A program made the translations under genes and the position numbers. The notes under the pieces were generated by a model. That model was not told the origin of the DNA, searched no databases, and saw nothing but the letters and a program-made list of their open reading frames with translations. DNA of 64,000 nucleotides from Pectobacterium versatile (lineage in GTDB: Bacteria; Pseudomonadota; Gammaproteobacteria; Enterobacterales; Enterobacteriaceae), in the NCBI RefSeq assembly GCF_020166435.1, contig NZ_JAINZP010000003.1, positions 310,001-374,000 of the forward strand. Reading direction: 5' to 3'. Every line of letters starts with the position of its first letter. Position 1 is the first letter of the stretch. Of this stretch, positions 1 through 64,000 are shown one piece after another.

Positions 1-1613
1 AGCTTGTTGGCGCAGGAAAGTAGTGCGGGTTTGTGCGTGATCAGCACCTGTGTGCTTTTGGCTTCCTGTTGGGCGGCAATCGCGGCCAATAAGGCTTTCT
101 CGCCGTCGTCATCCAGGCTGGCATTCGGTTCGTCCATCACAATCAGGCGCGGCTGGTTGTAAATAGTTCTGGCCAGGGCGACACGTTGCTTCTGACCACC
201 GGACAGCCCGGCACCGCCTTCACCCAGCAGCGTATCGTAGCCCTGCGGCAGCCGCAGAATCATCTCGTGAACGCCCGCTGTGACGGCGGCGGAAACGATC
301 TTTTCTGGATCTGGCTGAGTGAAGCGGGCGATGTTTTCGACAATCGTCCCGCTGAAAAGTTGAACATCCTGCGGCAGATAGCCGACGAAGCGGCCCAAAT
401 CGGCTTTGTCCCACTGGTGCATGTCTGCGCCGTCCAGCCTGACTTTGCCACCGAGGGCGGGCATGGCGGCAACCAGCAGACGGGCGAGGGTGGATTTACC
501 TGAACCGGAAGGCCCTAATACGCCGAGCACATCGCCAGGAGCCAGTTCAAACGTGATATTAGCGAGTATGGGCGTACGCGTGTTGGGGGCGTTGGCGCTG
601 AGCTGTTCCACCTGAAGCTTGCCTTCTGGTGCGGGCAGCGCCATGCCAGCGGGACGTGCCGGGTGATTATCGAGTAAGAGATTGACACGCTGCCAGGCGA
701 GACGCGCCTGCATCCACTGTTTCCAGACGCCAATGATCTGATCGATCGGGCTGAGTACGCGACCCACCAGAATGGAGCCCGCAATCATCATGCCGGGCGT
801 GATATCGCCCTTGACGGCCAGCAGTGCGCCCAGACCCAGCATCAGCGACTGAAGCGCCAATCGGGTGCTTTTCGTCAGTGAAGTAATGTTGGCGCTCTTT
901 TCGCTGGCAACATTCTGATAATAGAGAAAAGATTTGTGCTGCGTTAGCCAGCGTTCGCGCATGGCGGGCAGCATTCCCATCGCTTCGATGGCATCGGCAT
1001 TGCGCAGGTTAGCGTTGGCCTGCTGCGTTGCCTGAACGGTGTTTTGTGCGGCTAAGGCCAAGGGTTCGCGCGTGAGTTTTTGATTCAGCCAGGCCAGCAC
1101 AATCAGGATGATCGCCCCTGCCAGCGCCATCACGCCCAGCCAGGGATGAAGTAAGAAGATCACCAGAAGGTAGATCGGAAACCACGGCGCATCAAAGAAG
1201 GCGAACAGTGCGTTTCCGGTGGCGAACTGGCGCAGGGCGGTAAGATCGTTTAAGGCTTGTCCGGCTCCCGCCGTCCCGTTCTTGAGATTGCTTTCAAACG
1301 CCGCATTGTAGATGCGCTGATTTAGGCGCATGTCCATCTGCGTACCGAGGCGGATCACCACGGTGCTGCGTATCCATTCCAGTAATCCCATCAGTAAAAA
1401 CAGGCCCAGCATAATGATCGTCAGCATCGCCAGTGTCATCGTGCTGCTGGACGGCAGTACGCGGTCATAAACTTGGAGCATATAAATCGCCGGTGCCAAC
1501 ATCAGCAGGTTGATGACGGCGCTGAACAGGCCAATTCCCCAGAATCCCTGACGGTAGGCGGCCAGCGCGTCAATAATCTCCCGGCCTGATGAAGCCGGAT
1601 GGGATGCGGGCAT
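1..1613 (-). CDS. hasD: HasD, type I secretion ABC transporter (3' end cut by window)
   Basis: Inner-membrane ABC exporter that powers type I secretion of the hemophore HasA, working with a membrane-fusion protein (HasE, presumably beyond the window edge) and TolC. The reading frame starts at ATG 1613 behind GGAAC and runs off the window after about 537 codons; relatives are about 580 aa. The N-terminal half is a transmembrane domain beginning near residue 20 and containing [18 protein letters not shown]. The ATPase half shows Walker [10 protein letters not shown], signature LSGGQKQR, Walker [13 protein letters not shown] and the H-loop LITHKP. The 'DEPNASLD' form is typical of the PrtD/HasD subfamily of protease and hemophore exporters. 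It lies directly downstream of hasA, the order known from Serratia. Confidence 0.93.
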
Positions 1614-1751
1614 GGGATGTTCCTTTTTCAATAAAGTGCCATCGTTCTCACCGTGGTTTACCCACAAGGTGGAAGAGGGAGGCGGTTAGACGTACCGCTA
1701 TTGACGCGGTTTGCCAACGGTTATTACACTCACTAGACCGTCGCGGTGCCG

Positions 1752-1804
1752 TGCCCGCCATACTTCACGCTGCATCCGTGCAACGCGAAATATTGAGGGT
1801 ATAT
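1752..1804. repeat. Truncated ERIC element
   Basis: About 53 bp with only the two ends of an ERIC/IRU repeat: it opens with CCCGCCATACTTCACGCTGCA and closes with TGAGGGTATA, lacking the central core found in the full copy at 34816-34942. It sits in the hasA-hasD spacer, so it is probably transcribed with the operon. Confidence 0.6.
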
Positions 1805-1835
1805 ACTCTCTCCGTACCGCGACGGTGTTCACTCA

Positions 1836-1865
1836 AACGGCTAAAAGCGTCATCTTTTAGCCGTT
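1836..1865 (-). terminator. Stem-loop between hasA and hasD
   Basis: Perfect 12-bp inverted repeat (AACGGCTAAAAG / CTTTTAGCCGTT) around a 6-nt loop, starting 3 bp after the hasA stop. Read on the plus strand it is followed by TTCTT, on the minus strand by TTTGAG. It probably acts as a partial terminator or mRNA 3' stabiliser that lets the secreted substrate be made in excess over its exporter, as is usual for type I secretion operons. Confidence 0.75.
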
Positions 1866-1868
1866 TTC

Positions 1869-2486
1869 TTATGCCGCCAGCAGATCGGCGGTCTCTGCGA
1901 CGCCCACAACGTCAACCACTGTATCGGCAGAAAGTGCGGCATCGGCGGTCGCCGTGGCGAAGCTCAGGCTATCCAGGCTCGCGTTAATATCGATACCCGC
2001 ATTGGTCAGCGCAGTCAGCAGCGGCTGAACCTGTCCGCTCATCAGACCGTAAATCACGTCATGCACCACGCCGCGATCGCTAACGGTCTGGTTGGCAATA
2101 TCAGTGGAGAGATCCAGCCCGCTGAAGGTCACTTCCGGTTCAGCAAGAGAATACGTGGTACCAGCCGTGGTGCCGCCTTGCAGGACATTACCGAATGACA
2201 GGCTGTCCAACTGACCCCACAGCGTGTGGGCAGGAGGGGAGAAGAGGCTATAGGTCAGATCGCCGCCTGCAATAAGTGCAGAGAAGTCGTTCTGCGTACT
2301 CGTGATCGCATATTGAGTACCGTCTATAAAGGTGTCGCCGCCGTAAAAGCCCCCGGTATTATTGCCACCGACTTGTGTGTTACCCGCGGTATGATTAACG
2401 TCACCAAACGCTGCCGACCATTCAGTCAGGTAGCTGGCAATGCTGTAATTGGCATAGTAGGCATCGTAGGTAATTGCAAAACTCAT
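1869..2486 (-). CDS. hasA: HasA hemophore
   Basis: Secreted heme-binding protein of 205 aa that takes heme from hemoproteins and hands it to the HasR receptor. The heme-ligand segments of Serratia HasA are recognisable: DVNHT with His32, and GGDLTYSLF with Tyr79, followed by PAHTLWG with His87 (Tyr75 and His83 of Serratia HasA, shifted by small insertions). There is no N-terminal signal peptide; the C terminus ETADLLAA matches the hydrophobic C-terminal type I secretion signal (SPELLAA in Serratia). The start at 2486 follows GAGGA. It is slightly longer than the 188-aa Serratia protein owing to insertions around residues 38-45 and 125-140. It lies between hasR and hasD in one operon. Confidence 0.95.
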   Translation of the reverse strand: MSFAITYDAYYANYSIASYLTEWSAAFGDVNHTAGNTQVGGNNTGGFYGGDTFIDGTQYAITSTQNDFSALIAGGDLTYSLFSPPAHTLWGQLDSLSFGNVLQGGTTAGTTYSLAEPEVTFSGLDLSTDIANQTVSDRGVVHDVIYGLMSGQVQPLLTALTNAGIDINASLDSLSFATATADAALSADTVVDVVGVAETADLLAA

Positions 2487-2603
2487 AATAGATTCCTCAT
2501 TAACTAGCGATCTACAGGCACGGTCATCCGTGTCTGTCGTGAAAGAGGATGAGCCATCCCATCCCCTTTGTTTTCCTGCCTCCCGCGTGGGGAAACAGAG
2601 AAA

Positions 2604-5282
2604 TTAGAATCGATACTCCACGCCAGCCTGCACCGTTCTTCCCCGGCTTGGCGTGTAACCCAGTGATTCGCCATAGCTCACGACGTAAGTACGGTTAGCG
2701 ATATTCTCAACGGAACCGCGCACCGTCAGGCTGTCGGTCAGACGATAGCTGGCGTACAGATCGTAAACTTCATATTTGGGCCAGTCGGCTAAATAGGCGG
2801 AGTTGGCCGGTGCGGCAGCATCCTGATAGCCGGGAGCAAAACGCATCGTGACCCCCATATCCAGCTTGCGGTCGAAGACGCGCGTCCCCAGCGTGACGGA
2901 ACCGCGGTCGCCCGGCAGATAGGCGGCGTTGCTGAATAACAGCGTTTTCTGGCAAGAGGCATCGCTGGCTGTGGTATCGACAGGCGTGGAGTAGTAGTTG
3001 CCTCGGGAACCACCGACGGTTGTGACGCCGCCCATCCAGGCCACCGGCGCACAGAAGTCGTTATTGCCGATCATGTGGGTGTAGGTGGCATCGACATATA
3101 AAAAGCCCGCGTCGTAATTAAGCTGGTATTCCATACCACGGAAGCGGCTCTTTGCCAGATTGTTCTGGAACACGGAATTACTGAGGGAATAGCCGTTATA
3201 GCCCGGTTTATTGCGCGCGCCGTTCAGACTGATGTAGTTATTTATCCGAGTGTCGAAATAGGACACCTTGGTGACCAGCCTGTCGCCGTCAGTGAACAAT
3301 TCTGGTTTCTGAATATTGAACCCGACCTCCCAGGCGCGGGAACGCTCCGGCTTAAGGTTGGGGTTCGGATACAGGTAATAGTTGCCTGCGCTGTAAGTGC
3401 CGTTGGCAAAGGTTTCGCTGACTGACGGTGGTCGCCAGGATAGGCCATAGCTGGTGTACAGCTGTAGCCATTCAACGCCGGGGCGGACGCCCGCAAACAG
3501 CGTGGGGGACAGCTTGCCGTGTTCGTCATCGACATTCCAATCCTGCGTGGTGGTCACAAACGGCGGGCAGAGCGCGATCGACCGTGCAGTGCAGGGATTG
3601 GTGACGGTATAGGGGATTTCCCGATAGCTGATGCTGGTGGTGCCGCGTAACCGGTAGCGATCGTAACGCAGGCCGCCTTGCAGTGTTACCCATTCGTCGT
3701 ATGCGTAATTCAGATTCGCGAACAGACTGGCCATCGCACGGTTTCCTTCCGGAGTGGCGTTACTGGCTGTGCTATTGGTGCTGTCCGTGGTGATTTTGTC
3801 GTAATAGAAGTCCAGCCCGTAGTCGGCTTTCAGATCGTGCGCGCCCTGCTGCCACAGCGTTGAGGTATTTTGCGCCTGCGCCCCGTACGTGCGTAACCGC
3901 GTGCTCTCGTGATACGCGCTGGTATTAGAGAGGGCATAGTTATTGGTGTCGTTATTGGTATCGGCGTAATAAATCTTGGCCTTAAAATCCAGCCAGCGCT
4001 GATTGTCTGGCTTCAGGCTGTAATCCAGCGCGGTACTGCGCGCCATAATCTCGCTGTGTCCGCTGGCTTTCCAACCCAGTTCGGTATTGGAAAGGTTGGA
4101 CAACGTCCCGGCGTTTTCAGAAGAGGTTTGCGTTTGCATATAGCTGAGCTGGAAGCGCTGGTTAGCAGGAAGGTTCCAGCCGATTTTCGCCAGCCGCGAG
4201 CGCATGGTGTAAGCTGAGCTGGTCACTTTCTGATGCTTTAAGTTATTCGCCCACTCTTCGTAATTACTTGAATTGCCTGGGATACGGATATTACCGAGGT
4301 TGCCATCATTGCCCGGCCAGTAATTGCCCAGATGACGCTCGCTGGCACCGACTAGAATGTCGCCGCGTTCGTTACCCAGTGCGAGTACGCCGCTGCCGAT
4401 AAAATGCGTTCCATTGTCGCCCGTGCTGGCGTGCAGTTTTCCGCCCAGCTCTTTACCCGGAGCGAGAAAATCGTGGGCGTTGACGGTATTAAATGTGGCG
4501 ACACCGCCCAGCGTACCCGCGCTGCCCATCACGTTTGTCGCGCCTTTTTCAATCGTCGCGCCGGAGAGCAACTCTGAATCGATATACATCTGCCCGTTGC
4601 GCTGACCGTAGCCGGTTTTTTGAAAATTCTGCCGCACGCCGTCAATGTTCATATTCACGCGACCGAAGTCCTGTATTCCGCGAATGTTGACCGATAGCGA
4701 AGGGTCCTGCTGGCTGACGCTGGAGTAAACGCCAGCGGACTGCTCCAGCATATCAGCGGCGTGGCGGGAAGGGCGGTTATCCATCTGCTCGCGTGAAATG
4801 ACGCTGATGGCGCGCGGTTGTTCATAGATCCAGTCGCCCGGATTGGCGACGGTAAACGCGCGTACCGTCATCACGTCGTCTATTTTTGCCGTATCGACGT
4901 TGATTGAGCGAGGGCGCAGGGTAATGACGCCATTGCTGCCGATCTGAAAGTCGACTGGGTTGGCACCGATCAACTGGCGCAGCCCTTGCTCTGGCGTGAA
5001 GCGCCCTTGAAGCGCGGCGGCCTGCATATTTTCCAGTTTGACGTCAGCAAAAAACACCTGTAGCCCCGCCTGTTCGGCGAAACGCAGCAACGCGCTGCTC
5101 AACGGCTGCGAGTTGATGGAAAAGGCGGTGCTCTGACGGGCCGCTTCCTGAACGCTGGCGGCCTGCGTTTCTGCTTGCGCATAGTGGAGCGAGCCAGACA
5201 ACGACAGTGCGATGCCGACGGCGAGAGAAAGTGGATTACGTTGTAACAAGCGGTTGTCTTGCTGTTGTGTTTTTTTAAACAT
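2604..5282 (-). CDS. hasR: HasR, TonB-dependent hemophore/heme receptor
   Basis: Outer-membrane receptor (892 aa) for heme-loaded HasA and free heme. In order: a signal peptide of about 38 aa ending near YAQA; an STN signalling domain around residues 50-125, which passes the heme-bound signal to the anti-sigma factor HasS; a TonB-box-like stretch near 136; a plug domain around 150-260 with SVNIRGIQDFGRV; and a 22-strand barrel ending in GVEYRF with the terminal Phe typical of BamA substrates. The heme-receptor NPNL motif is present in the segment LYPNPNLKPERS. The STN domain together with adjacent hasI and hasS indicates cell-surface signalling control. A Fur-like box lies about 80 bp upstream of the start. 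Confidence 0.95.
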   Translation of the reverse strand: MFKKTQQQDNRLLQRNPLSLAVGIALSLSGSLHYAQAETQAASVQEAARQSTAFSINSQPLSSALLRFAEQAGLQVFFADVKLENMQAAALQGRFTPEQGLRQLIGANPVDFQIGSNGVITLRPRSINVDTAKIDDVMTVRAFTVANPGDWIYEQPRAISVISREQMDNRPSRHAADMLEQSAGVYSSVSQQDPSLSVNIRGIQDFGRVNMNIDGVRQNFQKTGYGQRNGQMYIDSELLSGATIEKGATNVMGSAGTLGGVATFNTVNAHDFLAPGKELGGKLHASTGDNGTHFIGSGVLALGNERGDILVGASERHLGNYWPGNDGNLGNIRIPGNSSNYEEWANNLKHQKVTSSAYTMRSRLAKIGWNLPANQRFQLSYMQTQTSSENAGTLSNLSNTELGWKASGHSEIMARSTALDYSLKPDNQRWLDFKAKIYYADTNNDTNNYALSNTSAYHESTRLRTYGAQAQNTSTLWQQGAHDLKADYGLDFYYDKITTDSTNSTASNATPEGNRAMASLFANLNYAYDEWVTLQGGLRYDRYRLRGTTSISYREIPYTVTNPCTARSIALCPPFVTTTQDWNVDDEHGKLSPTLFAGVRPGVEWLQLYTSYGLSWRPPSVSETFANGTYSAGNYYLYPNPNLKPERSRAWEVGFNIQKPELFTDGDRLVTKVSYFDTRINNYISLNGARNKPGYNGYSLSNSVFQNNLAKSRFRGMEYQLNYDAGFLYVDATYTHMIGNNDFCAPVAWMGGVTTVGGSRGNYYSTPVDTTASDASCQKTLLFSNAAYLPGDRGSVTLGTRVFDRKLDMGVTMRFAPGYQDAAAPANSAYLADWPKYEVYDLYASYRLTDSLTVRGSVENIANRTYVVSYGESLGYTPSRGRTVQAGVEYRF

Positions 5283-5361
5283 TTTTCGCCTGGTCTGCCA
5301 TCCGTTAAATCATCAATAAGCATTAATAAACAAAGGGATAATTAACCCTCTTTTTCTTAAT

Positions 5362-5380
5362 GAAAATGATAATAAAAATC
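5362..5380. promoter_or_regulatory. Fur-like box upstream of hasR
   Basis: GAAAATGATAATAAAAATC matches the 19-bp Fur consensus GATAATGATAATCATTATC at 15 positions. It lies 80 bp before the hasR start, so repression by iron-loaded Fur is inferred in addition to HasI activation. Confidence 0.6.
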
Positions 5381-5492
5381 ATTACCTAAATATGAAGACG
5401 GCTGAGATGACAGAACCCGTAAAAAAATATTTAAATTTTTTTCTCCGGTGCGTTGCGGCCTTGTGAACGTAAAGGGAATTTATGCGTGATTA

Positions 5493-5520
5493 CCACTCCT
5501 GAGCAGCATGGCAGGAGTGG
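5493..5520 (-). terminator. Inverted repeat after hasS
   Basis: Nine-base perfect arms (CCACTCCTG / CAGGAGTGG) around a 10-nt loop, 20 bp past the hasS stop. No U-run follows in the minus direction, so it may stabilise the hasIS mRNA end rather than terminate by itself. Confidence 0.4.
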
Positions 5521-5540
5521 GTAAGGCAGAAGAGAAAGGA

Positions 5541-6494
5541 TCAGTACAGAAGGGTGACGCCGGGGAGCGAAACCGTTTTGGCACCCAGTTCGGTTGCGAT
5601 GGTTTGCAATGCGGCATCCAGCTCGTTCAGCGAAAAAATGCCGCTGACCTGACGCTGACGCAGTGCTGATGTGGGGATGACGATCGTCCCCGCGCGGTAC
5701 TGATTGATACGCGCGATCACAATAGCCAGAGGCTGTTGATCAAAAATGAGCAGGCCGCGTCGCCAGTCGCCGCGCTCGCGGCTATTCCAGCCGGGGAGGC
5801 GAGTCATCCCTTGTTCGGTATAGCGTGCCGCCTGTTGCTCATCAAGTCGTAGCGCTTGCCCGTTTGCCGTTACCTGAACGCTGTGCTCCACCACGCCGAC
5901 GGTCGTGGTCTGTGATGAATTTTGCACGATGAACTGCGTGCCTAGTGCCTGTGTGGTGCCCGATGCCGCATCGACCAGAAAAGGCCGTTTTTCCTGTGTC
6001 GTCGTCGGTGCGACGGTGAACCAGGCCGAGCCTTGCAGCAGCGTGACGCGCCGTTCTTGTGGCGTATAGGCGAGCGAAATGGCGCTGCCTGCATCCATAT
6101 CAACCTCACTGCCATCCGGCAGCGTAACGTGTTTGACCTGATGTGCCGCATGATAATCCGAGCGCAGCATGAGGATGCCTTCGGAAATCCACGTCGTGCC
6201 GAGACTGAAACCCAGCAGCAATAAGGCCGCGATTTTCCACTGCGTCATACGGTTAACGCGTCTGACAGGCAATGTGGCTGGCGGTTGTGGTTGCAGCTCC
6301 TGCCGTTGCTCGGCGCTGAGCGACCCAAGCCCATGCCAGAGCATCCCTGCCTGTTCCAGCGCGTGGTGATGGCGCGGATCCTGTGCCAGCCAATGTTGGA
6401 ATGTCAGTTCCTGTTCATCGTCCAGCGGCGCTTCGGCCAAACGGATGGCCCAGCGCGCTGCCTGCTGTTGGATTTCAGGAGGATAATCGTTCAT
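5541..6494 (-). CDS. hasS: HasS, FecR-type anti-sigma factor
   Basis: Inner-membrane anti-sigma factor of 317 aa that holds HasI inactive until HasR signals occupancy by heme-HasA. The N-terminal cytoplasmic part (about 1-80) has the FecR N-terminal pattern QAARWAIRLAEAPLDDEQ and FQHWLAQDPRHHHALEQ. One membrane segment follows at about 87-105 (IAALLLLGFSLGTTWI). The periplasmic FecR domain contains LPDGSEVDMDAGS and the C-terminal secretin/TonB-like fold that meets the HasR STN domain. It lies 99 bp downstream of hasI and upstream of hasR, matching the Serratia order. Confidence 0.9.
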   Translation of the reverse strand: MNDYPPEIQQQAARWAIRLAEAPLDDEQELTFQHWLAQDPRHHHALEQAGMLWHGLGSLSAEQRQELQPQPPATLPVRRVNRMTQWKIAALLLLGFSLGTTWISEGILMLRSDYHAAHQVKHVTLPDGSEVDMDAGSAISLAYTPQERRVTLLQGSAWFTVAPTTTQEKRPFLVDAASGTTQALGTQFIVQNSSQTTTVGVVEHSVQVTANGQALRLDEQQAARYTEQGMTRLPGWNSRERGDWRRGLLIFDQQPLAIVIARINQYRAGTIVIPTSALRQRQVSGIFSLNELDAALQTIATELGAKTVSLPGVTLLY

Positions 6495-6593
6495 GTTGTA
6501 GGCCTGGAATATGTAGGGTCTCTAAATACGTAGACGTTTGACGGCAATAAACCCGTAAATAATTTGTGATTATTTCACGATGGGCGACGCGTT

Positions 6594-7103
6594 TCACGAG
6601 GAGCGGATCGTCATCATCGCGTTCAGCGTCATGGCAAGATGCTTCTCAACGGTGCTGAGGGAAATCTCCAACTGCTGAGCAATTTGCGCCTGCGTCATGT
6701 GTTCAAACCGGTGCAGATGAAATATCAGCTGTGTGCGCTCCGGCAGCGTCGCCAGTACCTTTGCCAGACGCTCCAGCTCCTGTTGCGCGATGGCCGTTTG
6801 ATCGAGTTGGGGGGCGGCATCCGGCAGGTATTCCAGTGTCGCCTCCACGTCGTCAACGGACGCCGCCATCTGCCAGCGCTGCTGGTGACGGACATGATCA
6901 AGCAGCAAATTATTTGCTGTCTTATAGAGATACGCCTTCTTGTCGTCTACATTATCTTGCTGTTCCAGCCGTTGTGCCAACCGTAAAAAACTCTCTTGCA
7001 CCAGATCTGCCGCTGCCTGAGGGTCGCGCAGTTTATGATTGAGATAGCGTTCCAACCGTTCTGCATAGTGGTTGAACAGCATCCTGAGTTCAGACTCTGA
7101 CAT
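6594..7103 (-). CDS. hasI: HasI, ECF sigma factor
   Basis: Extracytoplasmic-function sigma factor of the FecI type (169 aa) that directs RNA polymerase to the has promoters. Sigma region 2 is seen at about 8-72 (DPQAAADLVQESFLRLAQ, then YLYKTANNLLLDHVR) and region 4 at about 110-165 (LPERTQLIFHLHRFEHMTQ followed by a helix-turn-helix with STVEKHLA). It lacks a long linker, as ECF factors do. It heads the has gene set and has a Fur-like box about 125 bp upstream, so low iron should raise its level and heme signalling its activity. Confidence 0.9.
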   Translation of the reverse strand: MSESELRMLFNHYAERLERYLNHKLRDPQAAADLVQESFLRLAQRLEQQDNVDDKKAYLYKTANNLLLDHVRHQQRWQMAASVDDVEATLEYLPDAAPQLDQTAIAQQELERLAKVLATLPERTQLIFHLHRFEHMTQAQIAQQLEISLSTVEKHLAMTLNAMMTIRSS

Positions 7104-7228
7104 GCCAACGTCCCGTCAGGTGACCTTCCCGCCGACTCTGCGGCAACAGAACCGCTTCCCTTGTCACGGCGCTATCCATAGCAATGCACTGTCCGTTGAC
7201 GGGGTAAGGCCCTGAATAATAAATATGT

Positions 7229-7247
7229 GTAATTGATAATTATTATC
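7229..7247. promoter_or_regulatory. Fur-like box upstream of hasI
   Basis: GTAATTGATAATTATTATC matches the Fur consensus at 15 of 19 positions, with the central GATAAT-TATTATC inverted repeat intact. It lies about 125 bp before the hasI start in the spacer shared with the divergent small gene at 7356. Confidence 0.65.
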
Positions 7248-7288
7248 ACATATGACGAACCGGAAAGCAGAGTTAAATCTTCTTCAGA

Positions 7289-7316
7289 TTGGCGGATTCT
7301 CGCCATCGACTACACT
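7289..7316 (+). promoter_or_regulatory. Candidate promoter of the 56-aa gene
   Basis: TTGGCG, 16 nt, TACACT, read in the plus direction 40 bp before ATG 7356. The CTACACTT form of the -10 element resembles sigma-S-type promoters. Prediction only. Confidence 0.35.
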
Positions 7317-7355
7317 TATCTTTGCTGGCTTATTATTTAATCAGGAGATACAGAG

Positions 7356-7526
7356 ATGACCACGAAGGACTCAACGCAGGATCCTAAAGAGGTGACGGTC
7401 AGCGAAGGGCTGGCAAAGGTGCATGAGGCATCAGAGCAGTTGACGGAAGAAGAGATTGAAGCGCTGGCTGAGGAAGCCAGACAGGCCGCCACGCAGACGC
7501 AGAAAGAATCAGGCAACGCGCCCTAG
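7356..7526 (+). CDS. Small acidic hypothetical protein (56 aa)
   Basis: Complete frame of 56 aa with AGGAG about 10 nt before ATG. The product is strongly acidic and predicted helical, rich in Glu, Ala and Gln (SEQLTEEEIEALAEEARQAA), without a signal peptide or membrane segment. I do not recognise a family. It stands alone between the divergent has locus and patD, with a possible promoter at 7289-7316; patD follows 120 bp later. The ribosome site, promoter-like sequence and regular codon use argue for a real gene. Confidence 0.6.
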   Translation: MTTKDSTQDPKEVTVSEGLAKVHEASEQLTEEEIEALAEEARQAATQTQKESGNAP

Positions 7527-7645
7527 TGTAATGCCACGGTTGCAGAATGGAGCGACAGCTAAGTACAACGTGGCAGGTTTTTTGCACAGACATTTTGCAG
7601 ATAGTGATGAAAAACAAGATGGTTTTCTCTCTGTAAGGAAAATGT

Positions 7646-9070
7646 ATGCACGATAAATTACTGATAGAAGGCAAGCTGGTCGCGGGGAAAGGCGAGGCGT
7701 TAGCGGTATTTAATCCTGCCACAGGAGAGCAAATTGCCGCCATTGCGCAGGCCGATCTGCACCAGGTTGATGCAGCCGTTCTGGCTGCAGAGTCCGCTTT
7801 TGCACACTGGGGCCAGACCACACCGAAAACGCGCGCGACGCTGTTGCTACAAATTGCCGATGCCATCGAGGAAAATGCTGAGGCGTTTGCCGAGCTTGAA
7901 TCGCTGAACTGCGGTAAGCCCTACCATGCGGCGCTGAATGATGAAGTGCCTGCGGTCGCCGATGTGTTTCGCTTTTTTGCCGGTGCGGCACGCTGCCTGA
8001 GCGGTTCGGCGGCGGGAGAGTATCTTGAAGGACACACCTCGATGATCCGGCGCGATCCGGTTGGCGTGGTGGCGTCCATCGCACCGTGGAATTACCCGTT
8101 GATGATGGCGTCGTGGAAGCTGGCACCCGCGCTGGCGGCGGGAAACTGCGTGGTGCTGAAACCGGCGGAACAAACCCCGCTGACCACGTTCTATCTGGCG
8201 CATCTGCTGGCGGAGATCCTGCCGGCGGGCGTGGTGAATATCGTGTTCGGGCGCGGGGCGGATATCGGCGATGCGCTGACGGGGCATGAGAAAGTCAATA
8301 TGGTATCGCTGACTGGTTCGATTGCGACCGGGGCGCATATTCTGTCGCATACCGCCGCGAGCGTAAAACGAACCCATATGGAGCTGGGCGGCAAAGCGCC
8401 AGTGATTGTCTTCGATGATGCTGATATCGATCAGGTGGTTGATGGAATCCGCAGTTTCGGTTTTTACAATGCGGGGCAGGACTGTACCGCGGCCTGTCGG
8501 CTGTATGTGCAGCGAGGGATCTACGATGAGGTCGTAGAAGCATTAGGAAAAGCGGTAGCGACGCTGAAAATAGGCGATCCACATGATGAAACGACCGAGC
8601 TGGGGCCATTGATTACCGAGCCACAGTTGGAACGCGTGATTGGCTTTGTCGAACGTGCCAAAGCGCTGCCGCACATTACGGTGGTGACTGGTGGCGAACG
8701 GGTGAAAGGGCAGGGATTTTACTTCCAGCCTACGGTGCTGGCGGGGGCAAAGCAGGAAGACGAAATCGTTCAGAAAGAGGTGTTTGGCCCGGTGATATCC
8801 ATCACACCGTTTGACGATGAAGCACAGGTGATTGGCTGGGCGAATGCCTCACATTACGGGCTGGCCTCGTCGGTTTGGACGCGCGATATCGGGCGGGCGC
8901 ACCGTCTAGCCGCGTGCCTTCAGTACGGTTGTACCTGGGTGAATACCCACTTCATGCTGGTGAGTGAAATGCCGCACGGTGGGCAGAAGCTCTCTGGCTA
9001 CGGCAAGGATATGTCGATGTACGGTCTGGAGGACTACACCATCGTGCGCCATATCATGATCCGGCACTGA
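7646..9070 (+). CDS. patD: PatD, gamma-aminobutyraldehyde dehydrogenase
   Basis: NAD-dependent aldehyde dehydrogenase of 474 aa that oxidises 4-aminobutyraldehyde to GABA, the second step of putrescine transamination. It aligns nearly end to end with E. coli YdcW/PatD, including [15 protein letters not shown], the cofactor-site stretch [18 protein letters not shown], and a near-identical C terminus ([20 protein letters not shown]). The catalytic Cys280 is in AGQDCTAAC and the general-base Glu246 in MELGGKAP. The ATG follows AAGGAAA. It is followed by patA on the same strand after 327 bp, so the two enzymes of the pathway are adjacent here. Confidence 0.93.
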
Positions 9071-9335
9071 TGATCTTCTGTCTGCCGCAGGGTTCTGTTT
9101 ATCCTGAACGACAAGCGGGTAATGACATAGCACGTTTATCCAGCCCCGGCGTGCCCCAAAAAAGGGCGCGCTGGACAAAAGTAGGGCATCACAAGATGCT
9201 TTGATTTTCTTCATACTGGCATTCGCCATTCTTGTTGGTTATTAATTCCGTTCATTCTTATTTAGTTCAAATCATCTGCTGAATTTTTGGATTAGATCGC
9301 GTTTTTGTATTTTATTCTGATTTGGGGCGGGCGAC

Positions 9336-9351
9336 TGGCGTGTTATGTGCA
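9336..9351 (+). promoter_or_regulatory. Sigma-54 promoter of patA
   Basis: TGGCGTGTTATGTGCA has GG and GC separated by exactly 10 nt, the sigma-54 -24/-12 spacing, and ends about 47 bp before the patA start. E. coli patA is known to use sigma-54 with NtrC, so nitrogen control is inferred here. The rest of the 9071-9335 spacer shows no gene. Confidence 0.65.
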
Positions 9352-9355
9352 TTAA

Positions 9356-10804
<1,449 letters not shown>

Positions 10805-10848
10805 AAAACGAGACGGAAACACGCAGCACCCGATTATGTTCACTCCGA

Positions 10849-10881
10849 AAGCCAGTCAGCCCTTATTGACTGGCTTTTTTT
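10849..10881 (+). terminator. Rho-independent terminator of patA
   Basis: Stem AAGCCAGTCA / TGACTGGCTT around a short loop, followed by a run of seven T, 45 bp past the patA stop. Confidence 0.85.
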
Positions 10882-11616
10882 ATCTTCCTGCGAGACGCGG
10901 GGACCTGCCATTATGCTTTAAATCTAATTAATTCAGTCACGTTACACTATATTGAGTGTCACAAAGCGTAATGATATGGACGGTATTGTTACTTAATATT
11001 AACTATTAGTGTTCTAACTTATAAGTCTGATTTAATTAATGAAACTCAGATTTTTCCCATTATTATTTTTTGATAGAAAAAAACGATCGAACAAAGAAAA
11101 TTGAACGGTTTAATGATCGTTATTTCCGATCGATATTCCATTTGTGATAGTGTATGGTTATAGAATGTAGCTTGCTTCGATCTGACGTTGTTTTTTATTT
11201 ATACAGACTCTCAATAATTAAGCGTAACACTAACTCGAATTCGGTAGGTGAGGGCTAAAGCTTTTAGCTTTCTTTGAGCAATAGCTTGCTTTTTATTATG
11301 CAATAAATAATGTGAATTTCAGCGAGGAATAAAAAAGGAGAGTTAAATTACTTTATCAAGTAAACCGTTTCAGTAAGCAAATATCACAAAGATACATGCA
11401 GTGTGAGATATAACAATATATGGCCAAATGGATTTCTTATGCCAGTATTCTGTTACATGCATCAGAAAATAAGAGATTTAGAGAAGCCAGGGAGCCCGGT
11501 GCGATAGCGGTTCGCTTTACCGTCTGTACTGTTTTTTCGTTAAACAGACAGCGGCTGACTATGTCATCAATCGTGGTTGGGTAACGATTTTTAAAATGTA
11601 ATATTCTGGTGCTAAC
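10882..11616. other. AT-rich spacer before the chemoreceptor
   Basis: No coding frame is supported in 735 bp. The DNA is markedly AT-rich. A weak hairpin (AGCAA-TAGC-TTGCT then TTTTATT) occurs near 11277-11297, preceded by the near-palindrome CTAAAGCTTTTAG at 11256. I found no convincing sigma-28 promoter for the receptor. The long spacer could hold a small RNA or a long leader, but nothing in it proves that. Confidence 0.4.
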
Positions 11617-13284
11617 ATGATTTTTTTTAAAAACATAAAAATTGGCAGTCGGCTTTTTTTGGGGTTTGGCTTATTAATTTTATTGACACTGACTTTGTCA
11701 TCCATCAGCTATTATTTCATGAAAAATATTGGCGCTGAATTTGATGAGGTGACTGAAGATAGAATGGTTAAGGTCGACATGCTGCGCGATATTCAGGACG
11801 TGTTGAACACCAATGTTCGCACGCTGCGTGATATTATTCTCCTCCCCGCAGACAGAACGCAAGAAAAACAGGAACTAAAGGCGACCATAGTAAAAACGAC
11901 TGATACGGCAAGTGATATATATAAAAAGCTTGATGGTATGGTCAATTCGGAACATGCGCGGGAGTTATTTAATCAGCTTATCGATATCAGAAAACAGTAT
12001 AGCCTGAGCATTAATAAAGCGATTGGCTATGCGATGGAAGATGAAGATGCGCTGGCAACAGAATTGGTATTTGGTGATATAGCAAACATTCAGGCCGTTT
12101 ATTTTGCCAAATTAAGTGAATTTACCGAACTACAGGTATCGTTTGTTGATCATGCCAAACAGGTGACGAGAACGTATATTACTAATGCGCTGTTGTGGAT
12201 GCTGGTGCTCTCCATTTTCTCAACTGCTTTAGGGTGCCTTACTGCCTGGTCATTAACCCGTAGCGTCACCATACCGTTATCCACGGCACTTTCCTCTGCG
12301 AAACGTATTAGTGCAGGCGACCTGAGTGGTTCAATTGATGTGAATAGCCGTGATGAAACGGGCCTGCTGTTGGAAGAAATGAAAGAGATGCAGGCTGCGC
12401 TGACGCGGATGGTTATTGGCGTCAGAAATAATGCGGAGAGTGTCGCGACGGCCAGCATGCAGATTGCTCAGGGTAACGCTGATTTGTCATCACGAACCGA
12501 AGAACAGGCGAGCGCACTCGAAGAAACTTCTTCAACCATGACGCAATTAGGGATGACGGTAAAAAACAATGCCGACAATGCCCGTCAGGCTAATGTGCTG
12601 GCGCAAAATGCGAGTACCGTTGCCCTTCAGGGAGGGAATGTTGTCAATGACGTGGTGGACACGATGAAGTCCATTAATGAAAGTTCGCGCAGTATTGCGG
12701 ACATTATCAATGTCATCGACAGCATTGCGTTCCAGACGAATATTTTGGCGCTTAACGCCGCCGTTGAGGCTGCCCGAGCTGGCGAACAAGGGCGAGGATT
12801 CGCTGTTGTGGCGGGGGAAGTGCGTAATCTGGCACAGCGTAGCGCAGAAGCCGCTAAAGAGATCAAAAAACTGATTACTGCGAGCGTTGAACGTGTCGAG
12901 CTTGGTTCGGTATTAGTGAATAAAGCGGGGGAAACGATGCAGCAGGTGGTGATGTCCATCCGCCAGTTGAGCGATACCGTATTAGAGATTAGCTCCGCAA
13001 GTGCTGAACAATCGACAGGGGTTGAGCAGGTCGGTATCGCTGTCAGCCAAATGGATCAGACAACACAACAAAATGCCGCGTTAGTGGAAGAATCCGCTGC
13101 GGCAGCACAAAGCCTCAAGGAGCAAGCGGATCAGCTTGTCAGAGAAGTCTCGGTGTTCAGGATTGCGGGATATGAACGATCGGCGCCAAAGCAGCCAGTA
13201 ACGGAGACGCTGTCGCTTGTTGCTATGCTTCCAGTCTCTTCCAAAGCACATGCCCCTAGTGCGTCTGACTGGACCCGTTTCTGA
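11617..13284 (+). CDS. Methyl-accepting chemotaxis protein
   Basis: Transmembrane chemoreceptor of 555 aa. A first membrane segment is at about 10-32 ([19 protein letters not shown]), then a periplasmic four-helix sensor domain to about 188, a second segment at about 189-211, a HAMP domain at about 212-265, and the cytoplasmic signalling helices. The conserved hairpin tip ([20 protein letters not shown]) is at about 371-390. The C terminus DWTRF fits the xWxxF pentapeptide that tethers CheR and CheB in high-abundance receptors such as Tsr and Tar (NWETF). Ligand unknown. It stands alone with its own terminator. The ATG at 11617 has only a weak ribosome site but begins at the usual [12 protein letters not shown] start of this class. 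Confidence 0.92.
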
Positions 13285-13371
13285 TAATGAAAATAGTATG
13301 GCCGCCAGCACGTCAGGGATAGAGTGAAAATAGGGAATCATAAAGCAGATAGTGTTATTGAAAGTTTTATT

Positions 13372-13407
13372 TGCCAGTCAGTTTTTGCTGACTGGCTTTT
13401 TGCATTC
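13372..13407 (+). terminator. Rho-independent terminator of the chemoreceptor gene
   Basis: Stem GCCAGTCAG / CTGACTGGC with a TTTTTG loop followed by TTTTTGC, about 90 bp past the receptor stop. Confidence 0.8.
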
Positions 13408-13451
13408 TGGAGGCTGTTTACATTCAGGAAGCATGACTTGCGAATGCGCGG

Positions 13452-14438
13452 TTATCGGTGTTTACGGGCGATCAGCACATTCAGCGGTGCCATGGGGAAT
13501 GCCTGATGACGATGAGTTTCGACAGAGGTAAAGCCCGCAGCCAGTAACCACTGCGTCAGTTGGCCTTCCCGCGTGACGTGGCGTCCACTCATTTGCATCG
13601 GCAGATAAAACGGCAGAACCGGTGCGGCATCCTCCGGTGCTTCAGCGATCTCCGCCTGTGCCAGAATCAGCGTGCCCTCCGATGTTAGCGCGTCGTGGAG
13701 TGTGCTCAGCATGGCGGGAATGTCTTCGACAAAATGCAGGAAAGAAGAGCTCCAAATCAGATCGTATTTTTCGCTGGGAAACGAACCGCTTTGCGCTGAC
13801 AGACGAGCGGATAACCCGGTACTGTCGATATTGCGTTGGGCCACGGCGGCGGTCTGCGGTAGGTCATACACCGTGCCGGAGATCTGAGGGTGACGCAGCG
13901 CCAGCGTAATCGCCACCCAGCCGGGGCCACCGCCCAGATCGAGAACGTGCCTGATTTGCGGAAAATCCGGCAGGCTGGAGATCAACTGCTCAGCACGGTC
14001 GGCCGTCACTGCCCGCTGCTCTTGTGCGATCTGCTGTTCTGCTGCGTTGGCCCACGCTGCATCACGCGGTAACTCGCTCAACTGCGTTTGCAGCGGCTGA
14101 GGCATACCGTCGCCGAGTCCCTGACCAAACTGACGCAGGCTGGTCAGGCGAAAACGCCAGGCGTCGCCCAGAAAACGTGTACTGCTGCGACAGAGCACGG
14201 CGGCACAGGCCGGAGCGGTGCGATAACCGTCGTGATGACGCGTCAATAGCTGCATGCTCCACAGGATCTCAAGCAGAAACCCGGTTTTCTCCGGCTGCCA
14301 GCCCAGCGCTTCTGCCAGCTGTTCCGGTGTGGTGACCTCTTCCAGCCGGTCGAAAATCTGCTGTTCCAGCGCCAGATGTAAGGCGTCAGCCTTCACGCTG
14401 CTGGCGGCAAGCTGCCATAACGTCTCTAATGGATTCAT
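13452..14438 (-). CDS. SAM-dependent O-methyltransferase (acetylserotonin-OMT type)
   Basis: Class I methyltransferase of 328 aa with the two-domain layout of plant- and antibiotic-type small-molecule O-methyltransferases. The N-terminal dimerisation winged helix is at about 10-90 (LEEVTTPEQLAEALGW). The SAM-binding motif HVLDLGGGPGWVAITLA is at about 165, an acidic residue ends the second strand (GTVYDLPQTA), and the post-motif region is DLIWSSSFLHFVED. The substrate is not evident. It is transcribed away from an AraC regulator across a 51-bp gap holding a Fur-like box, so iron-responsive expression and a role in siderophore or secondary metabolism are inferred. No biosynthetic partners are adjacent. 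Confidence 0.85.
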   Translation of the reverse strand: MNPLETLWQLAASSVKADALHLALEQQIFDRLEEVTTPEQLAEALGWQPEKTGFLLEILWSMQLLTRHHDGYRTAPACAAVLCRSSTRFLGDAWRFRLTSLRQFGQGLGDGMPQPLQTQLSELPRDAAWANAAEQQIAQEQRAVTADRAEQLISSLPDFPQIRHVLDLGGGPGWVAITLALRHPQISGTVYDLPQTAAVAQRNIDSTGLSARLSAQSGSFPSEKYDLIWSSSFLHFVEDIPAMLSTLHDALTSEGTLILAQAEIAEAPEDAAPVLPFYLPMQMSGRHVTREGQLTQWLLAAGFTSVETHRHQAFPMAPLNVLIARKHR

Positions 14439-14485
14439 AAACGGTCTTTCTCATTGATGGTCAGTCGATAGGGAATATGCTATCT

Positions 14486-14504
14486 ATAAATGAGAATCGT
14501 TATT
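14486..14504. promoter_or_regulatory. Fur-like box between methyltransferase and AraC gene
   Basis: ATAAATGAGAATCGTTATT matches the 19-bp Fur consensus at 13 positions, including the core TGAGAAT-TTAT. It lies in the divergent spacer and overlaps the most upstream possible AraC start codon. Confidence 0.55.
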
Positions 14505-15497
14505 ATGTTCATTGTTATGCAAGACGGCGTTTTTCATATGCGAAACGGCGGGGGGAAGATGGCGCAAAGGCAGCCGCAGGGGCGAGAGGGATTATCATCA
14601 GGCGATCGATGTCGTGTGGGTGAGGTGAATCGTTCTGATTCGCGTCGAACACTGCCGGGCGTTATCGGTGAATGTTGGTCGGATTTCAGCCGTATTGATG
14701 CAGATCTGTCGCTGGCTCGTTCGCAATATCGCCCGCGCCGCGACTTGGTGGAAGAAACACAGAACCCGCATTCGCAGCCGATGCTGGTCATGACGTTTGC
14801 GCTGGCAGGGGAGTCTGCTTATTACGATTGTGGCGGCTCATCGATCTGGTTTCGTCAACAGCATGTCACTATCACAACGTTTGGCACCAGCGTGGGCGAA
14901 CGCCATTATCAGGCTCAACAGCAGGTCGATCAGCTACGGCTGCTGGTGGGAAAAACGGCAGTGACTCGCTATTTTGGCGCGAACTGTGCGGAGCAGCTAT
15001 TCAGTGACGTTGGGGTAGAACAGCGTGCGTTTACGCCCCTATCTGCGGCAAGTCAGGTTCATGTCAATGCGCTGTGCGCTGACGCCGATCCGTTAAATCG
15101 CCATATCCATGTCTTAAGCCTGCTGGCGCAGTATCGGCACGTCCTGCAACCGGAAGAGAAACGAAGCGGTATTCATCCACAGGAACGGCAGCAAATAGAT
15201 CAAGTATGCTGCTGGATGCGTGAACATCTGGCTGAACCGCTGACGCTGGCCTGCATTGCGGCACAGGCAGGAATGAGCGAATCCAGACTCAAGCTTGGGT
15301 TTCATCGCTGCTTTGCGACCACGCCGGGTCAGATGCTATTGCAGATGCGGATGGAACGGGCGCATCAGCTACTGGAACAGGGATTTCAGGTGGCGCAGAC
15401 TGCCTGGCAAGTTGGCTATCGACATCCCGCTAATTTCAGTCTGGCATTTACGCGCTATTTTAACCGTAACCCGAAAATGATTGCTTCACGTAAGTAA
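14490..15497 (+). CDS. AraC-family regulator, siderophore-regulator-like
   Basis: Up to 335 aa. The C-terminal AraC DNA-binding domain is clear at about 240-332: EPLTLACIAAQAGMSESRLK (first helix-turn-helix) and VAQTAWQVGYRHPANFSLAF then RYFNRNPKMI (second). The N-terminal part is a poorly conserved effector domain resembling the YbtA/PchR type that senses ferric siderophores. The start is uncertain: ATG 14490 lies in the Fur-like box, and ATGs at 14505, 14517, 14538 and 14559 are in frame, so the true N terminus probably begins at one of the later ones. It is divergent from the methyltransferase and probably controls it. Confidence 0.8.
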   Translation: MRIVIMFIVMQDGVFHMRNGGGKMAQRQPQGREGLSSGDRCRVGEVNRSDSRRTLPGVIGECWSDFSRIDADLSLARSQYRPRRDLVEETQNPHSQPMLVMTFALAGESAYYDCGGSSIWFRQQHVTITTFGTSVGERHYQAQQQVDQLRLLVGKTAVTRYFGANCAEQLFSDVGVEQRAFTPLSAASQVHVNALCADADPLNRHIHVLSLLAQYRHVLQPEEKRSGIHPQERQQIDQVCCWMREHLAEPLTLACIAAQAGMSESRLKLGFHRCFATTPGQMLLQMRMERAHQLLEQGFQVAQTAWQVGYRHPANFSLAFTRYFNRNPKMIASRK

Positions 15498-15771
15498 AAA
15501 TACCCCACTGATATTAATGTGATGATGTTGTCATAACTATTTACCGTTATTTTCCTTTTATTATATTCCCGTGCGTTATTTCGGCATGCGGTGTTTGAAT
15601 CCGAGCTTTTGTCCAAATTCTTCTATACTTCATCCAGCAGTATCAACGTGTAATGAATATTACGGCCAATAAACTGTTCATTTTTCAGCGCACAGTCGGG
15701 TGGTTCCCTGTGCATGAAAGAGAGCATTTTATTTTTAATAAAGGGTCGCTTTTTAAGCAAAGGAAAAAAGG

Positions 15772-17274
15772 ATGAGATTAAAAAAGAAAAAAATCGAACC
15801 GATGAAAATTCAGGACATTACCATTATTGATAATGCCAGACTCAAAAAAGCCATTACCGCCGCCGCATTGGGTAATGCGATGGAGTGGTTTGATTTTGGC
15901 GTATATGGCTTTGTGGCATATGCACTCGGACAGGTCTTTTTCCCCGGCGCCGATCCTGGCGTACAAATGATTGCCGCGCTGGCGACGTTCTCGGTTCCCT
16001 TTTTGGTTCGGCCACTTGGCGGGATATTCTTTGGTGCGATGGGGGATAAATTTGGTCGCCAGAAAGTCTTGTCGATCACCATTATTATCATGTCGGTGAG
16101 TACATTCTGTATCGGCTTGATTCCGTCCTATGAATCGATTGGTATTTGGGCACCGATATTACTGCTGTTGGCGAAACTGGCGCAGGGATTCTCCGTCGGG
16201 GGAGAATATACCGGTGCGGCGATTTTCGTTGCTGAATATTCCCCGGACAGACGACGCGGCTTTTTAGGGAGTTGGCTGGATTTCGGCTCTATTGCCGGGT
16301 TCGTAATGGGGGCAGGTGTCGTGGTGCTCATTTCTTCCATCGTGGGAGAAGAAAGCTTTCTGGACTGGGGATGGCGTATCCCGTTCTTTATTGCCGCACC
16401 GCTCGGATTAATCGGGATTTATTTGCGCCATGCGCTGGAAGAAACGCCGACGTTCCAACAGCACGTTGACAAGATTGATAAAGAATCAAAAGACAGCATC
16501 CAATCCCCGCCGAAGATCTCCCTGCGTGAAATTGTGACCAAACAATGGAAAGGTTTGTTGATCTGTATCGGGATGGTGATTACCACCAATGTCACCTATT
16601 ACATGCTGCTGACCTATATGCCGAGCTATCTTTCACACAGCCTGAATTACTCGGAAGATCATGGGGTGATGATTATTATTGCCGTCATGATCGGGATGCT
16701 GTTTGTGCAGCCAGTGATGGGACTAATGAGCGACCGCTACGGGCGTAAACCATTTATTATTTGCGGCAGTATTGGGCTGCTGTTGCTGTCGGTGCCCAGC
16801 TTTGTCTTGATTAACAGCGATGTGATTGGGCTGATCTTCTGCGGATTGTTGATGCTGGCCGTGCTGCTGAATTCCTTCACGGGGGTGATGGCTTCAACGC
16901 TTCCTGCGCTGTTCCCCACGCATATTCGTTATAGCGCGCTGGCGACGTCATTTAACGTTTCCGTGCTGGTTGCGGGCTTTACGCCAACGGCGGCGGCGTG
17001 GCTGGTGGAGTCTACCGGTAATTTATATATGCCGGCGTATTACCTGATGGTGATTGGACTGATCGGCCTGATTACGGGGATGTCGATGCGGGAAACCGCT
17101 AACCAGCCGCTGAAAGGCGCAACGCCAGCGGCATCGGATCGGACGGAAGCCAAAGAGCTGTTGCAGGAACAGTACGACAATATCGAGCAGAAAATAGAAG
17201 AAATTGATGAGCAAATTGCCGAACTGGAGAAGAAAAGAAAACGGCTGACCGAGCAGCATCCTGAGATTAATTAG
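15772..17274 (+). CDS. proP: ProP, proton/osmolyte symporter
   Basis: Inner-membrane MFS transporter that imports proline, glycine betaine and related osmoprotectants when osmolality rises. At 500 aa it matches E. coli ProP in length and sequence, with 12 membrane segments (LGNAMEWFDFGVYGFVAYAL, KLAQGFSVGGEYTG) and a C-terminal coiled coil at about 460-497 (YDNIEQKIEEIDEQIAELEK) used in osmosensing. The start at 15772 behind AAGGAAAAAAGG reproduces the Lys-rich N terminus of the E. coli protein. It is a single gene with its own terminator. Confidence 0.95.
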   Translation: MRLKKKKIEPMKIQDITIIDNARLKKAITAAALGNAMEWFDFGVYGFVAYALGQVFFPGADPGVQMIAALATFSVPFLVRPLGGIFFGAMGDKFGRQKVLSITIIIMSVSTFCIGLIPSYESIGIWAPILLLLAKLAQGFSVGGEYTGAAIFVAEYSPDRRRGFLGSWLDFGSIAGFVMGAGVVVLISSIVGEESFLDWGWRIPFFIAAPLGLIGIYLRHALEETPTFQQHVDKIDKESKDSIQSPPKISLREIVTKQWKGLLICIGMVITTNVTYYMLLTYMPSYLSHSLNYSEDHGVMIIIAVMIGMLFVQPVMGLMSDRYGRKPFIICGSIGLLLLSVPSFVLINSDVIGLIFCGLLMLAVLLNSFTGVMASTLPALFPTHIRYSALATSFNVSVLVAGFTPTAAAWLVESTGNLYMPAYYLMVIGLIGLITGMSMRETANQPLKGATPAASDRTEAKELLQEQYDNIEQKIEEIDEQIAELEKKRKRLTEQHPEIN

Positions 17275-17297
17275 CCTCAATTTTACTGTCTTAAGCA

Positions 17298-17322
17298 AGC
17301 GCCACAGATGTGGCGCTTTTGC
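17298..17322 (+). terminator. Terminator of proP
   Basis: AGCGCCACA / TGTGGCGCT hairpin followed by TTTTGC, 23 bp past the proP stop. Confidence 0.8.
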
Positions 17323-17358
17323 TATGCCCCTTCCTGCCCAATTCTGGTATCTTTAATT

Positions 17359-17376
17359 GTTATGTTATAACATAAC
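17359..17376. promoter_or_regulatory. Zur-like operator of the aztD-like gene
   Basis: GTTATGTTATAACATAAC is a perfect 18-bp palindrome 31 bp before ATG 17408. Its 3' 15 bases, ATGTTATAACATAAC, recur with one mismatch each at 19063-19077 and 27152-27166. The form fits the enterobacterial Zur consensus (AATGTTATA-N-TATAACATT) with few mismatches, so repression by zinc-loaded Zur is inferred. Confidence 0.75.
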
Positions 17377-17407
17377 TATAAATCACAATAACATCACGGA
17401 GAGAAAG

Positions 17408-18727
17408 ATGCAGAAAACGACAATCGCAGCGACTCTGGCGCTGTTGATGGGGGCGGGGAGTGCGAGCGTTCAGGCGCACGATCATGAGGTATTGCGCGGG
17501 CGGTTAATCTTTTCCGATCACCAGAAACCGACGCTCAGCGTGCTGGATCTGGATACCTTCAAGGTTACGCATACCTTTGACGTGGGCCGGGCGAATGCGG
17601 CGTTGGTGCCTACAGAGGATGGGCGATTCACAATCGTCAACCTTTATGATGATGCAGGCACTATCGCTTTTCTTGATACCGGCCTGACCTATGAATCGCA
17701 CGATGACCATCTGGATGTGCATAAAGGTGAACCGCGACTTCTACCGCTGCGGGTAACGGGAGACAAACCCTCACATATTACCTCGGAGAATGGCTGGGTG
17801 GCCTGGTCGTACGATGGCTTACGTCCGTGGGACGGCCCCAGCAAGCCAGAATCGGTCATGATCCGCTTGTCGGATCTGGATAGCGCGAATCCTGTTGTTG
17901 AGAAGCGCAAAAGTCCGGCACCGCAGCACGGCATCACCGCACCGTTGGGGAATAATCAGTGGCTGATTTCCGTGCCGAAAGCAGCCTATGCCAAAGGGGA
18001 TGATAAAACGGTGACATCGCGTCCTAACGGTTTTGTTGTTTATCAGCAAGACAAGGACTGGAAAGCGATAGCGGACTTTAATCAGGAGCAGGATCTCCAG
18101 CGTTCTTGTAAAGAGTTTCATGGGCACAGCGCGCTAAATCACGTCCACGTTTTTGGCTGTAACGCGAAATTATCGGATGGCGATGCGAAAAGCGACGGCG
18201 GTGTTTTGGTCGTAAAACAGCAGAGCGGGAAATGGGTATCGCATAAGCTTGCGTACCCTGACGATCGCCGTACCAGCACGCTGAAATCCGGCCTGCAAGG
18301 CACTTATGTGGTTGGTAATTACGGTGGGCTGGGTGGGCAACCGTTTAATGCTCTCATTCGCATCGATCCTCAGGCGAAAAAGCTCACGGCACAGGATACG
18401 TTTGCTATCCCAGACGCTCAGGCCGTGTGCAAATTTGAAGTCTCTGCTGATGGCAAGCGGGTCGCCAACCTGACGCCGGATGGCAAGCTGCGGTTGTATG
18501 ACGTAGCACCGAACTGGAAACAAATCGCCAGCTTTGATGCGGTTGAGCCGTTTGACTGCGCTTACGGTGCGAAAACGCCAACACCATCGCTCGCCATTGT
18601 CGGCGGCAGCGTGTACGTCAGCGATCCAGTGAATCAGCGAATTCGTGAGTTTTACCTGAACAGCGCGAAGCAGGGGTTGGATATTAAAATTGATGGCGCA
18701 CCCACCGAGTTGGCGGGTAAGCGCTAA
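17408..18727 (+). CDS. aztD: AztD-like periplasmic zinc metallochaperone
   Basis: Secreted protein of 439 aa with a signal peptide ending near SVQA, then HDHEVLRGRL: the mature N terminus carries a His-x-His zinc site as in AztD proteins. The rest reads as a beta-propeller with repeated blades (LSVLDLDTFKVTHTFDVGRA; KLRLYDVAPNWKQIASF) and conserved His-rich stretches HDDHLDVHKGE and HGHSALNHVHVFGC. AztD proteins pass zinc to an ABC-transporter binding protein in the periplasm. The usual aztABC transporter genes are absent here. I chose ATG 17408 because an earlier in-frame ATG at 17357 lies upstream of the Zur-like box. It converges with the small Cys-rich gene. Confidence 0.8.
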   Translation: MQKTTIAATLALLMGAGSASVQAHDHEVLRGRLIFSDHQKPTLSVLDLDTFKVTHTFDVGRANAALVPTEDGRFTIVNLYDDAGTIAFLDTGLTYESHDDHLDVHKGEPRLLPLRVTGDKPSHITSENGWVAWSYDGLRPWDGPSKPESVMIRLSDLDSANPVVEKRKSPAPQHGITAPLGNNQWLISVPKAAYAKGDDKTVTSRPNGFVVYQQDKDWKAIADFNQEQDLQRSCKEFHGHSALNHVHVFGCNAKLSDGDAKSDGGVLVVKQQSGKWVSHKLAYPDDRRTSTLKSGLQGTYVVGNYGGLGGQPFNALIRIDPQAKKLTAQDTFAIPDAQAVCKFEVSADGKRVANLTPDGKLRLYDVAPNWKQIASFDAVEPFDCAYGAKTPTPSLAIVGGSVYVSDPVNQRIREFYLNSAKQGLDIKIDGAPTELAGKR

Positions 18728-18751
18728 AAGCCCAATCAGGGTTGAAGTGAT

Positions 18752-18777
18752 ATGCGGGCAGGGATGCCCGCATTTTC
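18752..18777. terminator. Terminator between convergent aztD-like and small-peptide genes
   Basis: ATGCGGGCA-GGGA-TGCCCGCAT hairpin followed by TTT on the plus strand, between the two converging stops; it could serve both genes. Confidence 0.65.
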
Positions 18778-18796
18778 GATGCCAAAGGTGCGATGC

Positions 18797-19036
18797 TTAG
18801 CGACCCACGAGCCGCAGCTGAGTACAAAATGGGCAACCACAGCCATTAACAGAGGTCGCATCGCACTGACCGGGGTGAATGGTTTCCAGTCCCATTGGCG
18901 TAAAGCCAGAGAAAGTGCGCTTGGCCTCATCGATATTACGTAACCCAGCATCATCGGACTGGGCTATCTTCGCCTGAAAAGCGGAAGCTTGTGCTGCCAC
19001 CAGGGAAAGAAACAGAACTGACAGACCTTTTTTCAT
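18797..19036 (-). CDS. Secreted Cys-rich small protein, Zur-motif controlled
   Basis: Complete 79-aa frame starting at ATG 19036 (MKKGLSVLFLSLVAAQASA is a textbook signal peptide). The mature part is about 60 aa and ends in a cluster of four cysteines, GQCDATSVNGCGCPFCTQL, with two histidines nowhere near the N terminus of the protein but one at HPGQC just before the cluster. I do not recognise the family. The Zur-like motif ATGTTATAACATAAC (one mismatch) lies 27 bp before the start, and the gene converges on the aztD-like gene, so a periplasmic zinc-binding or zinc-delivery role is inferred. The cysteines could also form disulfides. Confidence 0.75.
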   Translation of the reverse strand: MKKGLSVLFLSLVAAQASAFQAKIAQSDDAGLRNIDEAKRTFSGFTPMGLETIHPGQCDATSVNGCGCPFCTQLRLVGR

Positions 19037-19062
19037 TGGGCACATCCGCTATGGAATTTGGT

Positions 19063-19077
19063 CTGTTATAACATAAC
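19063..19077. promoter_or_regulatory. Zur-like operator of the small secreted protein gene
   Basis: CTGTTATAACATAAC differs at one base from the motif at the aztD-like promoter (17362-17376) and lies 27 bp upstream of ATG 19036. Confidence 0.7.
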
Positions 19078-19143
19078 GTATTTAGTCGCGCCAGAGCAGC
19101 CGACCGCCTGAATAGGGTCGGCTGTCTGAACAACGCCGTTCGA

Positions 19144-20604
19144 TTAACGGAACGGTGGCTCGTTAAAGGTGCGCAGCTTACGTGAGTGCAGCTTGTCGCT
19201 TTCCGCCCGCAGCAGATCGATGGCACAGATGCCAATCTGCAAATGCTCTGAAATCGCCCCTTCATAGAAACGGTTCGCCTGTCCCGGCAGCTTGATTTCA
19301 CCGTGCAACGGCTTGTCCGAGACGCACAGCAGCGTGCCGTAAGGTACGCGGAAGCGATACCCCTGTGCGGCAATCGTCGCACTTTCCATATCTACCGCCA
19401 CGGCGCGACTGAGGTTAAACCGCAGGGCAGAGGCCGCATAGCGTAGCTCCCAGTTGCGATCATCGGTGGTCACAACCGTGCCAGTACGCAGGCGCTGTTT
19501 AACTTCTTCCCCCGGCATCCCGCTGACCATCTTGGTCGCGTCGTACAGCGCGCGCTGCACCTCGGCGATGCTGGGAATCGGGATATCCGGCGGCAGCACG
19601 GCGTCCAGTACGTGGTCGTCACGCAGGTAAGCGTGCGCCAGCACGTAATCGCCAATGGACTGGCTTTCGCGCAGGCCGCCGCAGTGGCCGATCATCAGCC
19701 AGGCATGCGGACGCATCACCGCGAGGTGATCGCAGATGGTTTTAGCGTTGGATGGCCCGACGCCGATGTTGACCATCGTAATCCCTTTACCCTGACGAGG
19801 AATCAGATGATAGGCGGGCATCTGGTGGTTCTTCCAGGCCAGATCGGACACCGTCTGTTCGGGATTAGGCGTGTCGGCGGTGATATAAATCCCCCCCGCG
19901 CAGGACAGCGCCTCATACGGGCTATCGGGATCGGCAATTTGCGCACAGGCCCAGCGCACAAACTCATCGACATAGCGGGTGTAGTTGGTGAAGAGAATGA
20001 ACGGCTGAATATGTTCTACCGGCGTGCCGGTATAGTGGCGAAGTCGCGCCAGCGAGAAATCGGTACGCAGCGCGTCGAAGTGCGACAGCGGCGATGTCGT
20101 GGTGGCGTGAAACAGCCCATCTGCCGTCTCGTCCCCAATCTGCGACAGTTCTGTCGTAGGGAAATGCTTGGCGATGCCTGCGCTCATGGAACGATCAAGA
20201 ATCAGGTCGGAACCGTCGAGCACGTAGGGGAACGGGATTTCCTGCTGCGACGGGCTGACCTCGATGGTGACGTCATAATCCCCTTCCAGCAGCGCCAACT
20301 GTTCCGCCAGATAAGCACGCAAAAATGCCGGACGGGTAACGGTAGTGGAGTAGCTGCCGGGATGAGTAAAACGCCCATAGGCGCGATGGCGGGGATGACC
20401 GGTCGAATTGCCACTCCAACTGACGCGTAAGGCTGGGTAGGCAAATAGTCCTGCTGCACGCGCGGTGGCATCGGGCAGTGTGCCATCATTGATGAAGTCA
20501 CTGATGGCGTCGCGCAGCGCTGAGACGGCGTCATCATACAGCGCTTCCAGTTTATCCAGAGTCTGAGTGACGGTAAGACTGACGTGGGATCCGCTGTTAT
20601 GCAT
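19144..20604 (-). CDS. amn: AMP nucleosidase
   Basis: Cytoplasmic enzyme that splits AMP into adenine and ribose 5-phosphate. At 486 aa from ATG 20604 it matches E. coli Amn closely over its whole length (LTLDRSMSAG-type segment, HYTGTPVEH, IGVGPSNAKTICDHLAV, MIGHCGGLRESQ, DMESATIAAQGYRFRVPYGT) and ends identically in LRTFNEPPFR. GGAG precedes the chosen ATG; the open frame extends upstream to 21135 but that part only shadows the permease gene. It is a housekeeping gene lying within the zinc-related block. A GC-rich hairpin at 19097-19124 follows its stop. Confidence 0.95.
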   Translation of the reverse strand: MHNSGSHVSLTVTQTLDKLEALYDDAVSALRDAISDFINDGTLPDATARAAGLFAYPALRVSWSGNSTGHPRHRAYGRFTHPGSYSTTVTRPAFLRAYLAEQLALLEGDYDVTIEVSPSQQEIPFPYVLDGSDLILDRSMSAGIAKHFPTTELSQIGDETADGLFHATTTSPLSHFDALRTDFSLARLRHYTGTPVEHIQPFILFTNYTRYVDEFVRWACAQIADPDSPYEALSCAGGIYITADTPNPEQTVSDLAWKNHQMPAYHLIPRQGKGITMVNIGVGPSNAKTICDHLAVMRPHAWLMIGHCGGLRESQSIGDYVLAHAYLRDDHVLDAVLPPDIPIPSIAEVQRALYDATKMVSGMPGEEVKQRLRTGTVVTTDDRNWELRYAASALRFNLSRAVAVDMESATIAAQGYRFRVPYGTLLCVSDKPLHGEIKLPGQANRFYEGAISEHLQIGICAIDLLRAESDKLHSRKLRTFNEPPFR

Positions 20605-20683
20605 ATTCTCTCCTTTAATCACGCTCTGCACATATTCAATTCTGTACTTCGGCAGAGATTCGCTCACAGCGTAACTGAAGATG

Positions 20684-20756
20684 CACAGCCCCGCCATCGT
20701 GAAATCTGGCAGGGCTGTGAACGTGGAGAGAGACGGACGCTTAGGCGGTGTCTCTC
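20684..20756 (-). terminator. Two hairpins after the ABC transporter operon
   Basis: GAGAGAC/GTCTCTC arms at 20728-20756 and CACAGCCC/GGGCTGTG arms at 20684-20719 lie between the permease stop and amn. Neither has a clear U-run, so termination strength is uncertain. Confidence 0.4.
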
Positions 20757-20762
20757 GATAGA

Positions 20763-22541
20763 TTAGTGTTTGTGGCGACTGGAGAGATTCGCTGCGCTCA
20801 CGGCCAGTATCGACAGCACGCCGAGTGCGGTAGCTGGTGCCAGCACGCCCCAGAAGGCACGTTCGATATATGGCATGCCTTCGGCTAGAACGCGTCCCCA
20901 TTCTGGCGTCGGTGGTGACGCGCCCAGACCTAAAAAGCCGAGCGATGCTAGCGCCAGCGCGATGCCCGGCAGTTTCAGCATGGCGTGACGGAAAAGCGGA
21001 CCAATCAGCGCGGGCAGAATATAGAACAGGCTGCGCCGTATTGGACCGACGCCGAGAATCGGCAACATCCGAATATAAGGGCGCGCATTGATTTCGGCGA
21101 CCAGTGCTGCCGTGTGGGCCGCGAGCGGAGCCCAACTGACGGCAATGACGGCAATCGCCGCGCCCGTTGCCGTCGGACCATTAACCGCAGCAACCAGCAG
21201 CCCGGCAATCACTGGCGGCAGAGCGTTAGTCACTTCGATAGGGCCGCTGAACAGACGCGGAAACAGCCCAACTAACAGGCCAATCGCCAGACAGGCCAGT
21301 GACACCGCCAGCGCCAGCAGACAGGTATTTAGCGTGCCGTGTGCGACGCGCGCCAATAAATCGCGCCCCATCGCGTCCGCGCCAAAAGGCAGCAGGAACG
21401 ACGGCGGTTGCAGGCGCAGAAAGGCGGAGGTATAGGGATCGCGCGGCAGGCCAGCCAGCAGCAGAAGCGCCAGCAGCAGCACGCAGATAATCGGCAGCCA
21501 GATAGCATGACGAGATGCAGGGCTACCGTGTTCTTCCGGCACCGGCATAGCGCCGCTCCGCAGCGCGCGTCCGAGAATCAGCAGTCGCACGCCGCTGGCG
21601 GCTATGCCAGCCAGCGAGGCGATGAGTAAGAGAATCAGCACGCCGACCTGCAAGGCGGGCAGATCCTGCGCGGCCGCTGCCCCCAGCGTTGCACGTCCCA
21701 GACCGGGAATCGCGAACACTTTTTCGACGGCGATAGCACCGCCGGTTAACGAAACCAGAACCAGCCCGACCAGTGGCATCACGCTGGGCAACGTGCGCTT
21801 CAGCACTGCCAGTGCGATATGACGGCGGCTTACGCCCGACACGCTCCAGGTGGTGAGCCAGTTTTCACTGAAAGTGGCGGATAGCGCGTCGGCAATAATT
21901 CGGCCAAGGTAACCGCCTGCTGGAATACCGAGCGCCAGCGATGGCAGTACCGCGTAGTGCAAGCCTAGCCAGCCATAGGGTGGGAACCACTGTAGCCAGA
22001 CGGCGCCGACGATCAGCAGAAATGACGCCAGCAGGAATTCGGGCAGTGCGGTAAACAAGGCGGCAAACAGGCCACCTGACCGATGAACCTGACCGCGTAA
22101 CCCTTGCCGAAAGGTAGGGGCGCACAGTACGGCAGCCAGCGTAAAGGCCACCAGCGCCGAAGACGCCATCAGCGTGAGCGAGACGCCCGCCGCCTGCAAC
22201 ATCCCCGGAAGAACCGGTCGACCAGAAACCCAGGAGTTACCCGCATCGCCGTGCAATAGGCCCGTCAGCCAGTTCAACAGCAGCTGCAACGGGCCTTGAT
22301 CCAGCCCAAGAGAGTGACGAATTGCGTTTAGCGTTTCTGCCGTCGCTTCCTGCTCGCCTGAACGGGCACGCAGCAGCGCCAGCGCCGGATCCTGACCGGA
22401 TAGCCACGGCAACATGCCAATCAGTACCACGATGCCCGCCAGCGTCAGCAGCCGCGAAAACAGCGGGATCAGCACGCCGTATCGCGGGCGTTGCGTCTGG
22501 TTGATGGTCGCACAGGTGCGGCAATACAGCGATTCGCTCAT
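20763..22541 (-). CDS. Fused peptide/nickel-type ABC permease (DppB-DppC fusion)
   Basis: A 592-aa inner-membrane protein that joins both permease halves of a peptide/nickel/opine importer. Residues about 20-325 are DppB-like, with LDQGPLQLLLNWLTGLLHGD, an assembly motif and EKVFAIPGLG; residues about 345-590 are DppC-like, with PFGADAMGRDLLARVAHGT and LASLGFLGLGASPPTPEWG. Such halves are normally separate genes of about 310 and 290 aa. It is the last gene of the operon that starts at 27121 behind a Zur-like box, after the binding-protein gene. Equivalent to CntB plus CntC in a metallophore system; the substrate is inferred, not proven. Confidence 0.88.
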   Translation of the reverse strand: MSESLYCRTCATINQTQRPRYGVLIPLFSRLLTLAGIVVLIGMLPWLSGQDPALALLRARSGEQEATAETLNAIRHSLGLDQGPLQLLLNWLTGLLHGDAGNSWVSGRPVLPGMLQAAGVSLTLMASSALVAFTLAAVLCAPTFRQGLRGQVHRSGGLFAALFTALPEFLLASFLLIVGAVWLQWFPPYGWLGLHYAVLPSLALGIPAGGYLGRIIADALSATFSENWLTTWSVSGVSRRHIALAVLKRTLPSVMPLVGLVLVSLTGGAIAVEKVFAIPGLGRATLGAAAAQDLPALQVGVLILLLIASLAGIAASGVRLLILGRALRSGAMPVPEEHGSPASRHAIWLPIICVLLLALLLLAGLPRDPYTSAFLRLQPPSFLLPFGADAMGRDLLARVAHGTLNTCLLALAVSLACLAIGLLVGLFPRLFSGPIEVTNALPPVIAGLLVAAVNGPTATGAAIAVIAVSWAPLAAHTAALVAEINARPYIRMLPILGVGPIRRSLFYILPALIGPLFRHAMLKLPGIALALASLGFLGLGASPPTPEWGRVLAEGMPYIERAFWGVLAPATALGVLSILAVSAANLSSRHKH

Positions 22542-22578
22542 AAACTCGTCATCTTTCTGGTTGCGGGTGCGCTATCCG

Positions 22579-24090
22579 TTACTTGGCGCTGGTGGCAATA
22601 TGCGTGGCGGCGTTAATCAGTGTGCGTTCACGCGGGTCGCGCAGTGCGTCTTTGACCTGTGCGCTTTCACCTTGAATTACGCGCTCATGCAGCATCGGGA
22701 TCGCGGCATCGCTGGCCAGGATCAGGTTTTCTGCCTGCATGATGGCCTGACGGCGTGCAACGCCCGCAGGAATCGCGGCCGCTTTTTGCAGCGCCTGATC
22801 GATTTCCGGGCGGCACAGCTGAGCGATATTGAACGACCCTTCACAGGCGAAGTCGCTGTACAGATAAGCCACCGGATCGCCGGAATCCAGTACGGTGGCG
22901 CGGGATAAAATAAAGGCATCAAACTTGCCTGCCAGCGCGTCGGACTCAATCTGCGCATACTCACGCACCACCTGTTTCACCGTAAATCCAGCGGCGGTGA
23001 GCTGCTGTGCCAGATAGACTGCGACTTCAGGCAGTTCGGCGCGATCGCTGAACGTTGCTAGCGTGATGGTGGCTCCCGCAGGTGTACCGGCTTTGACCGG
23101 ATTCGCTACCGGCTGACGCAGTTCCGCAGCCCACGGCAGCGCGGGACCTAACAGACCCTGCGCGATATCAGCACGTTTCTCATAGACGTTATCCACCAGC
23201 TGCTGGCGATTAATTGCATCGCGCACGGCAGCACGCATCGCGGGATCTTGCATCACGCCATGACGCGTATTCAGATACAGCGTATTGGTGCGGGGCATGG
23301 GGACTTCATGCACCAACGATTGATCCAGCAGCGGTGCCTGAGAAACCGGAATGGCTTCGACAATGTCTGCCGTGCCGGTACGTAATGCAGCAGCGCGTGC
23401 CGCGCCGTCGGACACAAAACTGACGTCGATACCGCTGGCCTGTGCTTTATCACCCCAATAACCGTCGAATCTATCCAACACCGCGCTGCTGGTGCCGGTG
23501 ACGGTACGCAGAACGAACGGGCCGCTTCCGGTGTTGATCGGATTGACGACGCCGTTTTTACCGTATGCCGCGGTGGAGAGAATCGCCAATTGCGGGCTGG
23601 ATAAACGCTGTGGCAGCAGTGGATCCGCTTTAGCGGTGGAGACAATGACGGCGTTATCGCCATCGGCTTTTACCGTTAACTGCACGCCGTCCAGAATGCG
23701 CGGTTTGGGGGCAGCGGTGGAGGCCACGGTGAGCGCATTCACTACGGTGGCGGCGTTTAAGGTGGTGTTATCGTGAAAATGGACGTTTGGCCGCAGTTCA
23801 AAATGCCAGGATTTATCATCGATCTGCTGCCATTTTGTCGCCAGCGCAGGCTGAGCTTCGCCGAGTTTGTCGAGCACCACCAGCGTTTCTGCCGTGCTCC
23901 AGCGCGACAGCTTAAAGGCATCATCGCTCAGCGGCGTCAGGCCGGAGCGCGGTGGCTGAAGCATTGCCAGTTTGATTCGACCGTCATGATGTGAGGTGTG
24001 GTTTTCCTCGGGCTCATTGAAGCAGCCTGAAAGCAGCAGCGTGGCTGATAGCAAGCCGGAAACGGGCCACAGGAGATTGCGCATATTCAT
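22579..24090 (-). CDS. Lipoprotein substrate-binding protein, peptide/nickel (SBP_bac_5) family
   Basis: Periplasmic solute-binding lipoprotein of 503 aa. The lipobox LLLSGC is at about residue 21, followed at once by a His-rich tether (EENHTSHHDGR). The SBP_bac_5 pattern follows: TAETLVVLDKLGEAQPALAT, LRPNVHFHDNTTLNAATVVN and a late dipeptide-type domain with LYLNTRHGVMQDPAMRAAVR. The start at 24090 follows AAGGAC by 7 nt; an in-frame ATG at 24108 overlaps the MFS gene. In position and family it corresponds to CntA/NikA. The adjacent His cluster and Zur-like operon control suggest a zinc or zinc-metallophore ligand, but peptides remain possible. Confidence 0.85.
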   Translation of the reverse strand: MNMRNLLWPVSGLLSATLLLSGCFNEPEENHTSHHDGRIKLAMLQPPRSGLTPLSDDAFKLSRWSTAETLVVLDKLGEAQPALATKWQQIDDKSWHFELRPNVHFHDNTTLNAATVVNALTVASTAAPKPRILDGVQLTVKADGDNAVIVSTAKADPLLPQRLSSPQLAILSTAAYGKNGVVNPINTGSGPFVLRTVTGTSSAVLDRFDGYWGDKAQASGIDVSFVSDGAARAAALRTGTADIVEAIPVSQAPLLDQSLVHEVPMPRTNTLYLNTRHGVMQDPAMRAAVRDAINRQQLVDNVYEKRADIAQGLLGPALPWAAELRQPVANPVKAGTPAGATITLATFSDRAELPEVAVYLAQQLTAAGFTVKQVVREYAQIESDALAGKFDAFILSRATVLDSGDPVAYLYSDFACEGSFNIAQLCRPEIDQALQKAAAIPAGVARRQAIMQAENLILASDAAIPMLHERVIQGESAQVKDALRDPRERTLINAATHIATSAK

Positions 24091-24100
24091 CAGTCTGTCC

Positions 24101-25348
24101 TTATTCATTCACGGTTGAAGCGGATTTAAACGGGCGGCAGATGACCATCATGGCCAGCGAACTGCACAGCGGCACGGCGGCGAGCAGCACCCACGGAATG
24201 GCGGCCTGTGGCGACGGCGTTAGCGCGCGATCGAGCTGGCTGCCGAGTATAAAGTTGCCGACCAGTACCGCGATGCCGCCCATCGATGCCAGCGCGCCAT
24301 AGTGCGCACCCAGGTTTTTGTTGTTGGCAAAGCGTGGGATGAGGTCCATCCCGACGGGGACGATTAACATCTGCCCCAGCGTCAGCAGCGTAATTAACGA
24401 GATAGCCGGAAGCAGGCGCTGCCACCCGTCAGGCGGCGTGCTGGAAGCAAACAGCGCGACGCTAAAGAACGACGCTGCCAGCAGCGCGAAACCCAGTGGC
24501 AGCATGCGTGCCGCGCCAACCCGGCGAGCAAAACGCGCCAGCGGAAGCTGTAACCCGATCACCAGCAGGGAGGCCAGGACAAACAGCGGGCCGAGATCTT
24601 TCTCGCTGCTGCCGGAGCGATGCAGTTCAACCGGCAGTGCCAGATAGAGCTGGTTGTAGCTGAACAGATAAGCGCTGTAGGCAATGATGAACGCGACAAA
24701 ACGGCGCTGGCGGAACGTTTCCCACCACGGGGCAATCTGTAATTCTCCCCGATTGCGCTGCGTCGGTGGCAGGCTGAAAAACAGGACGATGAGCGCGATA
24801 ACAAACACGCCCGCGCCCGCGAGCGCCACGCGCTGGAATCCGTATCCGGCCAGCACTGAGCCGAGCAACGGCCCCAGCACCGCGCCTAACTCGCCGCAAA
24901 TGGCAAACAGGGCGAACCACTCGGAGCGGCTGCGTTTTCCCTCTTTTTCACTTTGCGTACCGGCCTGTGCCATCAGTGCTTCGATGGCGGGAGAGAACAG
25001 GGCACCGCCGACGCCGGTCAGACAGGCACCGAGGATGATCGGCCACAGAGAGTCGCCTAACGCCAGCAGAAGATAGCCGCTGATACGCACGACACAGCCA
25101 CACAGAATGATCACGCGCGCGCCGAATCGGTCAGCCAGCGCGCCGCCGACTAAAAACATGCCCTGTTGAGAAAAGGTGCGTAGGCCAATCACCAGCCCGA
25201 TAGCCCAGCCGGAAAGCAGCATGTCGTCGCGCAGGAAAATCGCCAGAAACGGCACGACGGCATAAAAGCCAATATTGAAAACAAGCTGGCTACCCAGAAG
25301 TAACGGGGGATAAGGCCGTGGTGAGCGGTTGGCGGTAAGGTCTGACAT
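24101..25348 (-). CDS. MFS transporter, possible metallophore exporter
   Basis: Inner-membrane protein of 415 aa with about 12 segments and the MFS loop motif GGALADRFGARVI near 68-80, similar in layout to MdtH-type drug exporters. It sits inside the ABC importer operon between the ATPase and binding-protein genes; the latter starts 10 bp after its stop. An MFS gene in an otherwise import-type operon is also found as CntE, which exports staphylopine, so an export role for a zinc-chelating molecule is inferred. A plain drug or peptide exporter cannot be excluded. Confidence 0.82.
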   Translation of the reverse strand: MSDLTANRSPRPYPPLLLGSQLVFNIGFYAVVPFLAIFLRDDMLLSGWAIGLVIGLRTFSQQGMFLVGGALADRFGARVIILCGCVVRISGYLLLALGDSLWPIILGACLTGVGGALFSPAIEALMAQAGTQSEKEGKRSRSEWFALFAICGELGAVLGPLLGSVLAGYGFQRVALAGAGVFVIALIVLFFSLPPTQRNRGELQIAPWWETFRQRRFVAFIIAYSAYLFSYNQLYLALPVELHRSGSSEKDLGPLFVLASLLVIGLQLPLARFARRVGAARMLPLGFALLAASFFSVALFASSTPPDGWQRLLPAISLITLLTLGQMLIVPVGMDLIPRFANNKNLGAHYGALASMGGIAVLVGNFILGSQLDRALTPSPQAAIPWVLLAAVPLCSSLAMMVICRPFKSASTVNE

Positions 25349-25433
25349 GTCATGATCCGTTATAAAAAGCCCGTTACGGGGGGAATGTGTTATTGATGCG
25401 ATATTTTATTGTAAAAAGCGCGTTTTCAGCGAG

Positions 25434-26270
25434 CTAATAGCCTGACGTCGATAGCGCGGGGACGGCCTGTAACAGATGAGCAGTGTGCGCCTGCTGCGGT
25501 GAAGCCAGCACCTCTGTCGTGGGGCGATCTTCAATAATGCGTCCGCCGTCCATGACCAGCATCCTGTCGCACAGCCCGGCGAGCATGGAAATATCGTGCG
25601 AGACCATCAGCAAGCCCATTTTGTTTTGTTCGGTGACCTGCTGAAGCAGGGCTTTAATCTGTTCGCGCAGCGGTAAATCCAGACCGCTGACGGGCTCGTC
25701 CGCCAGTAAAAATTCGGGTCGAACAATCAGCGCTCGTGCTAGCGCGACACGCTGTGCCTGTCCCCCGGAAAGCTGCCCCGCGACCTTATCCAGAAGCGTG
25801 ACGCTCAGTCCTACCTGATCCATGACTTCGTTCAGGCGGGCAGAATGATTTCCATTAGCGTGACGGTTCTCATCGGGACGGAGTCGCTTCAGCGGCTCGA
25901 TGAGGAGATCGGCGACGCGTTGATGTGGCGCGAGCGAGCCTGCCGGCTCCTGCGGAATATATTGGACGCGGCGGCGATACCAGAGCAGCGAACGTACCGA
26001 ACCGGGTTTAATCACGTTGCCGTCGCAGTACACCGCGCCACTTTCTGGCGCTTCAAGCGCGAGCAGGGTTTTTAGCAGCGTGGATTTACCACAGCCGGAA
26101 GCACCGACCAGCCCGACGCGTTCGTGCTGTTGCAGGTTTAGCGACAGGTCGTGAAAAATGGCACTGGCAGGATCGGCCTTTTGCCACGGCAAACGTGACG
26201 TCTGACGATAGCGGCTGACGTGCTCAAGGCTTAAAAACGGTGAGGGAACCGCGTGCAGGTGGTGGTTCAT
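25434..26270 (-). CDS. ABC transporter ATPase (DppF/CntF-like)
   Basis: Cytoplasmic ATPase of 278 aa for the peptide/nickel-type importer. Walker A GASGCGKST at about 57, signature LSGGQAQRVALARAL at about 165, Walker B FLLADEPVSGLD and H-loop VSHDISML are all intact. Its start overlaps the preceding ATPase stop by 4 bp (ATGA), so translation is coupled. It is shorter at the C terminus than typical DppF, lacking the long oligopeptide-specific tail. Confidence 0.88.
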   Translation of the reverse strand: MNHHLHAVPSPFLSLEHVSRYRQTSRLPWQKADPASAIFHDLSLNLQQHERVGLVGASGCGKSTLLKTLLALEAPESGAVYCDGNVIKPGSVRSLLWYRRRVQYIPQEPAGSLAPHQRVADLLIEPLKRLRPDENRHANGNHSARLNEVMDQVGLSVTLLDKVAGQLSGGQAQRVALARALIVRPEFLLADEPVSGLDLPLREQIKALLQQVTEQNKMGLLMVSHDISMLAGLCDRMLVMDGGRIIEDRPTTEVLASPQQAHTAHLLQAVPALSTSGY

Positions 26271-27121
26271 CCGGCAAGCGCTCCGGCAACAGCGGTGGGT
26301 AACACCGTGTCAGGAAAAAGATTATCAGGAAAAAGATTGTCAGATAAAAGCGTGTCGGCGCGACGTGCGGCAGCGACCAGACTGCGGGTATACGGCTGCT
26401 GTGGTGCATTCAGTAGTTGCTGCATACTGCCGGATTCAATGACTTGCCCGTTTTCCATCACCAGGCCACGCTGGCAGAGTTGGGCAGCAACGGCGATATC
26501 ATGCGTAATAAACAGCAGGGCAGGAGCATCCGGCTGCGCGCTACGTTCCTGTAAGACCTGCAATACTTGCTTCTGGGTAATGACATCGAGCGCGGTTGTC
26601 GGTTCGTCCGCCACCAGCAAGCGTGTCTTGCCGAGTAGGGCGAGGGTAATACAAATGCGCTGGCGCTGGCCGCCGGACAGTTCGGCAGGATAGCGTTGCA
26701 GGAGGTTGGGAATATCATCCAGCTTCATGGCAGCCAAAAGTGCAGAAAGCTCAGAGGAAGAGGTGGTTTTCAACGCCAGAGACAGCTGTTTTCCCAACGG
26801 CATGAGAGGATTAAGTGCCGTTGCGGAGTCCTGGAACACGGCAGAGACGCGGCTGACCTGCGGGCGCGCCAGCGCTTTCAACTGGCTGATTTCTTCGCCA
26901 TTCACCCGAATACTGCCGCTAATCTGGCAGCCCGACGGCGGTGTTCCGATGACCGCTTTTGCGGTGAGGGATTTACCGGAACCGGATGCACCGAGTAAAC
27001 AGACACGTTCACCCGCGAACAGCGTAAAGCTGATATCGCTGACCTTGGTTTCACCACCAATAGACAGGCTCAGGTTCTCTACCTGAAGAATGGCATCTGT
27101 GTGTCTGTTCCAGTTAATCAT
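26267..27121 (-). CDS. ABC transporter ATPase (DppD/CntD-like)
   Basis: First gene of the importer operon (284 aa). Walker A GASGSGKS near 40, Q-loop in VFQDSATALNP, signature LSGGQRQRICITLAL, Walker B LLVADEPTTALD and H-loop FITHDIAVAAQ are intact. Its C terminus contains an unusual repeat, LSDNLFPDNLFPDTVLP, coded by a short tandem sequence near 26308-26345. The Zur-like motif lies 30-45 bp upstream of the start, which makes the whole five-gene operon likely zinc-repressed. Confidence 0.88.
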   Translation of the reverse strand: MINWNRHTDAILQVENLSLSIGGETKVSDISFTLFAGERVCLLGASGSGKSLTAKAVIGTPPSGCQISGSIRVNGEEISQLKALARPQVSRVSAVFQDSATALNPLMPLGKQLSLALKTTSSSELSALLAAMKLDDIPNLLQRYPAELSGGQRQRICITLALLGKTRLLVADEPTTALDVITQKQVLQVLQERSAQPDAPALLFITHDIAVAAQLCQRGLVMENGQVIESGSMQQLLNAPQQPYTRSLVAAARRADTLLSDNLFPDNLFPDTVLPTAVAGALAG

Positions 27122-27151
27122 GGTTAACGTATAGGGTTAGTGTAAATCGAT

Positions 27152-27166
27152 ATGTAATAACATAAC
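27152..27166. promoter_or_regulatory. Zur-like operator of the ABC/MFS operon
   Basis: ATGTAATAACATAAC differs at one base from the motif at the aztD-like promoter and lies 30 bp upstream of the first operon start (27121). Confidence 0.7.
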
Positions 27167-27306
27167 AAAATACAACGGCGTGATGCAAAGGAAATGTGAT
27201 CCAGAGCCTATAAATTGGCGCCGCGACGCAGCCTTAGCTGACCGCGTCGATGATGAAAAAGAGGGGGGAGAATAAATTGTAGGAAGGTGCAGACTATCTT
27301 TAGAGC

Positions 27307-27708
27307 TTACTCATTCGATGAATCAGCAAGCTGCACCAGTTCCGCCGCGCTCAACTGAGTCATCTGACAAACCTGAGCAGGTTCCATGCCGCTAAGCAGA
27401 AGCTGACGAGCGATATTTCGAGCACTGGCTTTCATACCTTGCTCCATACCATGCTGTATTCCTTGTTCCATGCCGCGCCGTATCCCCTGCTGTATGCCTT
27501 TTTCAAACCCGATTTTCTCAAGCTGCTGTGCGATGGTCATGATCGCCTCCCGATCCGTTGACAGAGACTGCGCGACGGCCTCAATAAATTCTGCTGGCCT
27601 TGAGGTGTTGCCGCTTCGTGCGATGTAAAACAGTATCGCTCTTTTTTGCGGCAGTGGTACCTGCCAGCGCTCAAATAATAGCCCGATATCCTGTGCTAAT
27701 TCCAGCAT
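27307..27708 (-). pseudogene. Truncated Rpn/YhgA-type recombination-promoting nuclease, C-terminal part
   Basis: The 133-aa frame matches only the C-terminal half of Rpn (PDDEXK-family transposase-like) proteins: PLPQKRAILFYIARSGNT, MTIAQQLEKIGFEKG and then the characteristic short repeat of KGIQQGIRRGMEQGIQHGM. Full proteins are about 300 aa with an N-terminal PD-(D/E)XK nuclease domain that is missing here, so the remnant should lack catalytic activity. Rpn genes are known for internal start sites that give short C-terminal products with regulatory roles, so some function is not ruled out. The 5' side runs into unassigned DNA. Confidence 0.75.
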
Positions 27709-28172
27709 ATCGAGTCGTATGGCTACCTTTTAGTCACATTCCCATGAAGATTCAGAGGTCGTTTCGTGCGCTGCACTGCCGCTACTCATTTGTGATACCG
27801 AACACGCGCCCGACTCAGGGCGCTCAATTGCCGTCGCCCTGAGAACCCTGGCTTCCGGCTAAATTATGCCGCTGCGCGGTGCCATCGGTGTACATGACCG
27901 CTAGTCGAGCCGCCAGTGACGCGATTACTCGCCCCATAAATGGACCTCGCCCTTTGGGCCAGCACAAGTGCTGTTCAAAAACGTCGTTGACGTTTTTGTC
28001 CGACGCGGCACTGACTTTCGCGGCGTCCATGCCGCTCACTTGGCGGCCACGCCCACCGCTGCATAATTTTTTAAGCCAGATATAAACCACCGCAAGTTGA
28101 GGCATTTGTGTAAGAGCAGTGTACAGATAGACGCGATCTCACTGGGAGCGAGATCGCGTTAAGGTGTGAGGG
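27709..28172. other. Unassigned spacer with possible dispersed-repeat sequence
   Basis: No supported gene in 464 bp. A minus-strand frame of 93 codons (27824-28105) has no recognisable domain and no good ribosome site. The GC-rich stretch with several short inverted repeats (for example CAAAAACGTCGTTGACGTTTTTG at 27974-27996) looks more like a structured repeat or decayed element than a gene. It sits where the missing half of the Rpn-type gene should be. Confidence 0.4.
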
Positions 28173-29966
28173 TTAGCTCTGTTGCGTGGTCAGCCACTGG
28201 CGCAGGCGTTCGGGCTGCTGGGCGCCGCTTAGGCGTGCTTGTTCTTCACCGTTTTCGATCCAGATCAGGGTTGGCAGCGTCCTCACCGCCAATTTCTCCG
28301 CCAGGGCAATGTGATGATCGGCGTCCAGATAATGGCTTGGTAATTGACGGTATTCCTCATTATCCAGAATCGCTTCTAACTGGCGATAGAGGCTTTTGCA
28401 GTGGACGCAGCGCTCCGCGCCGACCAGCAGCAGCTGTGGGCCAGGTTGCGCTGCCAGTTCAGGCCAACTGTCGGTGGTGAGTGGCGCAAAACGCTCACGG
28501 TTGACGGCAAAGAGCTTCGGACTGCGCTTGAGATCTTCGCTGTCGGTCGCGACACACAGGGCATCGCCGCTCTTTTTATAAGGGCGCGTGCCGTCAATAC
28601 GAATCACGCTGGCGAAGCCGGGCGCGGCGGCTCCGGGCTGGCGTAGTTGAGTATTATCAGGGGCAATCACCGGTGTTTCCTGTGGGCGCGGCAGCTGCGG
28701 CACCCATTCATAGGGGACGCGGTAGGCGCGATACAGCATGTTGGTGTTCACCGTCTTACCCCAATAGGGGGAAATAAACTCCCAGACAATTTCATGATCG
28801 GTGGTGACTTCAAACAACCGACCATTGGCCCCTTCGTTAATCAGCGTATTGCCGTTCGGCAGGCGCTGGATATTACTGATGTACGGGCTGTAAAAACGGA
28901 AGGCGTCAGTCGGGTGCGGAATGCCCGCTTCGTAGGGTGAATAGCGCCAAACAATATCCAGCGTGACTGGGTTGATTTCCAGCACGCGGGAATAGTCACG
29001 CCAGGCGTTTTTCACCCCGTCAGCCGATGCCGGATTGGGCGCGCCGTAGCCAGCCCAGCCGCCGTTATCAAACACCAGAATATTGCCCGCGCCCGGTAAG
29101 CCTGCCGGGATCATATGCGCGTGGTGCTGGCCGATAATCCAGCCGATGTGTTTGAGCTCAGGCGTGTTGTAGTTGGGGCCAAGCTGCCAGACGATATTGC
29201 CGCTCTGTTTGTCGATGATGGCAATGATGTTGGATTCGCGCGCGTCCCAGATGATGTTATCCGGGTGGAAACGGGTATCGCCTTGATCGAACCACGGATT
29301 GGGACCGAGTGCCGACATGGAGTTGATGTGCATCCAGTCGCCCATCCCACCGCCGCTTTTGCGCAGGTTGGGATTGTTGTACAGCGCGGTTTTTGCGTCG
29401 TCATCAAAGCCGAGTTCATCGAAATGGTCGCTGCAACGCCATTCCCATAAAATATTTCCCTCCCAGTCCACTTCGATGATGGTGTCGTCGAGCAGCAGTT
29501 TGTCGCTGATCCGTTCATTATGCAGGTTGGTATGCGCCAGCAATAATGTGTTGCCGCCAATCGACTGCGGTTCCTGACCCGGTGCGTAATAGCCGACCGG
29601 ATTGCCGCTGCGCTGGTAGTCATGGTGGACGCGTGCCATCCATTCTGGCGGAAGGTCAGGATCGGTAATGTGTTCATAGCCGTTGAATTTCCAGACGACG
29701 TTGCCGTCCCAGTCGACCTGAATCAGATCGACCATGTCCTGCATGCCGTAACGTGAATCACGTTCGCCGCTGTGCCCGAGGATGTAACCGCCGGGCAGGA
29801 TTTTGTTAGGGAAGCCGTGCAGACCTTCCCACAGGCGCAGTTCGGTGCCGTTCATATCCACCAGCACCGCGCCACGTTCCAGCGCCTGAAAGACGGTGTA
29901 GCCGCCCCAGGCTTTTTCCGGGTTGTAAATCGTTGTGCCGGTCGGGTAGACGGAAGGGTGTCCCAT
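28173..29966 (-). CDS. Arylsulfotransferase (ASST) fused to thioredoxin-like domain
   Basis: A 597-aa protein. Residues about 15-420 form an ASST-type beta-propeller: VLVDMNGTELRLWEG, VDWDGNVVWKF, ARVHHDYQRSGNPVGYY, IGQHHAHMIP and LPNGNTLINEGANGR, with the His residues expected of arylsulfate sulfotransferases. Residues about 490-597 form a thioredoxin-like fold with CVHC, then a cis-Pro segment VRTLPTLIWIENGEE. No signal peptide is visible, unlike classical periplasmic ASST enzymes. It is the last gene of an operon with a sulfonate/sulfate-ester-type ABC transporter (16 bp after the ATPase), so it may release or transfer sulfate from imported aryl sulfate esters. Confidence 0.85.
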   Translation of the reverse strand: MGHPSVYPTGTTIYNPEKAWGGYTVFQALERGAVLVDMNGTELRLWEGLHGFPNKILPGGYILGHSGERDSRYGMQDMVDLIQVDWDGNVVWKFNGYEHITDPDLPPEWMARVHHDYQRSGNPVGYYAPGQEPQSIGGNTLLLAHTNLHNERISDKLLLDDTIIEVDWEGNILWEWRCSDHFDELGFDDDAKTALYNNPNLRKSGGGMGDWMHINSMSALGPNPWFDQGDTRFHPDNIIWDARESNIIAIIDKQSGNIVWQLGPNYNTPELKHIGWIIGQHHAHMIPAGLPGAGNILVFDNGGWAGYGAPNPASADGVKNAWRDYSRVLEINPVTLDIVWRYSPYEAGIPHPTDAFRFYSPYISNIQRLPNGNTLINEGANGRLFEVTTDHEIVWEFISPYWGKTVNTNMLYRAYRVPYEWVPQLPRPQETPVIAPDNTQLRQPGAAAPGFASVIRIDGTRPYKKSGDALCVATDSEDLKRSPKLFAVNRERFAPLTTDSWPELAAQPGPQLLLVGAERCVHCKSLYRQLEAILDNEEYRQLPSHYLDADHHIALAEKLAVRTLPTLIWIENGEEQARLSGAQQPERLRQWLTTQQS

Positions 29967-29982
29967 AATGGTGCTCCAGTGT

Positions 29983-30792
29983 TTACGTGTTCAGATAAGA
30001 GGGGTCGGCAGCCGTATCGGCAGGCTGCGTCAGCAGTGCGAGCAAGTCGCTGCACTGCTGGTGAAAGGCCTGACTGTCACGCTGGCGTGGATGCGGCAGC
30101 GAAATGGTCGCAATCTGGCGGATACGTCCCGGTCGTGGTGCCAGCACGACGACGCGATCGGCGAGATAGACGGCTTCCTCGACGTCGTGAGTGACCAGCA
30201 GCGTGGTCGTGCCTTCTGCCTGATGAATGCGGCGCAGCTCCTGCTGCATCTGCTGGCGGGTCAACGCATCCAGTGCGCCAAAAGGTTCATCCAGCATCAG
30301 GATGCGTGGATTGGCGACGAGCCCGCGTGCGATAGCCACACGCTGCGCCATACCGCCGGAAAGCTGGGCGGGCAGGGCATCGGCAAAATCCTGCAAATGG
30401 ACGAGCTGAATAAAATGATCGATCAGGCGCTTCCGCTCTTTGCTATCGATGGCTTCATTCGCCAGTCCAAGTGCGATGTTTTGCCGCACCGTCAGCCACG
30501 GAAACAGGCGCGGTTCCTGAAACACCATGCCACGCTCACGCCCGATGCCGCGCACGGTTTTTCCTTCAACCAGCACGCGTCCCTGATAGTCGTTGTCCAA
30601 CCCGACCAGCATACGCAACAGCGTGGATTTGCCGCAGCCGCTGCTGCCGACAATCGCCACCAGTTCACCGCTGTGAATCGACAGTGAAAAATCATCGATT
30701 ACCGTCAACGACTCGCCCTGTACACGAAACTGTTTACGCAGCTGATCGAACTGTACGACTGGCGGTGATACCTCAAGGGTTGTGGACGTCAT
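29983..30792 (-). CDS. atsC: AtsC/SsuB-like ABC transporter ATPase
   Basis: Cytoplasmic ATPase (269 aa) of the nitrate/sulfonate/taurine importer family. Walker A GSSGCGKST at about 52, Q-loop MVFQEPRLFPWLTV, signature LSGGMAQRVAIARGL, Walker B LMLDEPFGALD and H-loop VTHDVEEAV are intact. Its start overlaps the permease stop by 4 bp. The 'EPFGALDALTR' form is typical of Ssu/Tau/Ats ATPases. It probably energises uptake of an organosulfur compound; the ats symbol is by analogy with the Pseudomonas putida sulfate-ester system and is less certain than the family. Confidence 0.85.
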   Translation of the reverse strand: MTSTTLEVSPPVVQFDQLRKQFRVQGESLTVIDDFSLSIHSGELVAIVGSSGCGKSTLLRMLVGLDNDYQGRVLVEGKTVRGIGRERGMVFQEPRLFPWLTVRQNIALGLANEAIDSKERKRLIDHFIQLVHLQDFADALPAQLSGGMAQRVAIARGLVANPRILMLDEPFGALDALTRQQMQQELRRIHQAEGTTTLLVTHDVEEAVYLADRVVVLAPRPGRIRQIATISLPHPRQRDSQAFHQQCSDLLALLTQPADTAADPSYLNT

Positions 30793-32390
30793 GCGATTTC
30801 TCCTGCGGAACGCCAGCGCGTCATCCGCTGTTCCAGACCTAATCCGACGCGGTCGAGCACCGCGCCCGTTAATCCAATCAACAGCATGCCGCTGATAATC
30901 ACGGGCATATCCAATAGCTGTTGGGCGTTGATCATCAGGCTGCCGATCCCGGTGCCGGATGACATGAAATATTCTGCACCGATGGTGCCAAGCCAGGCGT
31001 AAATCAGTGACAGACGTAAACCGGCGAAGATCGCGGGCGCGGCCCCCGGCAGGATCAGCACCCGCAGACGGGTTGATAAACGCAGCTGCAACACCTGCGC
31101 GATCTCTTGTAAGGCTTGTGAACGCTGGCGAATACCGCGATGGCTGGCCACCAGCATGGGGAAGAACGAGGCCAGCGCGACAAACGTGATTTTCCCGGTT
31201 TCATCGTTGCCGACCCAGGCGGTCAGCAGCGGCAGCCAGGCAAACAGCGCGATCTGACGCAGCGTCGCGACCGTAGGCGTGAAGAGCGCGTCGCTGGTGG
31301 CATTCAGCCCCAGCAGCACGCCGCACACGAGGCCCGCGACAATCCCGCATACCGCACCGGCGAGCGCGCGGGTCAGACTGGCCTGCATCGCCTCGGTGAG
31401 CGAGCCGTCACGCACGCCTTGCAACAGCATGTGCCACACGTCGGCGGGCGGTGGCAGCAGTAGCGGATCGATCCAGCCGAAACGGCTGGCCTGTTGCCAG
31501 AGCAGCAGAAGCAGAAAAGGCAAAACCAACGCCGATAAGCGACGAGACGGTGCGGCGGTTAAGCGGCTGAGCGGCAGATGTGGCCAGAAAACCAGACGGC
31601 GTTCCAGTTGATTGATTGCCCACTCCATCGTCAGCCCTGCCAGCCCAATGATGGCGATACAGACAAACACAATATCCAACTGAAACAGCTGGCGTCCCCA
31701 TACCAGCAGGTAGCCAATGCCCTGCGATGATGCCAGCAGTTCGACCACGATCAGCGACACCCACGCCTGCGAGAGCGCCAGCCGTAAGCCGGTTAACCAG
31801 GTGGGTAGCGCGGCGGGCAGCGTCAATTTGATGAGGCGCTGATGCCACGGCAGGCGCAGAGTGCGAGCGACTTCCTGTAGTGCATGCGGCACGTTGCGCA
31901 CGCCTGTTTGCGTATGCAGCGTCACGGGGATAATCACGGCCTTGATGATGACGGCGAGCTTCAGGCCGTCATCGATGCCGAACAGCACCATAAACAGCGG
32001 AATCCAGCCCAGCGTTGGAATCTGTGCCAGTGCGTAGACCGTCGGGTGCAGCAGGTGTTCGGCACGGCGTGAGGTTCCCATCAGCGCACCAAGCAGCGTC
32101 CCCGCCAGTACGCCTGCCAGCAGGCCGCTAGCTAACCGTTGCAGGCTGATAAAGAGTTGTGGCAGGAGATCGTTGTGCCAGAGTTCGACGGCGGTTTTAG
32201 CGACGATGTCGGGAGCCGGGAGAATCTGGGCGGGCATCCAGCCGTAATGGGTGCTGATAGACCACAACGCCAGCAGCGCCAGCGGCACGATTAGTGGCAC
32301 CACTATTGACACGACAAGAGAATAAACCCGCGCTATCGGCAGAGCAGGCCAGACGATCGCGTTTTTTTTCAGCAGTATCGACTTATTCAT
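30789..32390 (-). CDS. atsB: AtsB-like ABC permease, two fused SsuC domains
   Basis: Inner-membrane protein of 533 aa from ATG 32390, with two tandem permease domains. Each carries the EAA-loop pattern of the SsuC/TauC family: first QEVARTLRLPWHQRLIKLTLPAALP with GLRLALSQAWVSLIVVELL, second QEIAQVLQLRLSTRLRVLILPGAAP with GLRLSLIYAWLGTIGAEYF. Single-domain SsuC is about 260 aa. A double-length permease is also known for AtsB of the P. putida sulfate-ester transporter, which guides the name. The frame extends upstream to 32495, but that part has no family match. It is first in an operon with the ATPase and ASST genes and is divergent from the binding-protein gene. Confidence 0.85.
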   Translation of the reverse strand: MNKSILLKKNAIVWPALPIARVYSLVVSIVVPLIVPLALLALWSISTHYGWMPAQILPAPDIVAKTAVELWHNDLLPQLFISLQRLASGLLAGVLAGTLLGALMGTSRRAEHLLHPTVYALAQIPTLGWIPLFMVLFGIDDGLKLAVIIKAVIIPVTLHTQTGVRNVPHALQEVARTLRLPWHQRLIKLTLPAALPTWLTGLRLALSQAWVSLIVVELLASSQGIGYLLVWGRQLFQLDIVFVCIAIIGLAGLTMEWAINQLERRLVFWPHLPLSRLTAAPSRRLSALVLPFLLLLLWQQASRFGWIDPLLLPPPADVWHMLLQGVRDGSLTEAMQASLTRALAGAVCGIVAGLVCGVLLGLNATSDALFTPTVATLRQIALFAWLPLLTAWVGNDETGKITFVALASFFPMLVASHRGIRQRSQALQEIAQVLQLRLSTRLRVLILPGAAPAIFAGLRLSLIYAWLGTIGAEYFMSSGTGIGSLMINAQQLLDMPVIISGMLLIGLTGAVLDRVGLGLEQRMTRWRSAGEIA

Positions 32391-32628
32391 TTTATTCCCG
32401 AAAACCATCGCAGCTGGATGAATAGGGAATAAAAAACAGGTTTCGACGTTGAACGCCAATGCAATAAAGCGATGGTCGTTGTGCAATAAATGCATACGCG
32501 TAGCCCAAGCCCGCCAGCCCTGATTTATGCTTTTTTCCGCTGAACAAACCTGTAAATGTTATTTAAGACTGACGCCGACGGTTCGCTAGTTTCATGACAG
32601 ATGAAACGAATTATTAAGGAAAAACCGT

Positions 32629-33765
32629 ATGCAGCACGCCACCCTGTTGATCACCGCCTCGCCGATAACGGCATCTTCCCGCTGGCGCAGGGGGATGAAG
32701 GTATTAAGTACGGCCTTGTTGATGGGCGCCGCGCTCGTTTCCACCGTTCAGGCAAACGACGCCGCCCCGCAGGATGCACAGAAGCCGACGGAGATTCGTA
32801 TTGGTTTGCCGGATCAGAGTGCAGGCAGTAAACCCTTTATTCGTGGGCCGCTGGGGCTGGCGCATATTCGCCAACAGTTAGAGAAAGAATTTGAGCCGCA
32901 GGGCATCAACATTCGCTGGTCGTTCTTTAAAGGGGCGGGACCAGCGGTGAATGAGGCGCTGGCAAACAAACAGCTGGATGTAGTGTATCTGGGCGATCTG
33001 GCGGCTATTATCGGCCGTGCGGGTAGTCTGCCAACGCGGGTGCTCGTGGGGTCGCGCGGCTCTAATTCTTATCTGGCGGCGACGCCGGAATCCGGTATTC
33101 AACGCATTGAAGATTTACGCGGCAAGCGGATTGCGGTCTATAAGGGAACGGCCGATCAGCTGTCGTTTGAGCGCGCGATTAAAAGCGTCGGGCTAAACGA
33201 GCGCGATGTGCGAGTCATCAATCTGGACTGGACGGCAGGCAAGGCCGCACTGGCGGCCAGACGCGTGGATGCGGTGTGGGGCGGCGTCTCTCTGCTGGCG
33301 TTGCGTAAGCAGGGCATCAATATTGTGACCACCAGTCGGGCGCTGGGCTGGCCGAATACCACACAGGCCGCGGTGTTGGCGACGCAGGACTTTATCGACC
33401 GCTACCCGGGCACGACGCAGCAGCTGGTGAATGTGCTGGTGGACAATGCGCAGTGGATTGGCGATGCGCAGCACCTGCCAGAATACACCGCGCTGATGGC
33501 CGAGCAGAGTCAGATTCCGCAGACGATTTTTCAGGAAGAATTGAAAGCGGAGGATCTCCCTTTCCAAAGCTCGCCGCGTCTCGATCCGTTCCTGCTCAGC
33601 AGCTTGCAGGACAGCATCGAGCGGGCGAAAGCCGCCGGGCTGATTCGCAGCACGTTCTCAGCCAGCGACTGGTTTGCCAGCCAATTTGTTGACCGGGCGC
33701 TGAAAGCCAAAGGGTTGGAATCGAACTGGGCAGTCTATGACGCCAGCGGTAATCCTGCGAAATAA
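32629..33765 (+). CDS. atsR: AtsR/SsuA-like periplasmic binding protein
   Basis: Substrate-binding protein of 378 aa for the divergent permease/ATPase operon. The signal peptide has an unusually long N region with an Arg-rich stretch (SSRWRRGMK) before the hydrophobic core LSTALLMGAALVSTVQA. The mature protein has the SsuA/NMT1 pattern: IRIGLPDQSAGSKPF, VNEALANKQLDVVYLGDLAA, IEDLRGKRIAVYKGTADQL and RVDAVWGGVSLLAL. ATG 32629 follows AAGGA with 8 nt spacing; a later ATG at 32695 would give a standard signal peptide but has a poorly spaced site. The ligand is inferred to be a sulfonate or sulfate ester. Confidence 0.85.
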   Translation: MQHATLLITASPITASSRWRRGMKVLSTALLMGAALVSTVQANDAAPQDAQKPTEIRIGLPDQSAGSKPFIRGPLGLAHIRQQLEKEFEPQGINIRWSFFKGAGPAVNEALANKQLDVVYLGDLAAIIGRAGSLPTRVLVGSRGSNSYLAATPESGIQRIEDLRGKRIAVYKGTADQLSFERAIKSVGLNERDVRVINLDWTAGKAALAARRVDAVWGGVSLLALRKQGINIVTTSRALGWPNTTQAAVLATQDFIDRYPGTTQQLVNVLVDNAQWIGDAQHLPEYTALMAEQSQIPQTIFQEELKAEDLPFQSSPRLDPFLLSSLQDSIERAKAAGLIRSTFSASDWFASQFVDRALKAKGLESNWAVYDASGNPAK

Positions 33766-33777
33766 TCACGAATGCGC

Positions 33778-34716
33778 TCACAGGGTCGGCAGTGCCGGAG
33801 CTGGTGAGCGCAGCCTGTCCTGCGCCAGTATGCTTTCGATCATCAGCTCGGCCAGCGGTGGTAGCGTTCTCTGCAAACAGGTGACAATACCGAAGCGGGT
33901 TTGCATATTTGCCCATTCCGGTGGCGTGCCAGTCAGCGGAATTTCTACCAGTTGATGGCTTAATCGACCCAGCGCAAAGCCATCCTCGCTGGCAAAGCTG
34001 ATGGCCTGCGTATGCCGTAGGATGCTGAAAACAGAATAGATATGGTCACACTGAATCTGTGGCCGATAATCGGGCTGGCGCGTTAAGGCGGCCAACACCT
34101 TGCGCATGCCGACGGGCATAAAAGGGGAGGCGAGCGGAAAGCGCAGGAGATCGTCCGGCGTGACGTTTGCCTGCTGCACCAGCGGGTGCGAAGAGTGGCA
34201 GATAAAAAAGCAGCGCTGCTGGCTTAATGGCTGGACATGAAGGTTGGTTTCCATTTCGGCCTGCCAGGTATCGGCAACGATAAAAGGCCACTCATCGGCT
34301 AGCAGCCGTTCACGCAGGGATTGCCAGTTATCCACGCTGTAGGTGACTCTGGCTCGCGGACGAAGGGCGTGGAAATGCGCCACCGCCTTGGGGATCAGCG
34401 TGGTAGACGGTGCCGGGCCGCAGCCAAACGTCAGTTCGCCTTCCTGTGCCTCGCTGATCTGCCGCATGTCGGTCATCAGTTCCCAGGACAGCTCCTGCAT
34501 ACGCCGCGCAAACGGCAGCAGCGTATTGCCCTGCCACGTCAGCGCAAAGCGGCGGCTCTGGCGATCAATAAGCGGATGCCCCATCGTTTGCTCCAGCGCC
34601 TGAATGCTGCGGCTGAACGCCGATTGTGACAGGCAGACGGCCTCAGCGGCCTGTACAAAACTCCCATGTTCGGCCAGTGCAAGAAAATTGCGTAATTGCC
34701 GTAAATCCAGATGCAT
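33778..34716 (-). CDS. LysR-type regulator of the sulfur locus
   Basis: LysR regulator of 312 aa from ATG 34716 (MHLDLRQLRNFLALAEHGSF). The helix-turn-helix occupies about 15-60 (FVQAAEAVCLSQSAFSRSIQ), then the linker helix and a two-lobed effector domain (GELTFGCGPAPSTTLIPKAV). It converges on the atsR-like gene with 12 bp between stops. Control of the adjacent transporter/ASST genes is inferred from location only; it is not an obvious Cbl or CysB orthologue, which are classic sulfur regulators. Confidence 0.85.
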   Translation of the reverse strand: MHLDLRQLRNFLALAEHGSFVQAAEAVCLSQSAFSRSIQALEQTMGHPLIDRQSRRFALTWQGNTLLPFARRMQELSWELMTDMRQISEAQEGELTFGCGPAPSTTLIPKAVAHFHALRPRARVTYSVDNWQSLRERLLADEWPFIVADTWQAEMETNLHVQPLSQQRCFFICHSSHPLVQQANVTPDDLLRFPLASPFMPVGMRKVLAALTRQPDYRPQIQCDHIYSVFSILRHTQAISFASEDGFALGRLSHQLVEIPLTGTPPEWANMQTRFGIVTCLQRTLPPLAELMIESILAQDRLRSPAPALPTL

Positions 34717-34815
34717 ATTGCAGCTACCTACCCTATCGATTTTCCCCACTTTTTAGGCGGAGGTCGGCTAGCAACGCAATGAACAAAACGTTATAAGTTA
34801 TAGCGAACTGATTAC

Positions 34816-34942
<127 letters not shown>

Positions 34943-34977
34943 TCGACCTTTAGGCCGCTGTCTGGCGCGGTCAGTGG

Positions 34978-35736
34978 CTATTTCGCCAGCGCGCAGGAAA
35001 AATCCTGAATTTCTTCCACGGATCCGAGACTCATATTGAACACGTCCAAACTGCTGGCGAGCAGCACCTTTTCGCCCGTCGGCATGGAGACCATTGCAAG
35101 GCCGTATTTGCCGATAGATTCATTCTGCTGCTGTGCGTAGCGATCGAGCGTTTTGAACGGATCGCTTTGCGCCAGTTCGTTCACCGCGAGCGTTTTTGCC
35201 AGATAGACGTGCCCGTTAATTTTTACCGGCAGCGTTTTCCAGTCGCCAGAGAGCGTCGGGAACTGCTGGTTCAACGTTTGATAAATCTCTGGGCGCAGGC
35301 AGGCAATGTGGATATGCAGCTGGTTTTGCGTACGGCCATAGCGTGAGTTAATCGCCAGCGAGAGATAATCATCTCTGATCGGCTTACCGACTTCGCGCGA
35401 CAGATGGCTGCGGTTCGTCCATGCCTGTTCGAAGAAATTGGGCGTGCCTTGCTGCAACAGCGTTGGACTCTCGATGCCGCTGATTTTATCGATTGGGAGT
35501 AGCAGGTCGTGATAAGGGCCGTTTCTGTCGTCAAAAAGCACATAGCCATTCGCCAGATTGACGTCCAGACAGGGGGCGGGTTTACCGTTGCGCTGTTGGT
35601 TGGGCACGCACTGTTCGCTGACGATCTCCCACAGCGCATTGCTGTTTCCTCGACCAACCTTCCACCATATTGTTGTGGCTGCTGCGAGTAAAATGATGGC
35701 AGAAATCGTGAAGATCAGGATCGTGTTACGTTTCAT
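34978..35736 (-). CDS. cdh: CDP-diacylglycerol pyrophosphatase
   Basis: Membrane-anchored enzyme of 252 aa that hydrolyses CDP-diacylglycerol to phosphatidate and CMP. An N-terminal anchor is at about 5-27 (TILIFTISAIILLAAATTIW), followed by the HIT-like catalytic domain with the motif QLHIHIACLRP near residue 152 and CLDVNLANGYVLFDDRNG, as in E. coli Cdh (251 aa). ATG 35736 follows GGAG; the frame extends to 35847 without support. It lies 73 bp downstream of expR2 on the same strand and may be read through from it. Confidence 0.9.
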   Translation of the reverse strand: MKRNTILIFTISAIILLAAATTIWWKVGRGNSNALWEIVSEQCVPNQQRNGKPAPCLDVNLANGYVLFDDRNGPYHDLLLPIDKISGIESPTLLQQGTPNFFEQAWTNRSHLSREVGKPIRDDYLSLAINSRYGRTQNQLHIHIACLRPEIYQTLNQQFPTLSGDWKTLPVKINGHVYLAKTLAVNELAQSDPFKTLDRYAQQQNESIGKYGLAMVSMPTGEKVLLASSLDVFNMSLGSVEEIQDFSCALAK

Positions 35737-35809
35737 GACGGGTCTCCGGCAGGCGCCCGAGGCGCTTGAAAGATGACGGGTATATAAGATGGAATAGACA
35801 CGATGACGA

Positions 35810-36547
35810 TTACAAGGGTTCAGGTTTGATGAGCTGTAATTCCACACCCAGCCTTATGGCATGCTTGGCATTCAGCACACCCAATTTTTTTACCACATTG
35901 CCAATATGAAATTTCACGGTGCTGATTTTGATATCCAGAATCAGTGCAATTTCCGGATAGGTTTTCCCCATGCTTGCCCAGTAGAGAATTTCGTTTTCAC
36001 GCTGGGAAAAAATTTCTTTATCGCCTTGTTTTCTACTCTGCGGGCTTTGCGTCAGCTCTTTGTAAAGCGTGGTGATTTTTTCATGAACGGCAATGAGCAA
36101 CATTTGCAGTTTGTCTTTGTTTTCCTCAACAATACTTTCCATATCTGTTGGCGCGTTTTCTTCAAACATAATCGATAACGCCGCTAGGTTATTATTGTTG
36201 TCATGCAAGACAAAGGTGTAACCATTAACAATCTCGTACTCTTTTGACAGATTAAAAATTTTGGAGAATTTCAGCTTAGAGTTGATAACAATGTTGTCCT
36301 CCCAAGAGAAAGGGGACACTTTATTTATCGCCGTCAAAATAACCGGATCGATATGCTGATAGTTATTTTCTTTATAGGTATTCACCCATTTCTGCGGGTA
36401 ATTAGAGATTATCACGACCTGAGACGGGTTTTTTTTGTTCATGATCATGTAGGCATATTTCAGGTCGCCATACTGTTTTAATTTTCGGCTGAGGTGGCTT
36501 TTTATCGTATTGTTGATAATTTCATTGTCAGAGTAAAATACAGACAT
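35810..36547 (-). CDS. expR2: ExpR2/VirR-type LuxR quorum-sensing regulator, no adjacent synthase
   Basis: LuxR-family regulator of 245 aa closely resembling Pectobacterium ExpR proteins. The acyl-homoserine-lactone domain (about 15-165) keeps the ligand-pocket residues Trp54 (KWVNTY), Tyr63 and Asp67-Pro68 (YQHIDPV) and Trp82 (SWED). The DNA-binding domain (about 178-235) has FSQRENEILYWASMGKTY and STVKFHIGNVVKKLGV. ExpR1 is usually convergent with and overlaps expI; here cdh follows and no luxI-type gene is present, which points to the second, orphan ExpR (ExpR2/VirR). Proteins of this group bind DNA without ligand and are released by it, affecting exoenzyme genes via rsmA. Confidence 0.88.
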   Translation of the reverse strand: MSVFYSDNEIINNTIKSHLSRKLKQYGDLKYAYMIMNKKNPSQVVIISNYPQKWVNTYKENNYQHIDPVILTAINKVSPFSWEDNIVINSKLKFSKIFNLSKEYEIVNGYTFVLHDNNNNLAALSIMFEENAPTDMESIVEENKDKLQMLLIAVHEKITTLYKELTQSPQSRKQGDKEIFSQRENEILYWASMGKTYPEIALILDIKISTVKFHIGNVVKKLGVLNAKHAIRLGVELQLIKPEPL

Positions 36548-36602
36548 ATAACGACCTCAATAAAAACAATAATGTACCCATCATATAGATGAGTTCATAA
36601 AA

Positions 36603-36621
36603 GTATAGTACTAACCTATAC
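36603..36621. promoter_or_regulatory. Inverted repeat upstream of expR2
   Basis: GTATAG-7 nt-CTATAC, 56 bp before the expR2 start in AT-rich DNA. The 19-20 bp size fits a lux-box-like operator and could serve autoregulation, but similarity to the Esa/Exp box is weak. Confidence 0.3.
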
Positions 36622-36784
36622 CTAAGTCTAACTATTGTTACTCTATGATATCACTTATAATTTTTTTATGAACAGGGCAATTTATAAAAAATTTAAGAAA
36701 GTAAATTTTAAAAAAATTGTTACAAATTGATTTGCCAATCCAGGGAATTACCCATAATTTTGCTCCTGTTCTGTCGGCTGAATT

Positions 36785-36815
36785 TAGGGCGTGTGGTGTT
36801 AAGCCATACGCCCTA
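36785..36815. terminator. Strong hairpin in the expR2 upstream spacer
   Basis: A 12-bp stem (TAGGGCGTGTGG / CCATACGCCCTA, one G-T pair) with a 7-nt loop, followed on the plus strand by AAAAGC. It separates expR2 from the decayed zone to its right. No U-run, so its role is open. Confidence 0.4.
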
Positions 36816-36823
36816 AAAGCAGT

Positions 36824-36871
36824 TATCCTGTCATACTTCAAATTGCATATGAGTTGGTTTTGTTACTCGAC
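36824..36871. repeat. Partial ERIC element interrupted near the IS end
   Basis: About 48 bp with CTGTCATACTTCAAATTGCA and the following GAGTTGG, the left third of an ERIC. The IS5-family element begins 18 bp later, so the rest was lost before or at the insertion. Confidence 0.6.
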
Positions 36872-36888
36872 CTAAAAGGCCTTTGCTA

Positions 36889-37809
36889 GGCTGTGTCTCT
36901 TAACTTAACAGCCTTTTCAAAAATAACCAGATCGCCCCCAGTTTAAGCATACTCAGATAATTTCTTGCTGTTTTTTCTGAACGTGTAGCGATGCGACGAT
37001 TTTCTTTTAATCCCGCAAAGCAGCGCTCCACAACATTGCGTTTTTTGTACAACCGTGTATTGAGTTTTCTGCGTTTATCCTGACTGGCCTTCTCATTCCG
37101 TTTGAAAGGGATGAATGACTTTATTCTCTTAATCTTCAAATAAATACGAAGATTTTTCCCTGAATATCCCTTATCTGCCAGTATCGCTTTTGGACGCGAT
37201 TTCAGGCACCCACTTTTACGAATAACACCAACTCGGTTGAGCAGATTTTTGCATACTGACTTTCGTGGACTTGCCCACCACTCAGACAGAAACTTAATGG
37301 CAATCCGGTGCCATCTGTCGCCAGATGGATTTTGGTGCCAAAGCCGCCACGAGAGCGACCCAGCCCATGATCGTCGAGTTCATCGGGATGTTTTTTTGGC
37401 TCCCGCAGCGGCTTTCAGGGCTCGAATATTACTGTCATCAAGCGCGATGATATCCCAGTCAATCAGTGCTTTTTCATCCAAAATTTGAAGTAAATTATTG
37501 AAAAGGCTGTTCATTATTCCAGTTTTTTGACCACCGGTTAAAGCGGTTGTAAATCGTTTTCCAGTGACCATAGCGTTCGGGTAAATCCCTCCACGGTGCT
37601 CCAGAACAAAGAACCCAAAATATGCCATTCATGACACGCCTGTGCGCAAGATAAGGCCGGCCTCCTTTAGCAGAACCGCTCTCAGGTGGCAGCATGAGGG
37701 CAATCAGCAACCATGCATCATCAGGGAAATCGTAACGAGCCAAATTGAAGGATTTTTTGTGGTTAAACTATGCTTCGTATTGTACAAAAAATAGTTACGG
37801 GACACAGCC
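36889..37809 (-). mobile_element. IS5-family (IS427-like) insertion sequence, decayed
   Basis: 921 bp bounded by GGCTGTGTCTC and its inverted copy GGGACACAGCC, with TA duplicated at both sides within a CTAG context (36887-36888 and 37810-37811). The TA duplication and GGCTGTGT-type ends are characteristic of the IS427 group. The transposase inside is broken by frameshifts, so the copy is probably immobile. It cuts off the C-terminal tail of a chitinase-like gene on its right. Confidence 0.85.
36900..37743 (-). pseudogene. IS5-family transposase, frameshifted
   Basis: Three reading-frame pieces together make one DDE transposase. The N-terminal part (37743-37495) has DDAWLLIALMLPPESGSAKGG and GIFWVLCSGAPWRDLPERYG. 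The middle part has ALIDWDIIALDDSNIRALKA (first Asp), and continues in a shifted frame as GLGRSRGGFGTKIHLATDGTG. The C-terminal part (to 36900) has AILADKGYSGK (second Asp) and VVERCFAGLKENRRIATR (catalytic Glu). One shift may be the programmed one used by IS427 elements, but at least two others are needed, so the gene is dead unless supplied in trans. Confidence 0.8.
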
Positions 37810-37973
37810 TAGCAACTTTCGCTAAAGAGCAATCACTTGGCTTCATTGGTATATGGAGCTTCAATCGTGATAATCCTTCGTCATACACTTTCGTAGATTT
37901 GACTACCAGCAGTAATCCTGAACAAAAAATTTCTAGTGAGTATTGCCAGCGCTTTGTCAGTGGAGGTAAATAA
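37806..37973 (+). pseudogene. C-terminal fragment of a GH18 chitinase-like gene
   Basis: From the right end of the IS, about 55 codons read LATFAKEQSLGFIGIWSFNR then DNPSSYTFVDLTTSSNP up to a stop at 37973. The pattern 'GF-x-IWSxNRDNP' is the last strand of family 18 glycosyl hydrolases. The catalytic DxxDxDxE region and everything upstream are missing; left of the IS there is only an ERIC fragment. The identification rests on a short stretch. Confidence 0.55.
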
Positions 37974-37982
37974 AATTAATAG

Positions 37983-38930
37983 GGATTTTTTCGGTCCAAC
38001 ATTCATGGCCTGATAACCAAGAATTTAATAAATTATCTTTTTTCAGCAGATAAGTAACGCTGGTGGAACAGACTCCCATTACTATTGGGCAAACCAATTT
38101 TATTTTAAACAAGGAGATGGTGGGTATATTGGTTTACAAAATAGGAGGGTAGAGTTTATGCCTTTAATTACTCTATCTGGAATACAAAAGAATGGAAGAG
38201 CGGTGAGTGTTCTTACTTTAACCCCAGAAAGTTCTGGGGTGCAATGCCAAATTGTTGTGCCGTGGAAAATTGGGCATCAGTACAAATTAGATGTTTCCAA
38301 AAATGGAAATCTGGTTACAGGCGTCGTGACAGACCTAACGGATGGGTCTGTCACGACTGTCGGCGTTATTGAAGTTTCAGATACATTCTGTAAGCTATCT
38401 GCGTCTTTGGGTTTTAAGAATTTTTACAAGGGAATGGACAACTTTCTTCCTGTTATGTGATGTGGGCTCAACGCTCTGTCTTTCTGACCCCACTAGGCGA
38501 TGACAAAACGAAGACAAAACAGAGTACCTATACTGACGGAAACTGTAATGCTCCTTACGTGGTACAAACTTCGTGTAATGATAATGCCTTTATCAATACC
38601 GTAAACAATCTTGGGGCGATAGCCTCTCCCAATGCACCAGAAGTATCGATTGTCAATGCCAGCGATTTGGCTGCGGTGACCATTTCGGACGCATGAGAAA
38701 AAGTCGATTTAGTCGCTATTCGTTCTCAGGATGGTAGTTGGGCGCCAAATATCTATTTTCCGCAGCCTGACAGGCTTAAATGGAAGTCAATATTTGTGGG
38801 TCATCAAACTAGTTCCAGTTCATCAATTCATGTAAATGGTAGTGTTAGGAAGATAAACAAGGGCCTGCACCTGATGTATATGTCCGATGGTAGCTGTTGG
38901 AAGGTTATTGATACCATTCATCGACTTTAG
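37983..38930 (+). pseudogene. Broken secreted-type protein with DUF3472-like domain
   Basis: One protein can be followed through several breaks. It opens as IFSVQHSWPDNQEFNKLS, shifts frame in a T-run near 38030, and continues QQISNAGGTDSHYYWANQFY and GDGGYIGLQNRRV, the DUF3472 pattern, through 38460. A frame change near 38460 leads into SVFLTPLGDDK and a Cys-containing stretch to 38696. There an in-frame TGA is followed by WAPNIYFPQPD and SSSSIHVNGSV up to a TAG at 38930, which resembles a small C-terminal beta domain of secreted bacterial proteins. Three disablements make a functional product unlikely. The low GC content differs from the neighbours and suggests acquired DNA. Confidence 0.6.
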
Positions 38931-39435
38931 AATATCACCACACCCACTTAGCGCTTCTACGATCGCGGCCATTTTTTCTTCTCTATATGGATCGTGAATG
39001 CGCAGCGTGGGTCCATTCTTCACCATTATCGCGCCTTCGCCGCTAGTATATTGTGAGTGGGACAGCAATAGCACAAACGCCATTGCGTTTGAACGCCTTC
39101 AGGGTGAACTTAGCGAATAATCCTCACGTACTGCGCTCATAGTTAAACTGCACGGCGTGTTTTCTGACGGTGGTGTCAATCGTTACGTGAGGTTTTCTTC
39201 TCCGGCAACATTTCTGTCACTATTTGAGATAAGGTGTTGGTAAATTCTGCCGATATTAATGATTCAGGGAATGTTATCTGTACCTAAGGGATGCGAGCCG
39301 ACTGTCATACTGAAGAGGGCTGATATCCATCTACTGGTCCGATGATGCCATCGTTGGATGAGTTAAGTTGACACACTTCACAGATATTTTAATTTTGACA
39401 CTGGATAAGATTGAAAAACACGACTATCACGTACA
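38931..39435. other. Decayed DNA between the DUF3472-like remnant and cheV
   Basis: No intact gene supported. A minus-strand frame of 86 codons (38823-39083) overlaps the pseudogene end and has no recognisable domain, though its ATG at 39026 has MVKNGPTLRIHDPYREEKM, which could be a remnant. A candidate sigma-28 promoter for cheV lies at 39230-39256, and TTGACA occurs at 39368. Confidence 0.4.
39230..39256 (+). promoter_or_regulatory. Candidate sigma-28 (FliA) promoter of cheV
   Basis: TAAGGTGT, 11 nt, GCCGATAT against the consensus TAAAGTTT-N11-GCCGATAA (13 of 16 matches, exact spacing). It lies 276 bp before the cheV ATG, which would give a long leader. Confidence 0.45.
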
Positions 39436-39531
39436 GTGGAGCGGTCGGATGTTGGTTCCTGTTTGCTCACATCTCGAATGTTGCCTGGTTACGGTATACC
39501 TATAATGACAATGACTCGCACTGAGGAAAGC

Positions 39532-40503
39532 ATGGATAATTTTCAAAAAGAAATTGATGAGAGAACAAACCTCACCTCTGCTAATAAATTTGAACTCTTA
39601 TTATTCCAGCTGGGCAAATCACCTGAAGGTGGCAAATCGGAGCTGTTTGGCATCAACGTGTTTAAACTGCGTGAAATTGTGCCGATGCCTACACTGACTA
39701 AAGCGGCCGGCATGAAATCGCCGATGCTGGGTATGGTCAACATTCGTGGGCAAATCATTCCCGTTATCGATCTTCCTGCCGTAGTCGGCAGTGCATCGGA
39801 AACCGGTCTGAACATTCTCCTTATCACTGAATATGCACGTAGTACGCAGGCATTCGCAGTGGAATCGGTAGATGATATCGTTCGTCTGGAATGGAGTCAG
39901 GTTCTGACTGCTGAAGCAGGCGTGAGTAGCTCTTACATCACAAGTATTGCGCGTCTTGATAACGACAAAGACAGCAACCGTCTGGCGCTGGTGCTGGATG
40001 TTGAACAGATTCTGTTTGACATCATTCCTGGCGATCGCGAAACCAAGCTCAAGAACGCAGAAGAGAAAACTTACCCCTATACGCCAGGTGCGATTGCGAT
40101 TGTGGCGGAAGATTCCAAAGTTGCTCGCTCGCTGCTTGAGCAGGGGCTAACTCAGATGGGCATTCCGTTTAGCATGCACATCACCGGACAGGATGCCTGG
40201 AACAAAATTCGACAAATTGCACAGGAAGCGCAGTCAGAAGGCCGACCTATCTCGGATAAGATCTCGCTGGTCCTGACCGATTTGGAAATGCCGGAAATGG
40301 ACGGCTTTACGCTGACAAGAAACATCAAGCGTGAAGAGTTTCTGAAGAATATCCCTGTGGTGATTCACTCTTCACTGTCTGGTAGTGCGAACGAAGATCA
40401 CGTACGCAATGTTGGCGCAGATGCTTATGTCGCGAAATTCGAGATCAATGAGCTGTCGACGGCGATTCAGACCGTACTGAATAAAGTGAAAGTACGCCGC
40501 TAA
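39532..40503 (+). CDS. cheV: CheV chemotaxis coupling protein
   Basis: Hybrid chemotaxis protein of 323 aa. The N-terminal CheW-like domain (about 20-165) couples receptors to CheA, with FGINVFKLREIV and MLGMVNIRGQIIPVIDLP. The C-terminal receiver domain (about 185-320) is phosphorylated by CheA; VLTDLEMPEMDG holds the phospho-acceptor Asp, with acidic residues in VAEDS and the conserved Lys in AYVAKFE. ATG 39532 follows GAGGAAAGC; an in-frame extension to 39436 has no match. It stands alone, away from a main che operon, as in Salmonella. Confidence 0.93.
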   Translation: MDNFQKEIDERTNLTSANKFELLLFQLGKSPEGGKSELFGINVFKLREIVPMPTLTKAAGMKSPMLGMVNIRGQIIPVIDLPAVVGSASETGLNILLITEYARSTQAFAVESVDDIVRLEWSQVLTAEAGVSSSYITSIARLDNDKDSNRLALVLDVEQILFDIIPGDRETKLKNAEEKTYPYTPGAIAIVAEDSKVARSLLEQGLTQMGIPFSMHITGQDAWNKIRQIAQEAQSEGRPISDKISLVLTDLEMPEMDGFTLTRNIKREEFLKNIPVVIHSSLSGSANEDHVRNVGADAYVAKFEINELSTAIQTVLNKVKVRR

Positions 40504-40529
40504 TTAGTCAAGCGTGTGTATTACCACAT

Positions 40530-40578
40530 TCGGCCTTTGCTTCCTCCTTTACTGGAGAGGGCAGAGGCCGATTTTTTT
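40530..40578 (+). terminator. Terminator of cheV
   Basis: Imperfect stem TCGGCCTTTGC / GCAGAGGCCGA with an inner CTCC/GGAG pairing, followed by TTTTTTT; 27 bp past the cheV stop. Confidence 0.75.
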
Positions 40579-40611
40579 AGCTGCTGATAGTTATCGGCAG
40601 GCGGCAGAAGA

Positions 40612-41451
40612 TTAATCCAAATCAGATGCCTGATGGCGCTCGGCAACCTGCTCAGATTCTTCGCCCCAGGTCCGGTTGACCTTGCGACCACGAATCACTG
40701 CCGGACGAGCGGCAATCTCGTCAGCCCAACGAATCACATGCGTATAGTCGTGTACGGACAGGAACTCTCCGGCGGAGTAAAGCGCGTTTTGTACCAGCCC
40801 GCCGTACCACGGCCAGACGGCGATATCGGCAATCGTGTAGCTGTCACCCGCCAGATAACGGCTCTCTGCCAGTCGACGGTTGAGCACATCCAACTGGCGC
40901 TTGGTTTCCATCGTGAAACGGTTGATCGGGTATTCAAATTTTTCCGGTGCGTAGGCGTAGAAGTGCCCGAACCCACCGCCAACGTAAGGGGCGGAGCCCA
41001 TCTGCCAGAAGAGCCAGTTCAAGGTTTCGGTGCGCGTGGCGAGGTCATTCGGCAGCAGCGCGCCAAATTTCTCGGCCAGATACACCAGAATGGAACCGGA
41101 CTCGAACACGCGAACCGGTTTTTCGCCGCTTTGGTCAAGCAAGGCGGGGATCTTGGAGTTCGGGTTGACGTCGACAAACCCGCTGGAGAACTGATCTCCA
41201 TCACCTATCTTAATCAGCCAGGCATCGTACTCTGCTCCCGAATGGCCTAGCGCCAGCAGCTCTTCCAGCATGATTGTCACTTTCACGCCATTTGGCGTTG
41301 CCAGCGAGTAAAGCTGAAGTGGATGCTTGCCAACGGGCAGCGCTTTTTCGTGCGTTGGGCCAGCTATTGGGCGGTTAATATTGGCGAAAGCACCGCCGGA
41401 AGCGGCGGGCTGCCAGACTTTTGGCGGCACATAGGTTGGGGACGTAGCCAT
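40612..41451 (-). CDS. yghU: YghU, Nu-class glutathione transferase
   Basis: Cytosolic glutathione transferase-like protein of 279 aa with disulfide-bond reductase and peroxidase activity known for E. coli YghU (288 aa). The match runs end to end: GGAFANINRPIAGPTHEKAL, LPVGKHPLQLYSL, TPNGVKVTIMLEELLAL, SSGFVDVNPNSKIPALLD, and RVFESGSILVYLAEKFG. The thioredoxin-like domain is at about 40-130 and the helical GST domain at 140-260. The start follows AAGGAG. It opens a long stretch of redox-related genes. Confidence 0.95.
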   Translation of the reverse strand: MATSPTYVPPKVWQPAASGGAFANINRPIAGPTHEKALPVGKHPLQLYSLATPNGVKVTIMLEELLALGHSGAEYDAWLIKIGDGDQFSSGFVDVNPNSKIPALLDQSGEKPVRVFESGSILVYLAEKFGALLPNDLATRTETLNWLFWQMGSAPYVGGGFGHFYAYAPEKFEYPINRFTMETKRQLDVLNRRLAESRYLAGDSYTIADIAVWPWYGGLVQNALYSAGEFLSVHDYTHVIRWADEIAARPAVIRGRKVNRTWGEESEQVAERHQASDLD

Positions 41452-41611
41452 TCAAAATCTCCTTAGGCATGAAAAGAGAGCGAGTTAAGTCAACACCATA
41501 ACAAACTCACGCGGCTCGCTGATACCGTTCTGTTCTATCTCTACTTATTTAGGGTATAACGCGAGATCCGCACATTGCTGAGGGAAGAAATGTGCGGATC
41601 GCCGTCAAGGC

Positions 41612-42223
41612 TTAATAGCCGACGGTAAAGCGCTGACGAGTGTGTGCCGGGTTTTCAATTTCATCAACCAGCGCAACGGCATAGTCTTCGAAGGAGATGC
41701 TGCTGCCTTTATCGTTACTCAGCAGCGTGTCTTTGCCGAGGCGGAAGGTGCCTGTGCGTTGACCCGGAACAAATTCGGCGGACGGTGAGAGGAACGACCA
41801 GTCAAGATCGTTTTCCTGTTTTAACAAGTCGAGAAAGGCTGCGCCGCGAGAGGCCTCAGGACGATAAGCATCAGGGAAATTTGGCTGATCGATCAGGCGC
41901 TGGCCGGGCGCAATTTCAAGGCTTCCCGCGCCGCCGACGACCAGATAGCGTTTCACGCCTGCGGCTTTAACGGCTGCAATCAGGGTAGCCGGATCGGACG
42001 AACCAAATTTAACGGCGCTGACCACGACGTCATGTCCTTTGAATAATGCGACGAGAGCCTCTTTGTCCAGTGCGTCACCCTGCTTAGCGGTAACGTTCGG
42101 CAGTGAAGCAATTTTTTCTGGCGCGCGTGCGATGGCGGTGACCGTATGCCCGCGGTCCGATAGTTCTTTAAGAATGCGTGAACCGGCATCGCCTGAGGCG
42201 CCAATGAGAGCGATATGTGACAT
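41612..42223 (-). CDS. NAD(P)-binding SDR-like reductase (NmrA/YwnB type)
   Basis: Atypical short-chain dehydrogenase of 203 aa. The Rossmann motif IALIGASGDAGSRI is at residues 4-17, followed by VTAIARAPEKIA and DALDKEALVALFKGHDVVVS. The YxxxK catalytic pair is not obvious, as in NmrA-like flavin or quinone reductases and sensors. It is divergent from an HxlR regulator (103-bp gap), a common pairing in quinone and aldehyde stress loci, so it is probably a stress-induced reductase. Substrate unknown. Confidence 0.8.
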   Translation of the reverse strand: MSHIALIGASGDAGSRILKELSDRGHTVTAIARAPEKIASLPNVTAKQGDALDKEALVALFKGHDVVVSAVKFGSSDPATLIAAVKAAGVKRYLVVGGAGSLEIAPGQRLIDQPNFPDAYRPEASRGAAFLDLLKQENDLDWSFLSPSAEFVPGQRTGTFRLGKDTLLSNDKGSSISFEDYAVALVDEIENPAHTRQRFTVGY

Positions 42224-42325
42224 GTAGACTCCTTATTCTCTTGTTTTGGGACTAAGTAACAAAAATAGACTATAGAGAATCTGGATGGTACATTCCCGAC
42301 TTTCTCTCCACAAGAAGTCACCGGT

Positions 42326-42766
42326 ATGCAACCAGGTCACACAACAATGACTAATGACACCCTCACCAATGACGCGGTTAGCCAAAAAACATCGCCAGCG
42401 GAAAACCCCAACGATTCCGCGTTTGATCATCCGTGCCCGATCCGTGATGTGCTGGATCGCATCGGCGATCGGTGGAGTTTGTTAATACTAGAAGCGCTGG
42501 CGCAACAGACGCTGCGTTTTAATGAATTAAATCGCCATATCGACGATATTTCGCGTCAGATGCTGTCACGCACGCTAAAACGACTCGAAGCTGATGGGTT
42601 CATACATCGGACGATCTATGCGGAAGTTCCCCCGCGCGTGGAATACACGCTGACGCCATTAGGGCACTCCTTTTTGCAACCCATGCAGTTGTTGATTCAG
42701 TGGGCTGATAAGAACCATGCCGAAATTTGCCGCTCTCGCCGTCAGGCCAGACAAAACAATGCTTGA
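42326..42766 (+). CDS. HxlR-family regulator with N-terminal cysteine
   Basis: Winged-helix regulator of up to 146 aa (ATG 42326; ATG 42347 is also possible). The HxlR domain covers about 35-130: HPCPIRDVLDRIGDRWSLLI, LNRHIDDISRQMLSRTLKRL, and AEVPPRVEYTLTPLG. The Cys in HPCPIRDV is the position used for thiol sensing of quinones and diamide in YodB/QorR-type members. It is divergent from the reductase gene at 41612 and probably represses it. Confidence 0.88.
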   Translation: MQPGHTTMTNDTLTNDAVSQKTSPAENPNDSAFDHPCPIRDVLDRIGDRWSLLILEALAQQTLRFNELNRHIDDISRQMLSRTLKRLEADGFIHRTIYAEVPPRVEYTLTPLGHSFLQPMQLLIQWADKNHAEICRSRRQARQNNA

Positions 42767-42900
42767 ACGGCCATTTGACGCTTAATCAATGGCTCTCTCC
42801 AATCTAATGCAAGAACCGGGATGTTGAACTACCGGACGGCTCGCATTACGAATTTATGCTGTAACGCCTCCGCAGGTTACCCAGCAAAGAGGCGCTTGTT

Positions 42901-43905
42901 CTACCGGTTTACGTCGGCTGTCGACTCATTAAGCAACGTGAGGTAGCGTGACCCCGAAATGTTCCTGCCGGTGACCACGCAGACGGTTTTGCGCCCGCGA
43001 ATCTCTTTCGCGTAGCGAATGGCTCCCGCGACGGCAGGCACCCCAGAAGGTTCGACAACATGGCGATGCAGATCGAGCATTGATCGCATCGCGGCTTTGA
43101 TTTCGTCTTCTGATACCGTGAGTACGCGATCGACACGGTCACGAACCAGCGGCCAGGTCATTGCACTGGGCTCTATGTAGCCACTGACGCCCTCGGCGAT
43201 GGAGGGAGCCAGATCGACGGGAAGTGTTTCACCGGCTTCTTTCCAGCGAGCGAACGTCGGACTCGCTTCACTTTGTATGCCCCACACTTCGATAGCGGGG
43301 TTGATTGCTTTGGCCGCTGTCGCAATCCCTGAGACCAGCCCGCCGCCGCCGATATTCACCAGGATGATCTCCGCATCCATCCAGTCTTCCATAATCTCAA
43401 GACCGACGGTGCCACCGCCTGCAATCATATGTGGGTTATCGTAGGCCGAAACGAAGGTGGCACCAGACTGTTGTGCAGCCACTATTGCCGCCTGTCGCGC
43501 GTCTTCGATGTCATCAAAGAACGTAATACGCGCACCACAGCCTTTCATGGCTGCGACTTTCATGGGATCTGCCGCGCGTGGCAAAAAGATGGTTACGGGG
43601 ATGCCCGCGACCTGCCCAGCATAGGCGAGCCCTAACCCGTGGTTTCCTGCCGTTGGGGCGATGACGCCAACGCGGCGCTGTTCTGCATCCAGATTGGCAA
43701 GAACGTTTGCCGCCCCCCGTAGTTTGAAGCTACCGGTCTGCTGGAGGTTTTCCATTTTGAGTCGAATTTCTGCACCAACAAGAGCGGATAATTCCTGCGA
43801 GTGGTCTAGCGGTGTTCTGCTTATTGTTGCTTTGATCTGCTGAGACGCAGCGTAAATGTCCTTCAACGTTACAGAGTCGGTTGCCCTTTGATATTGGTCT
43901 GTCAT
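42901..43905 (-). CDS. PLP-dependent threonine/serine dehydratase family protein
   Basis: Catabolic threonine dehydratase-like enzyme of 334 aa without an ACT regulatory domain. The PLP lysine is Lys61 in TGSFKLRGA; the phosphate-binding glycine loop is INIGGGGL-type (LVNIGGGGLVSGIA), and the N-terminal ISRTPLDHSQEL and PTAGNHGLGLAYAG segments fit the IlvA/TdcB fold. It could deaminate threonine, serine, or a hydroxylated analogue such as hydroxyaspartate. It is divergent from an ArsR-type regulator with 52 bp between starts, which probably controls it. Confidence 0.85.
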   Translation of the reverse strand: MTDQYQRATDSVTLKDIYAASQQIKATISRTPLDHSQELSALVGAEIRLKMENLQQTGSFKLRGAANVLANLDAEQRRVGVIAPTAGNHGLGLAYAGQVAGIPVTIFLPRAADPMKVAAMKGCGARITFFDDIEDARQAAIVAAQQSGATFVSAYDNPHMIAGGGTVGLEIMEDWMDAEIILVNIGGGGLVSGIATAAKAINPAIEVWGIQSEASPTFARWKEAGETLPVDLAPSIAEGVSGYIEPSAMTWPLVRDRVDRVLTVSEDEIKAAMRSMLDLHRHVVEPSGVPAVAGAIRYAKEIRGRKTVCVVTGRNISGSRYLTLLNESTADVNR

Positions 43906-43957
43906 AGTATTTCTCTATCAGCTGTATATGGAAATGACTATATAGGTATTTGGCTAT

Positions 43958-44296
43958 ATGAACAAGCAGGCAACGACAACGGCCGATCTATTACGGGCGC
44001 TCGGCAATGAACAGCGGCTCATCATTCTGGAGTGGTTGGCCGATCCTCGGGCACATTTCCCAGAACAGCAGGATGGCGATCTGGTTAAGGACGGGGTGTG
44101 TGTAGGGTTTATCACTGAGAAGATCGGCCTGAGCCAGCCGACTGTCACTGGCCATCTTCAATATCTATCGAAAGCCGGAATTGTCACATCGAAACGCATC
44201 AAAAACTGGGTGTTCTACAAACTCGTCCCTGAGCGCTTAGACGAGGCAACCACCGCATTATCTGAGCTTGCAAAGCTCGCCTCTCGTCAGCAGTAA
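43958..44296 (+). CDS. ArsR-type winged-helix regulator
   Basis: A 112-aa DNA-binding protein: LLRALGNEQRLIILEWLADP opens the winged helix, and GLSQPTVTGHLQYLSKAGIV with KRIKNWVFYKLVPERL completes it. There is no metal-binding CxC motif in the recognition region; the single Cys (GVCVGF) lies between helices. It sits back-to-back with the dehydratase gene at 42901 and probably represses it. It converges with the HxlR gene with a 15-bp gap. Confidence 0.85.
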   Translation: MNKQATTTADLLRALGNEQRLIILEWLADPRAHFPEQQDGDLVKDGVCVGFITEKIGLSQPTVTGHLQYLSKAGIVTSKRIKNWVFYKLVPERLDEATTALSELAKLASRQQ

Positions 44297-44311
44297 AGGG
44301 CGCTAAAATTA

Positions 44312-44713
44312 TTACTTTCCCTGCGATTTTGGCCTGGCTGTGCGTCCCCGCGCAGCAGGTTTGACGGGCACCGTTTGGCCGTATTCTATCCACCATGCGG
44401 TTAACGCCTGCATTGTCGGCCCAAGCCCGCGAGCCTTATCCGTAATTTCATACTCGACACGTGGAGGCACTTCCGCGAAAACGGTGCGAGATACCAGACC
44501 ATCCGTTTCCAGCTCGCGCAGTTGGGCCGTCAGCATGTGTTGCGTAATGCCGGGTATCGCTTTTCGGAGCTCTCCGAAGCGATAAATCCGTTGATTGAGC
44601 AGCCACATAATTTCTAGTTTCCACTTGCCTGCCAGCAGCCCAAATGCACGGCGCATTTCCTCGTGCATGTTGATCTCAGGATCGCCATTAGTCTTATTTT
44701 CCATACTAACCAT
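44312..44713 (-). CDS. HxlR-family regulator
   Basis: Winged-helix regulator of 133 aa. HxlR signature: FGLLAGKWKLEIMWLLNQR, FGELRKAIPGITQHMLTAQL, and AEVPPRVEYEIT. Unlike the other HxlR protein in the window it lacks the N-terminal sensing cysteine and has a basic tail (KPAARGRTARPKSQGK). It is divergent from the DoxX-like gene (80-bp gap) and probably controls it. GTG 44716 and ATG 44704 are alternative starts. Confidence 0.87.
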   Translation of the reverse strand: MVSMENKTNGDPEINMHEEMRRAFGLLAGKWKLEIMWLLNQRIYRFGELRKAIPGITQHMLTAQLRELETDGLVSRTVFAEVPPRVEYEITDKARGLGPTMQALTAWWIEYGQTVPVKPAARGRTARPKSQGK

Positions 44714-44793
44714 CACTATTTCATCCTACTTGCGGTAATTCATGTTAGCAGACATTCTGCACCAACGTTGGAAAACACCTTTGAGGAAATGTC

Positions 44794-45219
44794 ATGCAAG
44801 CACACTATATTTACTGGATCAGTACCGCACTGTTGTCACTGCTGTATATCGCCTCAGCGACGATATATATCACCAAAAGGGAGTGGGTTCGCCAGACCAT
44901 AATTAATTTTGGTTATCCCGGTTATCTTGTGCCGATCCTCACCGCAGTGAAGCTCCTCGCTGTCGCTACCATCCTCTCCCGCATTAGCGTGCCGCTCAGC
45001 GATCTGGCCTATGCGGGCATGTTCTTTCATCTGCTTCTTTCGGCTATTGCGCATATTGGCGTGCGCAAACCTAGCGGCGCATTACCCGCAGGACTGGGGC
45101 TGGTCTTTTTGCTCGTTTCATTTACCACCCAAAATACTGCGCACGATACTTCTTCACCCTATGGCGGCGTTATCGCGGGGCAACACCTGACGTTCAGCGG
45201 ACAGGGGAGCGCGCACTGA
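44794..45219 (+). CDS. DoxX-like membrane protein
   Basis: Inner-membrane protein of 141 aa with four predicted segments (YWISTALLSLLYIASATIYI, PGYLVPILTAVKLLAVATIL, DLAYAGMFFHLLLSAIAHI and ALPAGLGLVFLLVSFTT). DoxX-like proteins act in membrane redox or thiol metabolism, often next to HxlR regulators and quinone-stress genes. Function is inferred from family only. GAGGAA precedes the ATG. Confidence 0.82.
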   Translation: MQAHYIYWISTALLSLLYIASATIYITKREWVRQTIINFGYPGYLVPILTAVKLLAVATILSRISVPLSDLAYAGMFFHLLLSAIAHIGVRKPSGALPAGLGLVFLLVSFTTQNTAHDTSSPYGGVIAGQHLTFSGQGSAH

Positions 45220-45338
45220 AGCGCCTGAGTCTGGTAAGCCGTCGGTTATTACTGACTCGCTTACCTGCCGATGGCAGCCTTGTTTTTTGACATTTCACAT
45301 CTTGGTTATTCATTTTGATAAATACATAAAGGTGCAAC

Positions 45339-45974
45339 ATGAAAGTGACATTGTTCGGCGCGACGGGGAAAACAGGGCGTTATTTAATCGCCGAAGGCCT
45401 TAAACGTGGAATTGAACTGACGGTGTTTGCGCGCACAGGTTCTTTATTTGACGATCCAAACGTCCGTGTTATTCGCGGTGAATTCACTGACAAAGAAGCG
45501 CTGAAAAATGCGATTCAGGGTGCAGATGCTGTGTTGTCCGCGCTTGGCCCAACCGCATTCAAGCACCCTAAAGCGTTACCGATTACCCGAGCGATGCAAT
45601 CCATTATTACGGTGATGAAACAGGAAAATGTCACCCGCCTGATTGCTATATCGACCGGAACGGCGGCTGACCCAGACGACGGTTCGGACTGGAGAATTCG
45701 GTTGCCTGCATGGTTGATCAAAATAATGATGGCGAGCGCTTATCAGGACATTATTGCTCTCGCAAAAACAATCCGCGCCTCGGAATTAGATTGGACGTTG
45801 GTCCGCGTCGCCTTTCTTAATAATAATCCTGCGTCGAGTTACCTCAACGTGGGGCTTTATGGTAAGACCAAACACACCATGATGTTATCCCGGGAAGAAG
45901 TAGCGACGTTCATGTTCGATCAGCTATTGGATGGACAATTTATAAACATGGCACCGGGAATTAGCACCGGATGA
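45339..45974 (+). CDS. NAD(P)-binding protein (NmrA/BVR-B type)
   Basis: Atypical SDR of 211 aa. Rossmann motif VTLFGATGKTGRYLIAEG at residues 3-20, then ELTVFARTGSLFDDPNV and GEFTDKEALKNAIQGADAVL. It resembles flavin-reductase/biliverdin-reductase B type proteins (COG0702). It follows the DoxX-like gene by 119 bp on the same strand with its own ribosome site (AAGGTG), so it may be co-transcribed. Substrate unknown. Confidence 0.8.
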   Translation: MKVTLFGATGKTGRYLIAEGLKRGIELTVFARTGSLFDDPNVRVIRGEFTDKEALKNAIQGADAVLSALGPTAFKHPKALPITRAMQSIITVMKQENVTRLIAISTGTAADPDDGSDWRIRLPAWLIKIMMASAYQDIIALAKTIRASELDWTLVRVAFLNNNPASSYLNVGLYGKTKHTMMLSREEVATFMFDQLLDGQFINMAPGISTG

Positions 45975-46041
45975 AATACGTCTAGATTATTGCTCCAGCA
46001 TGAATGTAGTCGCATTGCTTCTGATTCATTATTCGTCCAAA

Positions 46042-46635
46042 TCAGTCGGTTTGGATCGTATCTAACCAGTGAGTGACCGTTTCGGTCGTTTTTCTTTCCT
46101 GATCGGATTCAATGACGAGTGGCTTTCGCCATCGGTTCCCTGGCGTCAGGGCGGCAAGAATATCCTCGCTGTTGCCGAGGCCGTATCCCCCGTGGGTAAT
46201 GAAAGGAATGAGTATTTTTCCTGTCAGGTTATGTGAACGAAGAAAGGTTTGCACGATAGGAGGAACGGTCGTCCCCCAAATGGGGAAACCTAAATAAATC
46301 GTCTGATAGCGTTCGATATTGGCGACGTTATTTTTTAATGGTGGTCTTATTTCGCGGTCACGTTCGTCTTTTGCCTGCGCCACGGTCTGAAAATAATCCT
46401 CTGGGTAGGGATTCGCAGGCTCAATTTCAAAAAGATCGGCTTTCAGGCTGCGATGAATTACGCCTGCGATGACCCGCGTATTACCGCTTCTGGAAAAGTA
46501 CGCGACCAAAATTCGGCTATTGATGGGCTTATTTCTGGCGTCGGCAGCGGTGGACGGCAGAGCGACGTTCGCCAGCGTTAATCCTGCCAATGCGGTAATC
46601 AGCATCCTTCGAGTGGAATCATGTTCGTCAGTCAT
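46042..46635 (-). CDS. Exported flavodoxin-like protein with twin-arginine-type leader
   Basis: A 197-aa protein. The N terminus STRRMLITALAGLTLANVAL fits a Tat-type leader (Arg-Arg followed by a hydrophobic core ending near PSTAADA). The mature part is a flavodoxin_4-type fold: ILVAYFSRSGNTRVIAGVIH binds FMN phosphate, and QTIYLGFPIWGTTVPPIVQT and PFITHGGYGLGNS follow. Flavodoxins folded with FMN in the cytoplasm need Tat for export, which suits the leader. Partner proteins are unknown. It is followed by an MFS gene on the same strand upstream-to-downstream order reversed (MFS stop at 46688 lies before its start). Confidence 0.82.
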   Translation of the reverse strand: MTDEHDSTRRMLITALAGLTLANVALPSTAADARNKPINSRILVAYFSRSGNTRVIAGVIHRSLKADLFEIEPANPYPEDYFQTVAQAKDERDREIRPPLKNNVANIERYQTIYLGFPIWGTTVPPIVQTFLRSHNLTGKILIPFITHGGYGLGNSEDILAALTPGNRWRKPLVIESDQERKTTETVTHWLDTIQTD

Positions 46636-46687
46636 GGCCTTAGGTTCCTTATCGTTCCGATGATGGACAAGTTTGATGTGTTACTCG

Positions 46688-47887
46688 CTAACTGGCTGTT
46701 TTTGTGACTGGTGTGATGAGTGCGATTACCGCGCTGGCTGCGGTAAACAAGGCGATGATCCACGCCATGGTCCACGGCGTCCCATCGCTCAGTAGCGCAA
46801 GCAGCAAGGAGGAGATAATGCCGCTGCCGTACTGTAGCGACCCTATTAATGCTGACGCTGAACCGGCCATGTTTGGCACCGCATCAAGTGCGGCGGCTGT
46901 TGACGTTGCGGCGATGATGCCGTTCATCGAAAAGAACACGAACACCGAGACCACAATCAGAATTATTCCACCGATATGCAGTTTCGTGCCAATAGCCAGA
47001 ATGAACGATGCGGCGGCTGCGATCAGCACGGCAAATTTAAGCAACTTCTCAAGCGGATAGCGCTGAACCAGACGACGGTTTACCACGCTCATGCCCATCA
47101 CGCCGACGATATTCAGCGCAAATAGCCAGCCGTAATGCTGTGGATCGATACCGAAGTAGGTGATGTAGACAAAGGCCGAACCGGTAATAAAGGCGTAGGC
47201 GGCAACATAATAGAACGTCAGGCATAAGGTGAAACGCATGAAGTTCGCGTTCGTCAGCAGGGCATAATAGTTGCGAAAGGCGCTGGGCAACGACGCTTTC
47301 ACTCGCCTGTCTGCTGGAAGCGTTTCAGGCAGCCAGCGTAATGAAATCAGCATAGCGATGCCAATCACCGCCAGCAGCCAAAAAATGGCGTGCCATGATG
47401 TCACTTTGATCAATTGCCCGCCGAGTAGCGGCCCGGCAATCGGCGCAATCGCCATCACGATCATGAGTGTTGAGAGCATTTGCGCTGCGCGAGTACGGCT
47501 AAAGAGGTCGCGAATCATCGCACGAGCCAGCATCGGGCCTGTACATGCCCCCAGCGCCTGAAAGACACGCCAAAAAACGATCTGCGGCATGTCCGTAGAC
47601 AGGGCGCAGCCGACGGAACCGATGATAAATAGGACCATACCAATAAACAGCGGTATTCGGCGGCCCAGATGATCGCTTAACGGGCCCCAAATCAGCTGCA
47701 CGATGCAAAAGCCGATTAAAAAGCCGGTGATGGTTAGCTCTGCATTCCCCTGTAAATCCTCCGCCATGATGGGCATAGCTGGTAAATAAATGTCTGTCGA
47801 TAAAGAGGTAAACGCCATCAGTGCACTGAGAATGGCAATAAAAAATAGCCCTGACGTTTTTTCTGAGCGCGTCTGAATTTGAGTCAT
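46688..47887 (-). CDS. Bcr/CflA-type MFS drug exporter
   Basis: Inner-membrane antiporter of 399 aa, 12 segments. Bcr/CflA features include ALMAFTSLSTDIYLPAMPIM near the N terminus, IWGPLSDHLGRRIPLFIG (MFS motif A), and VFQALGACTGPMLARAMIRD (DHA1 pattern). It ends 52 bp before the flavodoxin-like gene starts on the same strand, so the two may form an operon. Substrates are likely to be hydrophobic or sulfonamide-type compounds, by family. Confidence 0.88.
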   Translation of the reverse strand: MTQIQTRSEKTSGLFFIAILSALMAFTSLSTDIYLPAMPIMAEDLQGNAELTITGFLIGFCIVQLIWGPLSDHLGRRIPLFIGMVLFIIGSVGCALSTDMPQIVFWRVFQALGACTGPMLARAMIRDLFSRTRAAQMLSTLMIVMAIAPIAGPLLGGQLIKVTSWHAIFWLLAVIGIAMLISLRWLPETLPADRRVKASLPSAFRNYYALLTNANFMRFTLCLTFYYVAAYAFITGSAFVYITYFGIDPQHYGWLFALNIVGVMGMSVVNRRLVQRYPLEKLLKFAVLIAAAASFILAIGTKLHIGGIILIVVSVFVFFSMNGIIAATSTAAALDAVPNMAGSASALIGSLQYGSGIISSLLLALLSDGTPWTMAWIIALFTAASAVIALITPVTKTAS

Positions 47888-48054
47888 ATCTGTCCGTTTG
47901 GTTTTATATTCTTTGGATTATCTACTGGGATTACGCCCCGTGATAATCGTGCGCGACTGGATAGACGTTATGAATGACGCTCATAAATCATTGGTGATTT
48001 ATAGCGGGAAAGGGGCGCTGTCGCCCCGAATTCAAAAGGTGCATGTCTGATCTG

Positions 48055-49290
48055 TTATCGGGTGGCCTGTTTCCACTTTGGTAGTCGGGTAAATGCGATG
48101 GCGACAAGCACCATACCGCCAGCCAGAAAAAAGGTGAACTGCATGCCATTCGCGAGGGCAGCGGGTGCAGCATGGGTAAAATCTTCCGTGCCGACCCCTA
48201 AAGCGAAAACCTGCCCCATGATCGAGGCACCGGCGATCAACCCAATATTGCGCGACAGGTTGAGCAGGCCAGAAACGGTACCGCGCTGGTTTCCGGGAAC
48301 CTCGGCAAGGGTGGCGGTGTTGTTGGCCGCCTGAAAGAGCTGGTAGCCCGGCGTCAGGACAATAATGGCAAGAATGTATCCCGTGACGCCGAGCAGATTG
48401 GGCAGGATCGCCAGCATAAAGGTGCCGGTAACCACGAGAGAGAGCCCGGCGGTGAGAGCCCGTCGAAACCCCCAGGTATCAACCAATCGCCCTGATGGAA
48501 TCCCGCTAAAGGTCGCAACGGCAGGGCCAATGGCCATCACCAGTCCCACCAGCGTTTCCTTCAGTCCAAGACCCAGGCCAAGGTAGTAGGGGCCAACGAT
48601 TAACGTCGTCATAATAACGGCGGTGACGGCCGCATTGATCGTGAGATTCAGCAACAGCGTAGTGTTCCATAACGACAATCCCCCTGAGAGCGACGCTTTT
48701 TCCTTTACCGGTGTGGCTGGCAGTAGAGTAAAGGCCATGAACAGAACGATCGTGACCAGCGGGATCTGTATCCAGAACAGGCTACGCCATCCTGCTATCG
48801 CAAGAAGAAACCCTCCGACAGAAGGGCCAAGCGCAGTACCCAGTGCGGACACCGTTCCTACTATCCCCATTGCTCGCCCGACATGCTTTTCCCCAGCCGT
48901 CTGCCTCAGCAGTGCCATGCCGAGCGTCATCAGGAAGGCAGCACCGATCCCCTGAAATGCTCTTGCCGCGATAAGTTGCCACAGTTGGGGGGCAATGGCG
49001 CATAGTAGCGAAGCGATGGCGAAGAGCCCAAGACCAGTGATGAACACGGGCTTCAGCCCATAGAGATCGCCAAGGCGACCCGCGATCACAACTGAAAGTG
49101 CCATGGCTGCAAGATAGGCGATCACCACGGCCTGCACCTGCGCGAAGGGCGCTGAAAATACCGCTGTCAGCGTCGGAAGGGCAATATTGGCAATGCTTGT
49201 CCCCAGCGAGGCTGACAGTATTGCGAGCGCCAGTGTGAGGGTGATCCCCGGTTTGGCCTGATCTGGTTCGTCCGGTTGGTTAATTGTCAT
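48055..49290 (-). CDS. MFS transporter (DHA2-like)
   Basis: Inner-membrane protein of 411 aa with about 12 segments: ILSASLGTSIANIALPTLTA (DHA2 D1-type N terminus), GRLGDLYGLKPVFITGLGL (motif A) and RAFQGIGAAFLMTLGMALLR. It is transcribed away from a MerR regulator whose chosen start lies only 66 bp away, so it is the likely MerR target and an inducible efflux pump. Substrate unknown. Confidence 0.85.
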   Translation of the reverse strand: MTINQPDEPDQAKPGITLTLALAILSASLGTSIANIALPTLTAVFSAPFAQVQAVVIAYLAAMALSVVIAGRLGDLYGLKPVFITGLGLFAIASLLCAIAPQLWQLIAARAFQGIGAAFLMTLGMALLRQTAGEKHVGRAMGIVGTVSALGTALGPSVGGFLLAIAGWRSLFWIQIPLVTIVLFMAFTLLPATPVKEKASLSGGLSLWNTTLLLNLTINAAVTAVIMTTLIVGPYYLGLGLGLKETLVGLVMAIGPAVATFSGIPSGRLVDTWGFRRALTAGLSLVVTGTFMLAILPNLLGVTGYILAIIVLTPGYQLFQAANNTATLAEVPGNQRGTVSGLLNLSRNIGLIAGASIMGQVFALGVGTEDFTHAAPAALANGMQFTFFLAGGMVLVAIAFTRLPKWKQATR

Positions 49291-49356
49291 TTTTTATCCT
49301 TGTCAGAATGTGGGTTCCAGAGCATGCTACGAATTAAAGTCGACTTGAGGTCAAGC

Positions 49357-49812
49357 ATGAAATTTCTGGATATAGGCGAAATCGCGGAGAAGAGTGGAAT
49401 CAAGCCTTCGGCGCTGCGTTATTACGAGGAGATTGGGCTGATTGCGTCGGTGTCTCGGAATGGGCTCCGGCGGCAGTTTCCTGCTGACGTGCTGCTGCAA
49501 CTCAGGCTGATTACGATGGGGAAATCGGCGGGGTTCTCACTGCAAGAAATCGCCGGCATGTTTAACAAGGATGGGATGCCGGACTTGCCCCGCGCCGCGC
49601 TGCATCAGAAAGCCGACGACATCGATCGGCAAATTCAGGAGTTGAAGGTATTGCGTGACACGCTGCGGCACGTCGCCGACTGTTCTGCGCCATCGCATAT
49701 GGAATGTCCGACGTTCAGGAAGCTCGTTGAAATCACGCACCGAAGAGGCCAGATGCAGGATAAAACGCGTAAACCAGCCACGCGAAAGGCGCCTAAGAAG
49801 ACGAAAAAATAA
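49357..49812 (+). CDS. MerR-family regulator
   Basis: MerR regulator of 151 aa from ATG 49357 behind GAGG. The winged-helix domain is at 1-70: IGEIAEKSGIKPSALRYYEE and GLRRQFPADVLLQLRLI. A dimerisation helix follows (ALHQKADDIDRQIQELKVLR), then a short stretch with Cys residues (DCSAPSHMECPTF) that resembles but does not equal the SoxR cluster, and a very basic tail (RKPATRKAPKKTKK). An in-frame extension back to 49276 would overlap the MFS start and has no match. Probable activator or repressor of the divergent MFS gene. Confidence 0.87.
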   Translation: MKFLDIGEIAEKSGIKPSALRYYEEIGLIASVSRNGLRRQFPADVLLQLRLITMGKSAGFSLQEIAGMFNKDGMPDLPRAALHQKADDIDRQIQELKVLRDTLRHVADCSAPSHMECPTFRKLVEITHRRGQMQDKTRKPATRKAPKKTKK

Positions 49813-50012
49813 AGCGCAATCCGCTGGCCGTGGCGAATGTACCTATGCTGGCGGACCCGCACACACCGGATATGCAACCGGTTTCTTATTTCTGTTCATG
49901 TCCTCTTTTTTCCTCTAGAATTTCTGCAACTCGGGTCGAGCTGAATCAAATCAACATCAGGCAGGCCCACCACATTAAAGAATCATCATCGATAAATAAT
50001 CAGCATTGATAA

Positions 50013-51461
<1,449 letters not shown>

Positions 51462-51472
51462 CTGGCATACGG

Positions 51473-51498
51473 GCTGGCGTGTTTGTCTGCCAGCTTTA
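51473..51498 (+). terminator. Hairpin after the GH1 gene
   Basis: GCTGGC-10 nt-GCCAGC then TTTAGC, 12 bp past the stop; weak U-run. Confidence 0.4.
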
Positions 51499-51596
51499 GC
51501 GCATTTTTCCGGCGGGAACATTTTTTTCTAGCATGTGGCTGCGCCGGATATTTTTTGTCTCAGCAGTTTGTGGGAGCCTTTGCGCGGGATTGTGCG

Positions 51597-52502
51597 TCAA
51601 CGAACGTTGGACAAGACAGAGTCGATAAATGCACGCAACTTAGGAAGAACCGTTCGTCGGCTAGGGTAGTATAACGCCAGCCCAGGGAATACAACGGAGA
51701 AGTCATCTAAAATGACCTCAAGTGTTCCTGCGTGGATGTGGCGTGCAACAATCGAACGTGGTAGTCGAAATAGTCCAACCCCCTGTTCGGCTGCCTGGAT
51801 ACAGGCATTGACATCGTCTAGTATCAATGGCCCCCGAATAGGAACGACATGCCGTTTCCCCATCACACTAAACGCCCATTCGTTAAGTACGACGTCGGCC
51901 TGACGAAATACGATGCACGGAAGATGACGGATATCATCCGGTAGTGAAGGTCTGCCGTGGCGTGTCAGTAGCGAGGGGGAACCGACAACCACCTGTGGTT
52001 CTTCTGCTGTTAGTGGAACGGCGACCATGTCCGCCTGCACATAACTGCGTGGGCGTACACCTGCGTCACACCCTTCGGCGATGATATCCACCAATCGATC
52101 ATCCCCGATGAGCTCTAATTGCACCCCTGGGTTTGCGGCCAGAAAGCCAGAAACAAAACGTTCTGTCAGAATGGGAACGCTCGCTTTTGGGACACTAATG
52201 CGCAGGAGGCCAGTGGCCGACTTGCTTAAACTGCGGGCTGATTCAATTCCCTGAAGCACTTGTTGGGCCGCAGGCCGCACCTGAAGTAACAGCCGCTCTC
52301 CAGCCTCTGTCAATCCGACGCTTCGGGTTGTGCGTACCAATAACGCCACGCCAACGCGTGCCTCGAAGGTGCGGATCGCTTGACTGACTGCCGATGGTGT
52401 TATGCCGAGACGTCGCGCTGCCGCGCGAAAACCCCGTTCTTCTACGACGGCCAGAAATACCACCACGCCATCTAAATCGCTTCGACCAATTGTGTAGTTC
52501 AT
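51597..52502 (-). CDS. LysR-type regulator
   Basis: LysR regulator of 301 aa. The DNA-binding helix region is at about 8-66 (FLAVVEERGFRAAARRLGIT then PSAVSQAIRTFEARVGV). The effector domain has the CrgA/DsdC-like pattern GLLRISVPKASVPILTERFV. It is divergent from the alcohol-dehydrogenase-like gene (89-bp gap) and is the likely regulator of it. Confidence 0.88.
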   Translation of the reverse strand: MNYTIGRSDLDGVVVFLAVVEERGFRAAARRLGITPSAVSQAIRTFEARVGVALLVRTTRSVGLTEAGERLLLQVRPAAQQVLQGIESARSLSKSATGLLRISVPKASVPILTERFVSGFLAANPGVQLELIGDDRLVDIIAEGCDAGVRPRSYVQADMVAVPLTAEEPQVVVGSPSLLTRHGRPSLPDDIRHLPCIVFRQADVVLNEWAFSVMGKRHVVPIRGPLILDDVNACIQAAEQGVGLFRLPRSIVARHIHAGTLEVILDDFSVVFPGLALYYPSRRTVLPKLRAFIDSVLSNVR

Positions 52503-52591
52503 CTACACAGTGTGAGTACTTAACGTGGGATTATCAAGTACTGCATTATGGGTGAAGATACCTTTCCTCGTTCCTCTCTTAAGGAAATGTT

Positions 52592-53608
52592 ATGATCTCA
52601 TCAACCACCACAGCTCGCGTTTATAGAATTGAAAAACTCGGAGGCCTTGAGGGTCTTGTTAGCGGTTTTACTCCCATTCCTACTGCTGGCCCAGGTGAAG
52701 TTCTTGTGCGTGTTCGTGCATCCTCACTGAACTATCGGGATATTATCATTCTGGATGGCAACTACTTCCTACCAGTGCCTGCGGGGAGAATTCCGCTTTC
52801 TGATGCCGCTGGAGAGATTGTCGCGATTGGGCCTGATGTCACTCGATTTAGCCCTGGCGATCGGGTCACCAATTCATTTATCCCTGAATGGCTGGATGGG
52901 CCGTATACCGGAAAGGGCTCAAGCTATTCTGCTGACACTGACGGGTGGCTGACAGATTATCGCGTGGTACAAGCAGAGGCACTGATCCCTATTCCAGACG
53001 ACTTAGGTTTTGAGGAAGCCGCTACGTTGCCTTGTGCAGGTGTTACGGCATGGTCGGCATTGAAAGGCGTGCTGCCGAGTGACACGGTGCTCACGCAGGG
53101 TAGCGGTGGTGTTTCGCTTTTTGCCATACAACTGGCGAAAGCAATGGGCGCCCGGGTGATAGCAACCACCTCAAGCGATAAAAAAATTGAGCAGATCAAA
53201 GCACTCGGTGCCGATGAAATTATTAACTACAAGACTCAGCCAGAATGGTCACAGCGGGTGCGGGAGTTGACGGCTGGAAAGGGTGCCGATCGTATTATCG
53301 AAGTCGGTGGCCCTGGTACTTTCGAACAATCGGTAAAAGCGATCGCTATTGGTGGACAAGTTTCAATGGTGGGCGCATTGGCAGGTATGCAGGGTGGGGT
53401 GGAGTTTATGGCAATGTTTTTAAGCCAAGCCCGCTATCAGCCAATCGTCGTCGGCAGCCGACAAGATCTGGAAGATCTCTTACAATGTGTGACGCAACAC
53501 GCCATTCGTCCCTGCATCGACAGCACCTGGGATTTTGACGATGCTAAGCTTGGCTTTGAGCGACTGGCGGGCCGCAACGTTTTCGGTAAAGTGGTGGTCA
53601 AGTATTGA
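52592..53608 (+). CDS. Medium-chain alcohol dehydrogenase / quinone-oxidoreductase-like
   Basis: MDR-superfamily oxidoreductase of 338 aa. A GroES-like domain occupies about 15-135 (GPGEVLVRVRASSLNYRDII, DAAGEIVAIGPDVTRFSPGD) and an NAD(P)-binding Rossmann domain follows (LTQGSGGVSLFAIQLAKAMG, IEVGGPGTFEQSVKAI). The SLNYRD segment replaces the zinc-ligand Cys of classical alcohol dehydrogenases, so a zinc-free quinone- or enone-reductase type is more likely. Divergent LysR gene upstream. Confidence 0.85.
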   Translation: MISSTTTARVYRIEKLGGLEGLVSGFTPIPTAGPGEVLVRVRASSLNYRDIIILDGNYFLPVPAGRIPLSDAAGEIVAIGPDVTRFSPGDRVTNSFIPEWLDGPYTGKGSSYSADTDGWLTDYRVVQAEALIPIPDDLGFEEAATLPCAGVTAWSALKGVLPSDTVLTQGSGGVSLFAIQLAKAMGARVIATTSSDKKIEQIKALGADEIINYKTQPEWSQRVRELTAGKGADRIIEVGGPGTFEQSVKAIAIGGQVSMVGALAGMQGGVEFMAMFLSQARYQPIVVGSRQDLEDLLQCVTQHAIRPCIDSTWDFDDAKLGFERLAGRNVFGKVVVKY

Positions 53609-53776
53609 TCTTCATAATTAATCTGCGGCTTCCGCTGCGCATTGGCTGACAGCCAGCGTGCAGCGAAAGCTAGCCTTTACACCGATTCACAAAGCGTAAC
53701 AGCGGTGCACAATGATTTTCACTGCTGTTTAATGACACCTAATAAAGCTCATCGTTCCCACAGCCACCTGGTGTGA

Positions 53777-55156
53777 TTATCTTCCCAGTTCTTCTCTTCG
53801 CGCGTCACGTTTTAGCGCCAGTGTCCAGCATAGAGCGGCCAATAATGAAAGCCCAATTGCGAGGCTAATCGCAAGATTGATGCTGTCTCTGAGCGTTCCG
53901 GCCCCGGTCAGTACTGTACCGAAAATCGCCACGCCAAACGCAGAACCCGCTTGGCGGCTGGCGTTCAATACTCCCGCCGCTATGCCCGTTTGTGATTTAT
54001 CAATTACATTCATCAATGAAGCCGTCACCGCCGGTGTGATGATGCCAGCACCGAACCCCATTGCAGGAAAATACAACGCAATCCGCCAGTAAGGCTCGTT
54101 ATCTGCTACGGCATAAAGGCCAAGAAAGCCGACCGCATACAGGAGGAATCCTCCGCCAACGAGGTGCAATGTGCTCAAGTATCTGCTTAGCGGCCCGGAG
54201 GCAAAACTGCCGAGAGTGACAAAGAGAGTCAGTGGTAGAAAGGCTAGCCCCGTCTGTAAGGGAGTCCAGTTACGGATAGTCTGGAAATACAAACTCAGGA
54301 GAAAAAAAAGTCCGTAGAACACCAGCGCTGAAACCAGAGAGATGAAAGCCGCTGCGGAAAACACCATGTTTTTGAAAAATCGTAGAGGCAGCATTGGCTG
54401 CCGTGCGCGGGTTTCCGCCAGCATGAATAGTCCCCAAGCGATAACCGCCACAACGCTGCCTGCAACTATTCGTAAATCCCCCCAACTGAGCTTTGCACTC
54501 GCGGTAAGAACGGCTACGGTAGATGCCAGTGCAACAATTGCCAAAATTTGCCCTACGCCGTCAGGATGGTGGACGGAACGAGCAGTCACGTTCTCAATTT
54601 GGACGCGGGTGGTAAGCCATACACCGGCCAGAGCCAGAGGAACATTAACCAGAAAAATGCAGTGCCATCCAAAGTAGTGAGTCAGCACGCCGCCAACAAG
54701 AGGCCCTGCCGCCATCGCGATACCGCCAAATCCAGCCCATTTTGCAATCGCGCCAGCGCGTTCACTTGCGTCAGGATAGACACTATTGATGAGGGCCAAT
54801 GAGCAGGGGACAAGCAAGGCAGCTCCGATGCCTTGCAGCACTCGGGCAAAAATAAGCGCCAGAAGTGTCGGGGAAAATCCACATAGTGCCGATGCTGATG
54901 CGAAAATTAACAGCCCAACAAGATAGATTTTCTTCACGCCCAGCCGATCGCCGAGCGCGCCTCCGGTTAGCAGCAGGTTGGCAAATGTTAAGGTGTAGGC
55001 GTTAACCACCCATTGTAAACCTGCTACACCAGCATTGAGGCTGGTGGATATCGGTTCGAGGGCAATATTCACAATCGACGTATCGAGGATGACAAGGACG
55101 TAGCTGAGGCACGTTGCCATCAGTATGCGTCGATGCTGGTCTGTCTGGACATTCAT
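53777..55156 (-). CDS. MFS drug exporter (EmrB/QacA, 14-segment type)
   Basis: Inner-membrane antiporter of 459 aa. DHA2-type N terminus (LSYVLVILDTSIVNIALEPI), motif A GGALGDRLGVKKIYLVGLL, and VLQGIGAALLVPCSLALINS; 13-14 hydrophobic segments are visible. Homologues export hydrophobic cations and antiseptics. It is divergent from the frameshifted ArsR-like gene (123 bp to its ATG), which may have been its regulator. Confidence 0.88.
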   Translation of the reverse strand: MNVQTDQHRRILMATCLSYVLVILDTSIVNIALEPISTSLNAGVAGLQWVVNAYTLTFANLLLTGGALGDRLGVKKIYLVGLLIFASASALCGFSPTLLALIFARVLQGIGAALLVPCSLALINSVYPDASERAGAIAKWAGFGGIAMAAGPLVGGVLTHYFGWHCIFLVNVPLALAGVWLTTRVQIENVTARSVHHPDGVGQILAIVALASTVAVLTASAKLSWGDLRIVAGSVVAVIAWGLFMLAETRARQPMLPLRFFKNMVFSAAAFISLVSALVFYGLFFLLSLYFQTIRNWTPLQTGLAFLPLTLFVTLGSFASGPLSRYLSTLHLVGGGFLLYAVGFLGLYAVADNEPYWRIALYFPAMGFGAGIITPAVTASLMNVIDKSQTGIAAGVLNASRQAGSAFGVAIFGTVLTGAGTLRDSINLAISLAIGLSLLAALCWTLALKRDARREELGR

Positions 55157-55278
55157 ACCAATCTTACTCTGGTGTATCTATGATCGATTGACTATAGCTG
55201 GTTGTGCTTCGAGAATGATTCGCTGTGTATCGAACTATACCTATGCTGGGTGTACGAAGGCCGAGGGAAGCTACCACG

Positions 55279-55969
55279 ATGTCTACTCATAATATTTCCA
55301 CTATTGCTCATCTGATTGCTGAGCCGGTTCGGGCAGTCATGTTGATCACGCTTTCAGATGGCAGCGCGCTGTCTGCGAGGGCGCTTGCCGAAGCGGCAGG
55401 CGTGACGGCCCAAACCGCAAGCTCTCATCTCGCCAAACTACTCGATGGTGGATTGCTCACTATGCAGCGCGATGGACGACCGCTATTACCGTCTTGCTGG
55501 CCCTCATGTCGTGGCTGCGCTGGAAAGCCTGGCTGCTGCTGGGCCTGCCGAAATGGCCTGGCGCACAACCCCGAACCGTTCCGCCAGAGAACTTCAGTTT
55601 GCTCGCTGCTGCTATGACCATCTGGCTGGTGAGATTGGTGTTGCCATCACGCAAGCCATGCTTGAACGCCAGTTGATCGTGAAAAATGGTGAACGCACAT
55701 ATGTACTGACTACCAAGGGCTATGGTTGGCTGGAGAGTGCCGGACTTGACAGTGGCAATCCGATTTTTGAGCAGGAAGACCATGCCCGTCAATGCCTTGA
55801 CTGGACGGAAAGGCAGCATCATATAGCTGGTCCACTCGGGGTTTATTTGATGGATGCTTACATTGCCTGGAACTGGATGAAGAGGCATCCCGGTAGTCGT
55901 AAAATTTCAATTACAAAGTCCGGATGGGCGGCACTACAGGCGCATTTCGGAATTGAGCTGAGGGTATGA
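55279..55969 (+). pseudogene. ArsR-type winged-helix regulator, frameshifted
   Basis: The first frame from ATG 55279 gives a good winged helix (MSTHNISTIAHLIAEPVRAV, ALAEAAGVTAQTASSHLAKL, LDGGLLTMQRDGR) up to about 55475. The homologous continuation is in the next frame: RYYRLAGPHVVAALESLAA through CLDWTERQHHIAGPLGVYL to the stop at 55969. The junction near 55470-55478 (GGACGACCGCTATTACCG) lacks two bases or has one extra relative to the expected 'GRHRYYRL'. Without the shift it would be a normal protein of about 230 aa. A sequencing error cannot be excluded. Confidence 0.75.
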
Positions 55970-55982
55970 GTTGCTGAGGAAT

Positions 55983-56543
55983 TCAATCCTCATGGACTTC
56001 GCTACCGAGGATTCGTGAGCGGCACACATCCAGAATCTCATCGGCGAGGGCGGAATAATCTGGACAGGCACGCGATAACACAAGCGCACCGACAAGATGC
56101 GCAATGGTGTTGATGAGATCGGCACGCGTGCCGCCGCTCGGCCCATTTTCATTCGCTAAAAGTGCCAACTGGTTTTCAATTCCAGTTGCAAACGTTGCCT
56201 TAATTGACTCGGACTGACGCGCTGCATCGGTGCTCAGTGCAGACATCACGCAACCCTTTCCCATCGAATCACGATGCTGTCGGGAGAGGTAGTATTCGAC
56301 AAAATCTTCCCGGCCCACACCCACCGTACTTTCTGCCGAGCGGGAAAAACCGCAGCTCATCGCTTCCTCCATCAAATCGGCCTTGGAACCAAAGTGCTTA
56401 TAAAACCCGCCATGCGTTAAACCTGCGGCTGACATGAGTTCAGCGATCCCCACGCCGTCATAGCCACGTTCACGAAACAACACGGAGGCAGTTTCAACAA
56501 TACGCATTCGATTTTCGCGAACCTTCTCTTTCGACACTTTCAT
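55983..56543 (-). CDS. TetR-family regulator
   Basis: TetR regulator of 186 aa from ATG 56543 behind GGGAAAC. The DNA-binding domain is at about 9-55 (RMRIVETASVLFRERGYDGV, GLTHGGFYKHFGSKADLMEE), and the ligand domain follows with two cysteines (KGCVMSALSTDAA). It is divergent from the Old Yellow Enzyme gene (138 bp between starts), which fits the NemR-nemA arrangement in which TetR-type NemR senses electrophiles through Cys and represses nemA. It is not a clear NemR orthologue by sequence. Confidence 0.87.
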   Translation of the reverse strand: MKVSKEKVRENRMRIVETASVLFRERGYDGVGIAELMSAAGLTHGGFYKHFGSKADLMEEAMSCGFSRSAESTVGVGREDFVEYYLSRQHRDSMGKGCVMSALSTDAARQSESIKATFATGIENQLALLANENGPSGGTRADLINTIAHLVGALVLSRACPDYSALADEILDVCRSRILGSEVHED

Positions 56544-56681
56544 CGTTTCCCGACCCTTTCTTAAAAAGTTATGCCACAAGTATACATTGATGATGACCAT
56601 AATCAAACTGATTGACTTTTTAGATTTAGATCATCATCATTAAATTCAACTCATCACACATCACTTAGCAAGGGAATAGAC

Positions 56682-57773
56682 ATGACAAACCCACAATTAT
56701 TTCAACCCTATAATCTTGGGCCAATAACGCTTACCAACCACATTGTGATGGCGCCGTTAACTCGTAACCGCGCCGGAGCGGGTCTGGTACCCAGCGAACT
56801 GGCAGCGACGTATTACGCACAGCGTGCAACTGCGGGGTTGTTAATTACCGAAGCCACGCAGATTTCAGCACAAGCGCAGGGCTATCAAGATACTCCGGGG
56901 ATCTACACACCAGCGCAGATTGAAGGATGGCGTAAAGTGACTGACGCGGTTCATGCAAAAGGCGGGCATATCTTCGTACAGTTATGGCACGTAGGGCGTA
57001 TATCTCATGTTGACTTACAACCGGGCGGCGCTGCACCAGTGGCACCTTCAGCCATTCGGGCTGAGACTAAAACGTTTGTGAACAATGGGTTCTCTGATGT
57101 TTCTGAGCCACGTGCGCTCGAACTGGGAGAAATAAAGCACATTATTGAAGATTTCAGAACGGCATCAGCCAACGCCATTGCTGCTGGGTTTGATGGTGTT
57201 GAGATTCATGGCGCGAATGGTTATCTGCTGGAGCAGTTCCTCAAAGATGGTGCTAACCAGCGTACGGATGAATACGGCGGTTCTGTAGAAAATCGTGCAC
57301 GACTGCTGTTAGAAGTCACTGCCGCTGTTATCGATGAGATTGGTGCCGAACGTACTGGTGTCCGTATTTCGCCGGTTTCACCTGCGAATGCGATTTCATG
57401 CAGTGATCCACAGCCACAATATGACTACCTCGCTGAACAACTCGACACATTGGGCATCGTATACCTCCATGTTGTTGAAGGTGCAACGGGAGGGCCGCGT
57501 GACGTATCACCGTTTGATTACGGTTCTCTGCGCCGACGCTTTAAAAATACCTATATTGGCAACAACGGCTATAGCCTGACGTTGGCGTCAACTCAGTTGT
57601 CTGAAGGTAAAGCAGACCTGTTTGCTTTCGGGCGTCCGTTTATCTCGAATCCAGATTTGGTCGAAAGATTAAAGACTGGCGCACCTCTTATAGCACTGAA
57701 CCCTGAAACACTTTATGGCGGTGGCGCAGAGGGATACACCGATTACCCGTCGCTTTCCGATGTCAGCAAGTAG
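56682..57773 (+). CDS. Old Yellow Enzyme family ene-reductase (NemA-like)
   Basis: FMN-dependent NADPH oxidoreductase of 363 aa that reduces activated alkenes, N-ethylmaleimide and nitro compounds. OYE features: FQPYNLGPITLTNHIVMAPL, the substrate/FMN site pair in EIHGANGYLLEQF (His and Asn), RTDEYGGSVENRARLLLEV (Tyr in YGGS, proton donor) and FAFGRPFISNPDLVERL at the phosphate site. It is divergent from a TetR gene and followed by an SDR gene after 75 bp, so a detoxification operon is likely. Confidence 0.92.
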   Translation: MTNPQLFQPYNLGPITLTNHIVMAPLTRNRAGAGLVPSELAATYYAQRATAGLLITEATQISAQAQGYQDTPGIYTPAQIEGWRKVTDAVHAKGGHIFVQLWHVGRISHVDLQPGGAAPVAPSAIRAETKTFVNNGFSDVSEPRALELGEIKHIIEDFRTASANAIAAGFDGVEIHGANGYLLEQFLKDGANQRTDEYGGSVENRARLLLEVTAAVIDEIGAERTGVRISPVSPANAISCSDPQPQYDYLAEQLDTLGIVYLHVVEGATGGPRDVSPFDYGSLRRRFKNTYIGNNGYSLTLASTQLSEGKADLFAFGRPFISNPDLVERLKTGAPLIALNPETLYGGGAEGYTDYPSLSDVSK

Positions 57774-57848
57774 TTCTGTGAGCGTCACTGTTTTCTATAC
57801 ACCGCACATTGCGGATTCTGTTTACTTATTAATAAAGAAAATAAATCT

Positions 57849-58631
57849 ATGACCAAATCTTCAGTTCTCATTACAGGTTCTTCTACAGGTATTGGCGCAG
57901 TTTACGCTGAGCGGTTTGCACGCCGAGGTCACGATCTTGTGCTGGTTGCTCGTGACAAAACAAGACTCGATACCCTTGCAGAACGTCTGCGGCAAGAAAA
58001 TGGCATTTCTGTCGACGTTCTGCCTGCTGACCTCACGCAAACGAGTGATTTAGCTGTGGTCGAAGCTCGCCTGCGTGAAGACACGCGGATTGGCATTCTT
58101 ATCAATAACGCGGGTATCGCGCAGTCCGGCAGTTTTACAGAGCAGACGCCCGATTCGATAGAAAGTCTTATCGCGCTTAACGTCACTGCCCTGACGAGAC
58201 TTGCCAGTGCTGTGGCGCCACGATTGGTAAAAGCCGGAGAAGGTTCGATCGTCAATATCAGTTCCATCGTCGGACTTGCCCCGGAATTTGCAATGACGGT
58301 TTACGGCGCGACCAAAGCCTTTGTCCTGTTCTTGTCTCAGGGAATGAATCTGGAGCTGTCATCCAAGGGTATTTATGTTCAGGCGGTACTTCCTGCTGGC
58401 ACTTATACGGAAATTTGGGAACGTGCGGGTATCGACATCAGTAATTCGTCAAAATTCATGGAAGTGGGCGAGTTAGTGGATGCCGCACTGGTTGGATTTG
58501 ATCGCCGTGAACTTGTCACCATCCCACCTTTACATAATGCTGCACGCTGGGACACCCTCGATGCTTCGCGTCAGGCTTTGCTTTCAGACATCAAACAAGA
58601 TGAAGCCGCAGAGCGATATAAAGCGCTTTAG
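57849..58631 (+). CDS. Short-chain dehydrogenase/reductase
   Basis: Classical SDR of 260 aa. Cofactor motif TGSSTGIGAVYAERFARRG at about 7-25, NNAG at about 87, catalytic Ser in NISSIVGLAP, and YGATKAF (Tyr-x3-Lys). It lies 75 bp after the OYE gene on the same strand and is probably co-transcribed with it. The Arg at VARDKTR after the second strand suggests NADPH use. Substrate unknown. Confidence 0.87.
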   Translation: MTKSSVLITGSSTGIGAVYAERFARRGHDLVLVARDKTRLDTLAERLRQENGISVDVLPADLTQTSDLAVVEARLREDTRIGILINNAGIAQSGSFTEQTPDSIESLIALNVTALTRLASAVAPRLVKAGEGSIVNISSIVGLAPEFAMTVYGATKAFVLFLSQGMNLELSSKGIYVQAVLPAGTYTEIWERAGIDISNSSKFMEVGELVDAALVGFDRRELVTIPPLHNAARWDTLDASRQALLSDIKQDEAAERYKAL

Positions 58632-58690
58632 TCGATAAGTGACACTCTGCAGAACACTGATAATGCTTTTTGAGGTTGTTCTGCAGAGAG

Positions 58691-58835
58691 ATATACCTCA
58701 GGTAAGTGGCTGGGGTGAGTAAGGACAAATTGGCTTAGCCAATTTGAACGCGGCTTGTTTGGCAGCCCTTCGGGCAAGGCTCAGAAATGAGTCGAGTATT
58801 GCCAACGCACAAGCAGCTTGAAGTATGACGGGTAT
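58691..58835. repeat. Variant ERIC element with insertion
   Basis: About 145 bp. The right end (CACAAGCAGCTTGAAGTATGACGGGTATA) and core (GGTAAGTGGCTGGGGTGAGT) are ERIC, but extra sequence lies between, with a palindrome AATTGGCTTAGCCAATT and a GCCCTTCGGGC hairpin. The half-element at 63013-63073 is the same variant in the opposite orientation. Confidence 0.75.
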
Positions 58836-58895
58836 AGCTTGTCATCTCACCACTGATACGATAAACCCCAAACGGCTTATGAAGGTTATTTCAGC

Positions 58896-59714
58896 ATGAC
58901 AAATAAACGTGTAGCACTGGTGACGGGGGCCTCATCAGGTATTGGCGAGGCATCAGCTAACCAACTATTAGCAGCAGGATATACGGTCTATGGCACGAGT
59001 CGACGCGGCTCCCAGGCAGGTAAACATCCTTTTCCTTTATTGGCGCTTGATGTAACAGACGACGCGTCCGTTGAGGCCGCTATTGATGAACTGCTGCGAC
59101 GAGAAGGCCGGATCGATATTCTGGTGAATAATGCGGGCTTTGGTGTTGCTCCAGCGGCAGCGGAAGAAAGCTCAATCGAACAGGCTAAGAGCATTTTCGA
59201 CACAAACTTTCTCGGTATAGTTCGGCTGACTCGGGCGGTAGTCCCTCACATGCGACGTCAGGGCAGCGGTCGTATTATTAACATCGGCTCGATACTGGGC
59301 GTTATTCCGTTGCCGTATGTGGCACTCTATGCCGCCAGTAAGCATGCGGTCGAAGGGTATTCGGGAGCACTGGATCATGAACTGCGCACTCAGGGCATCA
59401 GAGTGTCCGTCATCGAACCTGCCTACATAAAAACGCAATTTGAAGTTAATAATATAGAGCCGGATGCGAAGCTTGGTGAGTATGAAATGATTCGGGCTAA
59501 GCTGACGAAAGTTGTTAGTAAGGCAATGGCAGAAGCGGAAAGCCCAGAATTGGTGGCTGAAGTGGTTGTTAAGGCTGCTAAGACTTCACATCCAACGTTG
59601 CGCTACACAGCGGGAAAACTGGCAGGGAAATTAAATTTTTTGCTTAGATTTGCGCCTGCAAAATTTCTGGACAAAGTCGTGCGTAACAGTCTCCAACTGG
59701 ACACGAAAGAATAA
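58896..59714 (+). CDS. Short-chain dehydrogenase/reductase
   Basis: Classical SDR of 272 aa: LVTGASSGIGEASANQL at about 7-23, NNAGFGV near 90, Ser in NIGSILGVIPLP, and YAASKHAVEGY (Tyr-x3-Lys). A C-terminal extension with ELVAEVVVKAAKTSHPTLRY is typical of the DltE/retinol-dehydrogenase-like group. It is separated from the previous SDR by the variant ERIC. Substrate unknown; oxidoreduction of a steroid-like or keto compound is typical of the group. Confidence 0.86.
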   Translation: MTNKRVALVTGASSGIGEASANQLLAAGYTVYGTSRRGSQAGKHPFPLLALDVTDDASVEAAIDELLRREGRIDILVNNAGFGVAPAAAEESSIEQAKSIFDTNFLGIVRLTRAVVPHMRRQGSGRIINIGSILGVIPLPYVALYAASKHAVEGYSGALDHELRTQGIRVSVIEPAYIKTQFEVNNIEPDAKLGEYEMIRAKLTKVVSKAMAEAESPELVAEVVVKAAKTSHPTLRYTAGKLAGKLNFLLRFAPAKFLDKVVRNSLQLDTKE

Positions 59715-59872
59715 AAAATGAAATTTTTCCATTGGTTATTCTGACTTCTATTTTTTTATCCCGACCACGGTATAGATGTTTTTATCTGAGTCTCGTTTAA
59801 CCTCGTGGGGAATTATTTTGAAATATGTCCAGGCCGCCTTTCCTTAAAAGCGGCTTCGATATTTAAAATATT

Positions 59873-60601
59873 TCACTTTGTTACAAATGTCAGGCCGCCC
59901 TTATTCATCAACAGAGTAGGGACAACAGATATGGTTTTTTTGTAGGTTGTCATATTCTCCGTCTGATTTAAGTAATCCTGAAAATGTGGCGTTCGCCGAT
60001 GTGCTTGATAGGCGTCTTCGCTTGCATAAATTTCATAAAAATACCAACGGGTTGAGTTGCCATTTCCAGTAACGGCGTACATTGCCATCACACCATCTTC
60101 AACGTTGAGCGACTGCGCCATTTCAGGAAATACAATATCTCGAAAAATTTTATCGAATTCGGGTTTTACATCAACGATGACTAGATTGTTAATCGTTTCC
60201 CCATTCTGCACGATTTTTTTGTCACCTAGGAATTGCGGTGTGACGGTAATTCTTCTTTTGTGTTCAGCCTGTATTATCTGAGGGGAACGGTGCAGAAATT
60301 CTTTGTATTGTGGTGAGTTAATATGTTTTTGATAAGCGTTTTCATCAGCATATATCTCGATCATATACGCCGTTTCAGGATGGTTTTTTTGCTTTAAGGA
60401 AAACATTCCCAACGTGCCGCTTTCACCGTTTATGGACGTAGTGATGTTATTTTTAGCAACCTCATCGTAAGGGATAGTTTGGCCTTGTTTAATCCCGAGC
60501 TCAAAAATATTGAACACTGGCGCATCAGATATTCTCAGTTCTTGCGCAAAAACGGAGCAGCTTAAGGCAAGAGACACTGTAAGAATGAGTTTTGTTTTCA
60601 T
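59873..60601 (-). CDS. Exported antibiotic-biosynthesis-monooxygenase (ABM) domain protein
   Basis: A 242-aa protein with a signal peptide (KTKLILTVSLALSCSVFAQ) and two ABM-like ferredoxin-fold repeats, the first around 60-115 (AYMIEIYADENAYQKHINSP) and the second around 165-225 (WYFYEIYASEDAYQAHRRTP). Members of this fold oxidise quinols or remove reactive carbonyls without cofactors. Tandem ABM in a periplasmic protein is less common. It precedes the YciI/MdaB pair on the same strand in the reverse direction, with a 233-bp gap. Confidence 0.8.
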   Translation of the reverse strand: MKTKLILTVSLALSCSVFAQELRISDAPVFNIFELGIKQGQTIPYDEVAKNNITTSINGESGTLGMFSLKQKNHPETAYMIEIYADENAYQKHINSPQYKEFLHRSPQIIQAEHKRRITVTPQFLGDKKIVQNGETINNLVIVDVKPEFDKIFRDIVFPEMAQSLNVEDGVMAMYAVTGNGNSTRWYFYEIYASEDAYQAHRRTPHFQDYLNQTENMTTYKKTISVVPTLLMNKGGLTFVTK

Positions 60602-60661
60602 AGCCTACCTGTTGAGGCGTTTTTCAGTTGTGCCTATTATTGAAGTGGTAACCTTGGTCAG

Positions 60662-60868
60662 TTACCACGCCAGCGAGATTTCAGTCATTGAAATATGATG
60701 CAGAGAAGAGATTAGCTCATCGGCTCGTTTGATGATGAATTGATCCTGTTCTATGGTTGGCTTCTCCCCTGCACTGAAGACACTGGCTGAGTGAGGCAAA
60801 ACCTCCCACGTGACTTTTCCCGTGTGCTCTTTTTCATTCAGCCTGGTGATTTTGCACATTCGCTGCAA
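60662..60868 (-). pseudogene. Possible remnant downstream of the YciI-like gene
   Basis: A 68-codon frame overlapping the end of the YciI-like gene by 35 bp. The part KVTWEVLPHSASVFSAGEKP and IIKRADELISSLHHIS reads like protein but no family is recognised and no good ribosome site precedes it. It may be the tail of a decayed gene. Confidence 0.25.
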
Positions 60869-61130
60869 TCATTTTCGGAGTAAATTCGCGGATCTCGTAT
60901 TCTGCTTGATTTGGATAGTAAGAATCCTCATGCAGAATTGTCTCCAACTCATTACGGTTTTTGGTTTGAGCAATAATTACGCCTGAATGTTCGCGGTCTG
61001 CATAAGGCCCGATAACGAGAAATTTTCCTGCATCAAAATATTTCTTGAACCACTCGACATGCTTGGGAAAGAGCGTGCCATGTTGCTCAGATGAGACATC
61101 GGTATTAACGGTGATGTTGATAATATACAT
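60834..61130 (-). CDS. YciI-like protein
   Basis: Small ferredoxin-fold protein of 98 aa: HVEWFKKYFDAGKFLVIGPY and SGVIIAQTKNRNELETI fit YciI/muconolactone-isomerase-type proteins with a His-Asp pair (HVEW, and Asp in YADREH). Such proteins are thought to act on chlorinated or quinone-like compounds, though most are uncharacterised. It begins 16 bp after the MdaB-like gene with AGGAAG, so the two are co-transcribed. Confidence 0.8.
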   Translation of the reverse strand: MYIINITVNTDVSSEQHGTLFPKHVEWFKKYFDAGKFLVIGPYADREHSGVIIAQTKNRNELETILHEDSYYPNQAEYEIREFTPKMIAANVQNHQAE

Positions 61131-61146
61131 TTCTCTTCCTTAACAT

Positions 61147-61716
61147 TCAGACGGCCAGTTCCAGGGTCATTTCTTTTATCGCGTCGATCAAGCGTGCTGC
61201 GTGCTTTGATACCATAACTTTTTGCTCGGCGGTTTTGGCGTCATCACGACCCGCGTAGCTGATGCCACAGGTATAAATTGGTTCCTGTAAATCCAAATTG
61301 CACAGTGATGCTGTGGTTTCAAACTGAGCGAGGTAATCCTTAACGTTATGCATGAAGAAACCTTCTGGCGAGTACAATTCCTGTGGTGCACCGGTAGTAA
61401 AAGACACAATGAGTTTTTTACCGCCGAGTTTGGCTGTTGAGCCATGCGCGAAACCATGAACGAATACCAAGTCGATCCATAATTTCATCAAACCCGGTAC
61501 TGAGTACCATGAAAAAGGGAACTGCCAGACAATCACATCCGCATTGAGCAGCGCGTCCTGCTCATCTGACACATTAATTTTGAAGTCAGGGTAAAGTGAG
61601 TCAAGACGACGAATTTCGGCCTCCGGCAGGGCATTCGCAACATCGTTAAGAATAGAGGCATTGCCTACTGACTCGGCAAGATTAGGGTGACCTGAAATAA
61701 TTAAGATTTTTTGCAT
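61147..61716 (-). CDS. NAD(P)H-dependent quinone reductase (MdaB/YwrO-like)
   Basis: Flavodoxin-fold oxidoreductase of 189 aa. ILIISGHPNLAESVGNASIL at the N terminus binds flavin phosphate; VIVWQFPFSWYSVPGLMKLW and GKKLIVSFTTGAPQELY follow, matching the NQO1/MdaB/KefF group of two-electron quinone reductases. It is first in a two-gene unit with the YciI-like gene and divergent from a LysR regulator. Confidence 0.88.
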   Translation of the reverse strand: MQKILIISGHPNLAESVGNASILNDVANALPEAEIRRLDSLYPDFKINVSDEQDALLNADVIVWQFPFSWYSVPGLMKLWIDLVFVHGFAHGSTAKLGGKKLIVSFTTGAPQELYSPEGFFMHNVKDYLAQFETTASLCNLDLQEPIYTCGISYAGRDDAKTAEQKVMVSKHAARLIDAIKEMTLELAV

Positions 61717-62037
61717 TTTTTATTTATTAAACAATTGGTTGGTAATGTGTCTACTATTGTAATATTTTTTTATTATATTGATTAGAGCATTAATAGCTTA
61801 AGGACTTTTAGCTTCTATCTAAGAATAGCAATCGCTGCTTAATCCTATTAAAATTTGCGAACGGTAAATTGTGGATTTTTCGGTTAAATGGGGACAAGGG
61901 GATCAAACTCTGTAGCCGTATTGGCATTCTATTCTACTGATAATAAATGAATTAAAGAGTTAGGGGGGACGTCGATACTCGCACTTTGCATATAATTAGG
62001 TCATCATTGGCTCAATGATGACTGATGGAAATTAACA
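61717..62037. other. AT-rich divergent promoter region
   Basis: 321 bp with no gene. It holds the divergent promoters of the quinone-reductase unit and the LysR gene; several A/T runs (for example near 61765-61785) but no operator I can name. Confidence 0.4.
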
Positions 62038-62976
62038 ATGACGGGTATCTTGGGCAGCGATAAGCAAATGAATAGCATTGTTTATAATCAAATACGTATC
62101 TTCCAAAGTATCGCCCGCGAGGGGAGCATTTCAGCAGCGGCAAGGAAACTGGGTATTACACCGCCATCTGTCAGTAAGGCATTAAAGTTGCTTGAGCAGC
62201 AGACTGGGCATCCACTTTTTATTCGTACAACCCGACGTATTGAGCTCACAGATACCGGCCAGCAACTTTTGCAGCAAACTTTAATGGCAGTGGAGTCTAT
62301 TGAAAGGGCAGTGGAAAACATCAGGGAAATAAATCAGGCCCCTTCAGGGCTCGTACGCATTACAATATCACGATTCGCCTATTTACTTATTTTAAAGCCT
62401 TATATGGCTGAATTCTGCCAATGTTATCCTGAAATTCAGCTTGAAATATCTGTATATGACGGCACTATCAGCCTTATCGATGAGAGGTTTGATTTGGGGA
62501 TACGTTTTGGGGATGTTCTTGAAGGAGGTGTTGTCGCCAGACAATTAGTGAAACCTTTTCGTGAGGGTCTGTATGCTTCAGCAGATTATCTTGCAAAGCA
62601 TGGGACACCAAAGTACCCCGCAGATTTACACAGACATCGACTTATTGGTTATCGATTTATCACCAATAATCGTATTTTGCCTTTGATACTGGAAGATAAA
62701 AATGAGCAATTGACAGTAGATATGCCTTTTCAATTAATGAGTAATGATATCGAGGTTATGGCTGACGGTATACGTCAGGGACTGGGGATTGGTAGATTGT
62801 TCGAACCCATTTATAAACTCCAGCCTGATAAAGAGAACTTTATTCCCGTTATGGCGTCGTATTGGAAAAAATACCCACCAGTATATCTTTATTATTTAAA
62901 AAGCATTGGGAAAACAAAAAGAATAAAAGCCTTTGTCGACTTTATTATTCAGAAAGTGGATGGCGTCAATGAATGA
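62038..62976 (+). CDS. LysR-type regulator of the quinone-reductase unit
   Basis: LysR regulator of 312 aa (302 if it starts at ATG 62068). The DNA-binding region is IRIFQSIAREGSISAAARKL followed by PPSVSKALKLLEQQTGHPLF, then a CrgA-type effector domain (GLVRITISRFAYLLILKPYM, FDLGIRFGDVLEGGVVAR). ATG 62038 has GGAAA at suitable spacing; the shorter form fits the usual LysR length. Divergent from the MdaB-like gene, so it is its probable regulator. Confidence 0.88.
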   Translation: MTGILGSDKQMNSIVYNQIRIFQSIAREGSISAAARKLGITPPSVSKALKLLEQQTGHPLFIRTTRRIELTDTGQQLLQQTLMAVESIERAVENIREINQAPSGLVRITISRFAYLLILKPYMAEFCQCYPEIQLEISVYDGTISLIDERFDLGIRFGDVLEGGVVARQLVKPFREGLYASADYLAKHGTPKYPADLHRHRLIGYRFITNNRILPLILEDKNEQLTVDMPFQLMSNDIEVMADGIRQGLGIGRLFEPIYKLQPDKENFIPVMASYWKKYPPVYLYYLKSIGKTKRIKAFVDFIIQKVDGVNE

Positions 62977-63012
62977 CTTTATCGATTTAATTTAATCGTC
63001 GTGTAATAGTCG

Positions 63013-63073
63013 ATATACCCGCCATACTTCAAGCTGCTTGTGCGCTGGCAATACTCGGCTGATCTCTGAGCCT
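63013..63073. repeat. Half of a variant ERIC element
   Basis: TATACCCGCCATACTTCAAG continues through GTGCGCTGGCAATACTCGGC to CTGAGCC; this is the reverse complement, with few mismatches, of the right half of the 58691-58835 element. Confidence 0.7.
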
Positions 63074-63075
63074 CG

Positions 63076-63235
63076 TCCTAGGGTTGTTATCCTCTCCGAA
63101 GCCGAATTTGTCGATGCTGCGAAGGCGGCTCTTGCCGAATTCCCTCTTGCTAAAGTCGGTGTGATTGATTGGAAGGTCATCCCATTCGGGCCGTTCACTA
63201 ACTGGGAAGCACTATTCGCTTCAGGCAACGTCTGA
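63076..63235 (+). pseudogene. C-terminal gene fragment, family unknown
   Basis: About 50 codons without a start (VVILSEAEFVDAAKAALAEF, KVGVIDWKVIPFGPFTNWEA) ending at a stop near 63235, immediately after the half ERIC. It reads like the tail of a real protein whose front was lost. I do not recognise the family. Confidence 0.4.
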
Positions 63236-63795
63236 ATTTCAATCCCTGCTCCGTCTTTCGACCTGATGACGTGATCATCGACGTCCTTATTTGCTGGCTA
63301 CGGCGCTCAAGAACTTGGGTGCGCTGCATCATCCCGCTGCCAACTGGCCTGAAAACGTTGTGACCGAGAGGCCACGTCACGGTAGTCGACGCGGCTGAAT
63401 TCATTAGTATTTTCTCCTGAACGCTTTAGGCTCGGCTGTTCATTCGCTCGAACATGGCCTCGCCCATTTGACGGGTTTGAGTAGAAATCCCGACCAGAAT
63501 CTCGTCCTTGCCTTCGGCAAAAGGTGTGCCGACGGTGACATAGAGCGATCTGCGTGCACACCTTCACATCCAGCAAGCCGGGCTAGGTGTTGCGGATACC
63601 TCAAGAGGAGAGCTACCGTTAGATGAAACGGCGACCGGGCTACCATCCGGACAGCACTCTTTCGACTCTCGATCGTTATCAGGATTTGGGGCAGATCACA
63701 ATGGGCATGTTGGGGATAAGCATCTGAATGACCATCATTTAGCCTGAGTGCTGTATTGAATCTTGAAGTAGGTCAGGGCAATGAACGTATTTTAT
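63236..63795. other. Decayed region with minus-strand remnant
   Basis: No intact gene in 560 bp. On the minus strand about 63585-63431 a stretch reads VTVGTPFAEGKDEILVGIST then QTRQMGEAMFERMNSRA and a stop, plausible as a gene tail without a start. Other frames are short and interrupted. Confidence 0.4.
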
Positions 63796-64000
63796 TCATA
63801 TTGCATACTGACCTGTTTGTGGCTGTAACTGATAAATCCATGCCGTGATTTGCTGGCCTTCCGCCGTAGTAACCACAACCTCAACGCGATCGTACCCCTC
63901 TTCAAATTCATCCAGCATTGCCCAGTGTGGCTCAAGGTTATCGGACAAAAACAGGTAGCCGCTGACGTGCTGCCCGTTATCATCAAGTACGATCCCCGGA
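63796..64000 (-). CDS. Gamma-glutamylcyclotransferase-like protein, 3' end
   Basis: The last 67 codons of a minus-strand gene that continues past the window: YLFLSDNLEPHWAMLDEFEE, GYDRVEVVV and a C terminus QPQTGQYAI. The LDEFEEGYDRV segment is the hallmark of the AIG2/GGCT-like (YtfP-related) fold; the Glu in 'LDEFE' is near the catalytic region. Such proteins cyclise gamma-glutamyl amino acids or act in glutathione turnover. The 5' part, with the nucleotide-like YGSL motif, is outside. Confidence 0.75.
   Translation of the reverse strand, partial: PGIVLDDNGQHVSGYLFLSDNLEPHWAMLDEFEEGYDRVEVVVTTAEGQQITAWIYQLQPQTGQYAI

Follow-up and report, generated by a model that had tools for sequence, protein, structure and literature searches.

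Three genes or operons behind Zur-type boxes in Pectobacterium versatile: a probable zinc-starvation locus with a candidate zinc-chelate importer

We asked what an AztD-like gene, a gene for a small Cys-rich secreted protein, and a five-gene ABC/MFS operon of Pectobacterium versatile may have in common, given that similar Zur-type boxes precede all three. The window (the whole 64-kb stretch of DNA that was analysed) was scanned on both strands with ATGTTATAACATAAC at up to three mismatches and compared with 100 shuffles. Six matches were found, representing three sites read on each strand; shuffled windows gave a mean of 1.06 matches and a maximum of 4, with 6 reached in 0 of 100. Thus, the three motif copies reported in an earlier note are all present at a count above the shuffles, and the three units it had listed (AztD-like, secreted Cys-rich, and ABC/MFS operon) were all found. 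The full length of each box is 18 bp, and the aztD box has the top matrix score in the window (Table 1). The distance from box to ATG is 31 bp for aztD, in keeping with the 30 to 45 bp given previously, and slightly shorter for the Cys-rich protein gene (23 bp) and the operon (27 bp). The operon box was kept across genera though the surrounding DNA diverges, while the aztD box scored 28.9 to 29.4 at 7/7 close aztD copies found in 25 Pectobacterium genomes. Because this window seeded the pattern by which the matrix sites were gathered, likeness among boxes does not count as independent evidence; the identity of the genes adjoining the boxes is independent of this seeding. A sigma-70 scan gave 1 site versus 4.7 in shuffles.

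Table 1. Features of the locus, numbered by position in the window
Feature	Position	Strand	Remarks
Zur-type box before aztD	17359..17376	.	GTTATGTTATAACATAAC, perfect 18-bp palindrome; matrix score 29.4
AztD-like periplasmic zinc chaperone, 439 aa	17408..18727	+	NCBIfam AztD; phmmer to solved structures
79-aa secreted Cys-rich protein	18797..19036	-	Signal-like N-terminus; C-x7-C-x-C-x2-C
Zur-type box before Cys-rich protein gene	19060..19077	.	GTTATGTTATAACAGACC on minus strand; matrix score 21.3
Fused double permease	20763..22541	-	NikB/Opp1B-like half and NikC/Opp2C-like half
Family-5 substrate-binding lipoprotein	22579..24108	-	Closest model Opp5A_nikA
MFS exporter	24101..25348	-	69% identical to MFS protein beside E. 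coli EitABC
ABC ATPase 2, NikE type	25434..26270	-	NikE 195.1/354 bits (score/cut-off)
ABC ATPase 1, NikD/CntD type	26267..27121	-	NikD 188.8/318.7, CntD 179.5/380 bits (score/cut-off)
Zur-type box before five-gene operon	27149..27166	.	GTTATGTTATTACATATC on minus strand; matrix score 24.5

A genome-wide motif search, suggested in the earlier note as a check, was performed. The 18-mer at up to three mismatches gave 16 forward and 17 reverse matches versus 10 and 10 for the reversed control, and weight was put on the nine sites with at most two mismatches and on their neighbour genes. Seven of the nine were found at (i) the three window units; and (ii) aztABC, a gene for type-B L31 (120 bits against a cut-off of 86), the gene of a ZigA-like GTPase (588.5 bits, just under its cut-off of 600), and a FecBCD-type transporter. 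A site with three mismatches was detected at znuA/znuCB. The window units and these boxed loci make up a predicted Zur regulon, so that the Zur regulon proposed at the outset is borne out at the level of sequence by boxes at the znuABC, aztABC, L31, ZigA-like, and FecBCD-type loci. In the related P. odoriferum, the excerpted text of PMC10298282 describes 72 differentially expressed genes (56 upregulated) in a Δzur RNA-seq comparison, with ABC-transporter and quorum-sensing pathways enriched.

The boxes, the gene identities, the conservation of box and gene order, and the co-location with zinc genes are supported by the tools used. Read together, they suggest that this is probably a zinc-starvation locus, in which Zur controls AztD, a Cys-rich zinc protein, and a zinc-chelate importer with a chelator-returning pump. 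Zinc-bound Zur would repress the locus, and zinc scarcity would allow the three units to be made. AztD would pick up periplasmic zinc and pass it to AztC of AztABC, and the Cys-rich protein would most likely bind periplasmic zinc, or zinc just beyond the periplasm, and feed a zinc transporter. The NikA-type ABC importer would take in zinc complexed with a small exogenous chelator, which the EitD-like MFS pump may then send, emptied, back outside.

The AztD-like protein scored 121.4 bits with NCBIfam AztD, below the cut-off of 400, and was matched by phmmer to the solved AztD 6cmk and also to 6ck1. Six of the seven zinc ligands of Paracoccus denitrificans AztD were aligned to identical residues, including (i) His124, His167, and His218 of site 1; and (ii) His99, His102, and Asp104 of site 2. 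The C-terminal His408 is without counterpart; this residue is present in 68.1% of homologues according to the excerpted text of PMC6689063. AztABC was detected in the same genome at a separate Zur-boxed locus, with the Azt model the best for each component and all scores somewhat under cut-off (score/cut-off: AztA 200.5/220, AztB 251.9/280, AztC 263/350 bits). Its place at a second Zur-boxed locus makes AztABC the likely partner of AztD. The initial AztD assignment is supported.

The importer genes are arranged as ATPase, ATPase, MFS, lipoprotein, and fused permease, with overlaps or gaps of at most 85 bp; the end of ATPase 1 overlaps the start of ATPase 2. Nickel-type models were the best for all four ABC components, every one below cut-off, as found for the lipoprotein (score/cut-off: Opp5A_nikA 181.4/600 bits; other NikA type 85.8/393) and the permease halves (NikB 132.1/447, NikC 97.6/358.45). 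The 'Cnt-like' label first given to the operon is weakened by the scores of CntA (40.7/800), CntC (46.2/440), and CntD (Table 1), and CntF gave 177.4/385. Metallophore synthesis genes, stated earlier to be absent, were likewise not detected in a search for CntL/CntM types: PF03059 had no match in the genome (1/14 controls matched), nor had PF10100, whose negative is weak since it was silent in all 14 controls and above cut-off in 0/394 genomes of the order. With the cut-offs widely missed and no synthesis genes detected, we do not regard the importer as a Cnt member. That the ligand must be made elsewhere, as had been concluded, is one possibility and is not compelled, a simple amino-acid zinc chelate being an alternative. 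The lipoprotein was matched in 25/25 Pectobacterium genomes (in two pieces in genome G016). Its His cluster (NHTSHH), singled out in the earlier note, is present, but in a 17-sequence alignment it is confined to the Pectobacterium and Samsonia rows and thus is no core feature of the protein. The amn gene was rejected as an operon member, as it comes after the importer only in Pectobacterium, Samsonia, and one Brenneria locus of two. Its presence close to the Cys-rich gene at loci L227, L239, L240, and L246 may reflect an old gene order.

The MFS protein scored 134.8 bits with the MdtH model, so far from the cut-off of 469 that it is not considered MdtH; its relative beside E. coli EitABC is presumably the protein named EitD. 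The MFS gene was found inside the importer operon of the Pectobacterium, Samsonia, Brenneria, Rahnella, and Klebsiella copies. It is missing from the operons of Lonsdalea, Larsenimonas, Saccharothrix, Thioclava, Chimaeribacter, and Streptomyces, and export is thus not essential to the importer. MFS relatives occur elsewhere in Larsenimonas (53%) and Saccharothrix (44%), with no evident synthesis cluster adjoining. No Zur box was found at the E. coli EitABC operon, which includes the related MFS gene; the best nearby score is 6.1.

There is a lesser chance that the importer carries zinc (or nickel/cobalt) as an amino-acid complex, e.g., with bis-histidine, that no metallophore is involved, and that the MFS protein is a general pump carried along. 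NikA takes up Ni-(His)2, and the lipoprotein is nearer to Opp5A_nikA (181 bits) than to CntA (41 bits); its best solved relative is the nickel-binding protein 3t66, with SaNikA and E. coli NikA also matching, though glutathione-, dipeptide-, and oligopeptide-binding proteins match too. No TonB receptor was seen adjoining the best boxes of the genome, which suits a porin-sized complex and means that any zinc chelate would need to pass porins, and several importer operons are without the MFS gene. However, retention of the MFS gene in the operon across five genera and next to it at locus L035, together with the related pump in the EitABC operon, argues for a dedicated MFS role. It is improbable that the importer instead serves to salvage amino acids or short peptides when zinc is limiting, which might, e.g., allow zinc-dependent enzymes to be bypassed. 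Some family-5 importers do transport peptides, peptide-binding proteins are among the matches above, and an E. coli island with the Cys-rich gene carries hemB, dihydroorotase, thrS, and M14 peptidase genes that look like bypass enzymes; yet nickel-type models outscore peptide-type ones for the binding protein, the two ATPases, and the permease alike, and salvage would hardly account for an exporter within the operon.

In favour of the zinc-chelate reading, a proteobacterial-type box precedes the ABC genes at 22/23 named loci of the importer clade. At 21/23 the box (16.6 to 25.0) stands no more than 400 bp ahead of the operon's first gene, a result that 0/300 letter shuffles reach in each. At the 22nd (L035), where the MFS gene has shifted to an adjoining upstream position, a box of 24.5 is just before ATPase 1; at the 23rd (Saccharothrix) no proteobacterial-type box was found and the actinobacterial-type box is weak. 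Boxes were also detected on plasmids of Klebsiella (22.3), Rahnella (24.5), Chimaeribacter (24.5), and Thioclava (26.6), each 21 to 32 bp before ATPase 1. On two Streptomyces plasmids, a four-gene importer lies less than 5 kb from rpmF and a COG0523-type gene. The boxes there are of actinobacterial type, with 0 and 1 mismatch to the published S. coelicolor Zur box tGaNNatSatNNtCa (0/500 shuffles each). An Arthrobacter copy showed no box and no zinc-gene link; pieces of aspartate ammonia-lyase lie about 6 to 8 kb from it and are not shared by other copies. Plasmid records with the clade number 521, of which 479 are from Klebsiella, where the copies are annotated as DppA, MdtH, or 'ABC transporter'; a single permease gene of 567 to 596 codons was found in the Klebsiella, Streptomyces, Thioclava, and Rahnella plasmid copies. 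As a control, 56 more distant relatives (23 to 33% identity) were analysed; no COG0523 or AztD match was found in the neighbouring DNA examined, 9/56 had a proteobacterial box (score 14.3 to 17.8) lying kilobases away from the binding-protein gene, and the actinobacterial box, tried on one of these loci (L102), had no close match. No constant synthesis gene flanked the importer among ORFs inspected by eye at 5/23 loci or in the annotation of 8 plasmid copies; a salicylate/NRPS cluster near the S. clavifer copy is not shared by others. A plant-specific ligand such as nicotianamine, prompted by the Pectobacterium, Brenneria, Lonsdalea, and Samsonia copies, was set aside as weakened by those of Klebsiella, Thioclava, and Streptomyces. 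Within the text covered of CC-licensed PMC papers, no description of the importer in enterics was found, and no such paper was found to combine pLVPK, zinc, an ABC transporter, and Zur.

The Cys-rich gene is convergent with aztD. For the window copy, four to eight relatives, and one E. coli copy, searches of Pfam and NCBIfam gave nothing at E ≤ 0.001; a weak match to Pfam DUF7833 (0.004) was below cut-off. By sequence, the protein belongs to an unnamed family, detected in 40/372 genomes of the taxonomic family and in 23/154 genera, with the four cysteines retained in every parsed member. An upstream box was found in 16/16 parsed copies (20 loci) and in 26/28 parsed copies (29 loci; shuffle p ≤ 0.01), two sets that overlap, with weak boxes at L197 and L211. 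Outside Pectobacterium, 13 of 37 stretches (12 kb at most) carried AztABCD, a COG0523 gene, the FecBCD-type transporter, or the importer, where about 0.25% would be expected by chance for any single-copy locus (12 kb out of 4.8 Mb); a box of at least 15 was absent in 7/37, four of these around doubtful family members. One draw of 122 genomes outside the genus gave 5 with the protein, 6 with the importer, and 1 with both. In two family-level draws, which differ slightly, 40 genomes had the protein and 35 the importer, with at least 10 on both lists versus about 4 expected if independent, an overlap inflated by kinship among genomes. A fixed pair of protein and importer was rejected, as the overlap is only somewhat above chance and most genomes show just one. 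It is very unlikely that the Cys-rich protein acts as the chelator itself, a peptide zincophore that is secreted and then taken up, zinc-loaded or as a fragment, by the family-5 importer: the shared Zur boxes, the spacing of a few kilobases in Pectobacterium and the Samsonia-type locus, the invariant cysteines, and the co-occurrence would fit, but about 30/40 protein genomes show no importer, about 25/35 importer genomes show no protein of this family, and at other loci the Cys-rich gene is neighboured by AztABCD, COG0523, or the FecBCD-type system. A description of this small protein was not found within the text covered of CC-licensed PMC papers.

We tentatively put forward, as a possibility short of an even chance, that the importer clade with its EitD-like pump represents mobile, Zur-controlled theft of others' zinc complexes, spread over two phyla and Klebsiella virulence plasmids, and that the Cys-rich protein typifies a new class of enteric secreted zinc-handling microproteins working with AztABCD or the FecBCD-type system. 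If so, a generically labelled operon on hundreds of Klebsiella plasmids would gain a testable zinc-scavenging role, and the enteric zinc-starvation response would gain a new part.

Several known systems can be compared with the locus. The CntABCDF-CntE staphylopine system shares the family-5 importer and an MFS gene (CntE being the MFS protein of that system); here, however, the Cnt cut-offs were missed, the permease is fused, and synthesis genes were undetected (a weak negative). NikABCDE-type nickel importers (E. coli NikA, S. aureus NikA/Opp5A) have the same architecture and provide the closest family models, whereas the operon described here misses the Nik cut-offs and has a fused permease, a Zur box, and an MFS gene. 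The EitABC system of an E. coli plasmid, labelled 'siderophore ABC transporter', likewise has an MFS gene adjoining a chelate-type importer, but EitABC itself is FecBCD-type rather than family-5 and is without a Zur box. AztABCD of P. denitrificans and C. koseri AztD (PMC6689063, excerpted text) share the AztD family and six of seven zinc ligands, and AztABC here is Zur-boxed; the present aztD differs in lying apart from aztABC, in lacking the C-terminal His, and in scoring under the NCBIfam cut-off. Three binding proteins from Paracoccus species other than P. denitrificans (Pden1341 not among them) are 26 to 31% identical to the lipoprotein. In P. denitrificans itself, the excerpted text of PMC5387054 describes pden1341-1344, a cluster C 'Ni/dipeptide' ABC transporter that is, as here, of family-5 type with a Zur motif. 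It lies within a seven-gene operon with a COG0523 gene, was Zur-bound in gel shift, was upregulated 12.6- to 16-fold in zinc-depleted medium, and has no assigned substrate (PMC5387054, same excerpt); unlike here, it has two separate permease genes, one listed ATPase gene, and no MFS exporter.

Predicted Zur-type palindromes of 18 bp were found upstream of the three units to which the earlier note had assigned them: an aztD-like gene, a gene for a small secreted Cys-rich protein, and a five-gene operon encoding two ATPases, an MFS exporter, a family-5 binding lipoprotein and a fused double permease. When scored with a position-weight matrix derived from five sites outside the window, the boxes reached 29.4 (aztD-like gene), 24.5 (operon), and 21.3 (Cys-rich protein); shifted reads of the three aside, the next site in the 64 kb scored 9.6. 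In form they are close to the Zur box of E. coli, GAAATGTTATA-N-TATAACATTTC, to an 18-bp inverted repeat cited in PMC4219657, and to the Paracoccus motifs of PMC5387054. A search of the 4.83-Mb Pectobacterium genome with an 18-mer pattern seeded on these boxes identified nine sites with at most two mismatches. Seven were located at (i) the three window units; and (ii) aztABC, a type-B L31 gene, a ZigA-like GTPase gene, and a FecBCD-type transporter, consistent with a zinc-linked regulon, while the other two (C45 and C69) had no evident zinc gene adjoining. A site with three mismatches was detected at znuA/znuCB; at this level the pattern (16 forward and 17 reverse hits) was little better than a reversed control (10 and 10), and thus the Zur argument depends on the identity of the adjoining genes. 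The C45 site is palindromic, has two mismatches, and lies between polA- and dsbA-like genes. The FecBCD-type transporter carries a near-perfect box and has neighbors that on inspection look like metJ and rpmE; in another genus such a transporter and the gene for the Cys-rich protein are divergently oriented. Opposite the ZigA-like gene, across its box, is a gene for a protein of about 204 aa that has no Pfam or NCBIfam match.

Coordinates of the genes, boxes, and loci discussed (L-numbers, DNA stretches analyzed; G000, the window's own genome)
Feature	Stretch	Coordinates	Strand	Box
AztD-like gene	Window	17408-18727	+	31 bp upstream
79-aa secreted Cys-rich protein	Window	19036-18797	-	23 bp upstream
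Five-gene operon	Window	27121-20763	-	27 bp upstream
Arylsulfotransferase-type protein	Window	28173-29966		
ABC ATPase gene	Window	29983-30792		
FecBCD-type ABC transporter	L012, own genome	5078-7857		near-perfect
Protein of ~204 aa	L014, own genome	5187-5834		
Palindromic site	L017 3600	G000:C45:246599-246616		
Enterobacter sp. BIGb0383 locus	L035	3944-13327		
Saccharothrix cluster	L188	3779-15056		
K. pneumoniae pK2044 stretch with the operon (pK2044 coordinates)	L265	33576-49087		score 22.3
Chimaeribacter DUF1007 and NicO genes	L273	5557-7184		

The assignment of AztD held up: of seven zinc ligands in the P. denitrificans protein, six are retained. As AztABC is encoded at another Zur-boxed locus of the same genome, a split AztABCD system is likely. 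The close aztD type was detected in 7 of 25 Pectobacterium genomes, each copy having a box that scores 28.9-29.4. In five others there was only a distant relative (29-33%), with no convincing box. Between the operon and the small-protein gene lies amn (AMP nucleosidase), which among 23 orthologous loci was downstream of the importer only in Pectobacterium, Samsonia, and one Brenneria locus. In other genera (L239, L240, L246, and L227) amn is also found no more than a few kb from the Cys-rich protein gene, which is perhaps an old gene order. Elsewhere in the window, an ABC ATPase gene neighbors one for an arylsulfotransferase-type protein that has a thioredoxin domain at its C-terminus.

The small protein was identified in 16 of 25 Pectobacterium genomes (two truncated), 5 of 122 others, and 5 of 394 across the whole order; with a profile, 40 of 372 genomes of the taxonomic family were positive, representing 23 of 154 genera, the last few doubtful at E-values near 1e-4. 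Conserved features were a signal-like N-terminus, an Ala-Phe pair where cleavage is likely, and, close to the C-terminal end, the motif C-x7-C-x-C-x2-C, although the larger set (28 parsed) was parsed by Cys pattern and its cysteine conservation is partly by construction. A box was upstream of 16/16 parsed copies (20 loci) and, in the larger, overlapping set, 26/28 (29 loci), being weak in L197 and L211. Around the gene outside Pectobacterium, 13 of 37 stretches hold AztABCD, a COG0523 gene, a FecBCD-type system, or the importer, a further one has hemB alone, and seven have no box of 15 or above; some queries of this survey were taken from family members, and a few 100% matches are self-matches. 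The small-gene DNA was present at ≥99% in 33 of 5,426 E. coli genomes. In the one genome read (1EC187, L264), the small protein, annotated 'hypothetical protein' (WP_001419900.1), adjoins aztABCD in an island by tRNA-Asn with an integrase, hemB, dihydroorotase, threonyl-tRNA ligase (thrS), and an M14 peptidase.

The importer's binding protein, 99% identical to that of the nearest named relative found, P. carotovorum DSM 30168, was present in all 25 Pectobacterium genomes (one in two pieces) and 6 of 122 others of that draw. In a second draw, over the taxonomic family, 35 of 362 genomes had it, from 19 of 154 genera. At 22 of 23 named loci a box was directly 5′ of the ABC genes, at 21 of them no more than 400 bp from the first gene; at the 22nd, in Enterobacter, the MFS gene is relocated in front of the box. 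In a sample of these loci the box is kept while flanking DNA diverges, and a Thioclava (Alphaproteobacteria) importer has a box of 26.6. An Arthrobacter copy (51%) had neither zinc genes nearby nor an upstream box. Among 56 distant relatives (23-33% identity) there was no COG0523 or AztD match, and proteobacterial boxes (14.3-17.8) occurred in nine, kilobases from the binding-protein gene, one adjoining a Fur-like gene in a Paracoccus; other box types were tried on L102 alone. From these comparisons, the zinc link appears to belong to this importer clade.

The importer was also detected on plasmids, with 521 of 72,556 records matching (479 Klebsiella, 20 Escherichia, 12 Rahnella, and a few others). 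The Klebsiella records hold binding-protein relatives whose annotation, where given, is generic ABC/MFS. Of 5,426 E. coli genomes, 19 carry the Klebsiella operon on plasmids, several of them from conjugation assays. The K. pneumoniae virulence plasmid pK2044 carries the five genes in the same order (identities of 62, 62, 73, 81, and 72%) with a Zur box before ATPase 1 and, 3.5 kb upstream, a Fur-family gene that scores best against the Zur model (84.8 bits versus a cut-off of 167). On two Streptomyces plasmids, rpmF and a COG0523-type gene (63-65% to ZigA) lie no more than 5 kb from a four-gene importer; one importer copy adjoins a Fur-family gene, and a salicylate/NRPS cluster is found some 8 kb from the other. 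Compared with the published Zur box of S. coelicolor, the boxes of these copies have 0 and 1 mismatch (0/500 shuffles); in that species Zur represses rpmF and coelibactin, according to PMC5472717. In Saccharothrix, a two-mismatch box lies between two divergent importer copies (7/500 shuffles), which is weak evidence because its 20 kb holds six further such sites. On a Chimaeribacter plasmid, DUF1007 and NicO genes, which resemble the ZevAB zinc system, are directly upstream of the importer, with a second NicO gene downstream.

Bound to the boxes, which lie 23-31 bp upstream of the start codons, zinc-loaded Zur would block transcription. Under zinc starvation, AztD would pass zinc to AztC, as shown for P. 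denitrificans in PMC6689063, and the importer would take up a zinc complex. Since no TonB receptor was found beside the best boxes of the genome, this complex may be small enough for porins. The pairing of the MFS pump with two unrelated importers suggests that it would send the emptied chelator back out. The small protein's four cysteines may bind zinc or, alternatively, form periplasmic disulfides. KEGG files family-5 importers under quorum sensing. In a P. odoriferum zur deletion, PMC10298282 reports znuABC as upregulated and the 'ABC transporters' and 'quorum sensing' pathways as enriched among 72 changed genes, of which 56 were upregulated. The latter enrichment is compatible with derepression of the importer operon and does not prove it.

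The MFS protein, for which an identification as MdtH was rejected, is 69% identical to one in an E. coli EitABC operon, where EitA and EitC score above their cut-offs; Enterobacter sp. BIGb0383 has the Zur-boxed importer, EitABC, and the MFS gene side by side. The gene is absent from importer operons of Lonsdalea, Larsenimonas, Saccharothrix, Thioclava, Chimaeribacter, and Streptomyces. With nine genomes searched at E 1e-30, the three of Lonsdalea had no MFS match, and a match was found elsewhere in the genome in Larsenimonas (53%) and Saccharothrix (44%). A Saccharothrix cluster with an MFS gene 37% identical to that of the window, a family-5 type importer, an ATP-grasp amino-acid ligase, a cysteine-synthase-like enzyme, DUF364 (putative heavy-metal chelation), an enolase-family enzyme, and a methyltransferase looks like a metallophore cluster. 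The earlier 'Cnt-like' label was weakened: among the best 25 models per protein, none of the five operon proteins reached a cut-off, and nickel-type models gave the top scores for the permease, the binding protein, and the two ATPases. Membership of the NikA or Cnt family is thus not supported; the importer would work most like a NikA/Cnt importer, and the closest published system found is pden1341-1344.
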